Shown here in pieces: positions 1-59,840 of a stretch of 59,840 nt of DNA. The stretch spans positions 1-59,840 of the forward strand of contig JAAFIV010000029.1 in NCBI GenBank assembly GCA_013298775.1, in the 5' to 3' direction. Origin of the DNA: Ignavibacteria bacterium. Its GTDB lineage: Bacteria > Bacteroidota > Ignavibacteria > Kapaibacteriales > UBA4661. Every line of letters starts with the position of its first letter. The first letter of the stretch is position 1. The position numbers and the translations under genes are program-made. A model generated the notes under the pieces. The model was not told where the DNA came from. It ran no database searches and saw nothing but the letters and a program-made list of their open reading frames with translations.

Positions 1-141
1 ATGATTATTGGAACGCGGATGAGGTCCCAGACTCTCAGGATATTGAGGACTTTTTGCCGTCCTCACCATCCTCTCCGTCCTCCAGTCCGCGTTCCTTTCT
101 CACATTGTGTAGTATCATTGCATAATGTAAGAATCATGCAC
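1..141. repeat. Palindromic element family F2, left copy (inverted relative to 2795-2958)
   Basis: Bases 1-138 match the reverse complement of 2798-2935 with two mismatches by eye. The copy has an internal palindrome: ggaacgcgga near base 10 pairs with tccgcgttcc near base 86. It ends in a tail carrying gaatcatg. It is probably cut by the left edge of the window. A more diverged copy lies at 17163-17313. Confidence 0.85.
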
Positions 142-158
142 TAACTAATAACGAAGAA

Positions 159-190
159 GCCGCCGGACGGTCAAGAAACCGCCCGACGGC
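159..190. other. GC-rich hairpin between F2 copy and IS3 remnant
   Basis: Arms 159-171 and 178-190 pair at 11 of 13 positions around a 6-nt loop. No T-tract follows on either strand, so a terminator role is uncertain. It lies between the left F2 copy and the IS end. Confidence 0.35.
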
Positions 191-222
191 TACAAATGTA
201 TTGCGTTCAACGCTGTGGCTAA

Positions 223-940
223 CTGTACTGCTCCCCAAAAGTTGGACAGAAAATAAAGGTCGAGTAGATTGGTCTTTATTCATTCCAAGAACGGAGAAAG
301 AGTATGTCAAAAAGCACTCCGCCCAGTGCGGAATTCAAAGCGAAAGTCGCGTTATCGGCTTTACGGGAACAAGAAACCTTGAGCGAACTGAGTTCGCAGT
401 ATGGTATTCACAGCAATCAAGTGAGCGCATGGAAAAAGCAGTTACAAGAAGGCACACACGTGGTGTTTGACCACGAGGGCTTGCAGAGGCAAGTCAAGGA
501 GCATGAAGCACTTGTACGCGGTTTATATGAGCAAATAGGACAGTTGCAGTATGAGGCAAACTGGTTAAAAAAAAAGGTACTACCGGATAGCCTTGATCTG
601 CGCCGAGCATTGGTCGAAGCGAAGAATGAGCGTCTGAGCGTTCAGAGGCAGTGCGAGTTGTTGGATATTGCGCGGTCGTCATACTATTATCAACCGGCAT
701 CGGAAAGCGACTACAACCTCGGTTTGATGTGCCTGATGGACGAGCAATATCTTGAAACACCGTTCTATGGCGAGTGTGCAAGAGGTGATGTTCCGCACCC
801 TCATATTTGCAGGTGTAGGCAGGATAGTAACTCTGTGCGAAACAGACAGAAGTGGTTGCTCTATCAAAGCCTCATCAGCCCTGAACGGAATAATAGTGCG
901 TACCATTTTTGTCTGTACCCTTACCGAAAGCTCTAAACTT
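223..940 (+). mobile_element. Truncated IS3-family insertion sequence
   Basis: The left end is typical of IS3-type terminal repeats (tgtactgctccccaaaagtt at 223), 81 bp ahead of the transposase start. No matching right terminal repeat was found, and similarity to OrfB stops near base 780, where the DDE integrase core should begin. The remnant abuts the 3' end of the chemotaxis receptor gene at 941. It therefore looks like a decayed one-ended remnant that cannot move by itself. Confidence 0.75.
304..936 (+). pseudogene. IS3-family transposase, OrfA plus truncated OrfB, in one frame
   Basis: The first ~95 residues are an OrfA-type protein: a helix-turn-helix (EFKAKVALSALREQETLSEL, then SNQVSAWKKQL) followed by a leucine-zipper-like helix ending WLKKK. 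The frame runs straight through a run of nine A residues near 567-575, where IS3 elements normally shift frame. It continues into an OrfB start (RRALVE, LSVQRQCELL, ARSSYYYQP, ETPFYGE). After PFYGE the similarity is lost and the DDE catalytic region is missing, so the protein should be inactive. The start follows a purine-rich gagaaag. The last ~50 residues are probably a frame-disrupted tail or unrelated sequence. Confidence 0.8.
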
Positions 941-2719
941 TCACTCAAGTTTTAATTGCGATAAGTCATCCAGAGCATTGCCCGCGCTGAGTTCGCGCTT
1001 GATGCGGTCGGTCATGCTGCTGGTGCGGAAGCGTGCTACCAAGCCGCGTATATCCTGCATCAGGACACTCAGTTCCCCAACAGCAAGCGTAATTTTCTGC
1101 ATCCCCGCCGAAGACTTTTGTACGACCCCGTTAATTGTGTCAATGTTGCTGGAAATCATTGCAATTTCTTGTGATTGCTTGCGGCTAATATCGGCAAGTT
1201 GGGCGTAGGTAAAGGCGTTCTGGGCGGCATCCTGCATGAATTCATTGAATAATTCCCCTGTTTGCGCCACCAAACTTTTCCCGCGTCGCACTTGGTCGGA
1301 GCCTTTGCGAATGGTACCAACGGCTTCATTCGTATCACGCTGAATCGTGCTGACCATCTGCGTAATTTGCTGCGTTGCTTTTGTGGTGCGCTCGGCGAGC
1401 TTGCGTACTTCATCGGCAACAACCGCGAAGCCGCGTCCCGACTCGCCTGCACGTGCCGCTTCAATGGCAGCATTCAACGCCAACAGGTTTGTTTGGTCAG
1501 CAATTTCGTCAATCACCTGCACAATTTCCCCAATCTCCCGACTGTTTCGTCCAAGCTCTTCAATTGTTATCGTGGACTGCGTAACGGCAGTTTCTATCGC
1601 GTCCATCTCGCGGACAGTTTGCATCACCACATCGGTTGCATCGCTAGATTTCTGCGCCGTATCTTGCGCACTCTCGGAAAACTGCAATGCCGTTTGTGCG
1701 CTGCGCTGCATCGAATTTGCAAGCTGCGCAATTACTTCAACCGCATTTGACAACTCGGCGGATTGTTCTTGTGTTCCGCCCAAGAGTTCATCGGCACTGG
1801 AGGAAATATTCAAACTTGTTTTTGCCGTTGCTTCGATGGCTTCTACAATTTGCAGAAGCATCGTCCGAACGCTCTTCAATGCTTCGTTGTAGCCATAGTA
1901 GAGCTTTGCAATATCATCTTCGCCGTCTGCTTCCAAATATGCCATAAGGTCGCCACGTGAGAAGCGTTGCACGCTTTCCAACATATATTCTACACACTGC
2001 GACAAGTATTGACGCGTGTGTTCCGAGTCGCGCATTGCCATTTCAACAGCATTTTTTTGGGAAGCGAGTTGTTTTTGCATCGTCAGCAAGCCAGTATTCA
2101 TGCGCTGCATCTCCTCAACACCCTCTTGCATTTGCTTCGAGGCTTTCAAGCGACCAGTTTCAAACAAATACGCAATAAACGTGAGAACCGCCATTGCACC
2201 AAGCACCGCGACAAGCTCCGAGCGACCAAGATTTTCGGGCAAAATTTTATTCTCAAACGGCACATGTAAACGCTCGCCAACAAAGTAAAAAATTGCCGTC
2301 AAACACACGCCCACAAACCATTGCAGCATGGAGCGACGACTCAGCAGCAGTGCGCTTAAAATTGGAATAAAACATAACCATTGCAACACCGTTGAATACA
2401 CGCCATGCGTTGTCCAAATAAGCGCGTTCAGCATAAAATAAATTGACCAACATAATAACTGCGCACACAGTATTTGCGAACCCGTCCGGCGAAACAGCAC
2501 AGGAATAAACGCATACACCACCATCGCTATCATCACCGTTGCCACGCCAAAGTAGTGTTTATGCCCCACGTAGGACAGTGCCATCAACGGCGAGGCAATT
2601 GCAGCCGTGAGCGAAACGCCGATGAGAAGCCGCGCACGACGCAGACCATCGTTATCAGTATCAAGCGTGGAGGGGATAAACCGTGCAACGGTGCGGTCGA
2701 AAAGGTCAATAAATTTCAT
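941..2719 (-). CDS. Methyl-accepting chemotaxis protein (membrane receptor)
   Basis: A 592-aa receptor. The N-terminal ~190 residues hold about six hydrophobic segments (roughly 29-52, 56-76, 80-104, 112-127, 133-148, 170-188) and no large periplasmic domain, so it probably senses within or near the membrane. A coiled-coil linker follows. The cytoplasmic signalling domain has its hairpin tip at about 397-440 (IDEIADQTNLLALNAAIEAA, then GESGRGFAVVADEVRKLAER), the site that contacts CheA and CheW. No canonical HAMP domain was recognised. No che genes are nearby. The gene lies with an IS remnant between inverted F2 copies and is transcribed toward the IS. A gagg ribosome site precedes the ATG. 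Confidence 0.93.
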   Translation of the reverse strand: MKFIDLFDRTVARFIPSTLDTDNDGLRRARLLIGVSLTAAIASPLMALSYVGHKHYFGVATVMIAMVVYAFIPVLFRRTGSQILCAQLLCWSIYFMLNALIWTTHGVYSTVLQWLCFIPILSALLLSRRSMLQWFVGVCLTAIFYFVGERLHVPFENKILPENLGRSELVAVLGAMAVLTFIAYLFETGRLKASKQMQEGVEEMQRMNTGLLTMQKQLASQKNAVEMAMRDSEHTRQYLSQCVEYMLESVQRFSRGDLMAYLEADGEDDIAKLYYGYNEALKSVRTMLLQIVEAIEATAKTSLNISSSADELLGGTQEQSAELSNAVEVIAQLANSMQRSAQTALQFSESAQDTAQKSSDATDVVMQTVREMDAIETAVTQSTITIEELGRNSREIGEIVQVIDEIADQTNLLALNAAIEAARAGESGRGFAVVADEVRKLAERTTKATQQITQMVSTIQRDTNEAVGTIRKGSDQVRRGKSLVAQTGELFNEFMQDAAQNAFTYAQLADISRKQSQEIAMISSNIDTINGVVQKSSAGMQKITLAVGELSVLMQDIRGLVARFRTSSMTDRIKRELSAGNALDDLSQLKLE

Positions 2720-2736
2720 AATGCTGCCTCTACAAT

Positions 2737-2744
2737 CAAAAATA
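2737..2744 (-). promoter_or_regulatory. Possible -7 element of the chemotaxis receptor gene
   Basis: On the minus strand this reads TATTTTTG, which fits the Bacteroidota -7 consensus TAnnTTTG. It lies 18 bp ahead of the receptor ATG. No TTG stands at the expected distance upstream. That area instead holds a 14-bp tandem duplication (2766-2792). Confidence 0.3.
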
Positions 2745-2765
2745 GCGAGATAAAAGCTGAATTTG

Positions 2766-2792
2766 CCCGAGTGATGCTACCCGAGTGATGCT
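2766..2792. repeat. 14-bp tandem duplication (cccgagtgatgct units)
   Basis: The 13-mer cccgagtgatgct occurs at 2766-2778 and 2780-2792, so the unit is 14 bp. It lies just upstream of the receptor gene and next to the right F2 copy. Confidence 0.8.
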
Positions 2793-2794
2793 CA

Positions 2795-2958
2795 ATACAT
2801 GATTCTTACATTATGCAATGATACTACACAATGTGAGAAAGGAACGCGGACTGGAGGACTGAGAGGATGGTGAGGACGGCAAAAAGTCCTCAATATCCTG
2901 AGAGTCTGGGACTTCATCCGCGTTCCAATAATCATTACGTATTTCAAGAACCGTGTAC
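2795..2958. repeat. Palindromic element family F2, right copy
   Basis: Near-perfect inverted partner of 1-138. The outer ends form an imperfect terminal inverted repeat: tacatgattctt near 2796 against the complement of aagaaccgtgta near 2946. The core palindrome ggaacgcgga/tccgcgttcc lies inside. The ends resemble those of the 17163-17313 copy. Confidence 0.8.
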
Positions 2959-3065
2959 TAAATGTCATAACGCCTTGCAAATACACACAAACAATGACAC
3001 AACACTACGGAAAATATCTTTTAGCACCAAACCCCATGCCAAAGTTTTCTGCATGGTCGCAACAA

Positions 3066-3662
3066 TTAGTTTGCAAACTGCGCTTTCAAAACACTCCAGG
3101 ATGCCGATTGCGACTGTGGTAAGGCTTGGTCTGTCCACCGACGAATTGCCCAAAAACCATTCGCAAAAGAAACGATGCTGAGGCGCATTCTTCCCGCAAA
3201 CTCTGTTCCTATGCCGCTTTGCGGTGCATTCGGACGAATAAGATAATCCGCCACAAACACGACCGAATCAGGCGACATCAGCTCAAAACGGTCGTTGGTA
3301 AGTTGAATTGTTGGTGCGGACATAGCAGGAATTTTTGCCGTAAATGCTGTAAAACTTTGCCGCTCCTTCACCACATTCCACCCAATAAACACCGATGCAA
3401 AGCGGGCTGCAGCCTCTGCCGATGGTTCAAAACTATAACGTTGCTGGGCAGTGCCAGAATCCCCCGCAACCAGGCATTGGATATAGTTTTCAATATTTTT
3501 TTCCCGAATTGCTGCTTGCAAATTACTTATCACAACTTGGGTCGAGGTTGGAGGTTGAAACGAGGAACGGCGCGTATCTGGGGGTTCTGGTGTACGCGTG
3601 GTAAAGATGGTGCAGGAGCAGCACACAACAGCAAAGAGAACACAGACAATAAAGCAGCGCAT
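3066..3662 (-). CDS. Predicted lipoprotein of unknown function
   Basis: A 198-aa protein starting with a lipoprotein signal (MRCFIVCVLFAVVCCSC), so it is probably an exported lipid-anchored protein. The start at 3662 puts the signal peptide at the N-terminus; the open frame extends 23 codons upstream without an obvious signal. The mature part begins with a Thr/Pro/Ser-rich linker, then a helical segment (VVISNLQAAIREKNIENYIQ) and a mixed alpha/beta region with several aromatic residues. I recall similar 'helix followed by YxxCL' lipoproteins in Ignavibacteria-like genomes, but cannot name a family. The neighbour downstream in transcription is the F2 copy; an S9 peptidase lies upstream in the same orientation, separated by a MITE. 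Confidence 0.7.
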   Translation of the reverse strand: MRCFIVCVLFAVVCCSCTIFTTRTPEPPDTRRSSFQPPTSTQVVISNLQAAIREKNIENYIQCLVAGDSGTAQQRYSFEPSAEAAARFASVFIGWNVVKERQSFTAFTAKIPAMSAPTIQLTNDRFELMSPDSVVFVADYLIRPNAPQSGIGTEFAGRMRLSIVSFANGFWAIRRWTDQALPQSQSASWSVLKAQFAN

Positions 3663-3856
3663 GGGTTGTAGTGAAGATTGTTTAGTAATATTTTTTGAAG
3701 TACGGTAAACCACAAGCGTTTTTAATGCCAATTTGAAACAGCAGCACCGTGTTTCATTGGAAATGAGTGCTGCGACTGGCTCAGAAATTCAGGGGACTTC
3801 AGCCTCTAGGCAGTCGAAGGTGTATCTGTAAAAATCCACGAAACAATGCAATGCAA

Positions 3857-3998
3857 CTCACCTTACGCACACCCTCGCGCTGCCCTCACCCCTCGCTGCG
3901 CGAGACCCTCTCCCAGAGGGCGAGGGTTGATGGAGACCAGCTCTGAAGCCCTCTCCCTCTGGGAGAGGGTTGGGTGAGGGTCTTGTGCGTAAGGTGAG
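3857..3998. mobile_element. MITE-like palindromic element, family F1, with perfect 7-bp flanking repeat
   Basis: A 142-bp non-coding element with 14-bp terminal inverted repeats (ctcaccttacgcac at 3857-3870, complement at 3985-3998). Inside is a second palindrome built on ctctcccagaggg/ccctctgggagag. It is flanked immediately by identical 7-bp direct repeats aatgcaa (3850-3856 and 3999-4005), as expected of a target-site duplication. It ends 12 bp from the stop codon of the S9 peptidase gene. It fills most of the 3663-4010 gap; I see nothing else there. Confidence 0.85.
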
Positions 3999-4010
3999 AA
4001 TGCAATACAA

Positions 4011-6203
4011 CTACGGTTTTTTCAAATACGATGCCAACCAGTCGAAAATAGTTGTGTGCCAAAACTCACTATTTTGCGGCTTCAAGACCCAATGCCCCTC
4101 GTCGGGGATGTACAGCAATTTTGAGGGAACATTCCTGCGCTGCAATGCTGTAAAAAGCTGCATTCCTTCTTGCAATGGCACACGGTAATCGCGCCCTGTA
4201 TGCACCACCAGCATTGGCGTTGTGATGTCCTTTGCGTATTTGTGTGGTGAGAATTCATCGAAGTTTTCTGTTTCCCATGGTTTGCCGTGTTCCCATTCCT
4301 CGAACCAGACTTCATCGGTTGTTCCGTACATGGAGTGGAAATTGTACACGCCGCAATGCGTAACGAGCGTTTTGAATTGTTTATTTTGTGTGGCAATCCA
4401 ATTCACCATGTAGCCACCGTAACTTGCTCCAGCAGCAGCCATTTTGCTTGTATCAATGAACGAATACGTTTTGCTTGCATATTCCACTGCCCGCATAATA
4501 TCGGTGTACGGCGTTCCACCCCAGTTTTTCGACACACCATTGACAAATGCTTGCCCAAAGCCCGTGCTACCTGTTGGGTTCGGCGCGAGAACAATATAGC
4601 CCTGCGCTGCCCACACCTGCATATTCCACCGATTCGACCAGCTATTCAGCCACGCGCTTTGCGGTCCGCCATGAATCATCACCACAATCGGGTATTTACG
4701 ATTCGAGTCGAAATTGACCGGACGCACCATCCATGCTTGATTCCGTACCTTCGCGCCTTGAAAATACAGCTTGGTTACTTCACCAAGTATCAGCTCATTG
4801 AACATAGCTGTATTCGTGTTCGTTACTTGCGTTGCGGGCTTGAGGTCGCCAGATTTATCCACAAGTTTCATGGTCATTACTTCATTGGGGCGCGTTAAGG
4901 TGGAATGTGCAAATGCAATCATGCCATTGCTCGACACTGACAAGCCCGATGCTGTTCCTTGCGAGGTGAGCTTTAATGCGGGTTTGCCCGCCTCAAGCGG
5001 CACCGCGAACAACACCGCTTCACCCTGCTCCTGCACTTCGGCAATAATGGATTTCCCATTGGAAGCCCATTCTATCTGGTCTGCGCTGTAATCCCATTGT
5101 TTGGTGGGCGTGGTAATTTTGCCACTTGTGCGGTCGTAGAGCGCGATGTCCCATTTATCCGCCTCGAAGCCGGGCGTAGATTGTGCGCGGTAGGCAATGC
5201 TTTTTCCATCGGGCGAATAGCGTGGATATGCGTCGGCTGCTGGGTTTGTAGTGATTTGCTTACTCGCGCCTGTTTGCGCATTGACCGTGAAAATATCGTG
5301 ATTTGTCGTCCACGCTTCTTCGCGCTGCGGCAGTGGTGATGCGGTATAGGCGAGTTCTTTGCTGTCGGGAGACCACGCAAAATCGTCTCCGGCGGAGAAG
5401 GTGGAAGAACTTGGCACAGCATCGCGGTCGCCAGGCGTGAGGTCGCGCGGAATGGCTTCGGTGCTGGCACCGACGGGAACAACGAAAAGATGCGCCCGCT
5501 TGAAATCCGTCCATGAATCCCAATGGCGGTACAATAATTTATCGAAAATTTGCGCCTTCATTTTGCTGTTCGACAAGGATTCATCGCGCTGGCTATTAAA
5601 AAATTGTGAATCCATGAAAGCTCTCGTGGAGAAATCCTTCGGCGACAAATCAGGATAGACCGATGAAATAAAGGCTATCATTGTGCCGTCGGGCGAGAAG
5701 CGTTGTTGCTGCGCACCTGTGTAGTGGTTGGTAAGCTGGCGCGAGGTAGATTTTTCCATATCAAACAGGTAAATCTGCGCTGCGCCCGACGCGCTTGAAA
5801 TGTACGACAAGGTTTTTCCATCCGGCGACCACTGCGGGTTCGATTCCTGCGCTGGCGTTGCAATGAGCGGTTTTGGTTCTTGCCATTTTCCATCGGCGGC
5901 GGCGGTAACGAGCCAAATGTCTGTCATGGTGCGGTTTGCAGTCTTATCCACTGTGCCAACAACGTAGGCAATCATTTTTCCATCGGGCGAAATTGCGGGC
6001 GCGGAAACACGCTTCAAGCGGAATACATCTTCGAGCATAATCGAGCGAGAGCCTTGTGTTTTCGCGCTTTGTGGGCTGTTTGTTTGGGGAAATAATTGTG
6101 CAGATGAAAAGAATACACCGAAAAATAATGCCACAAACCTCAACACAAGTATTGATGAGGCTTTTGAGTATTGATTCTGCAAAACTGTTATTATATTCAT
6201 CAT
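4011..6203 (-). CDS. S9-family prolyl oligopeptidase / acylaminoacyl-peptidase, exported
   Basis: A 730-aa serine peptidase of the prolyl oligopeptidase family, expected to cleave short peptides in the periplasm. A hydrophobic signal sequence (ILVLRFVALFFGVFFSSAQ) starts near residue 18. The first two thirds form a beta-propeller with PD40-type repeats (ISPDGKMIAYV, WSPDGKTLSYI, FSPDGTMIAFI, YSPDGKSIAYR). The C-terminal alpha/beta-hydrolase domain carries the triad: Ser594 in GASYGGY, Asp672 in TGRDYRVP and His704 in DEGHW. All three residues are present. Start: taggag lies just upstream of two consecutive ATGs at 6201-6203 and 6198-6200. A MITE (6240-6408) sits in its upstream region and another follows its stop. 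Confidence 0.95.
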   Translation of the reverse strand: MMNIITVLQNQYSKASSILVLRFVALFFGVFFSSAQLFPQTNSPQSAKTQGSRSIMLEDVFRLKRVSAPAISPDGKMIAYVVGTVDKTANRTMTDIWLVTAAADGKWQEPKPLIATPAQESNPQWSPDGKTLSYISSASGAAQIYLFDMEKSTSRQLTNHYTGAQQQRFSPDGTMIAFISSVYPDLSPKDFSTRAFMDSQFFNSQRDESLSNSKMKAQIFDKLLYRHWDSWTDFKRAHLFVVPVGASTEAIPRDLTPGDRDAVPSSSTFSAGDDFAWSPDSKELAYTASPLPQREEAWTTNHDIFTVNAQTGASKQITTNPAADAYPRYSPDGKSIAYRAQSTPGFEADKWDIALYDRTSGKITTPTKQWDYSADQIEWASNGKSIIAEVQEQGEAVLFAVPLEAGKPALKLTSQGTASGLSVSSNGMIAFAHSTLTRPNEVMTMKLVDKSGDLKPATQVTNTNTAMFNELILGEVTKLYFQGAKVRNQAWMVRPVNFDSNRKYPIVVMIHGGPQSAWLNSWSNRWNMQVWAAQGYIVLAPNPTGSTGFGQAFVNGVSKNWGGTPYTDIMRAVEYASKTYSFIDTSKMAAAGASYGGYMVNWIATQNKQFKTLVTHCGVYNFHSMYGTTDEVWFEEWEHGKPWETENFDEFSPHKYAKDITTPMLVVHTGRDYRVPLQEGMQLFTALQRRNVPSKLLYIPDEGHWVLKPQNSEFWHTTIFDWLASYLKKP

Positions 6204-6239
6204 ACAAACTCCTAAAATTATTGAGTATTTTTAATCCTT

Positions 6240-6408
6240 TTGAAGTTTAGATAAAATTCTGGAAGCCGCATAAAACCTCACCCTGCACTAAGCCCTCACC
6301 CAACCCTCTCCCAGAGGGAGAGGGCTTCAGAACCCGCATAGAATCTTGCCCTTCTCCCTCTGGGAGAAGGGTTGGGATGAGGGGGCGTAAGATTTTATCT
6401 AAACTTCA
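6240..6408. mobile_element. MITE-like palindromic element with distinct ends, 7-bp flanking repeat
   Basis: Ends form a 19-bp perfect inverted repeat (tttgaagtttagataaaat at 6239-6257, complement at 6392-6410). The interior has the same gggag/ctccc palindrome core as family F1. The 7-mer aatcctt occurs at 6233-6239 and 6409-6415, consistent with a target duplication, although the boundary is ambiguous by one base. It lies about 37 bp upstream of the S9 peptidase ATG, so it may displace or supply that gene's promoter. The rest of 6204-6493 shows nothing else. Confidence 0.75.
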
Positions 6409-6493
6409 AATCCTTGAGAGTGGCTTGTAATCGAAAAAACGCCTCCATTCTTAAAGATACACATTACTTTACTGATGCAATGTAAAAAACAGA

Positions 6494-8764
6494 TTACTTC
6501 GCCACAATCGCAAATTCCGTCCGCCGATTCTTACGGCGATTTTCCTCAGAATCATTCGGAACAAGCGGTTGTGCCTTCCCGAAGCCCTTGGTACGAAGTT
6601 GCGCAGCCTGTACGCCGAATTGCACTAATGCCGTGCGCACCGCTTCAGCGCGGGCTTCGGAGAGTTTTTGGTTGAGGTCGTCCGCACCTTTGTCGTCGGT
6701 GTGTCCGCGAATTTCCACAACCATTTTTGGAAAACGCTTGATGTATGCCGCGAAGTCGCGTACTTGCTCCATTGAAGCGACTTGAATGGTTGCTTTTCCT
6801 GTTTCAAACTCAATGTTCACAAGCTGTACAGAGCCGATAGAATCAAGCGGTGTGAAGATAGAGCGGTCGTATTCTGCTGTTCCCGTCGAAACGCTCACAA
6901 GCTCTGGCACAGCAAGGCGAAGCTGGACAACGTGTTTTGATGCGGCTTCTGTGGGTTTGTAGCGCACACGGTAATAGTTTTTGAGCGATTTGTAAACATC
7001 GCCAAAAGCAAAAGGAAATTCCCGCGCAGAGTAGAGCTGATACAGCTTTCCGCCTGTGTACGTGGCGAGGTCGCGCATTTTGTCAATATCATCGAAAAAG
7101 CCATAGGAAATGCTGTAAATGCGCACTCCTGCTTGCTTGGCGGCTTGATACACGTCGCGCAGATTACGCTTGGAAGCATTATCGCCGCCGTCGGAAAACA
7201 GCACGATGATTTTTGTTGCCGATGGCGGTGCTTTTTTCAATTCCTCAATGCCCGCCATTGCGCCGTCGTAGATTGCGGTTCCGCCGCCGTAGCCTTCCAA
7301 GCCATCGAGCAGAAAGCCACGCCGATAAGCAAGCGTGTCGTTTGTAAGCGGCACTTCAATTTTAATATCTTTGGTAAACTTCACAACGCTGATAAAATCT
7401 TGTCGCTTCACAACACCCAGCGTCCGCGCTACTGCTTCTTGCAAGCGTAAGGCACGTGCATTGCCCATGGACGGCGAGTGGTCGAGAACAAACGCAATAG
7501 CGTGTGTATCTTGTGCGGCTTCGCGGACTTCTTGCACCTCGAAACTGCGTACCCGTGCGGCATTCAGGTCGGGGGTGTGTAAACTCGAATCGGTCAAGGC
7601 TCGCCAATATGCGCGATAATTCCCCTTTCCTTGAAAATATGGTGGCGCAAGCCCAGTAATGAAGCGACCTGCGGTATCCATCACCGAAACCTGCAATTCC
7701 ACTTCTTGCGGATAGCGTTCGGTGCGAATACTGCGGACATCTACCGTAATCGGCATAATTGCTGGCTTTGCGGCGAGTTTTTTTGCAGCACGTTCTTCTT
7801 CTTCCGCAATGCGCTTGTATGCCTCCGCCTCAGCGCGTTCCCGTGCTGCCCGCTCTTTGACTAATGCTTCCGCTTTTGCGCGATAGACTGCAGCCAGCGC
7901 AAATGCTTGTTCCATAGCATCTCCAGCAATATCGCGCCCTTGTTCGGTAAGTTTTTCGGCTATTCCTTCGGTCGCTGCTTTTACTCCTTCTGCCGCTTCA
8001 GGAATTTTATTTTTACTTGTGTTTTTATTGGTGTTTTTACTGGTACTTTTTCCTGTACCGCTAGATTTGGTCATGCTTTCAGGACTTTGCGTACCAGCTA
8101 CTTGCTTGCCAAAAGATTTTGTCAATGATTGCACCCGCTTCACAACTTCCTCCTGCGATAATGTACCAGAAAGCAGCGTGGAATCAAGCGCGATGCGGCT
8201 TTGCAAAGAGTCAAGATTGATGCCGCTTGTGGACATTGTTTGCGGAAGATTTGCGGCAAGGCTATCCAGATTCATTGCATTCGGAAAATTGCTCGGCAAA
8301 TCCCCCACTGAGCCGCTTCCTTGCTTGTTTGTGGGCAATTTTAGCCCTTGCTCTTTGAAAATGCGCATTCCAGGAACAATGCTTGAATCGCTCGTCATTC
8401 CTTGCGTTGAAGCGGTTGTTGTGTATGGAAATGTGGTCAGAATGTCGGGATTAAATCCTTCGCTTTCCTCAGCCACATTTGTCGCCTGCGAACCTGATGA
8501 ATCCTTACTTTGCGAGCTTGTTTGCGAAGCAGACTGCCCGCTAGACTTCTTCCCCGTTTGGTCTTTGAGCTTGCCAAACGACACTTCCGACGTAGAATAG
8601 CTGGGTTTGTAGCCTTTTGGCGGCGCGACGCTATCAATCATTTTTTCGATATGATGCGGACAGGCAGTCAAGCCAAGCATCATCAAAAGGGCGCACACAC
8701 TGAGCGCGGCACGATATAGTCTGGAATGGTTATGCGGAGTTGGTATTGGAGAAGGCATCTGCAT
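6494..8764 (-). CDS. Lipoprotein with von Willebrand A and OmpA C-terminal domains
   Basis: About 756 aa. The chosen ATG (8764) directly precedes a lipoprotein signal ending LLMMLGLTAC; the longer frame to 8809 would need a TTG start. A long Ser/Gln/Lys-rich region follows, then a charged helical stretch with alternating Ala and Glu/Arg. The vWA domain (about 415-600) has the metal-binding start DHSPSM, usual for protein-protein adhesion. The C-terminal ~110 residues are an OmpA/MotB peptidoglycan-binding domain (EIRGHTDDKGADDLN, then LSEARAEAVRTAL and NRRTEF). It probably anchors the outer membrane to the wall while displaying the vWA domain. Neighbours give no further clue. Confidence 0.88.
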   Translation of the reverse strand: MQMPSPIPTPHNHSRLYRAALSVCALLMMLGLTACPHHIEKMIDSVAPPKGYKPSYSTSEVSFGKLKDQTGKKSSGQSASQTSSQSKDSSGSQATNVAEESEGFNPDILTTFPYTTTASTQGMTSDSSIVPGMRIFKEQGLKLPTNKQGSGSVGDLPSNFPNAMNLDSLAANLPQTMSTSGINLDSLQSRIALDSTLLSGTLSQEEVVKRVQSLTKSFGKQVAGTQSPESMTKSSGTGKSTSKNTNKNTSKNKIPEAAEGVKAATEGIAEKLTEQGRDIAGDAMEQAFALAAVYRAKAEALVKERAARERAEAEAYKRIAEEEERAAKKLAAKPAIMPITVDVRSIRTERYPQEVELQVSVMDTAGRFITGLAPPYFQGKGNYRAYWRALTDSSLHTPDLNAARVRSFEVQEVREAAQDTHAIAFVLDHSPSMGNARALRLQEAVARTLGVVKRQDFISVVKFTKDIKIEVPLTNDTLAYRRGFLLDGLEGYGGGTAIYDGAMAGIEELKKAPPSATKIIVLFSDGGDNASKRNLRDVYQAAKQAGVRIYSISYGFFDDIDKMRDLATYTGGKLYQLYSAREFPFAFGDVYKSLKNYYRVRYKPTEAASKHVVQLRLAVPELVSVSTGTAEYDRSIFTPLDSIGSVQLVNIEFETGKATIQVASMEQVRDFAAYIKRFPKMVVEIRGHTDDKGADDLNQKLSEARAEAVRTALVQFGVQAAQLRTKGFGKAQPLVPNDSEENRRKNRRTEFAIVAK

Positions 8765-8976
8765 AGTGGCGAAAGGGAATGTGCGAAAAAGGTGATATCT
8801 ATTCACCAATGCTTACGTTTTTGTCGTAAGAATTGTTGCGTGTGCAAATCTATGAAAATCTACGGAAGCGGCATGAACTCTGTTAAGAAATGTTATTGCG
8901 CCGCAGGTATGGTGCAGAAAAAAATCTGGTGTGTGTGGTCTTTTCTCACTATTTTGGTGGTGAAGATAATTGTTAT

Positions 8977-9118
8977 GTCACCTTACGCACACCCTCGCGC
9001 CGCCCTCACCCCTCGCTGCGCGAGACCCGCTCCCAGAGGGAGAGGGTTAGTGGAGACTAGCTCTGAAGCCCTCTCCCTCTGGGAGAGGGTTGGGTGAGGG
9101 TCTTGTGCGTAAGGTGAG
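8977..9118. mobile_element. MITE-like element, family F1, second copy
   Basis: 142 bp, the same length as the copy at 3857-3998, with roughly seven base differences by eye. Terminal repeats: tcaccttacgcac (8978-8990) and its complement (9105-9117). Flanks are ttgttat (8970-8976) and ttattat (9119-9125), which match at 6 of 7 positions and fit an ageing 7-bp target duplication. It lies directly upstream of the MazF-like gene. The remainder of 8765-9162 shows no gene. Confidence 0.85.
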
Positions 9119-9162
9119 TTATTATGTCATCAAGTGTGTTTTGTAACCTGGAGTGTGAAAAA

Positions 9163-9483
9163 ATGAGCATGAATACCCCTAAGCGTGGCGACATCTGGTT
9201 TGTACGCCTTCATCCGTCGGAATCGCCGACAATGGCTGTGGTGATGAATACCGAGCATGAAGAAGATGAGCCAATGTACTACACTGTCATTCCCCACGAA
9301 GCGCGTCCCGACGAGTTCCGCTTCGATGTGCCGATTGTCAATCGCTATATGCGCGATGGCGTTTTTAACGTGCAACGCCTTCATTCCGTGATGAAAAGCC
9401 AATTTGTCCAATCACTCGGCGTTCTTTCACCCAGCGACCTTGATGCTCTGCAAGACCGCTTGTATGCGTGGCTGGAGATGTAG
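9163..9483 (+). CDS. MazF/PemK-like protein (possible endoribonuclease toxin), solitary
   Basis: 106 aa from the ATG at 9163, which has ggag nine bases upstream. The frame is open 13 codons earlier without good support. The pattern KRGDIWFVRL, then MAVVMN, YYTVIPHEA and VNVQRLHSV-like segments (FNVQRLHSVMKSQ), fits the PemK/MazF fold, whose toxins cut mRNA. No antitoxin gene was found upstream, where a MITE sits, or downstream. It could be an orphan toxin, a degenerate one, or a housekeeping relative. Catalytic residues were not verified. Confidence 0.7.
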   Translation: MSMNTPKRGDIWFVRLHPSESPTMAVVMNTEHEEDEPMYYTVIPHEARPDEFRFDVPIVNRYMRDGVFNVQRLHSVMKSQFVQSLGVLSPSDLDALQDRLYAWLEM

Positions 9484-9665
9484 TTGGAGTTGGAAATTGT
9501 CTCTTCGTGCTGCGGTCTCATCACATTTTCAATGCCTTTCATTTGTGCAATACTATTCGGGAATCCTAGTTGTTCTCCACTCTATACATTACTCAGCCGC
9601 CGCCAGCACACGATGAAGAAAGCCTCGCATAAAATTTTGTGTAGGTCGCCAAAAGAACGTAATTT

Positions 9666-10802
9666 GTGATGCTTTATCAAGAACACTGCTCGGCAACATG
9701 GAATGTTTGTCTCTTTCACCAAACGGCAGCGTTCCTTCATTCATTTATTCATTCAACCATCACTCGCTTGAATACTTCTGTTTCTTCTCCGATTGTTTCG
9801 TCGCCTAAAACCTTCGTCGTTACTGGTGGTGCAGGGTTTATTGGCTCGCACCTCTCTTCCTACCTTCTTCGACATGGGCATACTGTGTACGCCTTGGATA
9901 ATCTCTCGACGGGCAGCATGGAAAATATCACGGCTGTTCGCGCAGGGCTTGAAAATGTTCATAAACCTGAGCATTCATCGCGCTTTCACTTCATTCGCGA
10001 TGATATTATGAACCAAACCGTACTTGACCGTATCATGTCGCAAGCAGATATTGTCGTGCATTTGGCAGCAGCCGTTGGCGTGCAGCTTATCGTCGAGAAG
10101 CCCGTGCATACGATTGAAACAAACATCATGGGCAGCGAAATTGTGCTAAAAACCGCGCTTCGCTACGGGTGCCGCGTGATGCTTGCCAGTACATCGGAAG
10201 TGTATGGAAAAGGCGTAAAAATTCCTTTCAACGAAGAAGACGATGTGTTGCTTGGAACAACGAATAAATCACGCTGGGCGTATGCTGCCAGCAAAATGAT
10301 TGATGAATTTTTGGGCTTGGCGTATTTCCAAGAATATGGTTTGGAAGTGGTTCCGTTTCGCCTCTTCAATACGGTAGGAGCGCGACAAACAGGACGTTAC
10401 GGCATGGTTATTCCACGCTTTGTGCAACAGGCATTGCGCGGAGATGATATTCAAGTGTTTGGCGATGGCACGCAAAGCCGTTGTTTTTGCGATGTGCGTG
10501 ATGTAATTGAAGCAATTTATGGTCTCTCCATGCACAAAGACGCACCCGGAACGCTCTACAACGTTGGAAGCAACGAAGAAATTAGCATGATGGATTTAGC
10601 AAAAAAAGTCCGCCAAATGGCTGGCAGCGCGTCGGATATTCGCCTTGTGCCGTATAGCGAAGCCTATCCGCCAGGTTTTGAAGATATGCAACGTCGTATG
10701 CCCGATAATTCTCGCATTCACGGGCTTTTGGGCTGGCAGCCAACACATTCGCTTGAGCAAATTTTACAAAGCGTCATTGATTTTGAACGCACACGGATAT
10801 AG
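9666..10802 (+). CDS. NAD-dependent epimerase/dehydratase (extended SDR; nucleotide-sugar type)
   Basis: An extended short-chain dehydrogenase that probably modifies a nucleotide sugar. It has the Rossmann motif GGAGFIGSHL near residue 53, the substrate-binding segment LASTSEVYG, and the catalytic pair YAASK (Tyr-x-x-x-Lys). FRLFNTVGARQTG and DGTQSRCFCDVRDV follow, as in UDP-glucose 4-epimerase or UDP-glucuronate decarboxylase relatives. Exact substrate cannot be assigned. The ~45 residues before the Rossmann strand are unusually long and rich in His and Ser, so the true start may be the TTG at 9768; no clear ribosome site distinguishes them. It stands alone, without other sugar genes nearby. 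Confidence 0.88.
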   Translation: MMLYQEHCSATWNVCLFHQTAAFLHSFIHSTITRLNTSVSSPIVSSPKTFVVTGGAGFIGSHLSSYLLRHGHTVYALDNLSTGSMENITAVRAGLENVHKPEHSSRFHFIRDDIMNQTVLDRIMSQADIVVHLAAAVGVQLIVEKPVHTIETNIMGSEIVLKTALRYGCRVMLASTSEVYGKGVKIPFNEEDDVLLGTTNKSRWAYAASKMIDEFLGLAYFQEYGLEVVPFRLFNTVGARQTGRYGMVIPRFVQQALRGDDIQVFGDGTQSRCFCDVRDVIEAIYGLSMHKDAPGTLYNVGSNEEISMMDLAKKVRQMAGSASDIRLVPYSEAYPPGFEDMQRRMPDNSRIHGLLGWQPTHSLEQILQSVIDFERTRI

Positions 10803-10869
10803 TTTTCTCTATTCCTGCCTTTCAGTGGTTTGTAGGTTATTGCAAGACTAGATGATTGCAAAAAATATA

Positions 10870-10991
10870 GGACTTTCGCAAACGGCGCAGACAAAAGTGT
10901 CTGCGCTACCATCAGGCTCTGGTTTCATCTGGCTTCGGTAGGACAGATACTCTTGTCTGCCCCATGAAACGAACCGTTTGCGAAAGTCTTT
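10870..10991. repeat. Palindromic double-hairpin element (agaca/tgtct type)
   Basis: Outer inverted repeat gactttcgcaaacgg (10871-10885) pairs perfectly with 10974-10988. Inside are two smaller hairpins built on gcagaca...tgtctgc and cagata...tgtctg. The flanks share aaatat (10863-10868 and 10992-10997), a possible short target duplication. A 12-bp tandem duplication (gcaagtattgaa, 11084-11107) lies downstream. Otherwise the 10803-11219 gap shows nothing coding. Confidence 0.75.
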
Positions 10992-11083
10992 AAATATTCA
11001 GAAAACAGACGACAGCACCACCACATTTTGCTGGACGTATGTTCGGGAAAGAATGAAAAACAAGATAAAAGAATGAATCCAAA

Positions 11084-11107
11084 GCAAGTATTGAAGCAAG
11101 TATTGAA
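11084..11107. repeat. 12-bp tandem duplication
   Basis: gcaagtattgaa occurs twice in direct succession (11084-11095 and 11096-11107), upstream of the sensor kinase gene. Confidence 0.8.
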
Positions 11108-11219
11108 GGAATCTTCGGGGGACGTTCTTTAATTATGTCTTTTTCGTTTTTTCTCATAACCTATTCATCACACAACGCTGTTTTTCGGCATTTTTTTAGG
11201 ATGATGTCGAAAAAGAAAG

Positions 11220-13367
11220 ATGCTGAAAAGAAGGATGTTCATGGAAATATTTGCTCGAATATTGCTTCAATGCTTTCGCTCACCAAAGGAGGCTTTGCCG
11301 TGCTTTGGAACGCGCTTGTATGGAAGCCAGTTCCGACGCGCTCTGTCTTCTTCTTCTTTCCTTTGTTTTTTTCTGCTTTGGGGAATGTCCAGCACTAGTG
11401 CGCCATTCCTCCATGCCGCTTCGCAAGGTGAACGCGGTCATGTTGATTCCCTGCTGCACGCGCTCGCCAAAACACCCCCAAATTCCGAACAACACGTACG
11501 CACCTTGCTGGAACTCAGTCTTGGCTATAACACGTATAAACCTGACAGTGCAATTCTCGTGAGTCGTCGCGCTATGGGCATGGCGGAAAAAATCCAATTT
11601 CCTTTCGGTATCGCAGAGGGCTTGCGTACAGAGGCTTTGGGGCAGCAACGCATTGGGCATTTTACAGATGCAACACGCTTGTATTTGCAAGCACTTCCTC
11701 TCTTTGAAAAACTCTCCGACACACTTGGTTTAGCAAATACATTCAACGGATTAGGCATTTCGTATTTTGAGCAAGCGGACTTTACCAACGCGCTTCAATT
11801 CTATCAAAAAGCCGAGCCGTTGTATCTGCGTTTGAATAACATGGCGCGGTATTGCTCGGTTCTGGCAAATATTGGCTACGTGTATGCGGAAATGAATTAT
11901 GTTGGCTTGGCGGAAGCATATACGCAACAATCTATTGCGGTGGCAGAAAAATACGATGTAAACGTTATCCGCATGTTTTCCGCAACCACCAAAGCAGATA
12001 TTTTTCGCCGGAGAGGGCTGATAGATTCTGCCGTAGCGTACCTTCAGAAATCACGCACTCTAGCGGACGTGATGACGGGAAATATCTTTACGCGGTCTCG
12101 TATGCACTTTATTTGGGGGATGACGCTCATTCAAGCCAAGCAGTTTGCAGAAGCGCAAAAGCATCTTGATACGTCATTGCTTCTCGCTACACAAGCAAAT
12201 ATGCGCTTTCGGATGCGAGATGCGTACAAGGGGTTTCAAATTCTTTATGAAGCGCAGCAGGATTTTCGCCAAGCCTACGGTTTTCAAGGCATCGTTGCTC
12301 GCTACAATGATAGCTTGTTTAATCAAGAAAGTGCGCGGCAAATTGCGTCCATGCAGCGCGAGGTGGAATCGCGCACGCAGAATGAGCGTATTGAGCTGCT
12401 CCAAAAAGAAAATGGTCTGCAACAGCGCGAGCGAAATATCATTATCGGTGTGGCTCTCGTCTTGTTTGGTGCTGGACTTGGCTTGATACAAGCCTTTCGG
12501 CGCACTCGTGCAACAAACGAGCGTCTGCAAGTGCAGAATGCAAACGTTTCGCGGCAAAAAGAAGAATTAGCCCAGAAGACCAGTGAAATTGCGGTTATCA
12601 ATACAGAATTGCAGCAAAAAAACACGCGCTTACTCGCCCTCAACGACGAAAAAAATCATTTCCTTGCCATTGCTGCACACGACCTCAAGAACCCTCTGAC
12701 GGGCATTCGCAGCTTGTCGGACTATCTCGGATTTGCGGAGTTACCGAAAGCGGAAGTACAACTTCTGGGTAATCGCATTAGCCAAACTGCCGAGCGAATG
12801 TTTACCTTAGTACAAAATCTGCTCGACATCAATGCCATTGAAAACGGCGGAATAGAGCTTGCTATCTGCACGTTTGACATAACGTCTGTCGTGGAAAACG
12901 TTGTGCAACAATACATGGATGTAGCCATTCAAAAAGATATTACCCTTCGCTATACCGTGCAATCAGCAAGGAATGATGCGGCTCAGGGGTCTTTTTTTGT
13001 GCAAGCAGATGAGCAATATATGGTTCAAATTTTGGATAATATCGTTTCCAATGCCATTAAGTATTCCCCTCTTGGCAAGCAAGTATTTATCAGGGTTCTA
13101 CGGAATGCAAGCTGTGTGCGGATAGAAGTGCAAGACGAAGGACAAGGCTTGAGCGATGAAGATAAACAGCATCTTTTTGGGAAATTTACCAAGCTCTCCG
13201 CACGTCCGACTGGCGGCGAGCATTCAACGGGCTTAGGCTTATCTATCGCGAAACAGCTTGTAGAAATGATGCACGGCACAATCTGGTGCGAATCCGAGTA
13301 TCTGCACGGAGCAACGTTTATTCTTGAATTTCCGCAAGGTGTTGAATCGCTTGAACTCCAATCGTAA
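11220..13367 (+). CDS. TPR-containing sensor histidine kinase
   Basis: Up to 715 aa. An N-terminal hydrophobic signal (SFLCFFLLWG) precedes a sensor region of TPR repeats (FNGLGISYFEQADFTNALQF, ANIGYVYAEMNYVGLAEAYT). One membrane segment follows (IIIGVALVLFGAGLGLIQA), then a coiled coil, a HisKA domain with His487 in AAHDLKNPL, and a HATPase with N-box ILDNIVSNAIKYS and G-boxes DEGQGL and STGLGLSIAK. The TPR part is probably outside the cytoplasm. No response regulator is adjacent. The start is uncertain: ATGs at 11220, 11235 and 11241 are in frame, and aagg lies 7 bp before the last. Paralogues are at 38397-40451 and 48076-50070. The stop codon overlaps a flanking repeat of a MITE. Confidence 0.92.
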   Translation: MLKRRMFMEIFARILLQCFRSPKEALPCFGTRLYGSQFRRALSSSSFLCFFLLWGMSSTSAPFLHAASQGERGHVDSLLHALAKTPPNSEQHVRTLLELSLGYNTYKPDSAILVSRRAMGMAEKIQFPFGIAEGLRTEALGQQRIGHFTDATRLYLQALPLFEKLSDTLGLANTFNGLGISYFEQADFTNALQFYQKAEPLYLRLNNMARYCSVLANIGYVYAEMNYVGLAEAYTQQSIAVAEKYDVNVIRMFSATTKADIFRRRGLIDSAVAYLQKSRTLADVMTGNIFTRSRMHFIWGMTLIQAKQFAEAQKHLDTSLLLATQANMRFRMRDAYKGFQILYEAQQDFRQAYGFQGIVARYNDSLFNQESARQIASMQREVESRTQNERIELLQKENGLQQRERNIIIGVALVLFGAGLGLIQAFRRTRATNERLQVQNANVSRQKEELAQKTSEIAVINTELQQKNTRLLALNDEKNHFLAIAAHDLKNPLTGIRSLSDYLGFAELPKAEVQLLGNRISQTAERMFTLVQNLLDINAIENGGIELAICTFDITSVVENVVQQYMDVAIQKDITLRYTVQSARNDAAQGSFFVQADEQYMVQILDNIVSNAIKYSPLGKQVFIRVLRNASCVRIEVQDEGQGLSDEDKQHLFGKFTKLSARPTGGEHSTGLGLSIAKQLVEMMHGTIWCESEYLHGATFILEFPQGVESLELQS

Positions 13368-13368
13368 T

Positions 13369-13550
13369 GCGAATTAAAAGATAGTTTTTGACGCTGATTG
13401 GACTGATTTCGCTGATAAACGCTGATTTCCAAATATGTTAGATAAGGTCAAAACAGTGATGTATTTTCAAAAAATCTGTGTTCTTCAGTGAAATCAGTCC
13501 AATCAGTGTCAAAAAAAAATCAATAACTTAGCCTAACTTTTAATTCGCAT
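13369..13550. mobile_element. MITE-like palindromic element at the kinase stop codon, 7-bp flanking repeat
   Basis: Ends gcgaattaaaag and cttttaattcgc form an inverted repeat (aatgcgaattaaaag at 13366-13380, complement at 13537-13551). A second palindrome lies inside (around ctgattggactgattt near 13394, complement near 13488). The 7-mer tcgtaat occurs exactly at 13362-13368 and 13551-13557. The left copy contains the last sense codon and TAA of the kinase, so the element entered at the stop codon without damaging it. The rest of 13368-13586 shows nothing else. Confidence 0.8.
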
Positions 13551-13586
13551 TCGTAATCATTTCCTTTCTTTTGAATCCAATTCTCT

Positions 13587-14606
13587 ATGCTGCGCCGTTT
13601 TTTGGAATTATGGAAAGAAACCTACGCTGCTCCTGCTTCCGAAGGCGCGGACGCTGCTTCCATTTCCACGCGGCAAAATGATTCTTTAAATGCGCGTACT
13701 GCCGTAGAAACGGCTCTCAGTGAGCTTTCCCACGCGGTGCAGCATATTGAAGAAACCTTGCAGCGTGCCACTCTGGACAAAACGCGCATTGATACAACGC
13801 TTCGAGAATATGAAACGCACGCTGCTACTTTGCACGAGAAAGCCAAAGCAGCCGTCCACGCAAGGAATGATGCCGCCGCGACGGAATATCTGGAGGAGCA
13901 ACGCGCCGCAGAAAGCATGATTGCTTCTTACAAGCGCATCGAAGGAAATATCCATTCCACGCTGCGCCGCTTGCAGGAACAACGCCGACGAATGGTAATT
14001 CAACGCGAGGAAATCCTTGCACAGCGCAGTATTATTGAGATGCAGCTCGCTTCGGCGAGAACACAGGATGAATTTGTACGCAATATTCAGGCACTTGGGC
14101 TTTCGCACGAGGCATTAGAACAGGAACTGCTCGAAACACAGGTACAATCAGCTCTTCAGACAGATGAGCAATCAATACATGCGGCTATTGATGAAGCAAC
14201 AACGCGTGCTTCCGTCCAAGAAGAACGCGCAATGCTTCTCAGCAGTCTGAATGCGGAATTAGAAGCGGAACGCCAGCAACAACGCCGTTTGGAAGAGGAA
14301 ACAATGCACAAACGTTTTCGGCTTGCTTTTCCCGAAAAACATCCCCCGCAAAGTCTGGCTACATCGGCAATCACCCAGCAATCGCATCACATCTCAACGC
14401 ATCACATCTCATCGCATCAAATCTCATCGCATCAAATCTCATCGCATCAAATCTCATCGCGTCAGCCTTCCAACGAAGAAATACTGCACCGTTTTTTTGA
14501 TGCACCGTCATCGCCTTCACCAGCAGACAAAGACTCTCTCATACCGACCAATCCTGAGCAGAAGCCATCCTCGAAAGAAGAAATGCTCAAGAAATTTTTT
14601 GAATGA
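13587..14606 (+). CDS. PspA/IM30-like coiled-coil protein with HQISS repeat linker
   Basis: 339 aa. Residues 30-245 are almost entirely helical and charged with coiled-coil periodicity (LRRLQEQRRRMVIQREEILA, ARTQDEFVRNIQAL), resembling phage-shock PspA/Vipp1 proteins that coat stressed membranes; the family call is tentative. Residues about 267-291 are five copies of a five-residue unit (HHIST/HHISS/HQISS). Beyond the linker, two short amphipathic motifs repeat: SNEEILHRFFD near 294 and SKEEMLKKFFE at the very C-terminus. The twin motif suggests duplicated docking peptides. It is transcribed with the upstream kinase but separated from it by a MITE. Confidence 0.72.
   Translation: MLRRFLELWKETYAAPASEGADAASISTRQNDSLNARTAVETALSELSHAVQHIEETLQRATLDKTRIDTTLREYETHAATLHEKAKAAVHARNDAAATEYLEEQRAAESMIASYKRIEGNIHSTLRRLQEQRRRMVIQREEILAQRSIIEMQLASARTQDEFVRNIQALGLSHEALEQELLETQVQSALQTDEQSIHAAIDEATTRASVQEERAMLLSSLNAELEAERQQQRRLEEETMHKRFRLAFPEKHPPQSLATSAITQQSHHISTHHISSHQISSHQISSHQISSRQPSNEEILHRFFDAPSSPSPADKDSLIPTNPEQKPSSKEEMLKKFFE
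14386..14460. repeat. 15-bp tandem repeat, five copies, in frame
   Basis: Units atcacatctcaacgc, atcacatctcatcgc and three copies of atcaaatctcatcgc lie head to tail inside the PspA-like gene, encoding the HQISS linker. The last three copies are identical, which points to recent expansion. Confidence 0.9.
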
Positions 14607-14803
14607 TGCCAAACGCTTTTGCACCTTGCGACACACAGCCAAGAATGTCCGTATTGCCGCAGACATACTGGCTTAAACATGAAAAACAGCCAGCCTTATT
14701 TGCACAATAGAACGCATCATTCTATCCACAATTTTACTTTTGAGCCTTCATCTTGTCTTCACATTCACCCCACAATACCTCCCCAATACGCTCATTCCTT
14801 CCC

Positions 14804-15661
14804 ATGTATGGGCTACTCGTTGTTCAACAGATCATTGCCGCAACAACGAACTTTGTCGCAAAATTTGCCAACAATGGCGCGGATGCTTTTACGATAGTCT
14901 TCTTACGCGGATGTATCACGGTTGCGGTATTCGCGCTGTGGTTCGCGCCCCAATACAAGCGTTTACCGCGTCTTCAGCGTGAAGATATTCCCCTTATTCT
15001 CGTGCTTGGTTTTTTGAATATCCCGTGCAATCAGGTCTTGTTCATTACAGGATTAAAATATACCACTCCGCCGAATGCCGCGCTTGCCTACGCGCTTGTT
15101 CCAGCCTTTACGCTGGCAATTACGGTACTGCTTTTTAAGCAACCAACAACATGGATAAAAGTTCTGGGAATCGCGCTCGCACTCACAGGAACGGCACTCG
15201 TCCTCTTTGAGCGAGGAATTGATATTCGTTCGGAGTTTTTCTTGGGAAACATGCTGGAACTTGGCGCAGCCTTTTCGTGGGCATGGTTCAGCTTGATTGG
15301 CAAACGCCTCTCAGAACGCTACGGTGCGCTCTACAGCACGGCATTGGCAATGTTTGCTGGTATGCTTTGGTACGCGCCTGTGTTCCCTTTCCTCCCCACG
15401 ACCATCCCCCTTGCGGCAGTAGATTCTACCACGCTGCTTTTTGCGGCGTATCTTGGTATTATCACATCGGTTTTGGGATATTTCCTGTGGTACTACGCAC
15501 TTTCACGGATTCCAGCAAGTAATGTCGTGGTGTTCAGCAATTTGCAACCTGTTTTTGTCACTATTATGGCGATTTTCCTTTTTGGGACATATCCATCACC
15601 GCTTTTTTTGCTGGGCGGCGCGTGTGTGCTGGCAGGCGTGGTGGTTACGCAGCGCGGGTGA
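14804..15661 (+). CDS. EamA-family membrane transporter (DMT superfamily)
   Basis: About 285 aa from the ATG at 14804; the frame can extend to a TTG at 14753, and no ribosome site decides. The protein is ten hydrophobic helices arranged as two EamA halves (TNFVAKFANNGADAFTIVFL in the first, GAAFSWAWFSLIGKRLSERY in the second). Such proteins export or import small metabolites such as amino acids; the substrate is unknown. The gene converges on the MATE gene downstream. Confidence 0.88.
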   Translation: MYGLLVVQQIIAATTNFVAKFANNGADAFTIVFLRGCITVAVFALWFAPQYKRLPRLQREDIPLILVLGFLNIPCNQVLFITGLKYTTPPNAALAYALVPAFTLAITVLLFKQPTTWIKVLGIALALTGTALVLFERGIDIRSEFFLGNMLELGAAFSWAWFSLIGKRLSERYGALYSTALAMFAGMLWYAPVFPFLPTTIPLAAVDSTTLLFAAYLGIITSVLGYFLWYYALSRIPASNVVVFSNLQPVFVTIMAIFLFGTYPSPLFLLGGACVLAGVVVTQRG

Positions 15662-15676
15662 GGGGTGGAGGATAAG

Positions 15677-15718
15677 GATGAAGTATGAAAGATGAAGTAT
15701 GAAAGATGAAGTATGAAA
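15677..15718. repeat. 14-bp tandem repeat, three copies
   Basis: gatgaagtatgaaa occurs three times without interruption (15677-15690, 15691-15704, 15705-15718) between the convergent EamA and MATE genes. Confidence 0.9.
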
Positions 15719-15770
15719 AGAAAAATGGCGATAGAAATCGCATTAACACAAGAATTTGGGTGATTATCTT

Positions 15771-17102
15771 TCACATCTCAATTGTGCGACTGCGCCGAGC
15801 GAAGCGGAAGAAAAAGAGTGTCGAGGCAACGCTCAAGCCAACTAAATATCCTGTCCAAATCCCGATTTCACGCCATCCCCAGACGAATGCGGCAACGTAA
15901 CTTATGGGCAACGAAACAAGAATATATGCCACAAACGCAATAATCGTCGGTGCTTTCGCATCGGTGAGCGCACGTAATGTCCCTAGCATAACGGTCTGGA
16001 GACCATCGAACAACTGAAAGAAACCGCCAATCGTGATGAGACCTGCTGCCATCGCAATCACGGCTGGGTCGCTCACGTACAGTGTGGGAATGGAATAGCG
16101 AGCGAAGAAGAATGCAAGCGCGGTACAGGTCATATACACAAGCACAATATGCGAAGCAGCAAAACCCGCAAGGCGCATATTTTCTCGGTCTTTTGCGCCT
16201 AAATACTGGCTAACGCGAATAGTAGCTGCCGCCGAGATACCCGTCGCGCCCATGAAGGTAAGTGCTGCTGCGCCCATTGCAATTTGGTGAGAAGCCAGTT
16301 CTACTGCGCCAAGCCAGCCCATCATAATTGCACCAAGCGCGAAGGCTGCTACTTCCAAAATTGTTTGCCCACCAAGCGGAATACCCAAGCGAACATACTC
16401 TTTGATTTTTGCAGCATCAAAGCGAGCATTCTTCAGAGCTGCGCGATATGGCGCGAAGTGCGATGAAAAGCGAAATATCGCGTAAAAACTTACTGCCATT
16501 GAACAGCGCGATACAAAAGTTGCCACACCTGAACCTGCCACGCCAAGCGCAGGAAAGCCCCATTTTCCATTGATAAGCACATAATTCAGACCGATATTCA
16601 GAACTATTTCCTGCACGGTAATAACAGCCGCAGCCCGCGTATTTCCTACGCCTTCAGCAAATTGCTTAAAAGAAGCAAAGACCATGACGGGCAGAATGGA
16701 GAAAATCATCAAGAAATAAAACGGACGTGCAAGGCGCACCACTTCTGGCTGCTGTCCCATATTCTCCAAGAAAAAGCCAACCACCAGCATCAGCAATGTA
16801 ACAGCCACGCCTAATCCCAAATTAGCAACTGCGCCATTTTTCAGCCAATCCGCCGCTTCTTGAATATCGCCCTTGCCTTTTGCTGCACCCACAAACGGGG
16901 TCATTGCTATCGCAAAACCAATGCAATACAGTAAGCCGCCAATAAACACATTATGACCAAACGATGAGGCTGCAAGCGGCACCGTACCGAGCTTCCCGAC
17001 CATAATATTATCCGTAATCTGCACAATCATGTGTCCGATTTGCGTAAACATCACCGGAACAGCAAGAATAATTGTTTCTTTGTAATGACTTCGATAGCGC
17101 AT
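15771..17102 (-). CDS. MATE-family multidrug/cation antiporter (NorM-like)
   Basis: 443 aa from the ATG at 17102, chosen because MRYRSHYKETIILAVPVMFT is the usual N-terminus; the frame is open 22 codons further. About twelve membrane helices in two homologous halves are visible, with the family patterns QITDNIMVGKLG, PFVGAAKGKGD and GATGISAAATIRVSQYLGAK. MATE proteins expel cationic drugs or metabolites in exchange for sodium or protons. It is the last gene of a minus-strand run, but F2 repeat sequence separates it from alkB, so co-transcription is doubtful. Confidence 0.93.
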   Translation of the reverse strand: MRYRSHYKETIILAVPVMFTQIGHMIVQITDNIMVGKLGTVPLAASSFGHNVFIGGLLYCIGFAIAMTPFVGAAKGKGDIQEAADWLKNGAVANLGLGVAVTLLMLVVGFFLENMGQQPEVVRLARPFYFLMIFSILPVMVFASFKQFAEGVGNTRAAAVITVQEIVLNIGLNYVLINGKWGFPALGVAGSGVATFVSRCSMAVSFYAIFRFSSHFAPYRAALKNARFDAAKIKEYVRLGIPLGGQTILEVAAFALGAIMMGWLGAVELASHQIAMGAAALTFMGATGISAAATIRVSQYLGAKDRENMRLAGFAASHIVLVYMTCTALAFFFARYSIPTLYVSDPAVIAMAAGLITIGGFFQLFDGLQTVMLGTLRALTDAKAPTIIAFVAYILVSLPISYVAAFVWGWREIGIWTGYLVGLSVASTLFFFRFARRSRTIEM

Positions 17103-17162
17103 AAATACTGGGTTGTGTGAAAATGGACAGGAATGGAGTATGGAACTATGTGTGCAAGCCAA

Positions 17163-17313
17163 GTACACGATTTTTGAAGTAAATAATGATTATTAGAACG
17201 CGGATTTGAGGACGCAAGAGGACTTTAAGGATAGAAAAAAGTCCTCAACATCCTGAGAGTCTGGGCTTCATCTGCGTTCAAAACCATCATTGTGTACTTT
17301 AAGAATCATGTAT
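17163..17313. repeat. Palindromic element family F2, third (diverged) copy
   Basis: The ends form an imperfect terminal inverted repeat: gtacacgatttttgaagta near 17163, complement of taagaatcatgtat near 17300. Inside is the aacgcgga/tctgcgtt palindrome, with stretches shared with the 1-141 and 2795-2958 copies (gtcctcaacatcctgagagt). It fills most of the 17103-17421 gap. A short caaggcagcatgctgccttg palindrome follows at about 17349. Confidence 0.7.
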
Positions 17314-17348
17314 TAGACTTTATTCCGAATAGACTTTTTTACTAAACA

Positions 17349-17370
17349 AGGCAGCATGCTGCCTTGCTCC
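17349..17370. repeat. caaggcagcatgctgccttg palindrome
   Basis: A perfect 20-base palindrome between the F2 copy and the alkB stop codon. A related cagcatgctgccttgctc motif is found near 34481, also downstream of a minus-strand gene. Function unknown; it could form a hairpin in RNA. Confidence 0.55.
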
Positions 17371-17421
17371 AAAACTCTAAAAACCTTATTCGAGATAAAC
17401 TCTATTGAGCTAGTTTCTTAG

Positions 17422-18489
17422 CTAATTTTTCACCGTGTTTGCTTCGCGAAGCGCGGTAAATTCATCCACGCGAGGATTCATCACCTTGAAAAAAAGCGGC
17501 GGAATAAGTGCGAGAATCATCATGCCCGGATAGCCCGTTGGCATTTGCGGGGATTCATCGAAAACCCGCAATGCTTGGTAGCGACGAATCGGGTTGATAT
17601 GGTGGTCGGCGTGGCGTTGCAATTTTACCAGTAGAATGTTGGACAAGGTTTCACGCGCTTCCCACGAATGCGCTGGAGTAACGTTTTCGTAACGTCCGTT
17701 TGGCATCTGACGGCGCATTAAACCATAGTGTTCGAGGTAATTGACCAATTCTAATTCTTGAATAGCAACATAACTTTGGAGAATAAAAAATGGAAAAGCA
17801 ATCCATCCAAAGGCAAGTGTTAATGCGCCCGCGAGAGCCATTGGCAATGCAGCAAACCACAACATTTGGTTTCGCCAATGCACAATCGGAATGTTTCGCT
17901 TCCGAAGCCGCTCAGTTTCAAGCTCCCACGCACTTTTCCAGCTTCCTATCAGTACACGCGGAAAGAAAGCATAAAAATTCTCTCCACGACGCGCCGTTGC
18001 TGGGTCGGCGGGTGTTGCAATGCGAACATGATGTCCGCGAAGATGTTCAATGAAAAAGTGCATATAGCTTACGGTCATGAGCAGCATTTTTCCAGAAAAT
18101 TGCTCGAATTTTGAGGGTTTGTGCAAAAGTTCATGCGCAAAATTGATACCATTACCATTGAGAATGCCTAGTGAAACCGTCATTCCCAGCATTTCCCACC
18201 ATTGCATGGGTTTGGGCTGGGCGGCAATACACCACGCACATCCAATCAGGCACGCAAGCTGTACCACAGCATACATCACGGTTACAAGGCGAAAACTAAT
18301 GCGATTTTCTAATTCCTCGTACTCCTCAGCCGTGTAGTTCGTGTGGTTTCGCCCGATGAGCGAATCCAGGAGGGGAACGAGGAAGAAAATTACTGCTGGA
18401 GTGAGGAAATTCCACAGCCCGCCAAGCCAGTAACCAAGAGCTAAGCAGCCGTGCAAAAGAAAAACACCAAAATAAGGAAATGCGCTCAT
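17422..18489 (-). CDS. alkB: AlkB-type alkane 1-monooxygenase (membrane di-iron hydroxylase)
   Basis: 355 aa, about six membrane helices. All AlkB histidine signatures are present: HELLHK (119-124), EHLRGHH (148-154), the family hallmark NYLEHYG (250-256) and LQRHADHH (290-297). These bind the two irons that hydroxylate the end carbon of n-alkanes or related chains. ATPADPATARRG after the second box is also typical. No rubredoxin domain or gene is seen in the window, so the electron donor must be elsewhere. Upstream in the same orientation, 170 bp away, is a cytochrome-b-like membrane protein. Substrate range (alkane versus fatty acyl chain) cannot be told. Confidence 0.93.
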   Translation of the reverse strand: MSAFPYFGVFLLHGCLALGYWLGGLWNFLTPAVIFFLVPLLDSLIGRNHTNYTAEEYEELENRISFRLVTVMYAVVQLACLIGCAWCIAAQPKPMQWWEMLGMTVSLGILNGNGINFAHELLHKPSKFEQFSGKMLLMTVSYMHFFIEHLRGHHVRIATPADPATARRGENFYAFFPRVLIGSWKSAWELETERLRKRNIPIVHWRNQMLWFAALPMALAGALTLAFGWIAFPFFILQSYVAIQELELVNYLEHYGLMRRQMPNGRYENVTPAHSWEARETLSNILLVKLQRHADHHINPIRRYQALRVFDESPQMPTGYPGMMILALIPPLFFKVMNPRVDEFTALREANTVKN

Positions 18490-18549
18490 AGTGATAACTG
18501 GTGCGAGAAAGTGAAAAAATCAGTGATGCTTCAATCCTCATTGCGAGCA

Positions 18550-18577
18550 TTGTTGCATACACCTTGTTGCATACATT
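18550..18577. repeat. 14-bp tandem duplication
   Basis: ttgttgcatacacc followed by ttgttgcatacatt, in the gap between alkB and the cytochrome-b-like gene. Confidence 0.8.
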
Positions 18578-18659
18578 GAGATAAGCAATATCGGTGTTCG
18601 TCGGCAAAAAGACAAGCGATATGTTTTATTTCCTCAATGCTTATTCCCTCAACATCATC

Positions 18660-19268
18660 TTAAAAAATCTTGTACACTTGAGGAATACTGATAGAATACA
18701 ATACGCCAGAGAATGCCAGCAAAATAGCTATGACGCAAACAGCACCAACGCCAACAATCCCAAACGCCTGTATTTGTGCGCGTTGCGGGCTAATTTTACC
18801 AAGCATTTTTTGATAATGAATGCTTGCAATATGAGTAAAAACAGCAATCACCGACAACGCATAGTACACCACAAAAAACCATCGAACAACGCTCAATAGT
18901 ACCAGTGCCCCAAAGTAAAAGTTGGTATCAAGGTGAAAATAGTAGCGTCCTGCCAAGACTGCAGAAAGATGCGCAACGAGAAAAAACGATAAATATGCCC
19001 CCGATGCAACTTGTGCTTTTTCCGCAAACGGCAGTCCACGCCAGCCTTTGCGTCGTACAAGCAGAATTCCGCTTGGAATTTGAAGGCAAATCGCGGTAAC
19101 AAGCAGTGTTTCAATGAAGGGATTGCGGTACACCAAACGCGCATATTCCATAACGCGAATATGCGCTTCAATGCCCCACAAGGCGCATACATGGTTGCCG
19201 AGATGAATACCAATAAACACAGCAAGCGTCAAGCCTGCAAAGCGATGGAGCGAACGAAGAGAAAACAT
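18660..19268 (-). CDS. Cytochrome-b-like integral membrane protein (tentative)
   Basis: 202 aa with about five membrane helices. Histidines sit inside helices 1, 3 and 4 (LHRFAGL, GIHLGNH, VAHLSAV, FTHIASIH), a layout like haem-b membrane anchors such as SdhC/FrdC. Haem binding is an inference; no full family signature was recognised. It lies just upstream of alkB in the same direction, so it might pass electrons to, or simply be neighbour of, the hydroxylase. Confidence 0.6.
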   Translation of the reverse strand: MFSLRSLHRFAGLTLAVFIGIHLGNHVCALWGIEAHIRVMEYARLVYRNPFIETLLVTAICLQIPSGILLVRRKGWRGLPFAEKAQVASGAYLSFFLVAHLSAVLAGRYYFHLDTNFYFGALVLLSVVRWFFVVYYALSVIAVFTHIASIHYQKMLGKISPQRAQIQAFGIVGVGAVCVIAILLAFSGVLYSISIPQVYKIF

Positions 19269-19372
19269 GGGAACACAATAAAAGTGAGAAATAAGGTATT
19301 TCTCTTACAAGACAATCATGCAGAATGTTTGTGACCGTTTTCAAAAAATTAGCGTGAAAATGTAGCGGAGCA

Positions 19373-19981
19373 TTAGCGTATATCCCGCAATTTTGCTCGC
19401 CAATTTTCCATAAAACCAATCACGCGACGCAGGTATGCAATGAGCTTCGGAATGAGAATCAGCGAAGCAACTACGCCGATTGCAACGATAATGATAATCG
19501 CAACTGGATAAAAAACAGCAAGCGAAATTCCACCAATAGCCAGAACATCTTCCGCCGAGCTTGCAACGATATTGGTAACAGGTTCAGGACTTGTATTGAT
19601 GGCAGCTCGCGTCGTGGCTTTCGCGCTGTGCGAGGTGAGCGCAAGTCCGCCGCCCACGAGCAGGGCGATTGTTTGAATGGTGGAATCGAATTTTGCAAAG
19701 GTCGCGGCAGCTAAAATCGCGCCCGCAGGAACGCGAATAAACGTGTGGATGGCATCCCACGCAGTATCAACGGCGGGGATTTTATCAGCAATAAACTCAA
19801 TCGTGTACATGAAGGCGGCAATGCCAATCACCCACCAACTCGTGAGCGCGTCCAGATTCCCCGGAAGCGGTACATGCGCAAAGCGTCCGAGCAAGCCCAG
19901 CGTTGCGACCGTAGCATATAAGTTCACGCCCGAGAGCCACGATGAACCCATTGCCATTGCGAGTGTTCCGGTCATATCCAT
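19373..19981 (-). CDS. DUF4126-family membrane protein
   Basis: 202 aa from the ATG at 19981, which has aaagg about nine bases ahead; a longer frame would need a TTG. Sequence features match DUF4126: SGVNLYATVATLGLLGRF at the N-terminus, WWVIGIAAFMYTIEFIADKI, VDTAWDAIHTFIRVPAGA, then further helices and SAKATTRAAINTSPEPV. Function of the family is unknown. It follows the DUF4112 gene closely (27 bp), suggesting a shared transcript. Confidence 0.82.
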   Translation of the reverse strand: MDMTGTLAMAMGSSWLSGVNLYATVATLGLLGRFAHVPLPGNLDALTSWWVIGIAAFMYTIEFIADKIPAVDTAWDAIHTFIRVPAGAILAAATFAKFDSTIQTIALLVGGGLALTSHSAKATTRAAINTSPEPVTNIVASSAEDVLAIGGISLAVFYPVAIIIIVAIGVVASLILIPKLIAYLRRVIGFMENWRAKLRDIR

Positions 19982-20008
19982 ATTGCACAACCTTTTTGAA
20001 GTACGATA

Positions 20009-20560
20009 TTAAAGCGTTTCGAGAACGCCCGTAAACCATGTAAAAACGCTGATACTAAGAGCCACTGCAAGCCCCACAACAAGTACCACCAGCAGCAAGC
20101 ACAAACCTACGACAACACCAACAACTACGCCACTTTGTTTCGTTATTTGTTCAGGAGCGACGGCATATTTTTCGAGCAAATCGAAATTTTTCCGATTTGC
20201 TTTCCAAAAGAAATCAAACACCTGCCCTAAAAACGGTACCGCCCCAACGAGCGCATCAATACTGATATTTACAAACATTTGCGCAAGCACACGTTTTGGC
20301 ACATTCATACGCACCGCCGTAACGAGGAGGAAGGCACCCATCGCCGTTCCAGCCGCGTCGCCCGCAAAGGGAATGAGATTCAGAATCGGGTCGAGACCAA
20401 TACCAATGCGGGTTCCGGGTATTTTCACAACATCATCCAAGAGCCGCGCCAAACCACGCGCTGCTTCGAGTGGGTTTTTACGTGGTTCTTTACCTTGCAC
20501 ACCGCTCAACTCCGCTTGTATGCTTGTTTTTGGGGCAATATGTTCTACGGGAGCAGTCAT
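20009..20560 (-). CDS. DUF4112-family membrane protein
   Basis: 183 aa from the ATG at 20560. The pattern GIGLDPILNLIPFAGDAAGT followed by VPKRVLAQMFVNISIDAL and GAVPFLGQVFDFFWKANRKN is the DUF4112 signature. A long hydrophobic Val/Leu helix pair lies at the C-terminus. Role unknown. The frame extends upstream to 20614, but the family match begins after the chosen start. Confidence 0.85.
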   Translation of the reverse strand: MTAPVEHIAPKTSIQAELSGVQGKEPRKNPLEAARGLARLLDDVVKIPGTRIGIGLDPILNLIPFAGDAAGTAMGAFLLVTAVRMNVPKRVLAQMFVNISIDALVGAVPFLGQVFDFFWKANRKNFDLLEKYAVAPEQITKQSGVVVGVVVGLCLLLVVLVVGLAVALSISVFTWFTGVLETL

Positions 20561-20673
20561 ATCATTGAAAAATAGAGCTTGTTTGTTACAAATATTATCA
20601 AACGACAAATGCACACAACACGTGCATTCACAATGCTTTCAGCCTTCAGCTTTCACATTTCAACCTTCTCGTT

Positions 20674-20994
20674 CTACTCCGCAATGACGGCAGTTCCATT
20701 CACGCTCACCATCATCATTCCGTTTTTTTCGCCAAGCACTTCGTAGTCCAAATCCACACCAACAATTGCATTCGCACCACGCTGAATTGCGAGGTCTTCC
20801 ATTTCCTGAAAAGCAAGCTGTCGTGCGCGTCCCAGCTCGCGTTCGTAGGTACCAGAGCGTCCGCCGATAACATCGGTAATGCCCGCAAACATATCTTTGA
20901 AAGCGTTCACGCCAACAATCGCTTCGCCAGTAACAACGCCAAGATATTTCTTGATACGGTAGCCTTCGAGCGTAGAAGTAGTAGTAATTATCAT
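20674..20994 (-). CDS. YbjQ/UPF0145-family protein
   Basis: 106 aa from the ATG at 20994. The N-terminal [20 protein letters not shown], the central [19 protein letters not shown] and the C-terminal [15 protein letters not shown] are hallmarks of the YbjQ family (PF01906), small proteins that form ring-like oligomers and whose role is unclear, although metal binding has been proposed. A convincing promoter precedes it. It probably leads the minus-strand run DUF4112-DUF4126, although 113 bp separate it from DUF4112. Confidence 0.88.
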
Positions 20995-21032
20995 GGTTTT
21001 GAGGGAATGTAGTGCGAAAAAGTTTATTTGTG

Positions 21033-21064
21033 CAAAGGTACAGAAAATCTCGTCGTTAGGCAAA
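21033..21064 (-). promoter_or_regulatory. Bacteroidota-type promoter of the YbjQ-like gene
   Basis: On the minus strand: TTTG at 21061-21064, a 20-nt spacer, then TACCTTTG (complement at 21033-21040). This matches the TTG-N19/20-TAnnTTTG pattern of Bacteroidota housekeeping promoters. Transcription would start about 30 bp before the ATG at 20994. The rest of the 20995-21322 divergent gap shows no other clear element. Confidence 0.65.
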
Positions 21065-21322
21065 TCTTGGCGCGAGGGAGAAATACATTTGACCGACAAT
21101 TTCACGGAACAGACAACACAAAAACGAACAAAAGAAAGTTGTGTACAATCCATAAAAATACGATATTACGAGCTGTGTTGTACGAGCAAAACTCAGTAGG
21201 GCTTTTTCGCTCGAAAGCCGCATATTCCCTACTTCGATTATCGGTCTCGCATCTTGCTCATGTATGCGTTTTTTGTTCTCCTTTTCCCCCGCTATTTCTC
21301 TATCGAATTTTTCGGAGCTTCT

Positions 21323-24300
21323 ATGTCATTTCTACCAATCTCTTTTGCAAAGCAGCGTGTTTGCTTTCTTCTGGTTCTTATTTTTGCCGGAATACTTCCA
21401 ACAGAATCCTTTGCTGCCCAGTATTGGTGGCGCACCTCCGCCCCTGACAATGTTTGGACAAATCTGAATAATTGGTCCACCACTGGTTTTGCTGGTGGTC
21501 CAGCGGCTGTCTTGCCAGGTGCGGCAGACGACGTAACGTTTGGTCTTCTCGCTGAAACGCCCAATAATATCCCTTTTGTAGCTCCTCCAACAATAAATGT
21601 TCACGGCATTCTCGCCACTACGCTTCAGCGCACGATTACATTTCCCAGTGGAACAACGCTCATTATTCATGGGAATACGAGCCATGCTGGTGGTAATGCA
21701 AACATCGAAATTGTAGCAGGAGCAACGATGCGCGTACTGAATGGTGCTAGCATTAGCGGTGCGGGTGGCGGTCATCGTTGGGTTATTTCTGGGACGTTTG
21801 AATTGCAGGGAAATGCCAATGTTGGCGCGAATTGTATGCGTTTTTTTTCTGGCTCGCTCTTGCGCTACACAGGAGCAACCAATCAAGTAGTTGGACCAGA
21901 ACTCACCGACGGACTGAGTGGAATGCCGTATGCAAGTGGCTTTCCTGGTAATATCGAAGTAAATACCATGCCTGGTATCAATCTGACTTTTCCCAGTGGT
22001 GCCGTCATTGCTGGCAGCACAATAATTCTGGCAGGAAAAGTAAATGATGGCGCGGGAACGCCACTCACCTTTAGCGGTAATTTTATTTTGAATGGTCCTG
22101 GCGCACGGCTTGTTTGCTCTGGTACAACCACAACGTTCAACGGTGCTATCAACCGAGTGTTGCAAGGCGAGGTTTGGTCGAGCGGTACGCTCACGGTCAA
22201 TTCTATCCTTCAGATGGATGGCGGCTTTCTTACTATCGTCGGCTCGGCAACGGTGAACGGTTCAAGCTATGTGAATTATCGCTCCTTTACGGCGCAAATA
22301 ACCTTCGCCGGACCATGGAACGGCACCACCACACCACAGATGTTTCCGCCACTTCCAAACCCAATGTATGGAATCGTAGAATTCGGGAACGGCAACATCA
22401 CCATTGGCAGTAATGTGTATTTTGCAGGAAATTTGAATAATGGCGGTGGTGCGCCAGACATCATTATCCCTGCGCCGCGCCGCGTCATTCTTGGAACAGG
22501 AGCAATCAGTCCAGGATGGCGTTTCAATGCGCAAATCAGCTCCACAATAGAAATACGTCGCCCAACACTTGATGGAGACTGGTTTACAGGCAATCAAGTC
22601 GGGCTTTTGGAAATAAACACTACTGCCAACGTTGCCCTCACGAATAATTTGACCGTGAGAAACTCGCTTACCATGACCAATTCTGGCAACCTCGTGCTTG
22701 GCGCGAACACGCTGGAAATGAATAGCAGTGCCATGCCGGGCTTTCTTGGCGGCGGCTCAGGAAAGATTGATGCAACCAACGCCGCAAGCGTCCTCCGCGT
22801 TTCGAGCAATCCCACGCTGGATGGCGCGTATTGTCTTACTCCCGTGCAGACGCTTCGCGCAGGAACAGCAGCTGCAGCCTCGCTTGGCGGTACGTGGTCG
22901 GTAAATAATTTCGACCTCACCAATGCAGGTTCCTTCACCGCCACCGGCACACTTACCTTGAACACAGGCGGAACGCACAACATCGGCACAGGCGGTGGTC
23001 GGACGCTCTTTATCGCGTCGGCGGGGCGCGTAGTGGTACAAAACGGTGCAACTCTAACCAACGACGGCGCAATAGATGTCGGCGGAGCGGCAACATTAGA
23101 AATTCAAAACAATGGCATCGTTGCTGGCGCGAATGATGTGAACTACACCGTACCAAACGCTGTCCTTGAATACACGGGAACAATGCTGAAAGCCGTTACT
23201 GGACGCGAATTTCCAAACATCATGAATGGCTCGGTACGTGTTGCAAATACTGGTTCGGTTGTCCAAGCTGCCGGACCAACAACCAAGACCGTTGCGGGAC
23301 AATTTACCTTTATCGGTGCGGGCAAATATTCCATAAATGGTGGCACGGGAAACGAGCTTATTTTGAATGGTGGCTTGACAAATACTGGCACGAGCGAACT
23401 TGAAACAAACGATAACGGGCTGACTATCAATGGTGCTGTTACGAATGCACTGCGTTTTGGGACTGCACCGAACAATACTCTGCGCAACTTCACTCTCGGC
23501 GCGGCTTCTGGCAATTTCGCGCTCGGTACACCGCTTGTCGTCGGTCCTTCGGGCATGTTCACTATGGGTGGCGGCAATATCGCCACTACCCTTGCCAATA
23601 CGCTCACCGTGCAGAACCCAGCTCCGACAGCTGTTGTGCGCACATCGGGTATGGTGCTGGGACCGCTCGACCGCGCTATGAATGCGGCGGGCGTATATGA
23701 TTTCCCTGTGGGTTCAGCCGCAACGTATATGCCCTTTCGCATTACCAATGCAGGAGCTACCGCAACAGCACGTATTCAGGCGGATAACAGCGTCTTTACG
23801 TCGTCCGGACCACACACGAATCTTTCGACTATTTTTGGCAATAATGGTTCATGGCAAATGGATGTACTCGCAGGTACTGTCGGCGGCGCGACTACGACCG
23901 TAACGATGCGCCCGACCGCCGCACCTGTTGCTGGAACGGTCGTGGGTGTAGCTGCTGGCGCACGCACCACCCCGTACACCTCGCTGGATGGCGCAATCGG
24001 CGGACCAGATATTACCAGTGTTGCGGGCGGGGTACTGACGGCATCAGCATTGACGCGGAGTTTCGCTGTTGGCAATGGTGCGCTGCCACCGACGAATCTC
24101 ACTTTTTCCGTTATTGCTAACACCAGTTTTTCAGCCAGCTTCACCGCCGCAACGCCAGTACCGACGGGCTATTTGGTGCTGGTGCGCCCTGCGGCTTCAG
24201 CTTCTACTGTTCCCGTCAATGGCACAATGTACCCCGTTGGCGGAACGCTTGGTGCGGGAACAATTCTTTCCAATAATACTTCCATTGGTCCAATTCCTGC

Positions 24301-27300
24301 AACAGGCTTAGTTGCTGGCACGAGCTATGTTGTAGAAGTATATTCGTACACTGGAACAATGGCTGTACCATTGTATGTAACAGGACAACTTCTCACGGCA
24401 ACGGTTACAACCACTGGCGGTGCGGGCTGCGGAACGATATCGCCACCAGTAACGGTAAATGTAAATCTCTATGAACGTTCGATTGACTTCACTGCCCTTG
24501 CACTCACGGGCGCGGGCGTGCTTGCAGGTGGCGGTACAAATACCGTCTATGCAAGTCCAGGAGGCGCATTAACCCTTGCGTATAACTTCGTAGGTATTGG
24601 TGCCGCCCCAACGTATTGTCCAGGATGTATTACCCAAATTTATGTGGGTATGAATAGTGCCGCATCCACAAACGTTTTTCGAGATTGTATTGCTCCTTTT
24701 GCGTTCAATCTCACCGGAAACCGCACAGGTATTACCTTCACTGCACCAGCAACGCCTGGTGTGTATTACATCAACGTCACTGGAACATGGGATTTTTCCT
24801 GCCGTCCAGTGGATTTCAACACGAGCTATGCTGCAAATAATACCATCGGTATTGTCATTGTCGGTACGCCACCATGCGTGAATTTAGGCGACATTATCAA
24901 TCTTGGTTTTGTAGCCAATACTGCTATTCCGTACCAAAATTTCGCTCCAGGAGCTGTCGTTGCTGGCTCTCCTATTGTCGGCAATTTCCGCCTCCGCGAC
25001 GGCGGAACCACGATGCCACCACAAACTGATAACGATAATTTCTCAACCGTTTTGCAGTCCGTTACCATCAGCATCAGCAATCCTGCACCGCTTGACCAAA
25101 TCGCACTCTACGACGGCACTGGCACAACAAAACTTGTAGAAGTTCCTGCCGCCGCAAGCGTGATGTTTACTATCCCCCCAGGACTTCGTGCTGCTTTTGC
25201 AACGGCTGCCGACAACGGTTTTGTAGATTTTATGCTGAAGGCAAGCTACAAAACAACTGTTATTGACAACGACGTGTTCAATTTTACCATTACCGCAGCC
25301 GTGACGGAAGCTCTCACGCCAGGCACACCGCGCTCTGGCTTGCTCAATCCTTCGGCAAGCATTGGTCCGAATGCCAATAGCGGCGTAGCTGTCATTGCCG
25401 ACCGCCTGACGATTGTGCAACAGCCCGCCATGACCATTACCACAGGCGCAACCATGCGCCCTAGCCCCGTTGTACATGCGGTAGATGTGAATAGCAACCG
25501 CGACCTTGATTTTGCTGGCGCAGTAACGGCGACAAACCCAAAACTTACGCCGTCTTCACCCATCAATACCACCGCAACGGCGGGTATTGCGATATTCCCG
25601 ACGCTGCGCTTTCTCGGTGCGCCCAATGCTGCCGAAACCGTGCAATTCGGTCCGCTCATGCCGATAAACAGCGCGGCATTCGCACTTGTACAACCGAGCA
25701 TTGTTGTGGCTCCGCCAGTAAGTTTTATCAATATGGGCAATCTCGGTTTGGGGCAACTACGCGATACCGTCATTACGATAACCGCCAGCAATGTTGCCCA
25801 AAACGGCACCGCATATTTTGCGCGAACAGCACCGCAAATTTCCTTCAGCTTTCCCGCAATGCCGCTCCAGCAAACGCCGCTCGCGCTCGTGCCAGCATTC
25901 ACGCCGTCCGATGCGGCAGGTGTTACCTACACGCAGCAAATTCGCATTCGCTACCAAGCTACGGCTGTCGGCTTTGATACGGCGCGGGTGCAGGTGAATT
26001 TTGGTCAGGCTCTTGTTTCCATCATCATTCTTGGACGCGGCGTAAACCCGAATCCCTTCGCGCTTTCCTTTACACGCCGCCAAAACATCTATGATTCGAC
26101 GGGCGTTGCAACGCGGGCAATTCAAAACGGCATTTCGATGGGCAATGTGTCCGTGAGCGTTTTCCGTCAAGATAGCCTCTGGACACCGATTACTGCTGTA
26201 CGCACTATCACACTTACGCCCTTGCCAGTGGCGGGCAGCACAGCGACCTTCACCATCAATTCGCAAGCCTCCATCTCGGTCCCTATTTTCAATTCGACAT
26301 CAGCAACCTTTTTCAATCCCGCCATTAGCTGGACAAACGCGCCAATAGTGGCTTCTACCACACAACTCTTGCTGCGTGCCAGCACGACCGAACCCGCAGT
26401 GCTTTCAACAACGATTTCGCTCGTTCTCAGCGTGGGAAATACCATTCCGAGCATCTCCTCCTTTGTGCCGCGCTACGCCGCGCCTGGGCAGACGGTGAAC
26501 ATCACGGGAACAAACTTTTTCAATATCCAAACCGTGCGCTTCAATGGCGTGAACGCAAGTAGCATTCAGGTTATTTCGCCAACGCTGCTGCGTGCCGTTG
26601 TTCCCAATATCCCGAACAATCCCGCGCTCGACACAGGTAGCGTCTTTGTGTCCAATGGCATATTTTCCGATAGTTTATCGCGATTTGAAGTAGCTCGCTC
26701 ACCGCAGATTCGCGCTTACTTCGCGCTTGAAAACGGCGTGCGACGTGGCTTCGAGGAAAATGTGCAAGCAGCAGGTAAGGCGGTGCGTATCATCGGGCGA
26801 AACTTCGCACCACGCTACAACACTGGTGAATCCTCGCTTACGCCCAATGTGAGCTTTGGCACTATTCCCGCAAATTTCGCCTTTGTGCTGAATGATTCTC
26901 TTGCGAATGCTACCGTGAACGATGGCGCGTCGGGCGCATTGGAGTATCAAAATCTTGCTGGCAGCACGACTGCAAGCACAGCATTTATCTACCTTCCGCC
27001 GCCAGAAGTTGCGAATATGTCGCCGCTTTTTTCGGGATTGAATCAGGAAATCACCATCACGGGCGCAAACTTCCGCGTGATAGATACGGTGCGGCTCGGC
27101 AATGTTGTTATTCCCAGTTCGCGCTACACGATTGACAACAACTTCACGCGCCTTCGCTTTTTGGTGCGCGATACCGTTGCCAATGCCGCGCTAACGGTTG
27201 TTACGGCGGCTGGCTCTACGACAAGTTCTCAGCGATTTACCTACGTTCCACCGCCAGAAATTCAGTCGTTCTCACCTGATTCTGGCAGCTTCGGTACGGC

Positions 27301-30300
27301 AATTTCCGTTACGGGACGAAATTTTATTCAAATTCAAAGCGTGCTTGTCGGCGGACGACCTGTGGCAATTGTTTCGCCGCGCTCTAGCACGCAGCTTCTG
27401 GTTGTTGCAGGTGCCGGTTTTACTGGTGTTGAGCCAATTTCCATCACCACGCCCGGCGGCTCCACGACAAGCACGCAGCAATTTACCTTCGTGAATGTAC
27501 CTTTGGTGCAGAGTTTCCAACCCAAACGCGGCGGTCCTGGCACAATTGTTACCGTAACGGGCGCGAATTTTAGCCGCATTTCGGAGGTGAGTTTTGGCGA
27601 TATTCCCGCACGGTCGTTCACCGTCCGCTCAACAACGGAGCTAGTTGCCGTCGTGGATGATGCTGGCGCGACGGGACAGATTCGCGTTTCTAATTTCGCG
27701 GGACGCGGTTCAAGTTCGGAGGCGTTCAATTTTTACTTCGTGCCTCGCATCACCAGTTTTACGCCCTTGCAAGGCGCGACGGGAACAAGCATCACGATTT
27801 TGGGAGAATTTTTCATCGAAGTTTCGACCGTAACAATAGGCGGTGTGCCGGTTGCAAACTTCAGCGTCTCGGAAGGGCGCGAAATTACTGCCCTTGTAGC
27901 AACGGGTGCGACGGGGCGTGTGGCGGTCAATAATCCAGGCGGTACAGGACAAAGCAATGGCACGTTCCGCTTTATTGAGCCAGAACGTCCTGCTGCGCCA
28001 TTTATCACGAACTTCAGCCCAGACACGGCGTATGTCGGCGATGTGGTACGCGTGGAAGGCTTCAATTTTATCAACGTCCGCAGCGTGAAACTGATTGGCG
28101 AAACCGTTGCCAGCTACTCGGTAGAAAGCCCCACGCAAATGACGCTCATTGTGCCAATGCTCTTACCACAATCGCCCCTGCGAACAACGCTGGGAACACT
28201 TGAAATCACGTCCACAACGGGAACAGGCATTGCGAAAAAACTCTTCGTGTACGCGCCACCACCGCGCCCTCTCACGCCCGTAGAGCAGGATTCGCTCGCA
28301 CTCGTGCAGCTTTTTAATGCCACGTTTGGCACAGAATGGGTGCGACAGCGTGGCTGGCTTCGGGGCGGGGTTACAATTCGAGATTGGCAAGGTGTGGTCA
28401 TAGAAAATGGGCGCGTAACCCGCTTAAACCTTGATAGTGCGGGCTTGCAAGGCGAGTTGCCCGCAGGAATAAGTCGCCTGACGGCATTAAAATCCATCAC
28501 AGCGAGATTTAATGCGCTTACTGGCACATTTCCACAAAGCCTTTTGCTCTTGCCCGCGCTGGAGGAAATCACGCTTTCGGACAACCAATTACGCGGCGCA
28601 CTGCCGAGCGGTATTGCGTCGGCAAAGCAGCTTCGCATCTTACGTTTGGACAATAATGCCTTCACAGGAACGCTGCCCAGCGAATGGTGCGAACTCCAGA
28701 ATGCCGATGAAATCTCGCTTGCGGGCAATCGCCTCACAGGGCGCATTACTGCTTGCTTAGGGCGTTTGGCATCCTTGCGCCGCCTCGACCTTAGCCGCAA
28801 TCAGTTCACGGGCAGTATTCCGCCAGAATTTGCCGCGCTCTCGAATCTCCGCGAGTTATCGCTTGCTGGAAATGCCCTCGATACCCAGCTTCCAAGCACG
28901 ATTTGGGGCAGCAGCACTTCTACGCTGGCAGTACAGACGCTGGCAGCACAAGCAACAAGCAAAAATAACACCTCGAACAGCCACGCAAGCGGCATGGCAG
29001 CTCTCACACGGCTCGACCTCAGCAACAACCGTATTCCGGGAAATATTCCTGTGGAATTACGCTCATTAAGCCGCTTGGAAACATTGCTCTTGAATAATAA
29101 CCGCTTCACGGGCGAGATTCCAAGCGGGTTTGGCGACCTCGCACAAATACGCGAACTCGACCTCTCGGCAAATGCACTCGCGGGACAAGTTCCCACGCGC
29201 CTTGCAGATGCTCGCTCGCTGGAACGCCTCGCACTTTCGCGCAATGAATTCACGGGGCGCATTCCGTCCGAACTTGCCACATTGCCCAATCTTCGCGCCC
29301 TCGCGCTGGATAGCAATCGTCTCGCGGGCGCACTACCAGAGGCGTTCACGCAATTGGCGCGTTTGCAAAGTCTTCGCGTGAATAGTAATCAACTGACGAG
29401 CATTCCGAATTTGCGCCGCTTGGCGGCACTGACCGTGCTAAACGTGGCACGAAATCAGCTTACCTTCGAGCATATCGAACCAAACGTTCGTTCTAGCGAT
29501 GTTGCGTTTACCTATACCTTCGCGCCGCAAGATACGGTGCGGGTTTTGCGAGATACGCTCGTTGCTATCGGCTTCCGTTTCGCGCTCGCGCTTCCAATGA
29601 GTACGGAAACTAATATCTATCAATGGTTCAAGAATGGTCGTGCTATTCCCAATAGTAACAATGCGGTCTTGAGCTTTGCCAATTTCTCGCGCTTAGATAC
29701 GGGCATGTACCATTGCCAAATTACCAACAGCGCGGCGCGTGGTCTCACGCTCGTTGTGCAGGCAATTCGCGTGGGTGCAGCTCCGTCGGTTATCCCACAA
29801 AGCTCACCAATACTCGTTTCTCCAGCAAATGCTGCGGGAAATATTCCGCTTGATGTGGCGTTTGTCTGGGAAAGCGTCCCAGGTGCGGGCGTGTACGACG
29901 TGCAGATAGCCACAGACTCAGCATTTACGCCATCCACAGGCACCAACAGCACTGGTAGTATGGTGGTAGATGAAAGCGCGAGCAGCACACAATTCCGTCC
30001 CGCAAACGCAATGCTCCGAAATTTTACCAATTATTTCTGGCACGTCCGAGCAAGGAATGAAGCGGGTGCTGGGGCATGGTCGGCGGTGCGTCGTTTTACC
30101 ACCATTCAAGAAGGTGCTGTCCTTTCCATTAGTGATGCCGACCTTGGGCGCGGTATTGTGCGCCGGCAGCGCGTTGGGAAAATGACGATTCAAAACATTT
30201 TGACACAAGCCGTGAACATAGAAGCGGTTAGGGTTACAGGGCGCGATGCTAGTTCGTTTGCAATGCGCACGAATCTTCTTGGCACGACGCTACAACCGAA

Positions 30301-31453
30301 TGACATTATCCAAGCCGATGTCGTTTTCGAGCCACAGTCTGTTGGGGTAAAACAAGCGGAATTGCTGCTTTCAGTCTCTTCAGGCGGCGCGACGAAGGAG
30401 CAACGCGGTATTCTGCGCGGCACAGGGAGTTTGCTGGATGTGAACGATATTAATTTTGATACGGTCGTTGTTGGCTTCCAACGCTTCCGCACCGTGAAGG
30501 TGCTGAATCTGGACAACAAGGCAACGAAAATCACGCGTATCATCATTCCCGACCCCCTTTTCCAGCGCGATGAAGCACTGACGCTGCCACTCAGCGTTGC
30601 GGCGGGTGATAGCTTGAGTTTGCTTATCACCGCAAACTCGAACCGCACAGGACCCGCCGAAACGACAATCATTCTTGCCACTGATACGGGCGATTCCTTG
30701 CACGTTCAAGCTCGCGCCTTCTTCCGAGAACCGCGTAATAACGACGTAAGTGCAACCTTCGCCCTCCGCGCTCTTGACAGCAACGTGGCTCCAGGCGGGC
30801 GTGTACGCATGGAACTGTACATTTTGGACAACAAAGGCGGCGATGTATTCCGCGCCGACGAGCCAACCTTCACGGGTGAAGTCATGTTCAACCGCAATGT
30901 GATTGTGCTGGACACAACCGAACAGCAACTCCGCGCTCTGAACACAAGTAATAACGAGGCTTTGCGGCGATATTCCATTCCGCAAACACGCTGGATTCAA
31001 ACAGCAAGCATTCCGAATCGTGTCATTGGCTTTAACGCAGTTGCAGTGTCTGGCAACACTGATTCTACGCGGCTTTTCGTGAATCGCATTATTTGGGGAA
31101 CACAAAAAGTAAATGTGAGCGTTAGCACAATGGCTATCTTCCGCGTAAATGCGTGTAAGGCAGGTGGTCTGCGCCTTACAACGACAGCAGAGCGCGATAA
31201 AATTGTTGCCATTAGTCCAAATCCTATGCGCGATGTGGCGGAAATTGCTTATACTGTCCGCGAAGATGGCGACATTGACCTCGCGCTCGTAGATGCACAG
31301 GGAAAGCGCGTCATCACGCTTGCTGATGGTATTCATGCTGCGGGAGCGCACAGCGTCATGCTTCCAGCGCGGGAACTGCCCTCTGGCACGTATTTCCTTG
31401 TCATGCGCACGCCTTCAGGCAAGGTACAGCAACGCATACAGCTTGTTCGGTAA
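21323..31453 (+). CDS. Giant T9SS-secreted modular surface protein with IPT/TIG and plant-type LRR repeats
   Basis: About 3,376 aa. The chosen ATG has ggag five bases upstream and leads a signal peptide ending near ESFAAQ. Residues ~30-800 are Gly/Asn/Thr-rich beta-solenoid-like repeats (TITFPSGTTLIIHG). Seven IPT/TIG beta-sandwich repeats follow at ~1709-2310 (GTIVTVTGANFSRISEVSFG). Next are LRRs of plant type at ~2365-2720 (LDLSNNRIPGNIPVELRSL), an Ig-like domain (YQWFKNGRAIPN...GMYHC), an FN3-like domain, ASH-like beta domains and a cohesin-like segment (SNVAPGGRVRMELYI). A type A sorting domain (ISPNPMRDVAEIAYTVREDG ... LPSGTYF) ends the protein. It should cross the outer membrane by T9SS and be cell-attached, perhaps an adhesin. 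The C-terminal protein at 55684-59840 has the same order. Confidence 0.92.
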   Translation: MSFLPISFAKQRVCFLLVLIFAGILPTESFAAQYWWRTSAPDNVWTNLNNWSTTGFAGGPAAVLPGAADDVTFGLLAETPNNIPFVAPPTINVHGILATTLQRTITFPSGTTLIIHGNTSHAGGNANIEIVAGATMRVLNGASISGAGGGHRWVISGTFELQGNANVGANCMRFFSGSLLRYTGATNQVVGPELTDGLSGMPYASGFPGNIEVNTMPGINLTFPSGAVIAGSTIILAGKVNDGAGTPLTFSGNFILNGPGARLVCSGTTTTFNGAINRVLQGEVWSSGTLTVNSILQMDGGFLTIVGSATVNGSSYVNYRSFTAQITFAGPWNGTTTPQMFPPLPNPMYGIVEFGNGNITIGSNVYFAGNLNNGGGAPDIIIPAPRRVILGTGAISPGWRFNAQISSTIEIRRPTLDGDWFTGNQVGLLEINTTANVALTNNLTVRNSLTMTNSGNLVLGANTLEMNSSAMPGFLGGGSGKIDATNAASVLRVSSNPTLDGAYCLTPVQTLRAGTAAAASLGGTWSVNNFDLTNAGSFTATGTLTLNTGGTHNIGTGGGRTLFIASAGRVVVQNGATLTNDGAIDVGGAATLEIQNNGIVAGANDVNYTVPNAVLEYTGTMLKAVTGREFPNIMNGSVRVANTGSVVQAAGPTTKTVAGQFTFIGAGKYSINGGTGNELILNGGLTNTGTSELETNDNGLTINGAVTNALRFGTAPNNTLRNFTLGAASGNFALGTPLVVGPSGMFTMGGGNIATTLANTLTVQNPAPTAVVRTSGMVLGPLDRAMNAAGVYDFPVGSAATYMPFRITNAGATATARIQADNSVFTSSGPHTNLSTIFGNNGSWQMDVLAGTVGGATTTVTMRPTAAPVAGTVVGVAAGARTTPYTSLDGAIGGPDITSVAGGVLTASALTRSFAVGNGALPPTNLTFSVIANTSFSASFTAATPVPTGYLVLVRPAASASTVPVNGTMYPVGGTLGAGTILSNNTSIGPIPATGLVAGTSYVVEVYSYTGTMAVPLYVTGQLLTATVTTTGGAGCGTISPPVTVNVNLYERSIDFTALALTGAGVLAGGGTNTVYASPGGALTLAYNFVGIGAAPTYCPGCITQIYVGMNSAASTNVFRDCIAPFAFNLTGNRTGITFTAPATPGVYYINVTGTWDFSCRPVDFNTSYAANNTIGIVIVGTPPCVNLGDIINLGFVANTAIPYQNFAPGAVVAGSPIVGNFRLRDGGTTMPPQTDNDNFSTVLQSVTISISNPAPLDQIALYDGTGTTKLVEVPAAASVMFTIPPGLRAAFATAADNGFVDFMLKASYKTTVIDNDVFNFTITAAVTEALTPGTPRSGLLNPSASIGPNANSGVAVIADRLTIVQQPAMTITTGATMRPSPVVHAVDVNSNRDLDFAGAVTATNPKLTPSSPINTTATAGIAIFPTLRFLGAPNAAETVQFGPLMPINSAAFALVQPSIVVAPPVSFINMGNLGLGQLRDTVITITASNVAQNGTAYFARTAPQISFSFPAMPLQQTPLALVPAFTPSDAAGVTYTQQIRIRYQATAVGFDTARVQVNFGQALVSIIILGRGVNPNPFALSFTRRQNIYDSTGVATRAIQNGISMGNVSVSVFRQDSLWTPITAVRTITLTPLPVAGSTATFTINSQASISVPIFNSTSATFFNPAISWTNAPIVASTTQLLLRASTTEPAVLSTTISLVLSVGNTIPSISSFVPRYAAPGQTVNITGTNFFNIQTVRFNGVNASSIQVISPTLLRAVVPNIPNNPALDTGSVFVSNGIFSDSLSRFEVARSPQIRAYFALENGVRRGFEENVQAAGKAVRIIGRNFAPRYNTGESSLTPNVSFGTIPANFAFVLNDSLANATVNDGASGALEYQNLAGSTTASTAFIYLPPPEVANMSPLFSGLNQEITITGANFRVIDTVRLGNVVIPSSRYTIDNNFTRLRFLVRDTVANAALTVVTAAGSTTSSQRFTYVPPPEIQSFSPDSGSFGTAISVTGRNFIQIQSVLVGGRPVAIVSPRSSTQLLVVAGAGFTGVEPISITTPGGSTTSTQQFTFVNVPLVQSFQPKRGGPGTIVTVTGANFSRISEVSFGDIPARSFTVRSTTELVAVVDDAGATGQIRVSNFAGRGSSSEAFNFYFVPRITSFTPLQGATGTSITILGEFFIEVSTVTIGGVPVANFSVSEGREITALVATGATGRVAVNNPGGTGQSNGTFRFIEPERPAAPFITNFSPDTAYVGDVVRVEGFNFINVRSVKLIGETVASYSVESPTQMTLIVPMLLPQSPLRTTLGTLEITSTTGTGIAKKLFVYAPPPRPLTPVEQDSLALVQLFNATFGTEWVRQRGWLRGGVTIRDWQGVVIENGRVTRLNLDSAGLQGELPAGISRLTALKSITARFNALTGTFPQSLLLLPALEEITLSDNQLRGALPSGIASAKQLRILRLDNNAFTGTLPSEWCELQNADEISLAGNRLTGRITACLGRLASLRRLDLSRNQFTGSIPPEFAALSNLRELSLAGNALDTQLPSTIWGSSTSTLAVQTLAAQATSKNNTSNSHASGMAALTRLDLSNNRIPGNIPVELRSLSRLETLLLNNNRFTGEIPSGFGDLAQIRELDLSANALAGQVPTRLADARSLERLALSRNEFTGRIPSELATLPNLRALALDSNRLAGALPEAFTQLARLQSLRVNSNQLTSIPNLRRLAALTVLNVARNQLTFEHIEPNVRSSDVAFTYTFAPQDTVRVLRDTLVAIGFRFALALPMSTETNIYQWFKNGRAIPNSNNAVLSFANFSRLDTGMYHCQITNSAARGLTLVVQAIRVGAAPSVIPQSSPILVSPANAAGNIPLDVAFVWESVPGAGVYDVQIATDSAFTPSTGTNSTGSMVVDESASSTQFRPANAMLRNFTNYFWHVRARNEAGAGAWSAVRRFTTIQEGAVLSISDADLGRGIVRRQRVGKMTIQNILTQAVNIEAVRVTGRDASSFAMRTNLLGTTLQPNDIIQADVVFEPQSVGVKQAELLLSVSSGGATKEQRGILRGTGSLLDVNDINFDTVVVGFQRFRTVKVLNLDNKATKITRIIIPDPLFQRDEALTLPLSVAAGDSLSLLITANSNRTGPAETTIILATDTGDSLHVQARAFFREPRNNDVSATFALRALDSNVAPGGRVRMELYILDNKGGDVFRADEPTFTGEVMFNRNVIVLDTTEQQLRALNTSNNEALRRYSIPQTRWIQTASIPNRVIGFNAVAVSGNTDSTRLFVNRIIWGTQKVNVSVSTMAIFRVNACKAGGLRLTTTAERDKIVAISPNPMRDVAEIAYTVREDGDIDLALVDAQGKRVITLADGIHAAGAHSVMLPARELPSGTYFLVMRTPSGKVQQRIQLVR

Positions 31454-31627
31454 ATTTTTGTGAGGCTCTCGCTTCTTCGCGAGGGTCTTACTACCACCGC
31501 CGCTCGCGCTAGGTGTGAGCTTCGCAAAGAAGCGGAACATCTCCCGCGCCACGTGGAAGCCTCACTGGGAAGTGAGACCCTCACGTACGGCACGGCTTCT
31601 CATTTCCCCACCATACATCTCCCACGC

Positions 31628-32902
31628 ATGACAGCAATCACACCGCCTTCGCGCCGCTTTTTCTATGGTTGGATTGTCCTTGGGGCAATTTTCCTCATCT
31701 ACGCATCGGGGACGATTGGCGTAAGCACGATTCCACTATTGAATGTGAAATTGCGCACAGAGCTTGGCTTAGACCATTCGCAAATCGCGCTTGGTCCGTC
31801 GCTTCTGTTCTTCATCATGGCGTGTTTATCGCCCTTTGCGGGTATTTTGCTTGATACGCTGAATCCCAAGCGTTTGCTGATTGTCGGCTGGGTGGCATTT
31901 ATTGGGGCATTGTGTTTATATGCGCAGATTCACTCCTTCTGGCACTATATGGCGTTTTACGCACTTTACGCGCTTGGAAGCGTGTGTACAGGCGTGATTC
32001 CGGGTATTTATCTCATTTCCAAATGGTTTCGGGTGCATCGTGGTATTGCAACAGGCATTTTTACAGTCGGTTCGAGCTTCGGAGGCACGATATTTCCTCG
32101 CATTGCGGGCTATTTCTTGCAAACCATGTCGTGGCAAGAAACCGCACTGGCTATGGCGGGTGTAACGGCTGCATTCGCGGTAATTCCTTGGTTCTTCGTG
32201 CGACTAACGCCGGAGAGCATGAACACCGTTCCCGATGGCGCAACGCACACAAATACCACCGACACCGCTTCTACACTCTCATCAACAGCCACTCCCAAAA
32301 CCAACGAAAGCCTTGCTGATGCCTTCCGCAGCCTTGATTTTTACTTGATTTTGTTCATTACGGCGGCGGTGTGGTTCAGCATTCAGCCGCTTATTCAGCA
32401 TCTCAGTTTTCACTTGAAAGATATTGGTGTAGAACCGTCGAAGGCAGGTGCAATCTCGTCCACACTGTTTTTCTGCTCTATTTTTGGCAAGCTCTTTTTT
32501 GGATGGCTTTCGGACTACGCCGACAAAAAAAATATTTTGCTCATTGCCACGCTAAACCTCGCAACGGGCGCATTTTTGGTGCGCCAAACAAGTTTTATTC
32601 CCGAAGAATGGCTACTCTACACCGCAGCAGTGGTCTATGGTTTGGGCTTTAGCGGCAGTTTTACCATGGTACAACTTCTTGTTGCCGAGCGGTATAGTGC
32701 AAGCACATCGTTTGGAAAAATTCTCGGTTTTGTCACAACTGCCGATTCGTTTGCGGTGGTTGTTGGCGTGTGGCTTTTAGGGGTTTTGCGGACAAATCAA
32801 GGCTCGTACACGTCTGCCTTTGGGATTATGGTTGCCGCACCACTTGTCGCAACGGCATGTGTGCTTGTTTTGAAGCAACTTTCTCGCCCCAGCATGCGGT
32901 AA
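31628..32902 (+). CDS. Major facilitator superfamily transporter (OFA/MCT-like)
   Basis: 424 aa from the ATG at 31628, where MTAITPPSRRFFYGWIVLG begins; the upstream frame is not membrane-like. Twelve hydrophobic segments are split by a Thr/Ser-rich loop near residue 210. GWIVLGAIFL, the loop 2-3 motif PFAGILLDTLNPKRL and the half-repeat FFGWLSDYADKKN resemble oxalate:formate or monocarboxylate antiporters. The substrate is unknown. Ahead of it the 31454-31627 gap carries only a decayed imperfect palindrome (gtgaggct/agcctcac). Confidence 0.88.
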   Translation: MTAITPPSRRFFYGWIVLGAIFLIYASGTIGVSTIPLLNVKLRTELGLDHSQIALGPSLLFFIMACLSPFAGILLDTLNPKRLLIVGWVAFIGALCLYAQIHSFWHYMAFYALYALGSVCTGVIPGIYLISKWFRVHRGIATGIFTVGSSFGGTIFPRIAGYFLQTMSWQETALAMAGVTAAFAVIPWFFVRLTPESMNTVPDGATHTNTTDTASTLSSTATPKTNESLADAFRSLDFYLILFITAAVWFSIQPLIQHLSFHLKDIGVEPSKAGAISSTLFFCSIFGKLFFGWLSDYADKKNILLIATLNLATGAFLVRQTSFIPEEWLLYTAAVVYGLGFSGSFTMVQLLVAERYSASTSFGKILGFVTTADSFAVVVGVWLLGVLRTNQGSYTSAFGIMVAAPLVATACVLVLKQLSRPSMR

Positions 32903-33028
32903 AGAAACCGCTAGAGCAGACTTTACAATCTTTCGTCGTCTTTCACCCGAAAGAGAACACTTCAGGTACTACATGATTTCGGCTGAAAATCAAGCGCAGT
33001 ATTGGATTGAAAAGGTAAAACAAACAAT

Positions 33029-33106
33029 AGTGGCACAGACATTCTTGTCTGTGTTGTTCGCCTGAACCCCGCACCAACACTCACAGACAAGAATGTCTAT
33101 GCCACT
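33029..33106. repeat. Palindromic double-hairpin element (cacagacaagaatgtctgtg type)
   Basis: Arms 33029-33053 and 33082-33106 pair at 24 of 25 positions. Each arm is itself a hairpin (cacagaca-ttct-tgtctgtg). The structure resembles 10870-10991 in the agaca/tgtct core. No flanking duplication was seen. The rest of 32903-33175 is empty. Confidence 0.75.
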
Positions 33107-33175
33107 CATGGGTCGAAGAGTCTTTCCAACTAAAATCATTTAGTACCACACTTCATTTATTTACTACATCGTACT

Positions 33176-34048
33176 ATGACATTGAAATCGCCTGCAACAA
33201 AGATATTTGGCTCGAAACAATGCGCACAACGCGTAGAATCGCTACAAGCCCGCAACCAATGCGACTATGCCGAAACGCATGCAAAACTTGGCTACACCTC
33301 ACATTGCGAGATATTAGCTTTTGAACATGGAGCAGCATTATTTGCTGGCGCAGACTCACCTCTAACACAATCCTTTGGATTAGGTTTTGAAGATTTTTCA
33401 GCAACAAAGCCAGAACGCACCTATTCATCGAATGTGGAGGTCATTGAGGCGGTGGAAGAATTTTACTTTCAGCGCGATGTAGCAGTGTATATAGAGCTTG
33501 CCAATCTTGCCGATAGCGAATTCTCGACTGCGCTCGGTGAGCGTGAATACAAGGTTTGTGAGTATTCCCACGTCTTGGGGCTTTCTTTGAATTCAGAACA
33601 TGATTTTTCTCAAACAGCGCATGAATGCTATCGTGTAGAAGAACACGTTCTAAATAATGCAGGAGAATCTCTTTCTGCGGGATTTTTAGAATTTAATCGC
33701 GGTGAAGCGGAGATACCACCGCAGTTTTTGGAATTGTTCCAAATTTCCATGCGAACACATGGCAGTTCACTGTTTGCGGTGGATGTGGAAGGCGAAATTG
33801 CTGGAGCTGGCGGCATTACACTCTTGGATGGCGTAGCAATGCTTTCGGGCGCAAGTACGCAGCCAAAATACCGTAATCATGGTGTGCAAAAAGCCCTCAT
33901 TCACAAACGCCTCGCTTTTGCTCGCGAGCAGGGATGCGACCTCGCTGTCGTCTCGACTGCGCCTGGAACGGTGTCGCAAGAAAACATGCAAAAAATTGGC
34001 TTTGAAATTCTGTACGCGAGAACTAAATTTACGCGAGCAAAACCCTAA
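33176..34048 (+). CDS. GNAT-family N-acetyltransferase
   Basis: 290 aa. The C-terminal third has the acetyl-CoA-binding pattern of GNAT enzymes: GEIAGAGGITLLDGVAML, then the Q-x-x-x-R-x-x-G/H-V loop in STQPKYRNHGVQKALIHKRL, and the closing NMQKIGFEILYARTKF strand. The first half is diverged (CDYAETHAKLGYTS) and may be a second, degenerate GNAT domain. Such two-domain enzymes acetylate small molecules or proteins; the substrate is unknown. Glycine of the usual RGxG is replaced by NHGV. Confidence 0.85.
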   Translation: MTLKSPATKIFGSKQCAQRVESLQARNQCDYAETHAKLGYTSHCEILAFEHGAALFAGADSPLTQSFGLGFEDFSATKPERTYSSNVEVIEAVEEFYFQRDVAVYIELANLADSEFSTALGEREYKVCEYSHVLGLSLNSEHDFSQTAHECYRVEEHVLNNAGESLSAGFLEFNRGEAEIPPQFLELFQISMRTHGSSLFAVDVEGEIAGAGGITLLDGVAMLSGASTQPKYRNHGVQKALIHKRLAFAREQGCDLAVVSTAPGTVSQENMQKIGFEILYARTKFTRAKP

Positions 34049-34105
34049 ACAATCAGGAATGACAAGGTTTGTTCGCACTTTTTCATCGTATTTTTTGGAG
34101 GCACT

Positions 34106-34351
34106 ATGGGTATATTTTCATGGATATTTTTCGGCTTAATTGCTGGCGCGTTAGCAAAATTAGCGATTCCGGGTAAAGACCCAGGCGGCTGGATTGTCAC
34201 AAGCCTTATCGGTATTGCAGGTGGCTTGATTGGTGGCTTTGTAGGCAAAACACTGGGCTGGGGCGATGTTTCTGGCTTCAATTTGAAGAGCTTCCTTATG
34301 GCTGTCGCTGGCTCGGTTGCACTGCTTTTGGGTTACCGCTTGCTGATGTAA
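34106..34351 (+). CDS. GlsB/YeaQ/YmgE-family stress-response membrane protein
   Basis: 81 aa with three hydrophobic segments and the family pattern GLIAGALAKLAIPGKDPGG followed by IGIAGGLIGGFVGKTLGW. Members are small inner-membrane proteins induced by envelope stress or in stationary phase in enterobacteria; function unproven. A strong ggagg ribosome site sits six bases before the ATG. A convincing terminator follows. Confidence 0.93.
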   Translation: MGIFSWIFFGLIAGALAKLAIPGKDPGGWIVTSLIGIAGGLIGGFVGKTLGWGDVSGFNLKSFLMAVAGSVALLLGYRLLM

Positions 34352-34384
34352 TTCGTACTATTCTGTTGAGACAATCATACAATG

Positions 34385-34429
34385 AAAAAGCCGTAGAAAC
34401 GAGTGTATATGCTCTTTCTACGGCTTTTT
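34385..34429. terminator. Bidirectional intrinsic terminator
   Basis: Perfect 15-bp stem: aaaaagccgtagaaa (34385-34399) with its complement (34415-34429), loop of 15, and T-tract on both strands. It lies between glsB-like (+) and the E1 gene (-), which converge, so it can end both transcripts. Confidence 0.88.
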
Positions 34430-34540
34430 CTTTTGGATAGTGTCGGAAATGAGTTGCTCACCACTTGCCGAGAGCAAGTCAGCATGCTGCCTTGCTCTAT
34501 GTTCGCAACTAAAAAATAGACACGACCAAAACTACCAATC

Positions 34541-36730
34541 TTAATACTTCATCACCTTGCGTGCTGCTTCGGCAATTTTATCAGCAGACAGCAAAATGTC
34601 CATTTCAAGCACCTTCGCAAAGCCAACGGGAATGTCTTTCGAGGCAACACGTCCAACGGGCGCGTCCAAGTATTCAAAACATTCTTCTTGGATGCTGGAG
34701 GAGATTTCGCCGCCAAAACCGCCTGTTTTGTAGTGTTCATGCGCTACCAGCGCGCGGTTGGTTTTCCGCACCGATGCAAATACCGCTTGTTTGTCCCACG
34801 GTGCGAGCGAGCGCAAATCAATCACTTCTGCGTCAATGCCTTCTTTCGAGATGGTTTCTGCGGCTTGCAAAGCGAGGTGAATCGCATTGCCGTAGGAAAC
34901 AATCGTCAAATCACGTCCTGCGCGGCGCGTCTTTGCTTTGCCGAAAGGAATCATGAAATCATCATCGGGAATGGAGGTTGATGTTGGGCGGAAATTGTAC
35001 AAGAATTTTGGCTCAATAAATACCGTGAGTCCCTTGGAACGAAGCGCGTGGCGCATAAGACCAACGGCATCATCGGCAAAGGCTGGACAAACCACACGTG
35101 CGCCCGGAAGGTGCGCAAACAGCGCGTCGAGGTTTTGCGAATGGTACAAGCCGCCTTGAATGTAGCCGCCGCTCGCAAGGCGAATCACCATGTTGGGCGA
35201 GTATTGACCTTTTGTGCGCCAGTATTCGTGCGTACATTCGATGTATGCTTCCATTGCGGGCCAGAAATAATCGGCGAATTCCGCGCCTTCGACCACCACG
35301 CGAATATCATCGCGGTAGCGGCAGAAACCATTCGCTGTGCCGACGATGAAATCCTCTGCAATCGGCGCATTAAAAATACGCTCATTGCCAAATTCCGTCA
35401 TCAAGCCCTTTGGAACGTTGAAAATACCTTGCTTTTCTTTGGAAGCAACGTCTTGTCCCCAGAGGAAAGTATTCGGATTGCGGCGGAATTCCGTGCGCAT
35501 ACCGTGATTGATGCCCTCGCGGAAGGTGATTTGCGGCGCGTTCGGGTCGCTCACAAAGGTATCATCGTGGTTGTAGCCGACGAGTGGCTCAGGGATAAGA
35601 AATTGCTCGTTTTCCGACGGGTCAGGCATGGGAAGCGGCTCGACGCGGTCGGCTGCAGCAAAGATGTCTTCGCGGTTTTGCGCTTCCATTGCCACAAGCT
35701 GCTCCTCAGTTGCGAAGCCTTTTTCCAAGATGGTTGCTCGCATTCTCGGAATCGGGTCGCGCGGGAGCATTTCGGCGATTTCTTCTTTGGTGCGATATAG
35801 GTCTTGATTATCGGAGTTGGAGTGCGAAAGCAAGCGGTCGCATTCGGCGTGAACCATTGCGGGACCTTTGCCAGAAAGCACGTATTTCTGCGCCTCTTGG
35901 AGTGCGCGGTAGGAAGCAAAGGGGTCGCGTCCGTCCACGTTGATAATAAGCAAATTGCCAAAACCTCTGAAGTTGTCGGAAATGCGTGTGTTCGCGCTTT
36001 GTTCGCGCACTGGCACGGAAATACCGAAACCGTTGTTTTGAATCACGTAAATCACGGGCAGTTTCTCGCGGCACGCGCCATTGACGGACTCGTAGAAATA
36101 GCCTTCGGAGCAAGCAGATTCGCCACCAGAGTAAATCACCAATTCATCGCCGTTGTATTTTTTAATTGCCCGCGCCGTTCCTGCTGCCATCTGCGAGTGA
36201 TTGCCTGTGAGCGCAGAGCGGTTCTGAATGCGAAGTGGGATTTTCGCAAAGTGATTCGACATATTCCGACCGCCGCTCGACACGTCCGCCGCTTTGCTGA
36301 GACCATTCATAATAATTTCGTCGGGCGAAATTCCCGCCGCCATACACGAGAGGAAATCGCGATAATACGGGTAGAAATAGTCTTTTGCAGGACGGAAAAT
36401 TTTCCCAATCGCAAGCTGAATACCTTCGTGTCCCGCGCAGGGAGCGTGGTACGACCAGCCTTTGGCGAGCTTCAAGTAATTTGCCGCTTTTTCGTCGAGC
36501 TTCCGCCCCAAGTGCATCATGCGATACCAATCCACGACGGTTGCTTTGTCGAAGCCCGTGGTATCGAAGGTATAGCCTTTTTCAAATTTCCCCGAAGCCG
36601 CATTCGCAGTGGCTTGCGGAGCAGAAGCACCATTTTTCGGCGACGCAGCACTACCATTTCCGTTGCCATTTTTTGCCGGAGGCACTTGTGCGGGCTTTTT
36701 CGCCGCAACAGGGGCGTTTTTCTTGGACAT
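34541..36730 (-). CDS. Fused 2-oxoacid dehydrogenase E1 alpha-beta (branched-chain type)
   Basis: 729 aa. The start at 36730 has aagga upstream. The first ~55 residues are a Lys/Ala/Pro/Asn-rich, probably disordered extension. Then comes E1-alpha, with thiamine diphosphate-binding elements SGGESACSEGYFYESVNGAC and PVIYVIQNNGFG, and E1-beta (GINHGMRTEF, NVPKGLMTEFGNERIFNAPI, HSQNLDALFAHLPGARVVCP, EHYKTGGFGGEI). The enzyme decarboxylates a 2-oxoacid, probably branched-chain (isovalerate-type), and passes the acyl group to E2, which is absent here. Fusion of alpha and beta in one chain is found in several bacteria. The frame is open a further 73 codons upstream through a 15-bp tandem repeat. Confidence 0.92.
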   Translation of the reverse strand: MSKKNAPVAAKKPAQVPPAKNGNGNGSAASPKNGASAPQATANAASGKFEKGYTFDTTGFDKATVVDWYRMMHLGRKLDEKAANYLKLAKGWSYHAPCAGHEGIQLAIGKIFRPAKDYFYPYYRDFLSCMAAGISPDEIIMNGLSKAADVSSGGRNMSNHFAKIPLRIQNRSALTGNHSQMAAGTARAIKKYNGDELVIYSGGESACSEGYFYESVNGACREKLPVIYVIQNNGFGISVPVREQSANTRISDNFRGFGNLLIINVDGRDPFASYRALQEAQKYVLSGKGPAMVHAECDRLLSHSNSDNQDLYRTKEEIAEMLPRDPIPRMRATILEKGFATEEQLVAMEAQNREDIFAAADRVEPLPMPDPSENEQFLIPEPLVGYNHDDTFVSDPNAPQITFREGINHGMRTEFRRNPNTFLWGQDVASKEKQGIFNVPKGLMTEFGNERIFNAPIAEDFIVGTANGFCRYRDDIRVVVEGAEFADYFWPAMEAYIECTHEYWRTKGQYSPNMVIRLASGGYIQGGLYHSQNLDALFAHLPGARVVCPAFADDAVGLMRHALRSKGLTVFIEPKFLYNFRPTSTSIPDDDFMIPFGKAKTRRAGRDLTIVSYGNAIHLALQAAETISKEGIDAEVIDLRSLAPWDKQAVFASVRKTNRALVAHEHYKTGGFGGEISSSIQEECFEYLDAPVGRVASKDIPVGFAKVLEMDILLSADKIAEAARKVMKY

Positions 36731-36791
36731 ACCGAAATCCTTAAAAAAAATTATGAAGAAAAAATTTGAAGAATTGCTTGGTAAACTGGGA

Positions 36792-36851
36792 TTCCTGAAC
36801 TTACGATTCCTGAACTTACGATTGCCGAACTTACGATTGCCGAACTGGGAT
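36792..36851. repeat. 15-bp tandem repeat, about four copies, ahead of E1 gene
   Basis: Units ttcctgaacttacga (two), ttgccgaacttacga and ttgccgaactgggat lie head to tail. On the minus strand they keep the frame open in front of the E1 gene and would encode FxNRK five-residue units if translated. The E1 ribosome site lies downstream of them, so they are probably untranslated. Confidence 0.85.
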
Positions 36852-36990
36852 TTTGTGGGATGTTTGGGATTACTGGGATTCTGGAATGTAGGTATTGAAC
36901 AATGCAACCTGATTGCTTGAGAGCTATTTTCATATCCAAAAAACATCACGAAAAAATCCCAGCAATCCCAAGAATCTCACAAAATCCCAG
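36845..36990. repeat. Palindromic element (gggatt/aatccc type)
   Basis: Bases 36845-36880 pair with 36955-36990 at about 32 of 36 positions. It sits between the E1 gene and the 240-aa gene and overlaps the tandem repeat. A further aatcccag occurs at 37031. No gene is seen in 36731-37110. Confidence 0.8.
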
Positions 36991-37110
36991 TCCAGGTTTT
37001 GGTCATGAACCAACGACATCCAACAACAAGAATCCCAGTCCGAAATTTACGCAAAAAGTTCATTCAGCGTAAGGGAAAATTTCATGCCTTGAATTACGAT
37101 ATTTCCTCTC

Positions 37111-37833
37111 TTACAAGGCTTTTTCAATCGCTGCTTGAATGGCAATGCGGTCGCTCACGCGGCGTGGTGCGTCCAGATACACGCTTTGCACGGTCAGCGT
37201 ATCCGCGTCTTTGCTGGCTTCGAGGGAATTTCCTGCGCGAATCATAACTTTTTTTACCGAAAGAAGCGCGGTGCGTCCTGTGTCGTAGCGCATGATTTCA
37301 CTCAGCGCATCGAAGAGTGCGGCAATTTCATCTTTCAAATTCAAATAGGTGCTGTTCCCTGCTGGAAGCGTGTCCCATTCAACATCGCATGCAAACTCGA
37401 TATTTTCCAGTTGTTTGAAATCTTCGAGATATTGTGCAATAAAGCGTTTTACATCCAATTTAGAAATGCTTTGCTGTTCGGCAGAAACCTCCGCAACCGC
37501 ACCACCACTGAGTTGTGCAGCCACAGTATGCGCATCCAAGACCGTAACGCCGATAATGAAACGCGCTTCGACATAGACCAAATCTTGATGCGGAAAACGG
37601 TACTCGCTGCGCGGTGAGTGCAATACGAGTGTTTCTTGATTCCGGTGCGAATCCAGCGCAATCACGTAGCCTTCAAGCGTTGCGCCACTGGAAAGATGCA
37701 CCTGTACAATCGGCAAAATTACTTTTCGCCCTTGATTAAATTGCATCCGCACTTCCGCAAGGTCGCTTAAAATCGAACGTACCGAGCGGACGGGAATTTT
37801 CGCCAGCGTGGAGTTCCATTCATTGCTGCTCAT
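37111..37833 (-). CDS. Uncharacterised protein, second gene of a co-translated pair
   Basis: 240 aa, no signal peptide or membrane segment. Residues ~38-105 look like a small beta-barrel with an Sm-like rhythm (PIVQVHLSSGATLEGYVIAL ... YRFPHQDLVYVEA), an inference by eye only. The C-terminal half has VEWDTLP, a helical stretch and DTGRTALLSVKKVMIRAG, which parallels LDWDSMPE and DDIGKNALRDRVQSILFVN in the upstream partner. Its ATG overlaps the partner's TGA (ATGA), so translation is probably coupled. Function unknown; I recognise no family. Confidence 0.72.
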   Translation of the reverse strand: MSSNEWNSTLAKIPVRSVRSILSDLAEVRMQFNQGRKVILPIVQVHLSSGATLEGYVIALDSHRNQETLVLHSPRSEYRFPHQDLVYVEARFIIGVTVLDAHTVAAQLSGGAVAEVSAEQQSISKLDVKRFIAQYLEDFKQLENIEFACDVEWDTLPAGNSTYLNLKDEIAALFDALSEIMRYDTGRTALLSVKKVMIRAGNSLEASKDADTLTVQSVYLDAPRRVSDRIAIQAAIEKAL

Positions 37834-38252
37834 AGCAAATCCTCAATTAGTTTTTGAAATTCATTGTTGTAATTATCGTAGTATTCCGAACTGTAACTGC
37901 CCCACCCACAGTGGATTTCCAAACATCCGTTGTTGATGAGCGTTTTTCTGCCGCCAGTGTCCCCGCCGGTTTTGTTGTAATTGACAAAGAGAATAGATTG
38001 TACGCGGTCTCGGAGCGCATTTTTCCCAATATCATCCACGACGATAGCTTGCATCACTTTCACAACGAGTGCGAAGCTGTATTCGTAGTCGTTTTTCAAG
38101 AATCCCTCAATTGGGTCTTCCAATTCTGGCATCGAATCCCAATCCAGATTCATCGGAATATGCCAGCCGATTGCAGCATCCAACTCCGCTTGGTACTTGG
38201 GCTGCGCGACGGTTTTTATTTCATTCAAGGCGCGTTTTTCTCGTAGTCCCAT
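37830..38252 (-). CDS. Uncharacterised protein, first gene of a co-translated pair
   Basis: 140 aa, soluble, acidic, starting MGLREKRALNEIKT. It carries LDWDSMPE near residue 37 and DDIGKNALRDRVQSILFVN, then a Gly-rich turn and a Tyr/Asn/acidic tail ending FQKLIEDLL. The order of features resembles the C-terminal half of its 240-aa partner, so the two may share a domain. No family recognised. It is preceded by a 144-bp gap (38253-38396) holding only a 15-bp near-tandem duplication. Confidence 0.68.
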   Translation of the reverse strand: MGLREKRALNEIKTVAQPKYQAELDAAIGWHIPMNLDWDSMPELEDPIEGFLKNDYEYSFALVVKVMQAIVVDDIGKNALRDRVQSILFVNYNKTGGDTGGRKTLINNGCLEIHCGWGSYSSEYYDNYNNEFQKLIEDLL

Positions 38253-38345
38253 TGCAACATCATAAAAAATGACACAAACAAAATTTTCAGCTCAGAACTT
38301 ACGACACAGAACTCGTTTAATCAAGAAATTTTTGCGTCAAAACAG

Positions 38346-38375
38346 AAGGTTTGCGCCAAAAAGGTTTGCATCAAA
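38346..38375. repeat. 15-bp imperfect tandem duplication
   Basis: aaggtttgcgccaaa followed by aaggtttgcatcaaa, 13 of 15 identical, between the co-translated pair and the kinase gene. Confidence 0.65.
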
Positions 38376-38396
38376 AGAGAAAAAAAACCTCAGAAG

Positions 38397-40451
38397 TCAT
38401 TGCGCCGAATTATGCTGTGGAAATTCGAGAATAAACGTCGCGCCATTGCCGTACTCGGACTCGCACCAAAGGTGTGCATGCATACTGTCTGCCAATTTTT
38501 TTACGATGGACAAGCCTAACCCCGTTGAGCTTTCACCTGCTGTTGGGCGAGCAGACAGGCGGGCAAATTTACCGAACATCTGCTGCTTGTCTTTTTCAGT
38601 AAAGCCTTGTCCCGTGTCTTGCACGGCAATATGCACGAGAGAGTTATGCTCTGAAACCCGCACCACTACTGAACCTTTGAGCGGAGTGTACTTTATGGCA
38701 TTAGAAAGGAGATTATCCATAATATGCCGAAACGCTGTTTCATCTGCCCAGAACCACGTATTTGTGGGCTGTGCAAGCTCAAGTTCGAGCGTCAGCGAAA
38801 TGCTCTTTGCTGCGGCGGCAAGGGAATGTGCCTCAATAATATCATGCAGAATAGTTGAGAGAATTGGCTCAGGGACAAGTTTCCACGCGCCTTGTTCGAG
38901 TTTGTTAATATCAAGCAAATTCCCAACAATTGATAGCATTTGATTTGTCGCAGAGCGCACGGATGCAGCATAGTGCGCAATTTTTTCCATTTTCCCTGCT
39001 TTCAAGGACTCCGTGATAAGGTCGGTGGTGAGGTATATCGCCGAAAGCGGATTTTTTAGGTCATGAACGGCAATTCCCAAAAACTCATTCTTCTCTTCGT
39101 TCAAGGCGTGGAGCTTGATATTTTGCTCGTGCAACAAGGTATTTGCTTCTTGAATATCGGAGGATTGCTTTTCAATAATGGCTTGTTTACTGAGGAGCAG
39201 AGCTTCTGCACGCCGCGCACGACGATACAACAACCAAAACCACACCGCAGAGACCAGTATCAATGCGCTTCCCAGAAACGAAGCGTACAAGAGCAGTCGC
39301 TCACGGTGACTTTCGGCGCGGCTTCTTTCCAGCGCGTGTTGTGTGTTGGCAAGGTCGAAACGGGCTTGCATTTCAGCAATTGCATTGGTGCGGTCATTGG
39401 CAAATACGGTATCTTTCAGTTGAAACGCCAGTGTTTGTGCGCGATACGCCTCGTCGAATTGCCTAAGCGCAGCGTGTGTTTCGGCAAGTGTGGTGTACAA
39501 ATACATACGGATATGCCGCGCATTTCCTCGCACAGCCTCACGCTCCGCCTCGCGTAAATACGGCAAACTCTCCACAGGACGCTGTAAGATATTAAGGGTC
39601 GTTGCAATATCAATCAGCGTTTCCACGATATGCGGCGAAGGCGGTAGAAGCCGCTCCATTGCTAATGCTTTAAGGTGATATTCAAGAGAGCGCGTGTAGT
39701 CTTTTTTGTCGCTATACACCGCGCCCATGATATTGGTATTGATGCTCACACGGGTCATATTTCCTGCCTCGCGAAACAACCGCGCACCTTCGGATAAGTC
39801 CTGTAAAGCTCGGTCGTAGTCGCCGTACAAGCGGCGAAAAACCTGCGCTCGGCTGGAGATGTTATACGCAATCCGTTCTTTATCGCCCAATTCTTCTGCG
39901 ATTGCAATGGATTGATTGTAGCATTCCATCGCTTTTTCATACCTTGCCGTGCGCAAATGCACATTCCCAATATGCGTGTACACCCGCGCCACTTCTTGCT
40001 TTGCACCAAGCTCTTGAAAATGCGTTGCGGCATCGGTAAAATGGCGAAATGCGTTGTCGTACAAATTTTGGAACCAGAAATAGATTCCCAAACTGAGCGA
40101 GGCGTATGCTTTCCCACGCTTAAAATCCAGTATTTGTGCTATGCTCAAGGCTTTTTCGCTATACGCTTTCGCTTTTTCAGGAAAAACAGGAGCGTATTCA
40201 ATAGCAAGTTCGGAAAGCACCAAAGAGCGCGTAGAATCCTGTGTTGCAGGTAAAGTGGCAAGAACCTGTTCCAAACTATCTGCCCGTACATTCCGCATGG
40301 ATGCTTGCTCTCGTACAGGGGAAGATTGTGCAAGGAGATGGTTTGGACATATCAGAATACCCACACAGTACATTATTCCACAAGCCGCAACATGAGGAAT
40401 GAAGCGGCTTACAAGAAAATATATTGCTGTAAATATCCTGTGTGCAATCAT
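38397..40451 (-). CDS. TPR-containing sensor histidine kinase
   Basis: 684 aa, paralogue of the kinases at 11220 and 48076. A hydrophobic N-terminus precedes TPR repeats (ARVYTHIGNVHLRTARYEKA, RVSINTNIMGAVYSDKKDYT). One membrane segment (LLYASFLGSALILVSAVWFW), a coiled coil, HisKA with His463 in AVHDLKNPL, and HATPase motifs (IMDNLLSNAIKYT, DTGQGF, STGLGLSIVKKL) follow. No response regulator is adjacent, so it is an orphan unless it uses the regulator at 47317. The sensed signal is unknown. Confidence 0.92.
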   Translation of the reverse strand: MIAHRIFTAIYFLVSRFIPHVAACGIMYCVGILICPNHLLAQSSPVREQASMRNVRADSLEQVLATLPATQDSTRSLVLSELAIEYAPVFPEKAKAYSEKALSIAQILDFKRGKAYASLSLGIYFWFQNLYDNAFRHFTDAATHFQELGAKQEVARVYTHIGNVHLRTARYEKAMECYNQSIAIAEELGDKERIAYNISSRAQVFRRLYGDYDRALQDLSEGARLFREAGNMTRVSINTNIMGAVYSDKKDYTRSLEYHLKALAMERLLPPSPHIVETLIDIATTLNILQRPVESLPYLREAEREAVRGNARHIRMYLYTTLAETHAALRQFDEAYRAQTLAFQLKDTVFANDRTNAIAEMQARFDLANTQHALERSRAESHRERLLLYASFLGSALILVSAVWFWLLYRRARRAEALLLSKQAIIEKQSSDIQEANTLLHEQNIKLHALNEEKNEFLGIAVHDLKNPLSAIYLTTDLITESLKAGKMEKIAHYAASVRSATNQMLSIVGNLLDINKLEQGAWKLVPEPILSTILHDIIEAHSLAAAAKSISLTLELELAQPTNTWFWADETAFRHIMDNLLSNAIKYTPLKGSVVVRVSEHNSLVHIAVQDTGQGFTEKDKQQMFGKFARLSARPTAGESSTGLGLSIVKKLADSMHAHLWCESEYGNGATFILEFPQHNSAQ

Positions 40452-40579
40452 AAGAGAGAGCGAATTATGTAGGTGATACCAAATGATGTTACAATTGTGC
40501 GTAACTACTCTTTGGCAGCATGGAGCCTCCTATCTGCGCCGTTTGTCAGCGTCCGACATATTCTCAATACAAACAATCA

Positions 40580-43500
40580 TCACTTCTGAACCCGTACCAC
40601 TACGCCTTCTGAATGGCTCGAAAACTCCGGCGCGTACATGGATTGAATCGTCGTGATGCCATTCTGGAACGTACCTTCGTGCGTTACGCGGAGCGCGTAC
40701 TCGAACACCCAGACACCGCGCGGCAACCAGCCGATGAAGAAATTCGCCGACGCATCGCGCATGGTTTCGTAGTAGCCTAAGCCATTTTGATAGCGGTAAC
40801 CAGAAAGTGTTGTAACAGGCTCCAAACCCGCACCACGCATATCTTTCAGGTGAATATATTCCATTTCGCGGTCGGAGCGCAATTCCACACGCACTTTCAC
40901 GAGGTCGCCCACGCGAAGCGAGGTTTTATCGGTGATTGACTCTAGTTCCAATCCTTTTGCGGTCGTGTTTTGGCGATAGAGTTTTTTATCCAGTTGCAAC
41001 GGCGTTTTTGCGGGCGTGATTTTATTCAACTGCTCGAAGTACTGCCAATACACGCCGCCCCACGCAATGCCCGCATCGCTTTTGGTAACAGTGATATTGC
41101 CCATATCGGGCGTAATTTCACCCTTGCCAAACGACACTTTGTAATAGCCAGTACCCGCTTCAATGCTTGCTCCCTGCGCCGCAATTGCTTTTTGGTCAAT
41201 AACAGTTTTACCAAGTTTTACCTCGACAATTTTTGACGATTCCAGCCAATCCGCACCACGCAGAAGCAGCGCGTAACAGGCTTCAGCAGTGGCTTTGGTG
41301 GTTTTCCAGTCTTGCGTTTGCTTTTGTTTTATGAGCCAAATTTTCATTTCCTCGACTTCCGCCAAAGCCGCATCTATTCTGGCTTTGTCATCTTCGTTTG
41401 CAGCAAGTTCTCCAAAGGCTTCGATAGCGAGTGCTTGCGTTTCCACAGGTGCTTGATACCACCACCAGCCACTTCCACTAAAATCCTGCTTCCAATACAT
41501 TCCCATTTCATCGGACTTCAGCGCACGCTCACGCAAAGACTTCAGAATCAGCGCAGAAGCCGCATTCAGACGAGCTTTTGCCGTATTTTTTGCACTGCTG
41601 TTTGGAGTGAATCGCTGCAAAGCAAGCGCAATCATGCACTGTTCCATCATAGAGTGTTGCGTCCAGTATTCTATCGCTTGTTTTGTCCAAAAGTCGAAGG
41701 CTTCTCGCGTACCGCTTGGAATGGGCTTTTCGGCAAAAAAACTGCGGGCGTACAAGTATTGAATAGCATCGGAGCTAAGATAATCACTTTTCGGTGAAAA
41801 GCCTCGCCGTTCCTTGAGTTTACGGTATTCCTCCGCAATTTCTCGGTCAATAAAATCAACGCCGCGCTGGGCAATTTGTTCCAATGCAACTCGCTCTTGT
41901 ACTAATTCCCCAAAAGCCGCATTGTTGCTGGCATTACCAACATCACCTACAACACCCAATCGTTTCAAATGTCCAATACCTGACACTAGGTACTGCGTGA
42001 TAAAACGGCTTGGCTGCATACCCGGAAACCACGTAAATCCGCCATCGGGGAGTTGTCGCTCGGTCAATTTTTTCTGTGCTGTGGCAAACTCGCCGCGCAT
42101 CTTATTGAGGTCGAAAAGCAAGCCTACACGACGCTTCCGCTCGGTTTCGTCATTTGCATTCATCACCCACGGGGTTTCTTCCAGGAGCAAGGCTTTCAAT
42201 TCTTGATTCTTTTCCAAGTTCGACAAAAGAGATTCCTTTGTGCCACGCCATGCCTCAAACACCGCTTTAATTCTGGGTTTGGAGTTTGCAAGGTGCGTTG
42301 CAATTGCATTCGAGTACATTCTATTCCACAACTGCTCGGTGCATTCGTAAGGATATTCCATCATCATCGGCAAGGCTTGAATGGCGTACCATGCGGGATT
42401 GCTCGTCATTTCCAGCGTCAGGCGTTGATGGCGGAGCGTCGAGGATTTCTGCGCTTCGGCGAGCTTTTTCCATTCAAAGATTTTTGTGGAATTGCCGCGA
42501 ATATTGAGGGGAAGCGTCTCGGTTACCAGCATTCGGTTCGCAAGCACGGGCAAGGCAGCTTCTTCGCCGTCGGAGAAATCGCCATTCTCGCCTGAGGCTT
42601 TTGCAACAATGCGATAGACAACAGCCTGCAAACCTTCGGGAACTGTCAATGACCACGCCACGACGCTGCTTTGCGCGGCTTCGGCAGTGAAATTTTGCTG
42701 TTTGAAACCAAGCGAAAGTTCTTGCATGGTGAGCGCATCAAAAAGTTTTAGCTCTGCCGTGCCGCGTATTTGCTTGCTTGTGAGGTTTGCGATTTTCACC
42801 GGCAGTGTGATTGCGTCGCCTTCGCGGAGAAAACGCGGCATATTCGGAAGCAACATCAGTTCTTTTTGCGTGATGGTTTCCGCTTCAAGCGCACCCGATT
42901 TCATATCGGGCGTGTGCGCAAAGGCAAGCATTCGCCAGCGTGTCAGTGCCTCTGGCATGGTGAATTTCAACACAATTTCGCCCTTGTCGTTCGTCTGCAT
43001 TTGCGGCATAAAAAAGGCAGTCTCGTTCAAATTGGTACGAGCTTGTACGCCAGAGAGGTCGGCGGGTTTGCCTGTTTGTGCGGGTTCTTGTCGGTGTAGT
43101 TCGCCGCCTTCTGCATCCTTGTCTTGTTCGTTCAAGGAGTCGCTTTTTTTCATGCTTCCTGCGGGAGCGGCTGCCGATGGCGGCGGTGGCGGTGCGGCAG
43201 ACCGCAGAGATTGCATGTCGAGCTGTCCGTCTGATAGCGAGGTCTCGGCAGCCTCAAGCGAATACCCTGCTGGTGCGCTTTTGCTACGCATCATGGCTCG
43301 GCGTGGATAATTGCCATTGCCGCCCCCGCCGAAATTATACAGAGCGCGATGCAGAGTTTCTAATTGCAATGCGGGATAACTGCGCCCTGCGCCCGGAATG
43401 TACTCATTCCAAGCAAAATCGCGGGCTTCAGAGCTGCTCACGCCAAAGGTTGCGCACGCTAAATACCGCGAAGCAGAAAACGATTGCCATGCAAACGGCT

Positions 43501-46500
43501 TCCATGCTTGCTTCCAGAGTGCATAGACATACGACTCTCCACCAATCGCATCCAATGACGCATCGTACAGGGTAGCTACTGCCTCCGAAGCAAGGAGTTC
43601 TGCCTTTTCGCCACGCACGGTGAGCGTCCATTCTTCCTTGCTTGCAGGGCGCGTTTTGTCGCGGAAAGTTTGCTTTTCTACGCGTAATTCTTTGTTCGTC
43701 CAAGGAACGCTGATACTGAAATGATACGGGTAACAACGGTAATCACGCACCAACACCGCATGAACACTCACGCCACCACGAAAACCTTCAGGAATGGGAA
43801 TCGTGATGAGGCGTTGCTCGTTCGACAACGACAACCACTCGCGGCGCAAGGGAATAAGCGGCTTGTAGGCATTGCCAGCGTGTGCTTCTATCTGAAGAAA
43901 GACCTTCGCATCCTTGAACGATGAAGAAAGAAGCAATGATGCGGTTTCGCGGGGTTGGCACACAATCTTCAAAGCCAGCATGTCGCTTGCGTGCGCGATT
44001 GCTGGCGTTTTCGCACTTGTGTCGAAGACGGTAAAATGGCGCACCTGCTCGAGCATTTGCCCCGAAATGTCGCGCACATTTGCTGTTATGCGATACACAC
44101 CAACGGAAAGCTGCGCAATTTTTTCAGCGACCGAAGCCTCAGAAACGAGATTATACGAGCCTTGTACGCCCGTGAGAAATTTCGCACTCAGGATTTCTTT
44201 TTCCACCTTCCACGTTTCGCGCTCGTTTTCATTGTTGAAAATATCAAGAGGAAAGGCTTGTGCAAATGCGTTTTCGCTCATCGCAAAGCGGTCAGGCTTT
44301 GGCAAAATGCGTTTGCGAAAAATACGCGTGGGTGTAGAAAGGCGTTCAAGGCGCACTGTTCCTTGCGTGGAGAGTGCTTCACCGTTAAGATTTTGCGTTT
44401 GGAGAGTAATCAAGGTATTTGCTGCATTTTTCGCTGTGAGGCTTGATTTTTCCAAGCGTTCAGCCACATTCACACGCAGCACGGTCGAAACATATCCGAG
44501 CGCAAGCGTTTCCGAGGCAGTGTGCGTTTCGCCAGAAATATCGGTAACATCAGCATAGACGGTGTAATTGAACTGCGGCAAAGTTTTAGGCGCGATAGAT
44601 TTATCCGGCGCGGCGAGAAATTCAATTTCAAAATCACCTTTCGCATCAGTAACAACGCGCCCTCTGGCAATTTCTTTCTGTGGCGATTGCGCTTGGGGTT
44701 GCCACCACCAATCACGCCAATAGGGGAACACAGCATTGCGCACCACGCGAAACTGTACCTGCGCACCATCCACCACAGACCCCGCATAATTCCTTGCATT
44801 TCCACGAACTTTCACCATTTCACCCAAACGTTCATTCCCTTTGGGTTTGTCGAGTTTCGCTTCAAATTTTGGACGTTTATACTCCTCAACCATTATCAAT
44901 GCTTGGCTCTCGTAGGATTCATTCACACGAAGCTGCATTTGTCCATTCAGCACGCCGAGCGGAATCGTGAACGTGCCGTGAAATGAGCCATATTCATTGC
45001 TTGTGAAGGATTGTGTTGCAATCTCGCGCATATTTGCATCGTGGAGCTTTACGGTAAAAGAACGCCCGCGAAGCACGGAATAATCAGGCTTTGCAGAATT
45101 GGCGTGCATTGCAATTCCCTTAAAATACACCGTCTGTCCTGGGCGATACAAGGCACGGTCGGTGAATATTTTCACCACTTCTTTTTCCAATATTTCCTGC
45201 TCATAGCTGCGGTAGAGGGTTGTACCGTCGCGCAAAATATCATTTCCACGCTGAAGCTCAACAAATACGCCATGTTCAAGGGCAAGATTTTCTGATGAAC
45301 ACATGCCGTTTTTATCGGTGGTGAGCGTATTGACGAGAACTTCTTCGTTACGGCGTTTCGTGTAGTTATAGTTTGTGTGCAGAAGGCGCACCGTTACGCC
45401 ACTTTGCGGCTCTCCCGTTGCAGCATCGGTGACAACAAGAAGCAAACCATTATGCGTAAGAGCGAGGCGCGAGGCGGTAAAGCGCGTCCACGCAAGGTGA
45501 TTGCCCTTTAAAGGAAATGTTGGTTCTGCTGAGGCAACGAGAATATAGCGTCCAAGCGGCAAGGAATCAAGCGCGACAGGTACTTTTACGAATGTTGTGT
45601 GCGCTTTGTAATCATTCACACCATTTGAATCATTGAGCGGAAATTTTTCCGTCCAGCTCAGAGCCGCTTTTCGTTCCAAAAACCGCTTCAATTCAGCATC
45701 ATCGTACATTCGGTTTGATAATTCATCGTCCGCATTTTCCTCACGTTTCGGTAAACGGTACAAACGAAAATGGACTGTTTCGCAATTCCGAAATTTCACC
45801 GATACAAGGAATGGTGCGTTTGGTAGCACCGTTTTTTCAGTTTGAATGCTGAGTTCTTTTGCAATAATTTGCCGCTCCACAACGCGTGCATTCTGGCTTC
45901 CAACCGATTCCGAATATTCCAATGCTTTCTGCACGATGCTTCGCGCCTTGATGTAATCGCCGCTTTGGAGGTATTCCTGTGCAATTGCGCACCAATACTC
46001 AGCAGCAATTGGAGAGGATTTGTACGTGAGCGCATCTCGCTCTAATGCCCGCAAATACTGGTCTTGCACGTCTTCACCAAAAGAATGTTCTTTTGCAAAC
46101 TTGAGGCGAAAAAGGTTTACATCAGCAAGTGCATCAGGCGTGGCATCGGTTGAATGAAAGGTGAGAATATCGCGGTAGAGCAGCATTGCACGGTATTTCC
46201 AGTCGTCGTTATCATCCCACAAAATTGTATTTTTGATAACGTCTTGTACTGGCGCGAAACCAGCACTGGTGCGGATTTCAAATTCTTTTTCGGGCGTTGG
46301 CAAGGTTGTAGCGGTATTATTCAGCATTTCAATGGCTCGGTGCGCAAGAAGGTCGTAGAGCGTTGGGCGGAGCGGTATTGCGGCATTTTCATTTGGCAAG
46401 AGCAAGATTTCAAGCGTGTTTACGGGTGTTTGCTGTAACACCTGCGCGTTGCCAAGTGCTGCGAAATGTAGCTCGCGAATCGTTGTTACAAAACGGCGCA

Positions 46501-47200
46501 TGTCCCACGCACGGTAGTCGTCATCGGGTGTTGGCGCATTTTCACTAGTCGTTTTTTCGTCTGCAGTGTTTGGCTGTTGTGCGGTGCGCTGTTGAATGTT
46601 CCAGCGATTGTTATTGAAATAGAGCCAATAATATTCCGCTAACGCCGAGCGTAAAAGTGCGAGCGAAACGACATTTTCCGCCGACATTCCTTGCGCCGGA
46701 GCATTTTTCTGTATGTCTTGAATAGCAGACTGCATCTCGCGTACAAAGCTCGTTTCACCATCTTCACGCGTTTCGGCGGTAAGGGAAGATTTTACGAGCA
46801 ATGCCTTGACGACATGCGGCATATTCTTGGTTTTACGCGCCTCCAAGAGAATTTTATCGGCAATCTCCAACGCAGACTTTGGCAACCCTTTATTCAAGCA
46901 CGAATCCAGCTTTTTCCATTGTTTTGTGAGATTGGAATCGAAAAACATAGTCGTTGTGAAAAGTGGTTGAAGAGCTGATATTTGCTTGGTTTGCAGAGGT
47001 GTTTGCACGCTTGCATTGGTGCTTTGTCGCGGCGGTACTGTGCGCGGAGCTTGTTTTGATGCGCTTTTGCTTAATGCACTTTTGTTTGATGCACTTTTGT
47101 TTGATGCACTTTTGTTCTTTTTTTGCGCGAATGTTTGTTCTTCACCAGCTAGAAACAACATCACGACCAAAAATGCAGTTCTCTTCCAAAGATTTTTCAT
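40580..47200 (-). CDS. Alpha-2-macroglobulin-like protein with thioester motif
   Basis: 2,206 aa. A signal peptide (RTAFLVVMLFLAGEEQTFA) is followed by a Ser/Lys/Ala-rich repeat (NKSAS units). Then come MG2-like and other beta domains (DRALYRPGQTVYFKGIAM), a low-complexity, poly-Pro bait-like region near 1337, and the conserved block YPYECTEQLWNRM, with Cys1620 and Gln1623 as the thioester pair (CTEQ). An alpha-toroid TED domain follows. Such proteins trap proteases in the bacterial periplasm. Residue 1619 is Glu, where Gly is common. There is no lipobox, so it may be soluble or bound another way. No PBP1C-like partner gene is adjacent. Confidence 0.92.
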   Translation of the reverse strand: MKNLWKRTAFLVVMLFLAGEEQTFAQKKNKSASNKSASNKSALSKSASKQAPRTVPPRQSTNASVQTPLQTKQISALQPLFTTTMFFDSNLTKQWKKLDSCLNKGLPKSALEIADKILLEARKTKNMPHVVKALLVKSSLTAETREDGETSFVREMQSAIQDIQKNAPAQGMSAENVVSLALLRSALAEYYWLYFNNNRWNIQQRTAQQPNTADEKTTSENAPTPDDDYRAWDMRRFVTTIRELHFAALGNAQVLQQTPVNTLEILLLPNENAAIPLRPTLYDLLAHRAIEMLNNTATTLPTPEKEFEIRTSAGFAPVQDVIKNTILWDDNDDWKYRAMLLYRDILTFHSTDATPDALADVNLFRLKFAKEHSFGEDVQDQYLRALERDALTYKSSPIAAEYWCAIAQEYLQSGDYIKARSIVQKALEYSESVGSQNARVVERQIIAKELSIQTEKTVLPNAPFLVSVKFRNCETVHFRLYRLPKREENADDELSNRMYDDAELKRFLERKAALSWTEKFPLNDSNGVNDYKAHTTFVKVPVALDSLPLGRYILVASAEPTFPLKGNHLAWTRFTASRLALTHNGLLLVVTDAATGEPQSGVTVRLLHTNYNYTKRRNEEVLVNTLTTDKNGMCSSENLALEHGVFVELQRGNDILRDGTTLYRSYEQEILEKEVVKIFTDRALYRPGQTVYFKGIAMHANSAKPDYSVLRGRSFTVKLHDANMREIATQSFTSNEYGSFHGTFTIPLGVLNGQMQLRVNESYESQALIMVEEYKRPKFEAKLDKPKGNERLGEMVKVRGNARNYAGSVVDGAQVQFRVVRNAVFPYWRDWWWQPQAQSPQKEIARGRVVTDAKGDFEIEFLAAPDKSIAPKTLPQFNYTVYADVTDISGETHTASETLALGYVSTVLRVNVAERLEKSSLTAKNAANTLITLQTQNLNGEALSTQGTVRLERLSTPTRIFRKRILPKPDRFAMSENAFAQAFPLDIFNNENERETWKVEKEILSAKFLTGVQGSYNLVSEASVAEKIAQLSVGVYRITANVRDISGQMLEQVRHFTVFDTSAKTPAIAHASDMLALKIVCQPRETASLLLSSSFKDAKVFLQIEAHAGNAYKPLIPLRREWLSLSNEQRLITIPIPEGFRGGVSVHAVLVRDYRCYPYHFSISVPWTNKELRVEKQTFRDKTRPASKEEWTLTVRGEKAELLASEAVATLYDASLDAIGGESYVYALWKQAWKPFAWQSFSASRYLACATFGVSSSEARDFAWNEYIPGAGRSYPALQLETLHRALYNFGGGGNGNYPRRAMMRSKSAPAGYSLEAAETSLSDGQLDMQSLRSAAPPPPPSAAAPAGSMKKSDSLNEQDKDAEGGELHRQEPAQTGKPADLSGVQARTNLNETAFFMPQMQTNDKGEIVLKFTMPEALTRWRMLAFAHTPDMKSGALEAETITQKELMLLPNMPRFLREGDAITLPVKIANLTSKQIRGTAELKLFDALTMQELSLGFKQQNFTAEAAQSSVVAWSLTVPEGLQAVVYRIVAKASGENGDFSDGEEAALPVLANRMLVTETLPLNIRGNSTKIFEWKKLAEAQKSSTLRHQRLTLEMTSNPAWYAIQALPMMMEYPYECTEQLWNRMYSNAIATHLANSKPRIKAVFEAWRGTKESLLSNLEKNQELKALLLEETPWVMNANDETERKRRVGLLFDLNKMRGEFATAQKKLTERQLPDGGFTWFPGMQPSRFITQYLVSGIGHLKRLGVVGDVGNASNNAAFGELVQERVALEQIAQRGVDFIDREIAEEYRKLKERRGFSPKSDYLSSDAIQYLYARSFFAEKPIPSGTREAFDFWTKQAIEYWTQHSMMEQCMIALALQRFTPNSSAKNTAKARLNAASALILKSLRERALKSDEMGMYWKQDFSGSGWWWYQAPVETQALAIEAFGELAANEDDKARIDAALAEVEEMKIWLIKQKQTQDWKTTKATAEACYALLLRGADWLESSKIVEVKLGKTVIDQKAIAAQGASIEAGTGYYKVSFGKGEITPDMGNITVTKSDAGIAWGGVYWQYFEQLNKITPAKTPLQLDKKLYRQNTTAKGLELESITDKTSLRVGDLVKVRVELRSDREMEYIHLKDMRGAGLEPVTTLSGYRYQNGLGYYETMRDASANFFIGWLPRGVWVFEYALRVTHEGTFQNGITTIQSMYAPEFSSHSEGVVVRVQK
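47051..47117. repeat. 15-bp tandem repeat, about four copies, in frame
   Basis: ttttgcttaatgcac, then two copies of ttttgtttgatgcac, with partial units on both sides. They lie in the alpha-2-macroglobulin gene just after the signal peptide and encode the NKSAS repeats. Confidence 0.88.
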
Positions 47201-47233
47201 GCGTACAGCCGAATAAGGGTAACAAAAACGTTG

Positions 47234-47289
47234 TTCACGATGTGAGGTTCACAATGTGAGGTTCACAATGTATGATTCACAATGTATGA
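47234..47289. repeat. 14-bp tandem repeat, four copies
   Basis: ttcacgatgtgagg, ttcacaatgtgagg and two copies of ttcacaatgtatga occupy the short gap between the alpha-2-macroglobulin and response regulator genes. Confidence 0.9.
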
Positions 47290-47316
47290 TTGCTTGTTCG
47301 ATGGAACAGTTTAATA

Positions 47317-47985
47317 CTATTTCCGACCCGCAACCGTGTGAATTCGCGCCGCAATCAAGCCACTTTTCACCGCAAACTCCAATGCTTCATGGCGCGAGGA
47401 AATACCAATTTTTTGAAAAATACTCCAGAGATGATTTTTCACCGTACTTTCGCTCAGGTTCAGCGTTTCGGCTATTTCTTTATTGGAAAAGTTGATGTGG
47501 CGCAGAATAGAAATTTCAGCAGGAGTAAGTCCCGACTTTTCAAGCAGATTTTGGGAGAGCATCATTTGCCTGTGCGCCGAGGGACTAAGCCACTTCTCAG
47601 TGGGATGTTCGGCAACAAACCGTATCGCATCCACAAAATGCTCATTGCCTTCGGTTTTCGAGACAAAGCCATTCGCGCCATTTGTCAAAACATCGTGCAG
47701 ACTTGCCGTGTTCGAGCCACTCATGGCAAGAATTGGCTTTGTAAAGCCGCTCGTGCGGGCTTCGCGGATAATCTCAATGCCCGTCATATCGGGAAGGTCA
47801 ATATCCACGAGGGCAATATCTGCGCCGCTTTCGGGCAGTTGGCGGAGTGTATCTTTGCCGTTCGATGCCGTGCCGCACACGCGCAGGGCGGGCGTACCCG
47901 TGTCGCTTTCCAGCCAGGCTTTAAGCGCGAAACGAGCCATTTCGTGGTCGTCGGTGATGAAGATATTGAGTGTGGTTGTGGGCAT
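47317..47985 (-). CDS. NarL/LuxR-type response regulator
   Basis: 222 aa. The receiver domain has the acidic pair Asp12-Asp13, the phosphoacceptor Asp61 (ALVDIDLP), a Ser near 89 and Lys110 (FVSKTE). The C-terminal HTH is LuxR type (LTPAEISILRHINFSNKEIA, ETLNLSESTVKNHLWSIFQK). It acts as a DNA-binding regulator after phosphorylation. The kinase just upstream (48076-50070) has a HisKA rather than HisKA_3 dimerisation domain, unusual for NarL-type partners. Its target genes are unknown. Confidence 0.94.
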   Translation of the reverse strand: MPTTTLNIFITDDHEMARFALKAWLESDTGTPALRVCGTASNGKDTLRQLPESGADIALVDIDLPDMTGIEIIREARTSGFTKPILAMSGSNTASLHDVLTNGANGFVSKTEGNEHFVDAIRFVAEHPTEKWLSPSAHRQMMLSQNLLEKSGLTPAEISILRHINFSNKEIAETLNLSESTVKNHLWSIFQKIGISSRHEALEFAVKSGLIAARIHTVAGRK

Positions 47986-48009
47986 TCTATATTTGTGGTG
48001 GATTCTTTT

Positions 48010-48048
48010 CGGGAAACCCGTTCTACGCTTAGGAAAGCGTAGGACGGG
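48010..48048 (-). promoter_or_regulatory. Stem-loop between kinase and regulator genes, with competing small hairpin
   Basis: Arms 48017-48030 and 48035-48048 pair at 13 of 14 positions around a 4-nt loop. The left arm also takes part in a small hairpin cggg-aaa-cccg (48010-48020), so the two structures exclude each other. No T-tract follows on the minus strand. It could set the ratio of kinase to regulator messages. Function is inference. Confidence 0.5.
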
Positions 48049-48075
48049 AAGATGGTCGCAGTAACAAGCACAAAA

Positions 48076-50070
48076 CTACAAACATTTGAACTCAACAACA
48101 AACGTCGCTCCGCTTCCAAGCTCACTTTCGCACCATACCCTGCCGTTCATGGCTTCAACCAAACGTTTGACAATGCTCAAGCCCAGTCCTGTACTCGTCT
48201 CGTCGCCTGTTGGACGTGCTGAAAGTCGAACAAATTTTCCAAAGAGTTGCTCTTGGTCTTTTTTGCTGATACCTGCTCCTGAATCCCGCACCAATACTTG
48301 GCATTTACCACTTTTTTCTTGCACATTCACCCAAACCTTGCCACCCTGCGGGGTGTATTTTACCGCATTCGAGACCAAATTGTCCAGAACCTGCATCAGT
48401 GCTTGGCTGTCGGCTTCGATAGTACAATAGTGCAATGATTCCGCAATGGCGCAATGCAGCCTCATTCCTTTCGCGGCGGCACGTTCTTCGTAGAGCTTGC
48501 AGACGTTTTCCACGAGTGGCGCAGGTGCAACCGTTTCCTTCAAAAGCCGCATTCCGCCTTGTTCCAGAGCATTTACATCAAGCAAATTTTTGACAAGCGC
48601 AATCATGCCATCCGCCGATTTGAGGATTCCTGCGCTGTATTCGTGGAGGTTCTGCACGGTTGCGGGAGCAAGATTTTGTACGGTGTTCGGGGCAGTTTGG
48701 CGTTTGCTTAATTCTGCAAGCAATCGAATATTTGCCAGTGGATTTTTTAAGTCGTGCGCGGCAATGCCCAGAAACTCGTTCTTTTCGGCATTCAGCACGG
48801 TGAGTTCTTCGTTAGCATCGGATAATTTCTCGTTTATTTCCTTCAACACCGCTTCGCTGCGTTGTTTCAGGCGATACCGATTGACAATCACTAGCACCAT
48901 CACCACAAGCAGCAAGGATGCGCCCATGAGGACTTTTCGCCAAAGCGCGGCTACATCGTTTTCATGCGCAAGCACGCTTATTTGCTGGGCTGTGGCGTTT
49001 TTTTCAACAGTGTATTGTTCTTCGGCGAAGTGCGCAATACTTTGATTGGAAAAAAGCGTATTGCGTAGATTTGATGCGGTATCAAGGCATTGCAGGGCGT
49101 TTTCAAACTTTCTCTGAGCGCGGCATACATTGGCGAATTCTTCAAGGCTTTCCAAGCGTTCTTGCGGTGCTTGAGCCTTCAGAGCCGCATCGCAGCTTTG
49201 TCGGAGATATTTTTCCGCTTGGGGATAGTTCTTACGCTGCGCGTGTGCCATACCTGCTGCGCGATAAAGAATGCTTGCGATATACGGGTCCAAATTTGAT
49301 TTCCCTAAACGTTCCGCAATCGCACTGTAATGCAAGGAACTGTCTGTATTGTGGGGCAATTTGGGTTGCAGCGCAAATATCATTGCCAGAAAGGATGTTT
49401 GATAAAGACGATTGTATTCATGCGCTTCGGCGGGCAGCTTGATATTTTCTCTATCTGCTTTTTCTGCGCGTCGCACAAAGAAAAAAGCAGAGTCAAATTG
49501 TCGCTGATAAGCGTAGAGAAGCCCTAAATACTGGTCGTTCAGCAGCATTGTCGAAGAAGCGGCTGCTTGCAGAGAATTTTTCTGACCAGAATCCAATTTA
49601 TCAAATTCATGTTGGCTTTTGTGAATATAAAGAATTGCTTTGTCCACCTGTTTTACCTGCATATAGAACAGTGCCAAATTCCCATATTCAATAACTGCCT
49701 CAGCATTCTCCCCATATTTGAGCGACATATCCAATGCTTGTAATTGTAAGCGCAAACTTCGTTCAAAGTCCGCTGTAAAGGCATAGCACATCCCCAGCAA
49801 GTTCGTGGCTTTAATAATTCGTAGGTGATTCTTTGTCGCACGAGCATATCTGAGAGCCGAGTCTGCGAGCGGGATTGCTTTGTCGTACATACTCCAGTTT
49901 GAGTATTCATAGCTCAGAAGCGTGTAGGCTTGCGACTTGAAAGAATCAGGCTTTTGAGCGAATGTAGGACTTTCCACAACAGAACGAAGGCTATCCAAAC
50001 GGCGTGATTGCGCGGAAAGTATCATTGCTTGAAAAAAGAAGAACAAAAGAAAAAGGCGGGAAAAGCGCAT
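48076..50070 (-). CDS. TPR-containing sensor histidine kinase, paired with regulator at 47317
   Basis: 664 aa, paralogue of the kinases at 11220 and 38397. A signal sequence (FLLFFFFQAMILSAQ) leads TPR-like helices (YGNLALFYMQVKQVDKAILY, KVDKAILYIHKSQ-type). One membrane helix (KVLMGASLLLVVMVLVIVNR) precedes a coiled coil, HisKA with His439 in AAHDLKNPL, and HATPase motifs (VLDNLVSNAVKYT, DSGAGI, STGLGLSIVKRL). It lies 90 bp upstream of the regulator, so they likely form one operon. Confidence 0.93.
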   Translation of the reverse strand: MRFSRLFLLFFFFQAMILSAQSRRLDSLRSVVESPTFAQKPDSFKSQAYTLLSYEYSNWSMYDKAIPLADSALRYARATKNHLRIIKATNLLGMCYAFTADFERSLRLQLQALDMSLKYGENAEAVIEYGNLALFYMQVKQVDKAILYIHKSQHEFDKLDSGQKNSLQAAASSTMLLNDQYLGLLYAYQRQFDSAFFFVRRAEKADRENIKLPAEAHEYNRLYQTSFLAMIFALQPKLPHNTDSSLHYSAIAERLGKSNLDPYIASILYRAAGMAHAQRKNYPQAEKYLRQSCDAALKAQAPQERLESLEEFANVCRAQRKFENALQCLDTASNLRNTLFSNQSIAHFAEEQYTVEKNATAQQISVLAHENDVAALWRKVLMGASLLLVVMVLVIVNRYRLKQRSEAVLKEINEKLSDANEELTVLNAEKNEFLGIAAHDLKNPLANIRLLAELSKRQTAPNTVQNLAPATVQNLHEYSAGILKSADGMIALVKNLLDVNALEQGGMRLLKETVAPAPLVENVCKLYEERAAAKGMRLHCAIAESLHYCTIEADSQALMQVLDNLVSNAVKYTPQGGKVWVNVQEKSGKCQVLVRDSGAGISKKDQEQLFGKFVRLSARPTGDETSTGLGLSIVKRLVEAMNGRVWCESELGSGATFVVEFKCL

Positions 50071-50167
50071 GAAATCTGTATGATGGAACTAATGAGCGTG
50101 AAGTGATTACGCCAGCAAATCTACAAAAAAGTTCACAAAAAAGCCGCTTTTGTGATTCTTTGGGAGA

Positions 50168-50198
50168 TTGCATTTTTCCCGTTTTCCATGTATATTCG
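50168..50198 (+). promoter_or_regulatory. Possible promoter of the Uma2-family gene
   Basis: TTG at 50168-50170, a 20-nt spacer, then TATATTCG at 50191-50198, which matches TAnnTTTG at 4 of the 6 fixed positions. Spacing is right; the -7 match is only partial. The gap 50071-50235 separates divergent genes. Confidence 0.35.
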
Positions 50199-50235
50199 TT
50201 GTCCTTTCATGCTTACTTTTTTCAAAACATTTTTT

Positions 50236-51000
50236 ATGACAACAACCACACTCTTCCGCGACCCCGCAACGGACGAGGTCATTTATCCCGAAAGCGACGG
50301 ACAGCCAATGGCAGAAAACACGACGCAGTACAATCTGATAACAATGCTCAAAAGTGGCATAGATGCTATGTTCGCAGGGCGCGACGATGTGTTTTGCGCA
50401 GCAGATTTATTCTGGTATCCCGTCGAAGGAAACTCTGGAATCCGCCTCGCACCTGATGTGATGGTCGCCTTCGGCAGACCGCCTGGCGACCGCTCGTCGT
50501 ATATGCAATGGATGGAAGGAAACATCGCGCCGCAAGTGGTGATAGAAATTATCTCGCCTGGCAACACGCCGTCGGAAATGATGGATAAATTGGAATTTTA
50601 TGACCAATTCGGCGTGGAGGAATATTACACCTTCGACCCGCAAAAGCAGAAGTTTAATGCCTGGCACAGGCAGAATGCGCATTTGCAGTATCTCTACACG
50701 CAGCAAGAATGGTACAGTTCGCTTTTGGGCGTAACATTCACGCTGGAAGTCGCTAAAAATAGCCCAAACTATGGTCTCGTTGTTACGCGCAAGGATGGGA
50801 CGCGCTTCGAGACGATTGCGGAAATCCGACGCGCTTGGAAAGCCGCGCAAAAACAAGCAGATAGTGAAAAGCGTCGTGCAGAAGCAGAGCAAAAAAAAGC
50901 AGAACAGGAGCGCATGAAAGCAGAACAGGAGAAAAACAGAGCGGACGCTTTCGCAGAAAAACTCCGTGCGCTTGGCGTAAATCCTGATGATATTGGGTAA
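50236..51000 (+). CDS. Uma2-family (DUF820) restriction-endonuclease-fold protein
   Basis: 254 aa from the ATG at 50236; the frame is open 28 codons earlier, but the family match begins here. Nuclease-like residues are visible: LAPDVMVAFG, VVIEIISPGN and DKLEFYDQFGVEEYYTFDP, the usual PD-(D/E)xK-like set of the family. The C-terminal tail (~60 residues) is a Lys/Glu/Ala coiled coil (AEAEQKKAEQERMKAEQEK) ending LRALGVNPDD, as in most relatives. The family is abundant in cyanobacteria and Bacteroidota-like genomes; its role is unresolved. Confidence 0.9.
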   Translation: MTTTTLFRDPATDEVIYPESDGQPMAENTTQYNLITMLKSGIDAMFAGRDDVFCAADLFWYPVEGNSGIRLAPDVMVAFGRPPGDRSSYMQWMEGNIAPQVVIEIISPGNTPSEMMDKLEFYDQFGVEEYYTFDPQKQKFNAWHRQNAHLQYLYTQQEWYSSLLGVTFTLEVAKNSPNYGLVVTRKDGTRFETIAEIRRAWKAAQKQADSEKRRAEAEQKKAEQERMKAEQEKNRADAFAEKLRALGVNPDDIG

Positions 51001-51027
51001 AGCGGATAGGGTAACGTGCATAAAAAA

Positions 51028-51060
51028 ACGAGAGCCTGCCTTGTGGGGACAGACTCTCGT
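51028..51060. terminator. Intrinsic terminator between convergent genes
   Basis: Arms 51028-51038 and 51050-51060 pair at 10 of 11 positions (acgagag/ctctcgt). A run of seven T follows on the minus strand (A-run at 51022-51028), so it is best as the terminator of the minus-strand lipoprotein gene. The plus-strand Uma2 gene may also use it. Confidence 0.8.
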
Positions 51061-51081
51061 ACTTTGCAAAAAATTGGGTCA

Positions 51082-51819
51082 TTACGGCTTCACATTTGCC
51101 TTCGCAAGCTGCTCGGTGAAGTTGTTGAATGCTCGCTGATACAAGCGGGAATCAGCGTATTCAAAGTGCGCCCAGTTGCGGTCGGACGGCACAAACGTGT
51201 CTTTCGCTGGACCTTCGTAACGCATCGTGCCTTTCCATGCAACCGTGTTGGTTTTGTTATTGAAAAGCTCTACTTCAATCTCAATCAAGCCGCCAGAAGG
51301 CGTTTCCTGTGTGCCATTGACGATTGCCGAGCCAAGTCCGCCGAGCATTGCATCGCCGACTGCGCTTGTGGCGGGTTCGTAATAGCCGTAGTAGTGAAGC
51401 ACTTTTCCGCGCATGGTAAATTCGGGCGTACCAATTTTGATACCTGTGCCAGTGCCACGAAACAGGAAGGAACGCTGCAAATAATCCGCCGTCAAGCTCA
51501 CCAAATCACTTTGGAATTGCGCATAGCGTTCGCCGTAGGTGAAATAGTCGAGATTGAGATTGCGCGGATTTTTCTTTGCGCGCTCTTCGCGCTTCATTTC
51601 TTCCGCCGGACGAGCATCAGTGAAGGGTTCAACAAAGACCATTCCAGGAATTTGCTTCTCATCGCGCATCAGAATTGCCTGCCCCTGCAAGCCGCCGCTT
51701 CCGCCTGTAAGCGTCGCGCCGCCTTTATCCCCCATGTTGTAAGCGCAACTTTGGAGAAAAACTGCAAGCCCAAATGCTAGTATTGATGCGGGTTTTGCAA
51801 AAAAATGTGGTGTTCTCAT
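51082..51819 (-). CDS. Predicted lipoprotein, YajG-like (tentative)
   Basis: 245 aa. Lipoprotein signal with lipobox FLQSC near residue 25. The mature protein starts with a Gly-rich linker, then VFVEPFTDARPAEEM (reminiscent of YajG-type lipoproteins), FTYGERYAQFQSDLVSLTAD, and a C-terminal half with FTMRGKVLHYYGYYEP and EIEVELFNNKTNTVAWKGTM. The last part resembles lipoproteins of periplasmic assembly or transport systems, but no partner is close. It lies downstream of the T9SS protein gene, 55 bp from its stop, in the same direction, so they may share a transcript. Confidence 0.7.
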   Translation of the reverse strand: MRTPHFFAKPASILAFGLAVFLQSCAYNMGDKGGATLTGGSGGLQGQAILMRDEKQIPGMVFVEPFTDARPAEEMKREERAKKNPRNLNLDYFTYGERYAQFQSDLVSLTADYLQRSFLFRGTGTGIKIGTPEFTMRGKVLHYYGYYEPATSAVGDAMLGGLGSAIVNGTQETPSGGLIEIEVELFNNKTNTVAWKGTMRYEGPAKDTFVPSDRNWAHFEYADSRLYQRAFNNFTEQLAKANVKP

Positions 51820-51873
51820 CTGAGTAAAAAAAATAAAACTGTTTGGGAAAGATAACTTCGCTTGTGCGGCTAT

Positions 51874-54800
51874 TTACCGACGAACATTGAGCAAGCGAGT
51901 TTCCGTGCGGTCCCCAATCGAAACGCGGCAAATATACAAACCATTTGCCAATGATTCCAAATTAAACGACGCGCTATTCCGCCCAACGCCTGCAATCCCG
52001 TCAAACCCAGTCGCTACGCGGCGACCAAGCATATCTAAAAGTTCCACGCGAACACGCTGTGCGCCCATTTCTGGCAAAATAACGTAATCAACCGAAGCAA
52101 GATTTGATGCGGGATTCGGGTACACGTTCACGTGAAACATGGAAGCAATATCCGCGCTTTGTGCCTTGACACTTGATACCACACCATTTCTCCGCAAATA
52201 GTACGCCGAATCCGTTTTTCCATTCAAGCCAATATCCAAACGCACCAGAATATCACACGCTCTGAGATTGTTCAGATTGGTAATGCTGAACGTGCTTGCA
52301 GAGCGGGCTGGCAGGTTCACACGGGGAAAACTCGTGCTATCGAAGCGTTCCATGTAGAGCGCGACGGTCTTTGCTGTGCCGTAGTTCGTTACCGTGAAAG
52401 CCGCACCGTCATTGGTGAGGCGCACATCAACGGAATCATTTGCTGATAAATTCACGTTGGAAAGCTGGATGTAATTTGTCCACACGGTATCGCTTGGGTC
52501 GCTTTTCCAGACAGCAAGTACGCCATTTCGCGTGGCTTCGCGGCTGGAAATGCGCACGAAATCTTGCGGTGTGTTTGGTGAAAGGCTGAAAGGCTGAATC
52601 AATCCCGTGTTTGCGGGATTATTGCCAAAGACCGTGAGAAAGCCGTATTGACGCACGGTTGAGGTAATCAAATTCGTAACGGTGCGCTTTGTCGCCGTGT
52701 AATTCAAACGATATTGCTCCGCGCTAAAAATAGGCAGATTAAAGCCTTGCACAATTACGTCCGCGCCCGTCGCAATGGGGCGAATCACTTCTGCCGTTGG
52801 AATTGCGGGACGTTGCGCCAAAACACCGATGCTCTCAATGCTTTGATTGATGCGGTTGGTGAGCGTTACACGCGGCGTGGATGCAGTCGTGGATTCATCG
52901 TCGTCGCTGAAAAAGACGGGAATGAGGTCGTCATTTTCGGTGCTGTTTTCGCTGTGCGTTTGTGCAGTATTGCCTTTCCCGGAAGCAAGCAATGATGAGG
53001 CTTGCGTAGAAATTGAACCATTCGGAATATTCACCGAAAATGCCGTAGCGACCGTGCCGTCGGCATTCAGGCTGTTGGTGGATTCGCTGCCTTGCCAAGG
53101 CGAGTCGCCATTGCGCTCGTCGCTGTTGGTCAAACCCCACCAAAACCACGTGTTGCGGGTGCGATTGACCACGATTGCGCTATCTTTGATGTTCGGAAAA
53201 TTCATATCGTAGCTAAACACACTGTCAATAATATCGCCATTTGCCGCCGTTCCTGTGCCGATGCGGAAGGGGAACAGTGCGTGTCCGCCGCCACTGGAGC
53301 CGTCTGGGCGAATGTTGTAAATGCCAATCAAAAAGTGCTGATTGCGCGGCAGATTCCAGCTTTCGAGGATTTGCCGCACGGCTGAGTTTGGCGTTCCGTC
53401 GTCTTCGCGTCCCGTTTTCGGGTTGTCTTGGAAAATCTGATTGCGATTGATGAGCGCACGAAGATTCGGCGTAACGTCGTATTGATTCGCTTCGCGGTCG
53501 AACGCATAGCGTCCAGCCCAGGCGGATGCTGCTGTTACGGCAAATCCATTGCACGAGCCGCCCCATTTGGTTTTCTTTGCTCGCCAGTTGCTGACGGCAT
53601 CGCGGCGAGGATTTCTGCGGTTGGCATCGGTGAAGGCACTGCGCCCGTAGCGGCGTTCATACGCTGGCACAAAGTCGTCCCAGCTAGGAAAATCCGCTTG
53701 TTTGCCAATTTCCTGAATCTCTGGCGGAAACGCCGCGCTGGAGTAATCAATCGAACCCCAAATGCTGCGATTCCACATATTTTCACCCGCATTGGCGAAC
53801 TTAAATCCATGACGAAGCGGGTCGAACGAATTGGTGAAACTCCGCGCCGATTCTGGGTAAACGGTCAAAACGCTTGCTTGGCGAATGGTGTCGCTACCCG
53901 CAATAATGCTCACGCCGTAGCTTCCTGCTTGTGCATCGCTTGGAAAGCGCACCGTTACTTGCAGCGAGGTAGAGCTTTCGACATTTACTTGCGTTGGCGT
54001 AATACGGGCATTGCCAGAGGCATTGCCTGAATCCCGCACAAATACGACGTTTGCAGCATTGCCAAACATAATGTTATCGGCGGTAATCCGTACACGCCGC
54101 TCCACGCCTTGCTGAAACATCCGCTCCGACATCGTGCGAATACGCGGAAGCGGACGCGACACGAAACGGCGCACCTCGCTCTGCCCGCTTAATTCCTGCT
54201 CCGAGCCGTTATTGCGCACCGCTTGGACGCGCCAGAAATAGTTTAGTCCGGCAGTTGCGTCAATGTCGTTGCTGGAAATGTTCAGCGAAGTATTGCTTGT
54301 AAGAGTGTTTACAAGCGGGTTCGAGCCGTCTTGCGCACCAGAAATACTCACACGGTAGCTCGTCGCGCCCTGAACGGGCTGCCAACGAATTTCGCCCGGA
54401 ATGCCCAGTGTTGCCTCGTTTGCGGGCGAGGCTGCAACAGGCGCGGTCAGTGGCGCGGTGGTCATTCCGCCCATCATTCCACCCATCATCATTCCGCCAC
54501 CCATCATGCCTGAACTCATGCTGCCAGGCGGCATAAAGGCATAGACCAAGCCATTGCGCGGTGCGCCGAGGAGCCGCGCCTCGAAGCGTTGTGCGCCGTA
54601 GAGAGCTTTTGCGTCAAGTTTCGTGCCACGCGCAGACGCGCTCCAAGGGTCGTTTACTGCGCTGTTCGCGCTCACAACGGCGCGATTGTGGAAGTCCGCA
54701 CTGGACGCGCCGAGCAAGCCTACTTCGATGTCAAACGCGCCTATATCCTGCGACAAGCCCATCTGCCCGTAGCCAAAGGAAATACCGCCGTTTTCTTCCA

Positions 54801-55311
54801 AACGCACTTGGAAATTGAGCGTGTCGGGCGGTTGATTGGTGAGCGTGGCAATTACATCCGACGTAAGCCAATTTTGCCATTGCACCGTGAACACACGATT
54901 TGGTGCGTCTCCTGAGGTACGAACAACAATCCGTCCCGTGCGCGAACCCTTCAAATCCGCACCAAAGGGGGAAATCACAAAACGGTAGAAACCCGTAGAA
55001 ATTGGGCTTGTCGCCGCTAGACCCGCAACTGCCTCCGCTTCAACACACACAAAGCCGTTTGCGCTGACAACCAAAGCATTGACGGTGCGTCCAGCAAAGG
55101 GGAAATCGAAACCCACAGGAATATTGCGCAAAAGCTGGTCGTCGCAGGAATCGGTGGCAGCAATCGTGCGTCCGTCGGTAATTTGTGTGTATTGCAGTGC
55201 CGTCAAATCTGCTGCCGAGCGAAAAGTGTAGGCGTTTACTTGCGCCCTCAGGCTGCCAACGCAAGCTGCCACGAGCAGCGCAAGAGCGAAAAGAAGACGT
55301 ATTTTGTTCAT
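51874..55311 (-). CDS. T9SS-secreted protein with putative papain-like cysteine protease domain
   Basis: 1,145 aa. Signal peptide (RLLFALALLVAACVGSLRAQ). A beta-sandwich domain covers about 30-250. A Met/Gly-rich tract (SMSSGMMGGGMMMGGMMGG) lies at ~262-281. An FN3-like domain (SPANEATLGIPGEIRWQPVQ) and an IPT-like segment follow. At ~565-720 the sequence KWGGSCNGFAVTAASAWAGR, then GGGHALFPFRIG and VFSYDMNFPN, gives a Cys587-His677-Asp702 order typical of papain-like folds. The C-terminus is a type A sorting domain (MFHVNVYPNPASNLASVDYV ... LANGLYICRVSIGDRT). The protein should be secreted by T9SS. Protease activity is an inference. aagga precedes the ATG. Confidence 0.85.
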   Translation of the reverse strand: MNKIRLLFALALLVAACVGSLRAQVNAYTFRSAADLTALQYTQITDGRTIAATDSCDDQLLRNIPVGFDFPFAGRTVNALVVSANGFVCVEAEAVAGLAATSPISTGFYRFVISPFGADLKGSRTGRIVVRTSGDAPNRVFTVQWQNWLTSDVIATLTNQPPDTLNFQVRLEENGGISFGYGQMGLSQDIGAFDIEVGLLGASSADFHNRAVVSANSAVNDPWSASARGTKLDAKALYGAQRFEARLLGAPRNGLVYAFMPPGSMSSGMMGGGMMMGGMMGGMTTAPLTAPVAASPANEATLGIPGEIRWQPVQGATSYRVSISGAQDGSNPLVNTLTSNTSLNISSNDIDATAGLNYFWRVQAVRNNGSEQELSGQSEVRRFVSRPLPRIRTMSERMFQQGVERRVRITADNIMFGNAANVVFVRDSGNASGNARITPTQVNVESSTSLQVTVRFPSDAQAGSYGVSIIAGSDTIRQASVLTVYPESARSFTNSFDPLRHGFKFANAGENMWNRSIWGSIDYSSAAFPPEIQEIGKQADFPSWDDFVPAYERRYGRSAFTDANRRNPRRDAVSNWRAKKTKWGGSCNGFAVTAASAWAGRYAFDREANQYDVTPNLRALINRNQIFQDNPKTGREDDGTPNSAVRQILESWNLPRNQHFLIGIYNIRPDGSSGGGHALFPFRIGTGTAANGDIIDSVFSYDMNFPNIKDSAIVVNRTRNTWFWWGLTNSDERNGDSPWQGSESTNSLNADGTVATAFSVNIPNGSISTQASSLLASGKGNTAQTHSENSTENDDLIPVFFSDDDESTTASTPRVTLTNRINQSIESIGVLAQRPAIPTAEVIRPIATGADVIVQGFNLPIFSAEQYRLNYTATKRTVTNLITSTVRQYGFLTVFGNNPANTGLIQPFSLSPNTPQDFVRISSREATRNGVLAVWKSDPSDTVWTNYIQLSNVNLSANDSVDVRLTNDGAAFTVTNYGTAKTVALYMERFDSTSFPRVNLPARSASTFSITNLNNLRACDILVRLDIGLNGKTDSAYYLRRNGVVSSVKAQSADIASMFHVNVYPNPASNLASVDYVILPEMGAQRVRVELLDMLGRRVATGFDGIAGVGRNSASFNLESLANGLYICRVSIGDRTETRLLNVRR

Positions 55312-55339
55312 TGTATCATCCTTGAAATGTTGGGAAAAT

Positions 55340-55365
55340 GCTGTATTTCAACGCTGTATTTCAAC
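55340..55365. repeat. 13-bp tandem duplication
   Basis: gctgtatttcaac twice in a row, in the region upstream of the T9SS protein gene. Confidence 0.75.
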
Positions 55366-55512
55366 ATGGTGAGCGAATGATACAAAACTACGAAAGCGGC
55401 GGGAGCAGGAACAGAGGCGTGAAGTCCTACGGGCATAGGACGAAAAGTCCTATATTCATCAATACAATTTTTAAGACAGCAAATATTCTTCTTTTTGATT
55501 GGCATCAAAAAC

Positions 55513-55652
55513 GCCAGAGGTCGCATATAGACAGCACTTGCGGCTGAGAGCATCGTTTCTTGGCGTGGCTTCCCTACAATAAAAAAGCCACAGAAAACAC
55601 CAAGAAAAAAGCAGATGTTGATACTCTCTGCGCTCTTGGCGACCTCTGTGGC
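55513..55652. repeat. Degraded palindromic region in intergenic gap
   Basis: Ends gccagaggtcgc (55513-55524) and gcgacctctgtggc (55639-55652) are nearly complementary. A hairpin gtggctt/aagccac lies within (55565-55591). It resembles an old palindromic element or a weak terminator for the minus-strand gene at 55684. Nothing else is seen in 55312-55683. Confidence 0.4.
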
Positions 55653-55683
55653 AAAAATTGTTGAGCTGGGAAAGCTCTCTCTT

Positions 55684-58600
55684 CTACCTCACCACCATCA
55701 CGGGAACGCTCTTGCGCTCATAGCGCGTGGTTAGCCGCACCTGATAGCTACCGCTCGGCAAGTTCTTTGCCGCAAACACAAAACTCTGCTCGCCCGCCGC
55801 GTACTCGCCTTCTGCCAGCACCGCCACGACCTCGCCCCGCAAGGAAACTACCTCCAAGAGCATCGGTCCGTCTTCGCGCAAGGTTACTGCTATTTCTGCC
55901 ACATCCTTCACGGGATTCGGACGTACTACCGCCAGCGCGGTCGCTTTCGCGCTTGTGACCAAGCGTTTACCGCCAGCCACACACGCCCGCGCCGTGAAGA
56001 CTCCCGCCTCTGGCTCTTCGACAAACACCTGCGCCTCCCATGCCGCACGGGTACTGGGGTTTCCGTCGCCCCAGACAAAGTTTTCTACGACTAATGCCGT
56101 TCTGTCCGTATCACCCGCAACTGCCTGTACCTCGCATTGGAACAACACTTCACTCCGACCGTCCCAGCTTGTGCGTGGTATCTGGACGCGCTCCACACGG
56201 CTTGTTCCCGTTGTTTCGCGGAATGCTCGTGCGCCGTTCAGATTTGCTGCGCCCAAACGCAAGACCTGTCGTCCGTAGCTGACGGTTCCGCGCAGCACTG
56301 GCAGCCCTGCCCGCAGGATTGCCGCTTTGTTGCTACCTTCCAGGGCATAGACTTCCAAGCGCGTCGTGCCGCCTGGTGCGACGGAATCCTGTTGTGTACG
56401 AATGCCCACACGCAGCACTGCATCAGTGTTCTGCGGCAATCGTGCTTCCCCACGTACTTCCACACGCACCGTATCAAGCCACGCACCCGCTTGTGCGCTG
56501 CTTGGACGCACACTCACTGCTCCTTGCGCCGTCACATCTATCACCGCATCCGCGCTTGCCACCAGCACTTCCAATATCCCGCGCTGCGTGCCGACCTCCG
56601 TCGGGAATGCTCGTACACGCGTGGGTAAGGTGTCTCCTGCTGCCATCAGAACTGGCTCTGAAGGAACAATGGCATCTGGAAGCTCATACACGCGGCTCCG
56701 CGTCGGTGTGCTGCGATTGCTCGCCAGCGTTTGCAGACTCCCCGCCAATACCCGCGTTTGCACGATTTTCACGCGCTCTGTGCTTCGATTGATAAGCTCC
56801 GCACTGCGCACCGTTCTGTTGCCCACGCGCATCGTATCAAATGCCACCGTCGGCACGAGTACGGCTGCGCCGCTTCCTCGCGCTATTGCCTGAAAACGCA
56901 CGGTGCGCTGTGTGCCTTGTCCGTCGCGGTAGCGCATTTCCACTGTTCCCCGCGCAAATCCTTGTTCTTTTGGTGTAAAGACAACCTCAATCGGCAATTC
57001 ACCACCCGACGAAAGCGTCGTCGTTTTTCCTGTTGTCAAGCGGGTTGTGAGGCGAAAACGTGTGGTGTCCGACGAGACCATCTGAATATCTTCAATTTCT
57101 ACCGCATCATTGCCCACATTCACCGCCACGCTCTGTGCTGTGGAAGCGTCACCAATACTCGCTTTGCCCGCATCCAGCGTACCTACGGCAATATCCACCC
57201 CAAGCGGCACTACGCGGAAGCTCCACTCCGCCGACCACACGCCTTGCACACCGCTTGAAACAGCCCGCACGCGCCAATACACACGCTCGCCACGACCAAG
57301 AGCCGCACGAATACGTGTTTCCTGCATGGGTTCATCCGATAGCACCGCCGATGCGGTATTCATATTATTCACCACATGCGGAACGATTTGCCGCTCCAAC
57401 ACTGTGCGGAAGGTCGCATCGGCGGCAACCTGCACCTCATAGCCATCCATGCCCCGCACACCGCGCCATTGCATGCGCGGACGGACGCTGATATTTTCTG
57501 ATTCATTCGTTGGTTGCTGTAATATCACTTGTACCGCACTCACGCTCGCACTTGTTACCACGAGGCTTTGTGAGCGGCTCCATAGCTCAATTCCTGCCAA
57601 ATCATCATTGGTGATGCTGCACGTGTACACGCCTGCGTCTGTGCTACGCGTTGCCAAAATGCGCAGTTCAGCACCAGCATTGACAAGACTAAGGTTTTTG
57701 TCCGTGTTTGTATCAAGTAGAACGCCGTTTCTGCGCCATTCGTAGCGATTTTTTGTGCCACCGAGTGCTTGCGTTCCACCTGCAAGGAAGCGCACGCGCT
57801 CGCCTACACGGATTTCTTGTGCCGTTCCCACACCAACGCTGTCTTGCGGCGCGAGCAATGCTTGTACACCAGTAATGGTACGGAATTGTGCGTATTGCTC
57901 TAAACTACCAAAGTCCAAACGATTGTTCTGCACGTCCAAACTATCCAGTCGCCGTGCGGTACTCATGTTTGGCACGCTCGTAAAACCGTTCTTCGCAAGG
58001 CGCACCACACGCAAATTGCGAGCATTACCAAAACCAACTGGGAATGCGCCTGTGAAGCTATTTTCATTGAGATTGATATGCTCCAATGCCGCCCACGAAG
58101 CAAGGCTCGGCGCAAGTTCTCCGCTCAAACGATTGCGGCTCAGGTTCAGCGTCTTCAAGCTCGCCATCGCGCTCCACTCTGCGGGAATATTACCCGTCAG
58201 TTCGTTGATGCTGAGGTCAAGCACTTCGAGTGTTTCTGCGTCGTAGGCGCGGCTGCTGGTGGTTTTGCTGGCTTTGTTGGGGCTAATTTGCCCAAAACTG
58301 CTTGGCAGATTTCCCGTCAAGCGGTTATTGGCAAGATTCAACACGCGCAAGTTCGGCAATGTCCCCAAGCCCGCAGGAATACTACCCTCGAAGCGATTAT
58401 TGCTGAGTTGGAGGACTTGCAATTTCTCGCGTGTTGTGAGGCAGAGCGGGATTGTCCCCGCAAGCCGATTATTGCTTGCGTTCAGGCGTTTCAGGTTCGG
58501 GTAAGCGCAGAATGGTTCGCTCGCAATGCCACCTTCCAACTCATTGAACGATACATCAATGTCTTCGATGTCTGCCAAGCCCTGTATCCATGCTGGAAGC

Positions 58601-59840
58601 GCACGCGTGATGCTGCCAGCCAAGCCCGTATTCGATAGATTGAGAACACGCAAACGCGGGAAAGTACGCAGAACATCAGGCACAATGCCGCCCGCAAGAC
58701 GCACACCCGACAGATTCACACTCACAAGCTGATTTCGTTCTTCCACAACACGCGCCCGCACCGCATCAACGCTGATGTTCAAGGCTTGCGCGAGGCGCAC
58801 AATATCGCCCTCCAACGATTGGGTAAAGCGGAAATTCTGACGCGATTCCACCACGCCGAGCGGTGTTACCAAACTAATACTGCCTTCTGCCCTCGCCGAT
58901 GCTTGTGTGGAGAGAATGAGCGTGAGACGATTTCCCGAATTGACGATAAAATCTTGCACCGGAACACCACCTACCAGCACACCCGTAATGGCGGTAAAGT
59001 TCGCTCCCGTAACGACGATAATGCTCCCACCCGCACCCGCGCTGGGGCTAAAGCTCGTTATCACGGGCTGTCCCGACAAATACGAGGCATTGATAATGGT
59101 TTGCCCAGGGCTGCTTGAGCCGCCAATGCCACGCACAACCAATGCACCTGCGGCGGGCGTAACCGTACCGTCGGTGCTGCGCACACGCGGAATGGTGAGC
59201 GTGATGCTGCCATCAGGATTGATGATAAATGGCACGGGAACGTCGCCAACGGTGATACCTTCGGCGAGGCGTAAATTCTCGCCTTCCAAACGAATGGTTT
59301 CACCTGGCTCGGCATTTGTGGGCAGAACCCGCACCACCACTGGGCGAGCCGCCACAATAAACGCATTCGGCACGGTGATTTGATTGTACGCGCCAATAAA
59401 GCGCACGGTCGTGGCAATGCTGCTCGCGCTTGCATTCGTGCCATTTAGCAAGCCTGTTCTGGGAACAATGATGCTGAGTTGCGCACTCGATGTTACTTGC
59501 CACGATGCAGTGGTCATCGTGCCAAGCGCGGTGGAAAGCTCAATACCGACGACAAACTCCAGGTTCGCACCCGTTACGCGCACACGCTCGCCAAGCGCGA
59601 CCACTCTGTCCAAAACCGCATCAACACGGATTTGGCGTAATAAATTTTCATTGCCGCCCGTGCCACCGCCGCCCATTGTTGGTGCGATGCTGCGGTAGAA
59701 AAATTGCTGTACGTCGGTGGTATTCGTTGTTGCCGTGCCGCCCGCCGCTATCACGGTAATCGGCACAATATCGGGGTTAATAGCATTGGCTTCACTGCTG
59801 TTTTTTTCAAGAGCTAATGTTGCTGCGGTCAAAGAACGGC
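55684..59840 (-). CDS. T9SS-secreted protein with IPT/TIG and plant-type LRR repeats (5' end missing)
   Basis: At least 1,385 residues; the frame is open through the right edge, so the gene starts outside. Three IPT/TIG repeats lead (GETIRLEGENLRLAEGI, GSIIVVTGANFTAITGVLVG). LRRs of plant type follow (LDLSINELTGNIPAEWSAMA), then an Ig-like domain (RYEWRRNGVLLDTN), an FN3-like domain, ASH-like domain, a cohesin-like part (VAPGGTTRLEVYA) and a type A sorting domain (VRPNPVKDVAEIAVTLREDG ... LPSGSYQVRL). The order matches the C-terminal half of the giant protein at 21323-31453. It is a paralogue, probably surface-attached. Confidence 0.9.
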   Translation of the reverse strand, partial: RSLTAATLALEKNSSEANAINPDIVPITVIAAGGTATTNTTDVQQFFYRSIAPTMGGGGTGGNENLLRQIRVDAVLDRVVALGERVRVTGANLEFVVGIELSTALGTMTTASWQVTSSAQLSIIVPRTGLLNGTNASASSIATTVRFIGAYNQITVPNAFIVAARPVVVRVLPTNAEPGETIRLEGENLRLAEGITVGDVPVPFIINPDGSITLTIPRVRSTDGTVTPAAGALVVRGIGGSSSPGQTIINASYLSGQPVITSFSPSAGAGGSIIVVTGANFTAITGVLVGGVPVQDFIVNSGNRLTLILSTQASARAEGSISLVTPLGVVESRQNFRFTQSLEGDIVRLAQALNISVDAVRARVVEERNQLVSVNLSGVRLAGGIVPDVLRTFPRLRVLNLSNTGLAGSITRALPAWIQGLADIEDIDVSFNELEGGIASEPFCAYPNLKRLNASNNRLAGTIPLCLTTREKLQVLQLSNNRFEGSIPAGLGTLPNLRVLNLANNRLTGNLPSSFGQISPNKASKTTSSRAYDAETLEVLDLSINELTGNIPAEWSAMASLKTLNLSRNRLSGELAPSLASWAALEHINLNENSFTGAFPVGFGNARNLRVVRLAKNGFTSVPNMSTARRLDSLDVQNNRLDFGSLEQYAQFRTITGVQALLAPQDSVGVGTAQEIRVGERVRFLAGGTQALGGTKNRYEWRRNGVLLDTNTDKNLSLVNAGAELRILATRSTDAGVYTCSITNDDLAGIELWSRSQSLVVTSASVSAVQVILQQPTNESENISVRPRMQWRGVRGMDGYEVQVAADATFRTVLERQIVPHVVNNMNTASAVLSDEPMQETRIRAALGRGERVYWRVRAVSSGVQGVWSAEWSFRVVPLGVDIAVGTLDAGKASIGDASTAQSVAVNVGNDAVEIEDIQMVSSDTTRFRLTTRLTTGKTTTLSSGGELPIEVVFTPKEQGFARGTVEMRYRDGQGTQRTVRFQAIARGSGAAVLVPTVAFDTMRVGNRTVRSAELINRSTERVKIVQTRVLAGSLQTLASNRSTPTRSRVYELPDAIVPSEPVLMAAGDTLPTRVRAFPTEVGTQRGILEVLVASADAVIDVTAQGAVSVRPSSAQAGAWLDTVRVEVRGEARLPQNTDAVLRVGIRTQQDSVAPGGTTRLEVYALEGSNKAAILRAGLPVLRGTVSYGRQVLRLGAANLNGARAFRETTGTSRVERVQIPRTSWDGRSEVLFQCEVQAVAGDTDRTALVVENFVWGDGNPSTRAAWEAQVFVEEPEAGVFTARACVAGGKRLVTSAKATALAVVRPNPVKDVAEIAVTLREDGPMLLEVVSLRGEVVAVLAEGEYAAGEQSFVFAAKNLPSGSYQVRLTTRYERKSVPVMVVR

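Follow-up and report, generated by a model that had tools for sequence, protein, structure and literature searches.

An old and linked pair of overlapping genes, which encode proteins of 140 and 240 aa (P140 and P240), is present in the window, i.e., the whole stretch of 59,840 nucleotides analysed here, which belongs to a 5.19 Mb genome (G000) of the family Kapaibacteriaceae (Bacteroidota). P140 is homologous, beyond chance, to residues 126-240 of P240, and the N-terminal part of P240 is predicted to form an Sm-type barrel. We read the two proteins as subunits of a single small module, hitherto unnamed, that would have arisen by an old duplication and an Sm fusion, a reading to which we give about an even chance. 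The two families, neither of which has a curated model, prove to be duplicates, of which one bears the putative barrel. The features are as follows:

37830..38252, minus strand: P140 gene (140 aa; single alpha/beta domain)
37111..37833, minus strand: P240 gene (240 aa; predicted N-terminal Sm-fold domain, then the P140 domain in diverged form)
37540..37782, minus strand: putative Sm-fold domain of P240 (residues 18-98; from predicted structure and fold search)
37114..37458, minus strand: P140-like domain of P240 (residues 126-240, the homologous counterpart of P140 residues 3-140)
37830..37833, minus strand: ATGA, in which the P140 stop overlaps the P240 start (four shared bases)

The overlapping genes and their shared domain

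On the minus strand P140 lies upstream and P240 downstream, and the coordinates of both ORFs, together with the four-base ATGA overlap reported by the first-pass annotation, were confirmed. A TPR histidine kinase is encoded upstream at 38397..40451, 144 bases before P140, and possesses HATPase_c (E 6e-27), HisKA (E 2e-12) and TPR domains according to Pfam. Downstream of the pair lies an 802-codon ORF, whose relative in the same-genus genome G005 (97% identity over 735 aa) is also located downstream of the pair.

P140 carries the motifs LDWDSMP (36-42) and DIGKNAL (74-80) and ends in IEDLL, while the corresponding motifs of P240 are VEWDTLP (151-157), DTGRTAL (184-190) and a terminal IEKAL. The (D)xG(K/R)xAL block and the similar ends, from which a shared domain had been suspected, are therefore present. 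A further element of that proposal, WD(S/T)(M/L)P, occurs in both window proteins but is not general to P240, where Trp occupies the place of P140 W38 in only 6 of 35 rows.

Pairwise BLASTP between P140 and P240 gave no significant signal (best E 0.53, in the wrong register), so profiles were required. By hhalign, P140 aligns to residues 126-240 of P240 with a probability of 98.4-98.5% (E 8e-15 to 1.8e-15). In the control run, the real score was 94.6, compared with a maximum of 15.9 (mean 11.4) for 40 column shuffles of the P240 alignment and 13.5 for its reversed form, and P140 against the Sm half of P240 alone reached a probability of 0.2%. At E<1e-3, the P140 profile recognised 27 of the 47 P240 genes, missing 20, and no gene outside the two families in a set of 1041 genes; the reversed gene set gave a single match (E 0.0051). 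In the AF2 models, helices and strands follow in identical order in P140 and in the C-terminal domain of P240. The shared domain proposed in the first-pass annotation is thus borne out by profile-profile comparison with shuffle and reversal controls. A likeness of motifs without homology, combined with an incidental overlap, would agree with the non-significant BLASTP result and with the opposite-strand ORFs of 130-160 aa that also cross the region, but this reading is already refuted by the controlled profile comparison and is further opposed by the matching predicted folds and by linkage in many genera, so that its probability is practically negligible.

When 62 P140 domains and 35 P240 C-terminal domains are placed in one tree, which is based on only 136 columns and contains several long branches, one branch splits the two groups (support 98/90; recovered in 98% of 200 bootstrap trees), as would be expected from one old duplication.

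The AF2 model of P140 (mean pLDDT 83, pTM 0.80) has the order alpha-beta-alpha-alpha-beta-beta-beta-alpha, with helices at 3-28, 51-70, 74-83 and 124-139 and strands at 34-36, 86-91, 104-107 and 110-115. Neither P140 nor P240 had a credible match in Pfam, NCBIfam, PADLOC or PHROGs (best E 0.11), and no family among the anti-phage defence models of PADLOC was found for either protein at E<=0.1. The P140 domain appears to be a new domain, with no curated family for either protein. Single relatives of the pair matched Pfam families at E 0.0096 at best, each family in no more than one member, and these matches were unusable. The structure search with P140 found no significant match among PDB or viral models (best Foldseek E 0.17). 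Several metallopeptidase chains recurred in the fold search at Z 3-7.1, which is within the background range of the tool; among them was the anthrax lethal factor protease domain, at a Z of no more than 7.1. A kinship with zincin-type metallopeptidases is not claimed, because these scores are background and the HExxH zinc-binding motif is present in 0 of 62 P140 rows. No relatives of P140 were found in viral contigs and phage records, and the plasmid search gave one partial match (E 4e-3). Weak P140 matches in three genomes (G239, G279 and G315; loci L021-L023; E 0.002-0.007) were dropped as chance, since the surrounding ORFs are other genes and the P140 profile misses them at E<=1e-5. Signal-peptide-like N-termini, as judged by eye, were observed in two P140-domain proteins, L018 (1432-1926) and L062 (6797-7423), so the domain apparently can work outside the cytoplasm.

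The P140 family alignment (62 rows) shows an N-terminal MGLxEKR motif and, at 73-80, a DDxGKxAL motif. Residues L3, E5, D73 and G76 are present in 62/62 rows, W38 in 61/62, R7 in 59/62 and K77 in 57/62, a conservation that is partly built in, because the loci were fetched by a D73-G76-K77 pattern (the bait pattern covers D73-K77, and 53 of the 62 rows carry the bait motif). Among the nine rows without the bait motif, E5, R7, W38, D73 and G76 are kept in all nine and K77 in four. Among 11 rows from a sequence search (alignment A3; five with the motif), R7, W38, D73 and G76 are kept in all 11, and E5 and K77 in ten. The P240 C-terminal domain (35 rows) has R or K at the place of R7 in 35/35 rows and D or E at that of D73 in 32/35, while the place of E5 is taken by L, V or F in 35/35. 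The mean identity over paired loci is 37% for P140, 22% for the Sm domain and 23% for the P240 C-terminal domain. With P140 better conserved and the P240 domains diverged, constraint seems to lie on P140, with P240 as its diverged partner.

The putative Sm-type barrel of P240

The AF2 model of P240 (pLDDT 83) has a pTM of 0.52, which indicates low overall confidence in the arrangement of its domains. It consists of two N-terminal helices, five strands, a helix at 101-108, and then the same order of elements as in P140. The predicted barrel (18-98) is made up of a helix (18-33) and strands at 42-47, 52-63, 66-73, 84-89 and 93-98, the last two being separated by a short helix; over residues 41-100 the block means of pLDDT are 79-93, except for 61 at 71-80. 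According to the text available from PMC5379935, the Sm fold consists of an N-terminal helix and five bent antiparallel strands, which is the arrangement found in the predicted structure of P240. An Sm-like segment at the N-terminus of the larger protein had been noticed in the first pass, and the AF2 model, Foldseek and VIA-align all lend support to this prediction.

Foldseek matched P240 to the Sm-like variant XC5848 and to Hfq chains with a probability of 1.00, none of them at E<=0.001. VIA-align, among the matches listed, placed Hfq chains on the barrel with Z 7.9-8.7 over 60-76 residues (within 11-112), while other small barrels reached similar values (designed SH3 barrel, Z 9.2; diheme cytochrome, 9.0; YaeO, 8.5; PafBC, 8.1), so that Sm/SH3-type small barrel is the safe wording. 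Sm is favoured over the other small barrels by the N-terminal helix and by two Sm1-like glycines, G50 and G55, which are invariant (35/35 rows).

The sequence evidence for an Sm identity is weak. Against PDB profiles, the barrel matched Sm D3 at E 0.07 with alignment A4 and 0.3 with the larger alignment A7. The only match below 0.001 over the barrel, ahead of Sm D3, was uridylate kinase (E 6e-4 with A7). It was set aside, as it covers the Sm barrel, is absent with A4 at E<=10 and is also absent from the P240 fold matches among those listed. P240 itself matched no Pfam family at E<=10, including LSM (PF01423), and the best LSM-type match among 10 of its relatives was LSM12_LSM (E 0.18, one member).

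Residues D61 and N65, which we take to be the Sm1 Asp/Asn positions (loop 3), are kept in 6/6 Sm domains of the genus, and an Arg at position 89 or the equivalent one, presumably the Sm2 position, in 4/6, the window's protein being one of the two without it. All three are assumed here to be Sm RNA-contact positions. In the wide P240 alignment, D61 is present in 12/35 rows and D61 together with N65 in 2/35; the usual contact residues are thus kept in the window's genus and not family-wide. Since the Asp/Asn pair is mostly lost outside the genus, protein binding or assembly would be the more general role of the Sm domain. Within the genus, where the pair is kept, the domain could bind RNA, a role that seems to us rather unlikely.

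The Hfq profile PF17209 matched in none of six genus genomes at E<=0.01, with a control search finding Hfq in 5 of 14 known genomes. Bacteroides are generally reported to lack Hfq, ProQ and CsrA, as stated in the available text of PMC12119571. Given this report and the absence of a match in the six genus genomes, an Sm-type barrel in this phylum is a concrete candidate for RNA binding. It might be supposed that P240 forms an RNA-binding ring that replaces Hfq in Hfq-less bacteria, with P140 as its cap or regulator. The predicted Sm fold with its N-terminal helix, the lack of Hfq matches and the contact residues kept in the genus agree with such a role, but the same residues vary across the family, and the Sm half is as poorly conserved (22%) as the rest of P240. 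The sporadic occurrence (7 of 296 genomes) is also unlike that of a global chaperone, and the by-eye signal-peptide-like proteins L018 and L062 imply a domain not tied to RNA; we therefore regard Hfq replacement as unlikely. A broader form of the idea, in which P240 forms Sm rings whose second, duplicated alpha/beta domain recruits P140 into a new bacterial Sm machine, a two-subunit RNA-handling ring of Hfq-less Bacteroidota and some Myxococcota that is unrelated in sequence to Hfq, is very doubtful.

Distribution, linkage and gene neighbourhood

In the window's genus, P240 is possessed by six of eight genomes, its own included (the other five proteins are 54-92% identical to the window's), and P140 by two of eight. 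Profile searches of the genus genomes gave only one further match for P140 (G003), which falls inside a P240 gene, and P240 occurs without P140 in four of the six P240-bearing Kapaibacteriaceae genomes of the genus. The same pair is carried by Candidatus Kapaibacterium sp. PH2015_12D_48_15 (L084; Kapaibacteriaceae, Bacteroidota). Profile searches of 296 genomes of the phylum found P140 in eight, full-length P240 in seven and both in six, and the two genes are adjacent in all six genomes that hold both. The hypergeometric probability of this co-occurrence is 2e-10, a value that ignores kinship, with five of the six genomes coming from one family. An eighth genome (G140) and extra rows in the P240 search represent P140 detected through the shared domain.

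Further loci (68) were fetched from a species-genome collection with the P140 alignment and a pattern on the stretch 73-81. Because these P140-baited loci are biased in pairing rate and in conservation of the baited stretch, the 296-genome searches and the rows outside the bait were counted separately. A six-frame profile search found P240 directly downstream of P140 in 30 of the 68 loci, both genes in another arrangement in eight (L036 and, with the operon described below, L026 and L028-L033), a fragment in one (L093) and P140 only in 29, where DNA was examined up to 7 kb per side and less on short contigs. Pairs occur in Bacteroidota and in Myxococcota (L049, P240 E 3e-21; L059). P140 without P240 was found in Actinomycetota (L053, L057, L058), Bdellovibrionota (L040, L054), Walliibacteriota (L044), Lujinxingia (L046), Pseudomonadota (L062) and many Bacteroidota, and the P140 domain is present in at least six phyla.

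The 36 P140-P240 junction rows include 33 distinct pairs, of which 29 have gaps of at most 15 nt (-4, -1, 0 and +1 among them) and the remaining four gaps of 28-516 nt, with starts called mechanically. The identities of the P140 and P240 domains correlate over 32 loci (r 0.79-0.81, kinship not removed), while 1000 permutations, run for the C-terminal domain only, gave at most 0.23. Between Saccharicrinis and Flammeovirga, which belong to different families, the P140 domains are 89% and the P240 domains 84-89% identical, which suggests, without proof, a transfer of the pair as a unit.

The P140-P240 order is therefore kept far beyond the genus, as seen in 30/68 loci and in 6/6 co-occurring genomes. 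The linkage in relatives that the first-pass annotation had proposed as a check holds in many genera, but lone P240 in 4/6 genomes of the genus and lone P140 in 29/68 baited loci and in two of the eight P140-bearing genomes indicate that the two are not obligatory partners, and the refutation by unlinked relatives set out there applies in part. Since the solo forms show that either protein can exist without the other, P140 probably serves as an additional or exchangeable subunit and not as an obligate one.

In the gene maps, no third gene common to most P140/P240 loci was found, and hence the neighbourhood indicates no pathway. Among 125 neighbour proteins no longer than 900 aa, Pfam identified 119 families; the 25 among the matches listed are mixed housekeeping and regulatory families, of which the commonest was AraC-type helix-turn-helix (five members). 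Several local contexts were observed. In 11 Flavobacterium loci (L068, L071, L072, L073, L076, L077, L080-L083 and L092), a protein of one cluster is encoded directly upstream of a lone P140; TPR was found in the L076 member, and the N-terminus appears membrane-like by eye. Lone P240 of Kapaibacteriaceae is followed in L010 (6101-7030) and L012 (10064-10918) by a lipoprotein-like gene of about 300 aa, similar in the two loci, whose start coincides with the P240 stop or lies 56 nt beyond it (likeness and starts judged by eye). Near the lone P140 of Kitasatospora, Catenulispora and Streptomyces (L053, L057 and L058) lies a very large regulator gene, which we take to be LuxR/STAND-like. A family of 1566-1623-aa proteins is encoded near the pair in two different genera (L089, 8158-13026; L091, 1743-6443), and the L089 member has no Pfam match above the cut-off.

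Genes of one cluster also stand beside the pair in L075, L079 and L091, and the one in L079 is similar to Imm11 (E 6.5e-4, which does not reach the Pfam cut-off). P140-domain proteins could be viewed as small immunity- or antitoxin-like binders, with P240 as a variant bearing an oligomerisation barrel and the module countering or modulating an effector. The cluster just named, the short genes, their patchy presence across several phyla, their duplication in some loci and the signal-peptide-like variants are compatible with this view. However, no recurring toxin-like gene was seen in the gene maps, the neighbour families listed (25 of 119) include no toxin family, PADLOC gave no match, and the polar residues of P140 are invariant across phyla, which would be unlike fast-evolving immunity families; the view is quite unlikely in our estimate.

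A recurrent operon in Maribacter and Tenacibaculum consists of a TPR kinase, a LytTR regulator, P140, P240, a P140-DUF6882 fusion and an M48 peptidase-TerB fusion. It was located in L026 (2177-9659), L027, L028-L030 and L033, and with another gene order in L031 and L032. The families were tested in L026 and, for the fusion only, in L028, and the LytTR label was assigned by eye. DUF6882 was detected in the L026 fusion at E 2e-28, the L028 fusion has an LRR_5 insert, and those of L029 and L030 match it in length. Saccharicrinis and Flammeovirga possess members of the clusters of this operon in a different order.

Of the 478 genes at distances 1-4 from the module, 55 belong to two-component clusters, compared with 5 of 205 at distance 5 or more, and a TPR-kinase/response-regulator cluster lies within three genes in 27 of 65 loci, nine of which come from one P140 group. 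Together with the TPR histidine kinase upstream in the window and the TPR-kinase/LytTR operon, these counts would fit a module that serves as an accessory of membrane or TPR-type signalling, in which P140 and P240 bind TPR kinases or their targets and tune the two-component system. Yet the kinases are not of one type (the window's has HisKA, that of the operon His_kinase PF06580), and in G005, the closest relative to carry the pair, an unrelated gene on the opposite strand lies directly upstream, with the kinase three genes away. The two-component association is suggestive only, since the single-linkage clusters (c2/c3) lump both kinase types and nine loci represent one group, and the accessory role seems quite doubtful.

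The proposed module and known systems

The two-subunit module remains the reading that we favour. A single alpha/beta domain would have been duplicated long ago, and one copy fused to an Sm-fold barrel to give P240. Translational coupling would keep P140 and P240 in stoichiometry, and the homologous domains would dock P140 onto P240 to make up a hetero-oligomer; we rate a complex through the shared domains about as probable as its opposite. The barrel may assemble P240 into a ring or similar oligomer via the edge strands beta4-beta5, or it may alternatively hold a ligand, RNA or protein, for P140 to act on. P140, better conserved and with E5, R7, W38, D73 and G76 invariant or nearly so, is probably the working part, while P240 would be a faster-evolving adaptor, whose domain copy has lost E5 and mostly W38. 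Even if the barrel is only an assembly device, the pair still gives a domain family and a bicistronic module that are open to annotation.

In the available text of the literature on Sm proteins, Hfq and Bacteroidota (including PMC11697453, PMC12119571 and PMC5379935), nothing on the P140/P240 pair was found, and the literature search found no paper on DUF6882. The DUF6882/M48-TerB operon of marine Bacteroidota includes P140, P240 and the P140-DUF6882 fusion, whereas in the window neither DUF6882 nor M48-TerB lies directly beside the pair.

As in Hfq (PF17209), an N-terminal helix and five bent strands are predicted for the P240 barrel. Hfq assembles into hexameric rings and binds A/U-rich RNA. 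Unlike Hfq, P240 has no match to the Hfq profile and no recognisable Hfq Sm2 sequence motif; its barrel is joined to an alpha/beta domain of 115 residues, and the protein is paired with P140. The Lsm/Sm proteins of archaea and eukaryotes (Sm D3) show a weak, non-significant profile likeness, and the P240 of the window's genus has an Sm1-like spacing of G50, G55, D61 and N65, but P240 differs from them in architecture. The best Foldseek match of P240 (E 2.4e-3) is XC5848 of Xanthomonas (PDB 2e12), whose entry chain of 93 residues is without a second domain (TM-score 0.49 on the target and 0.21 on the query). P140/P240 would thus represent a kind of Sm-fold system with a new partner domain, a member of neither the Hfq nor the Lsm family.
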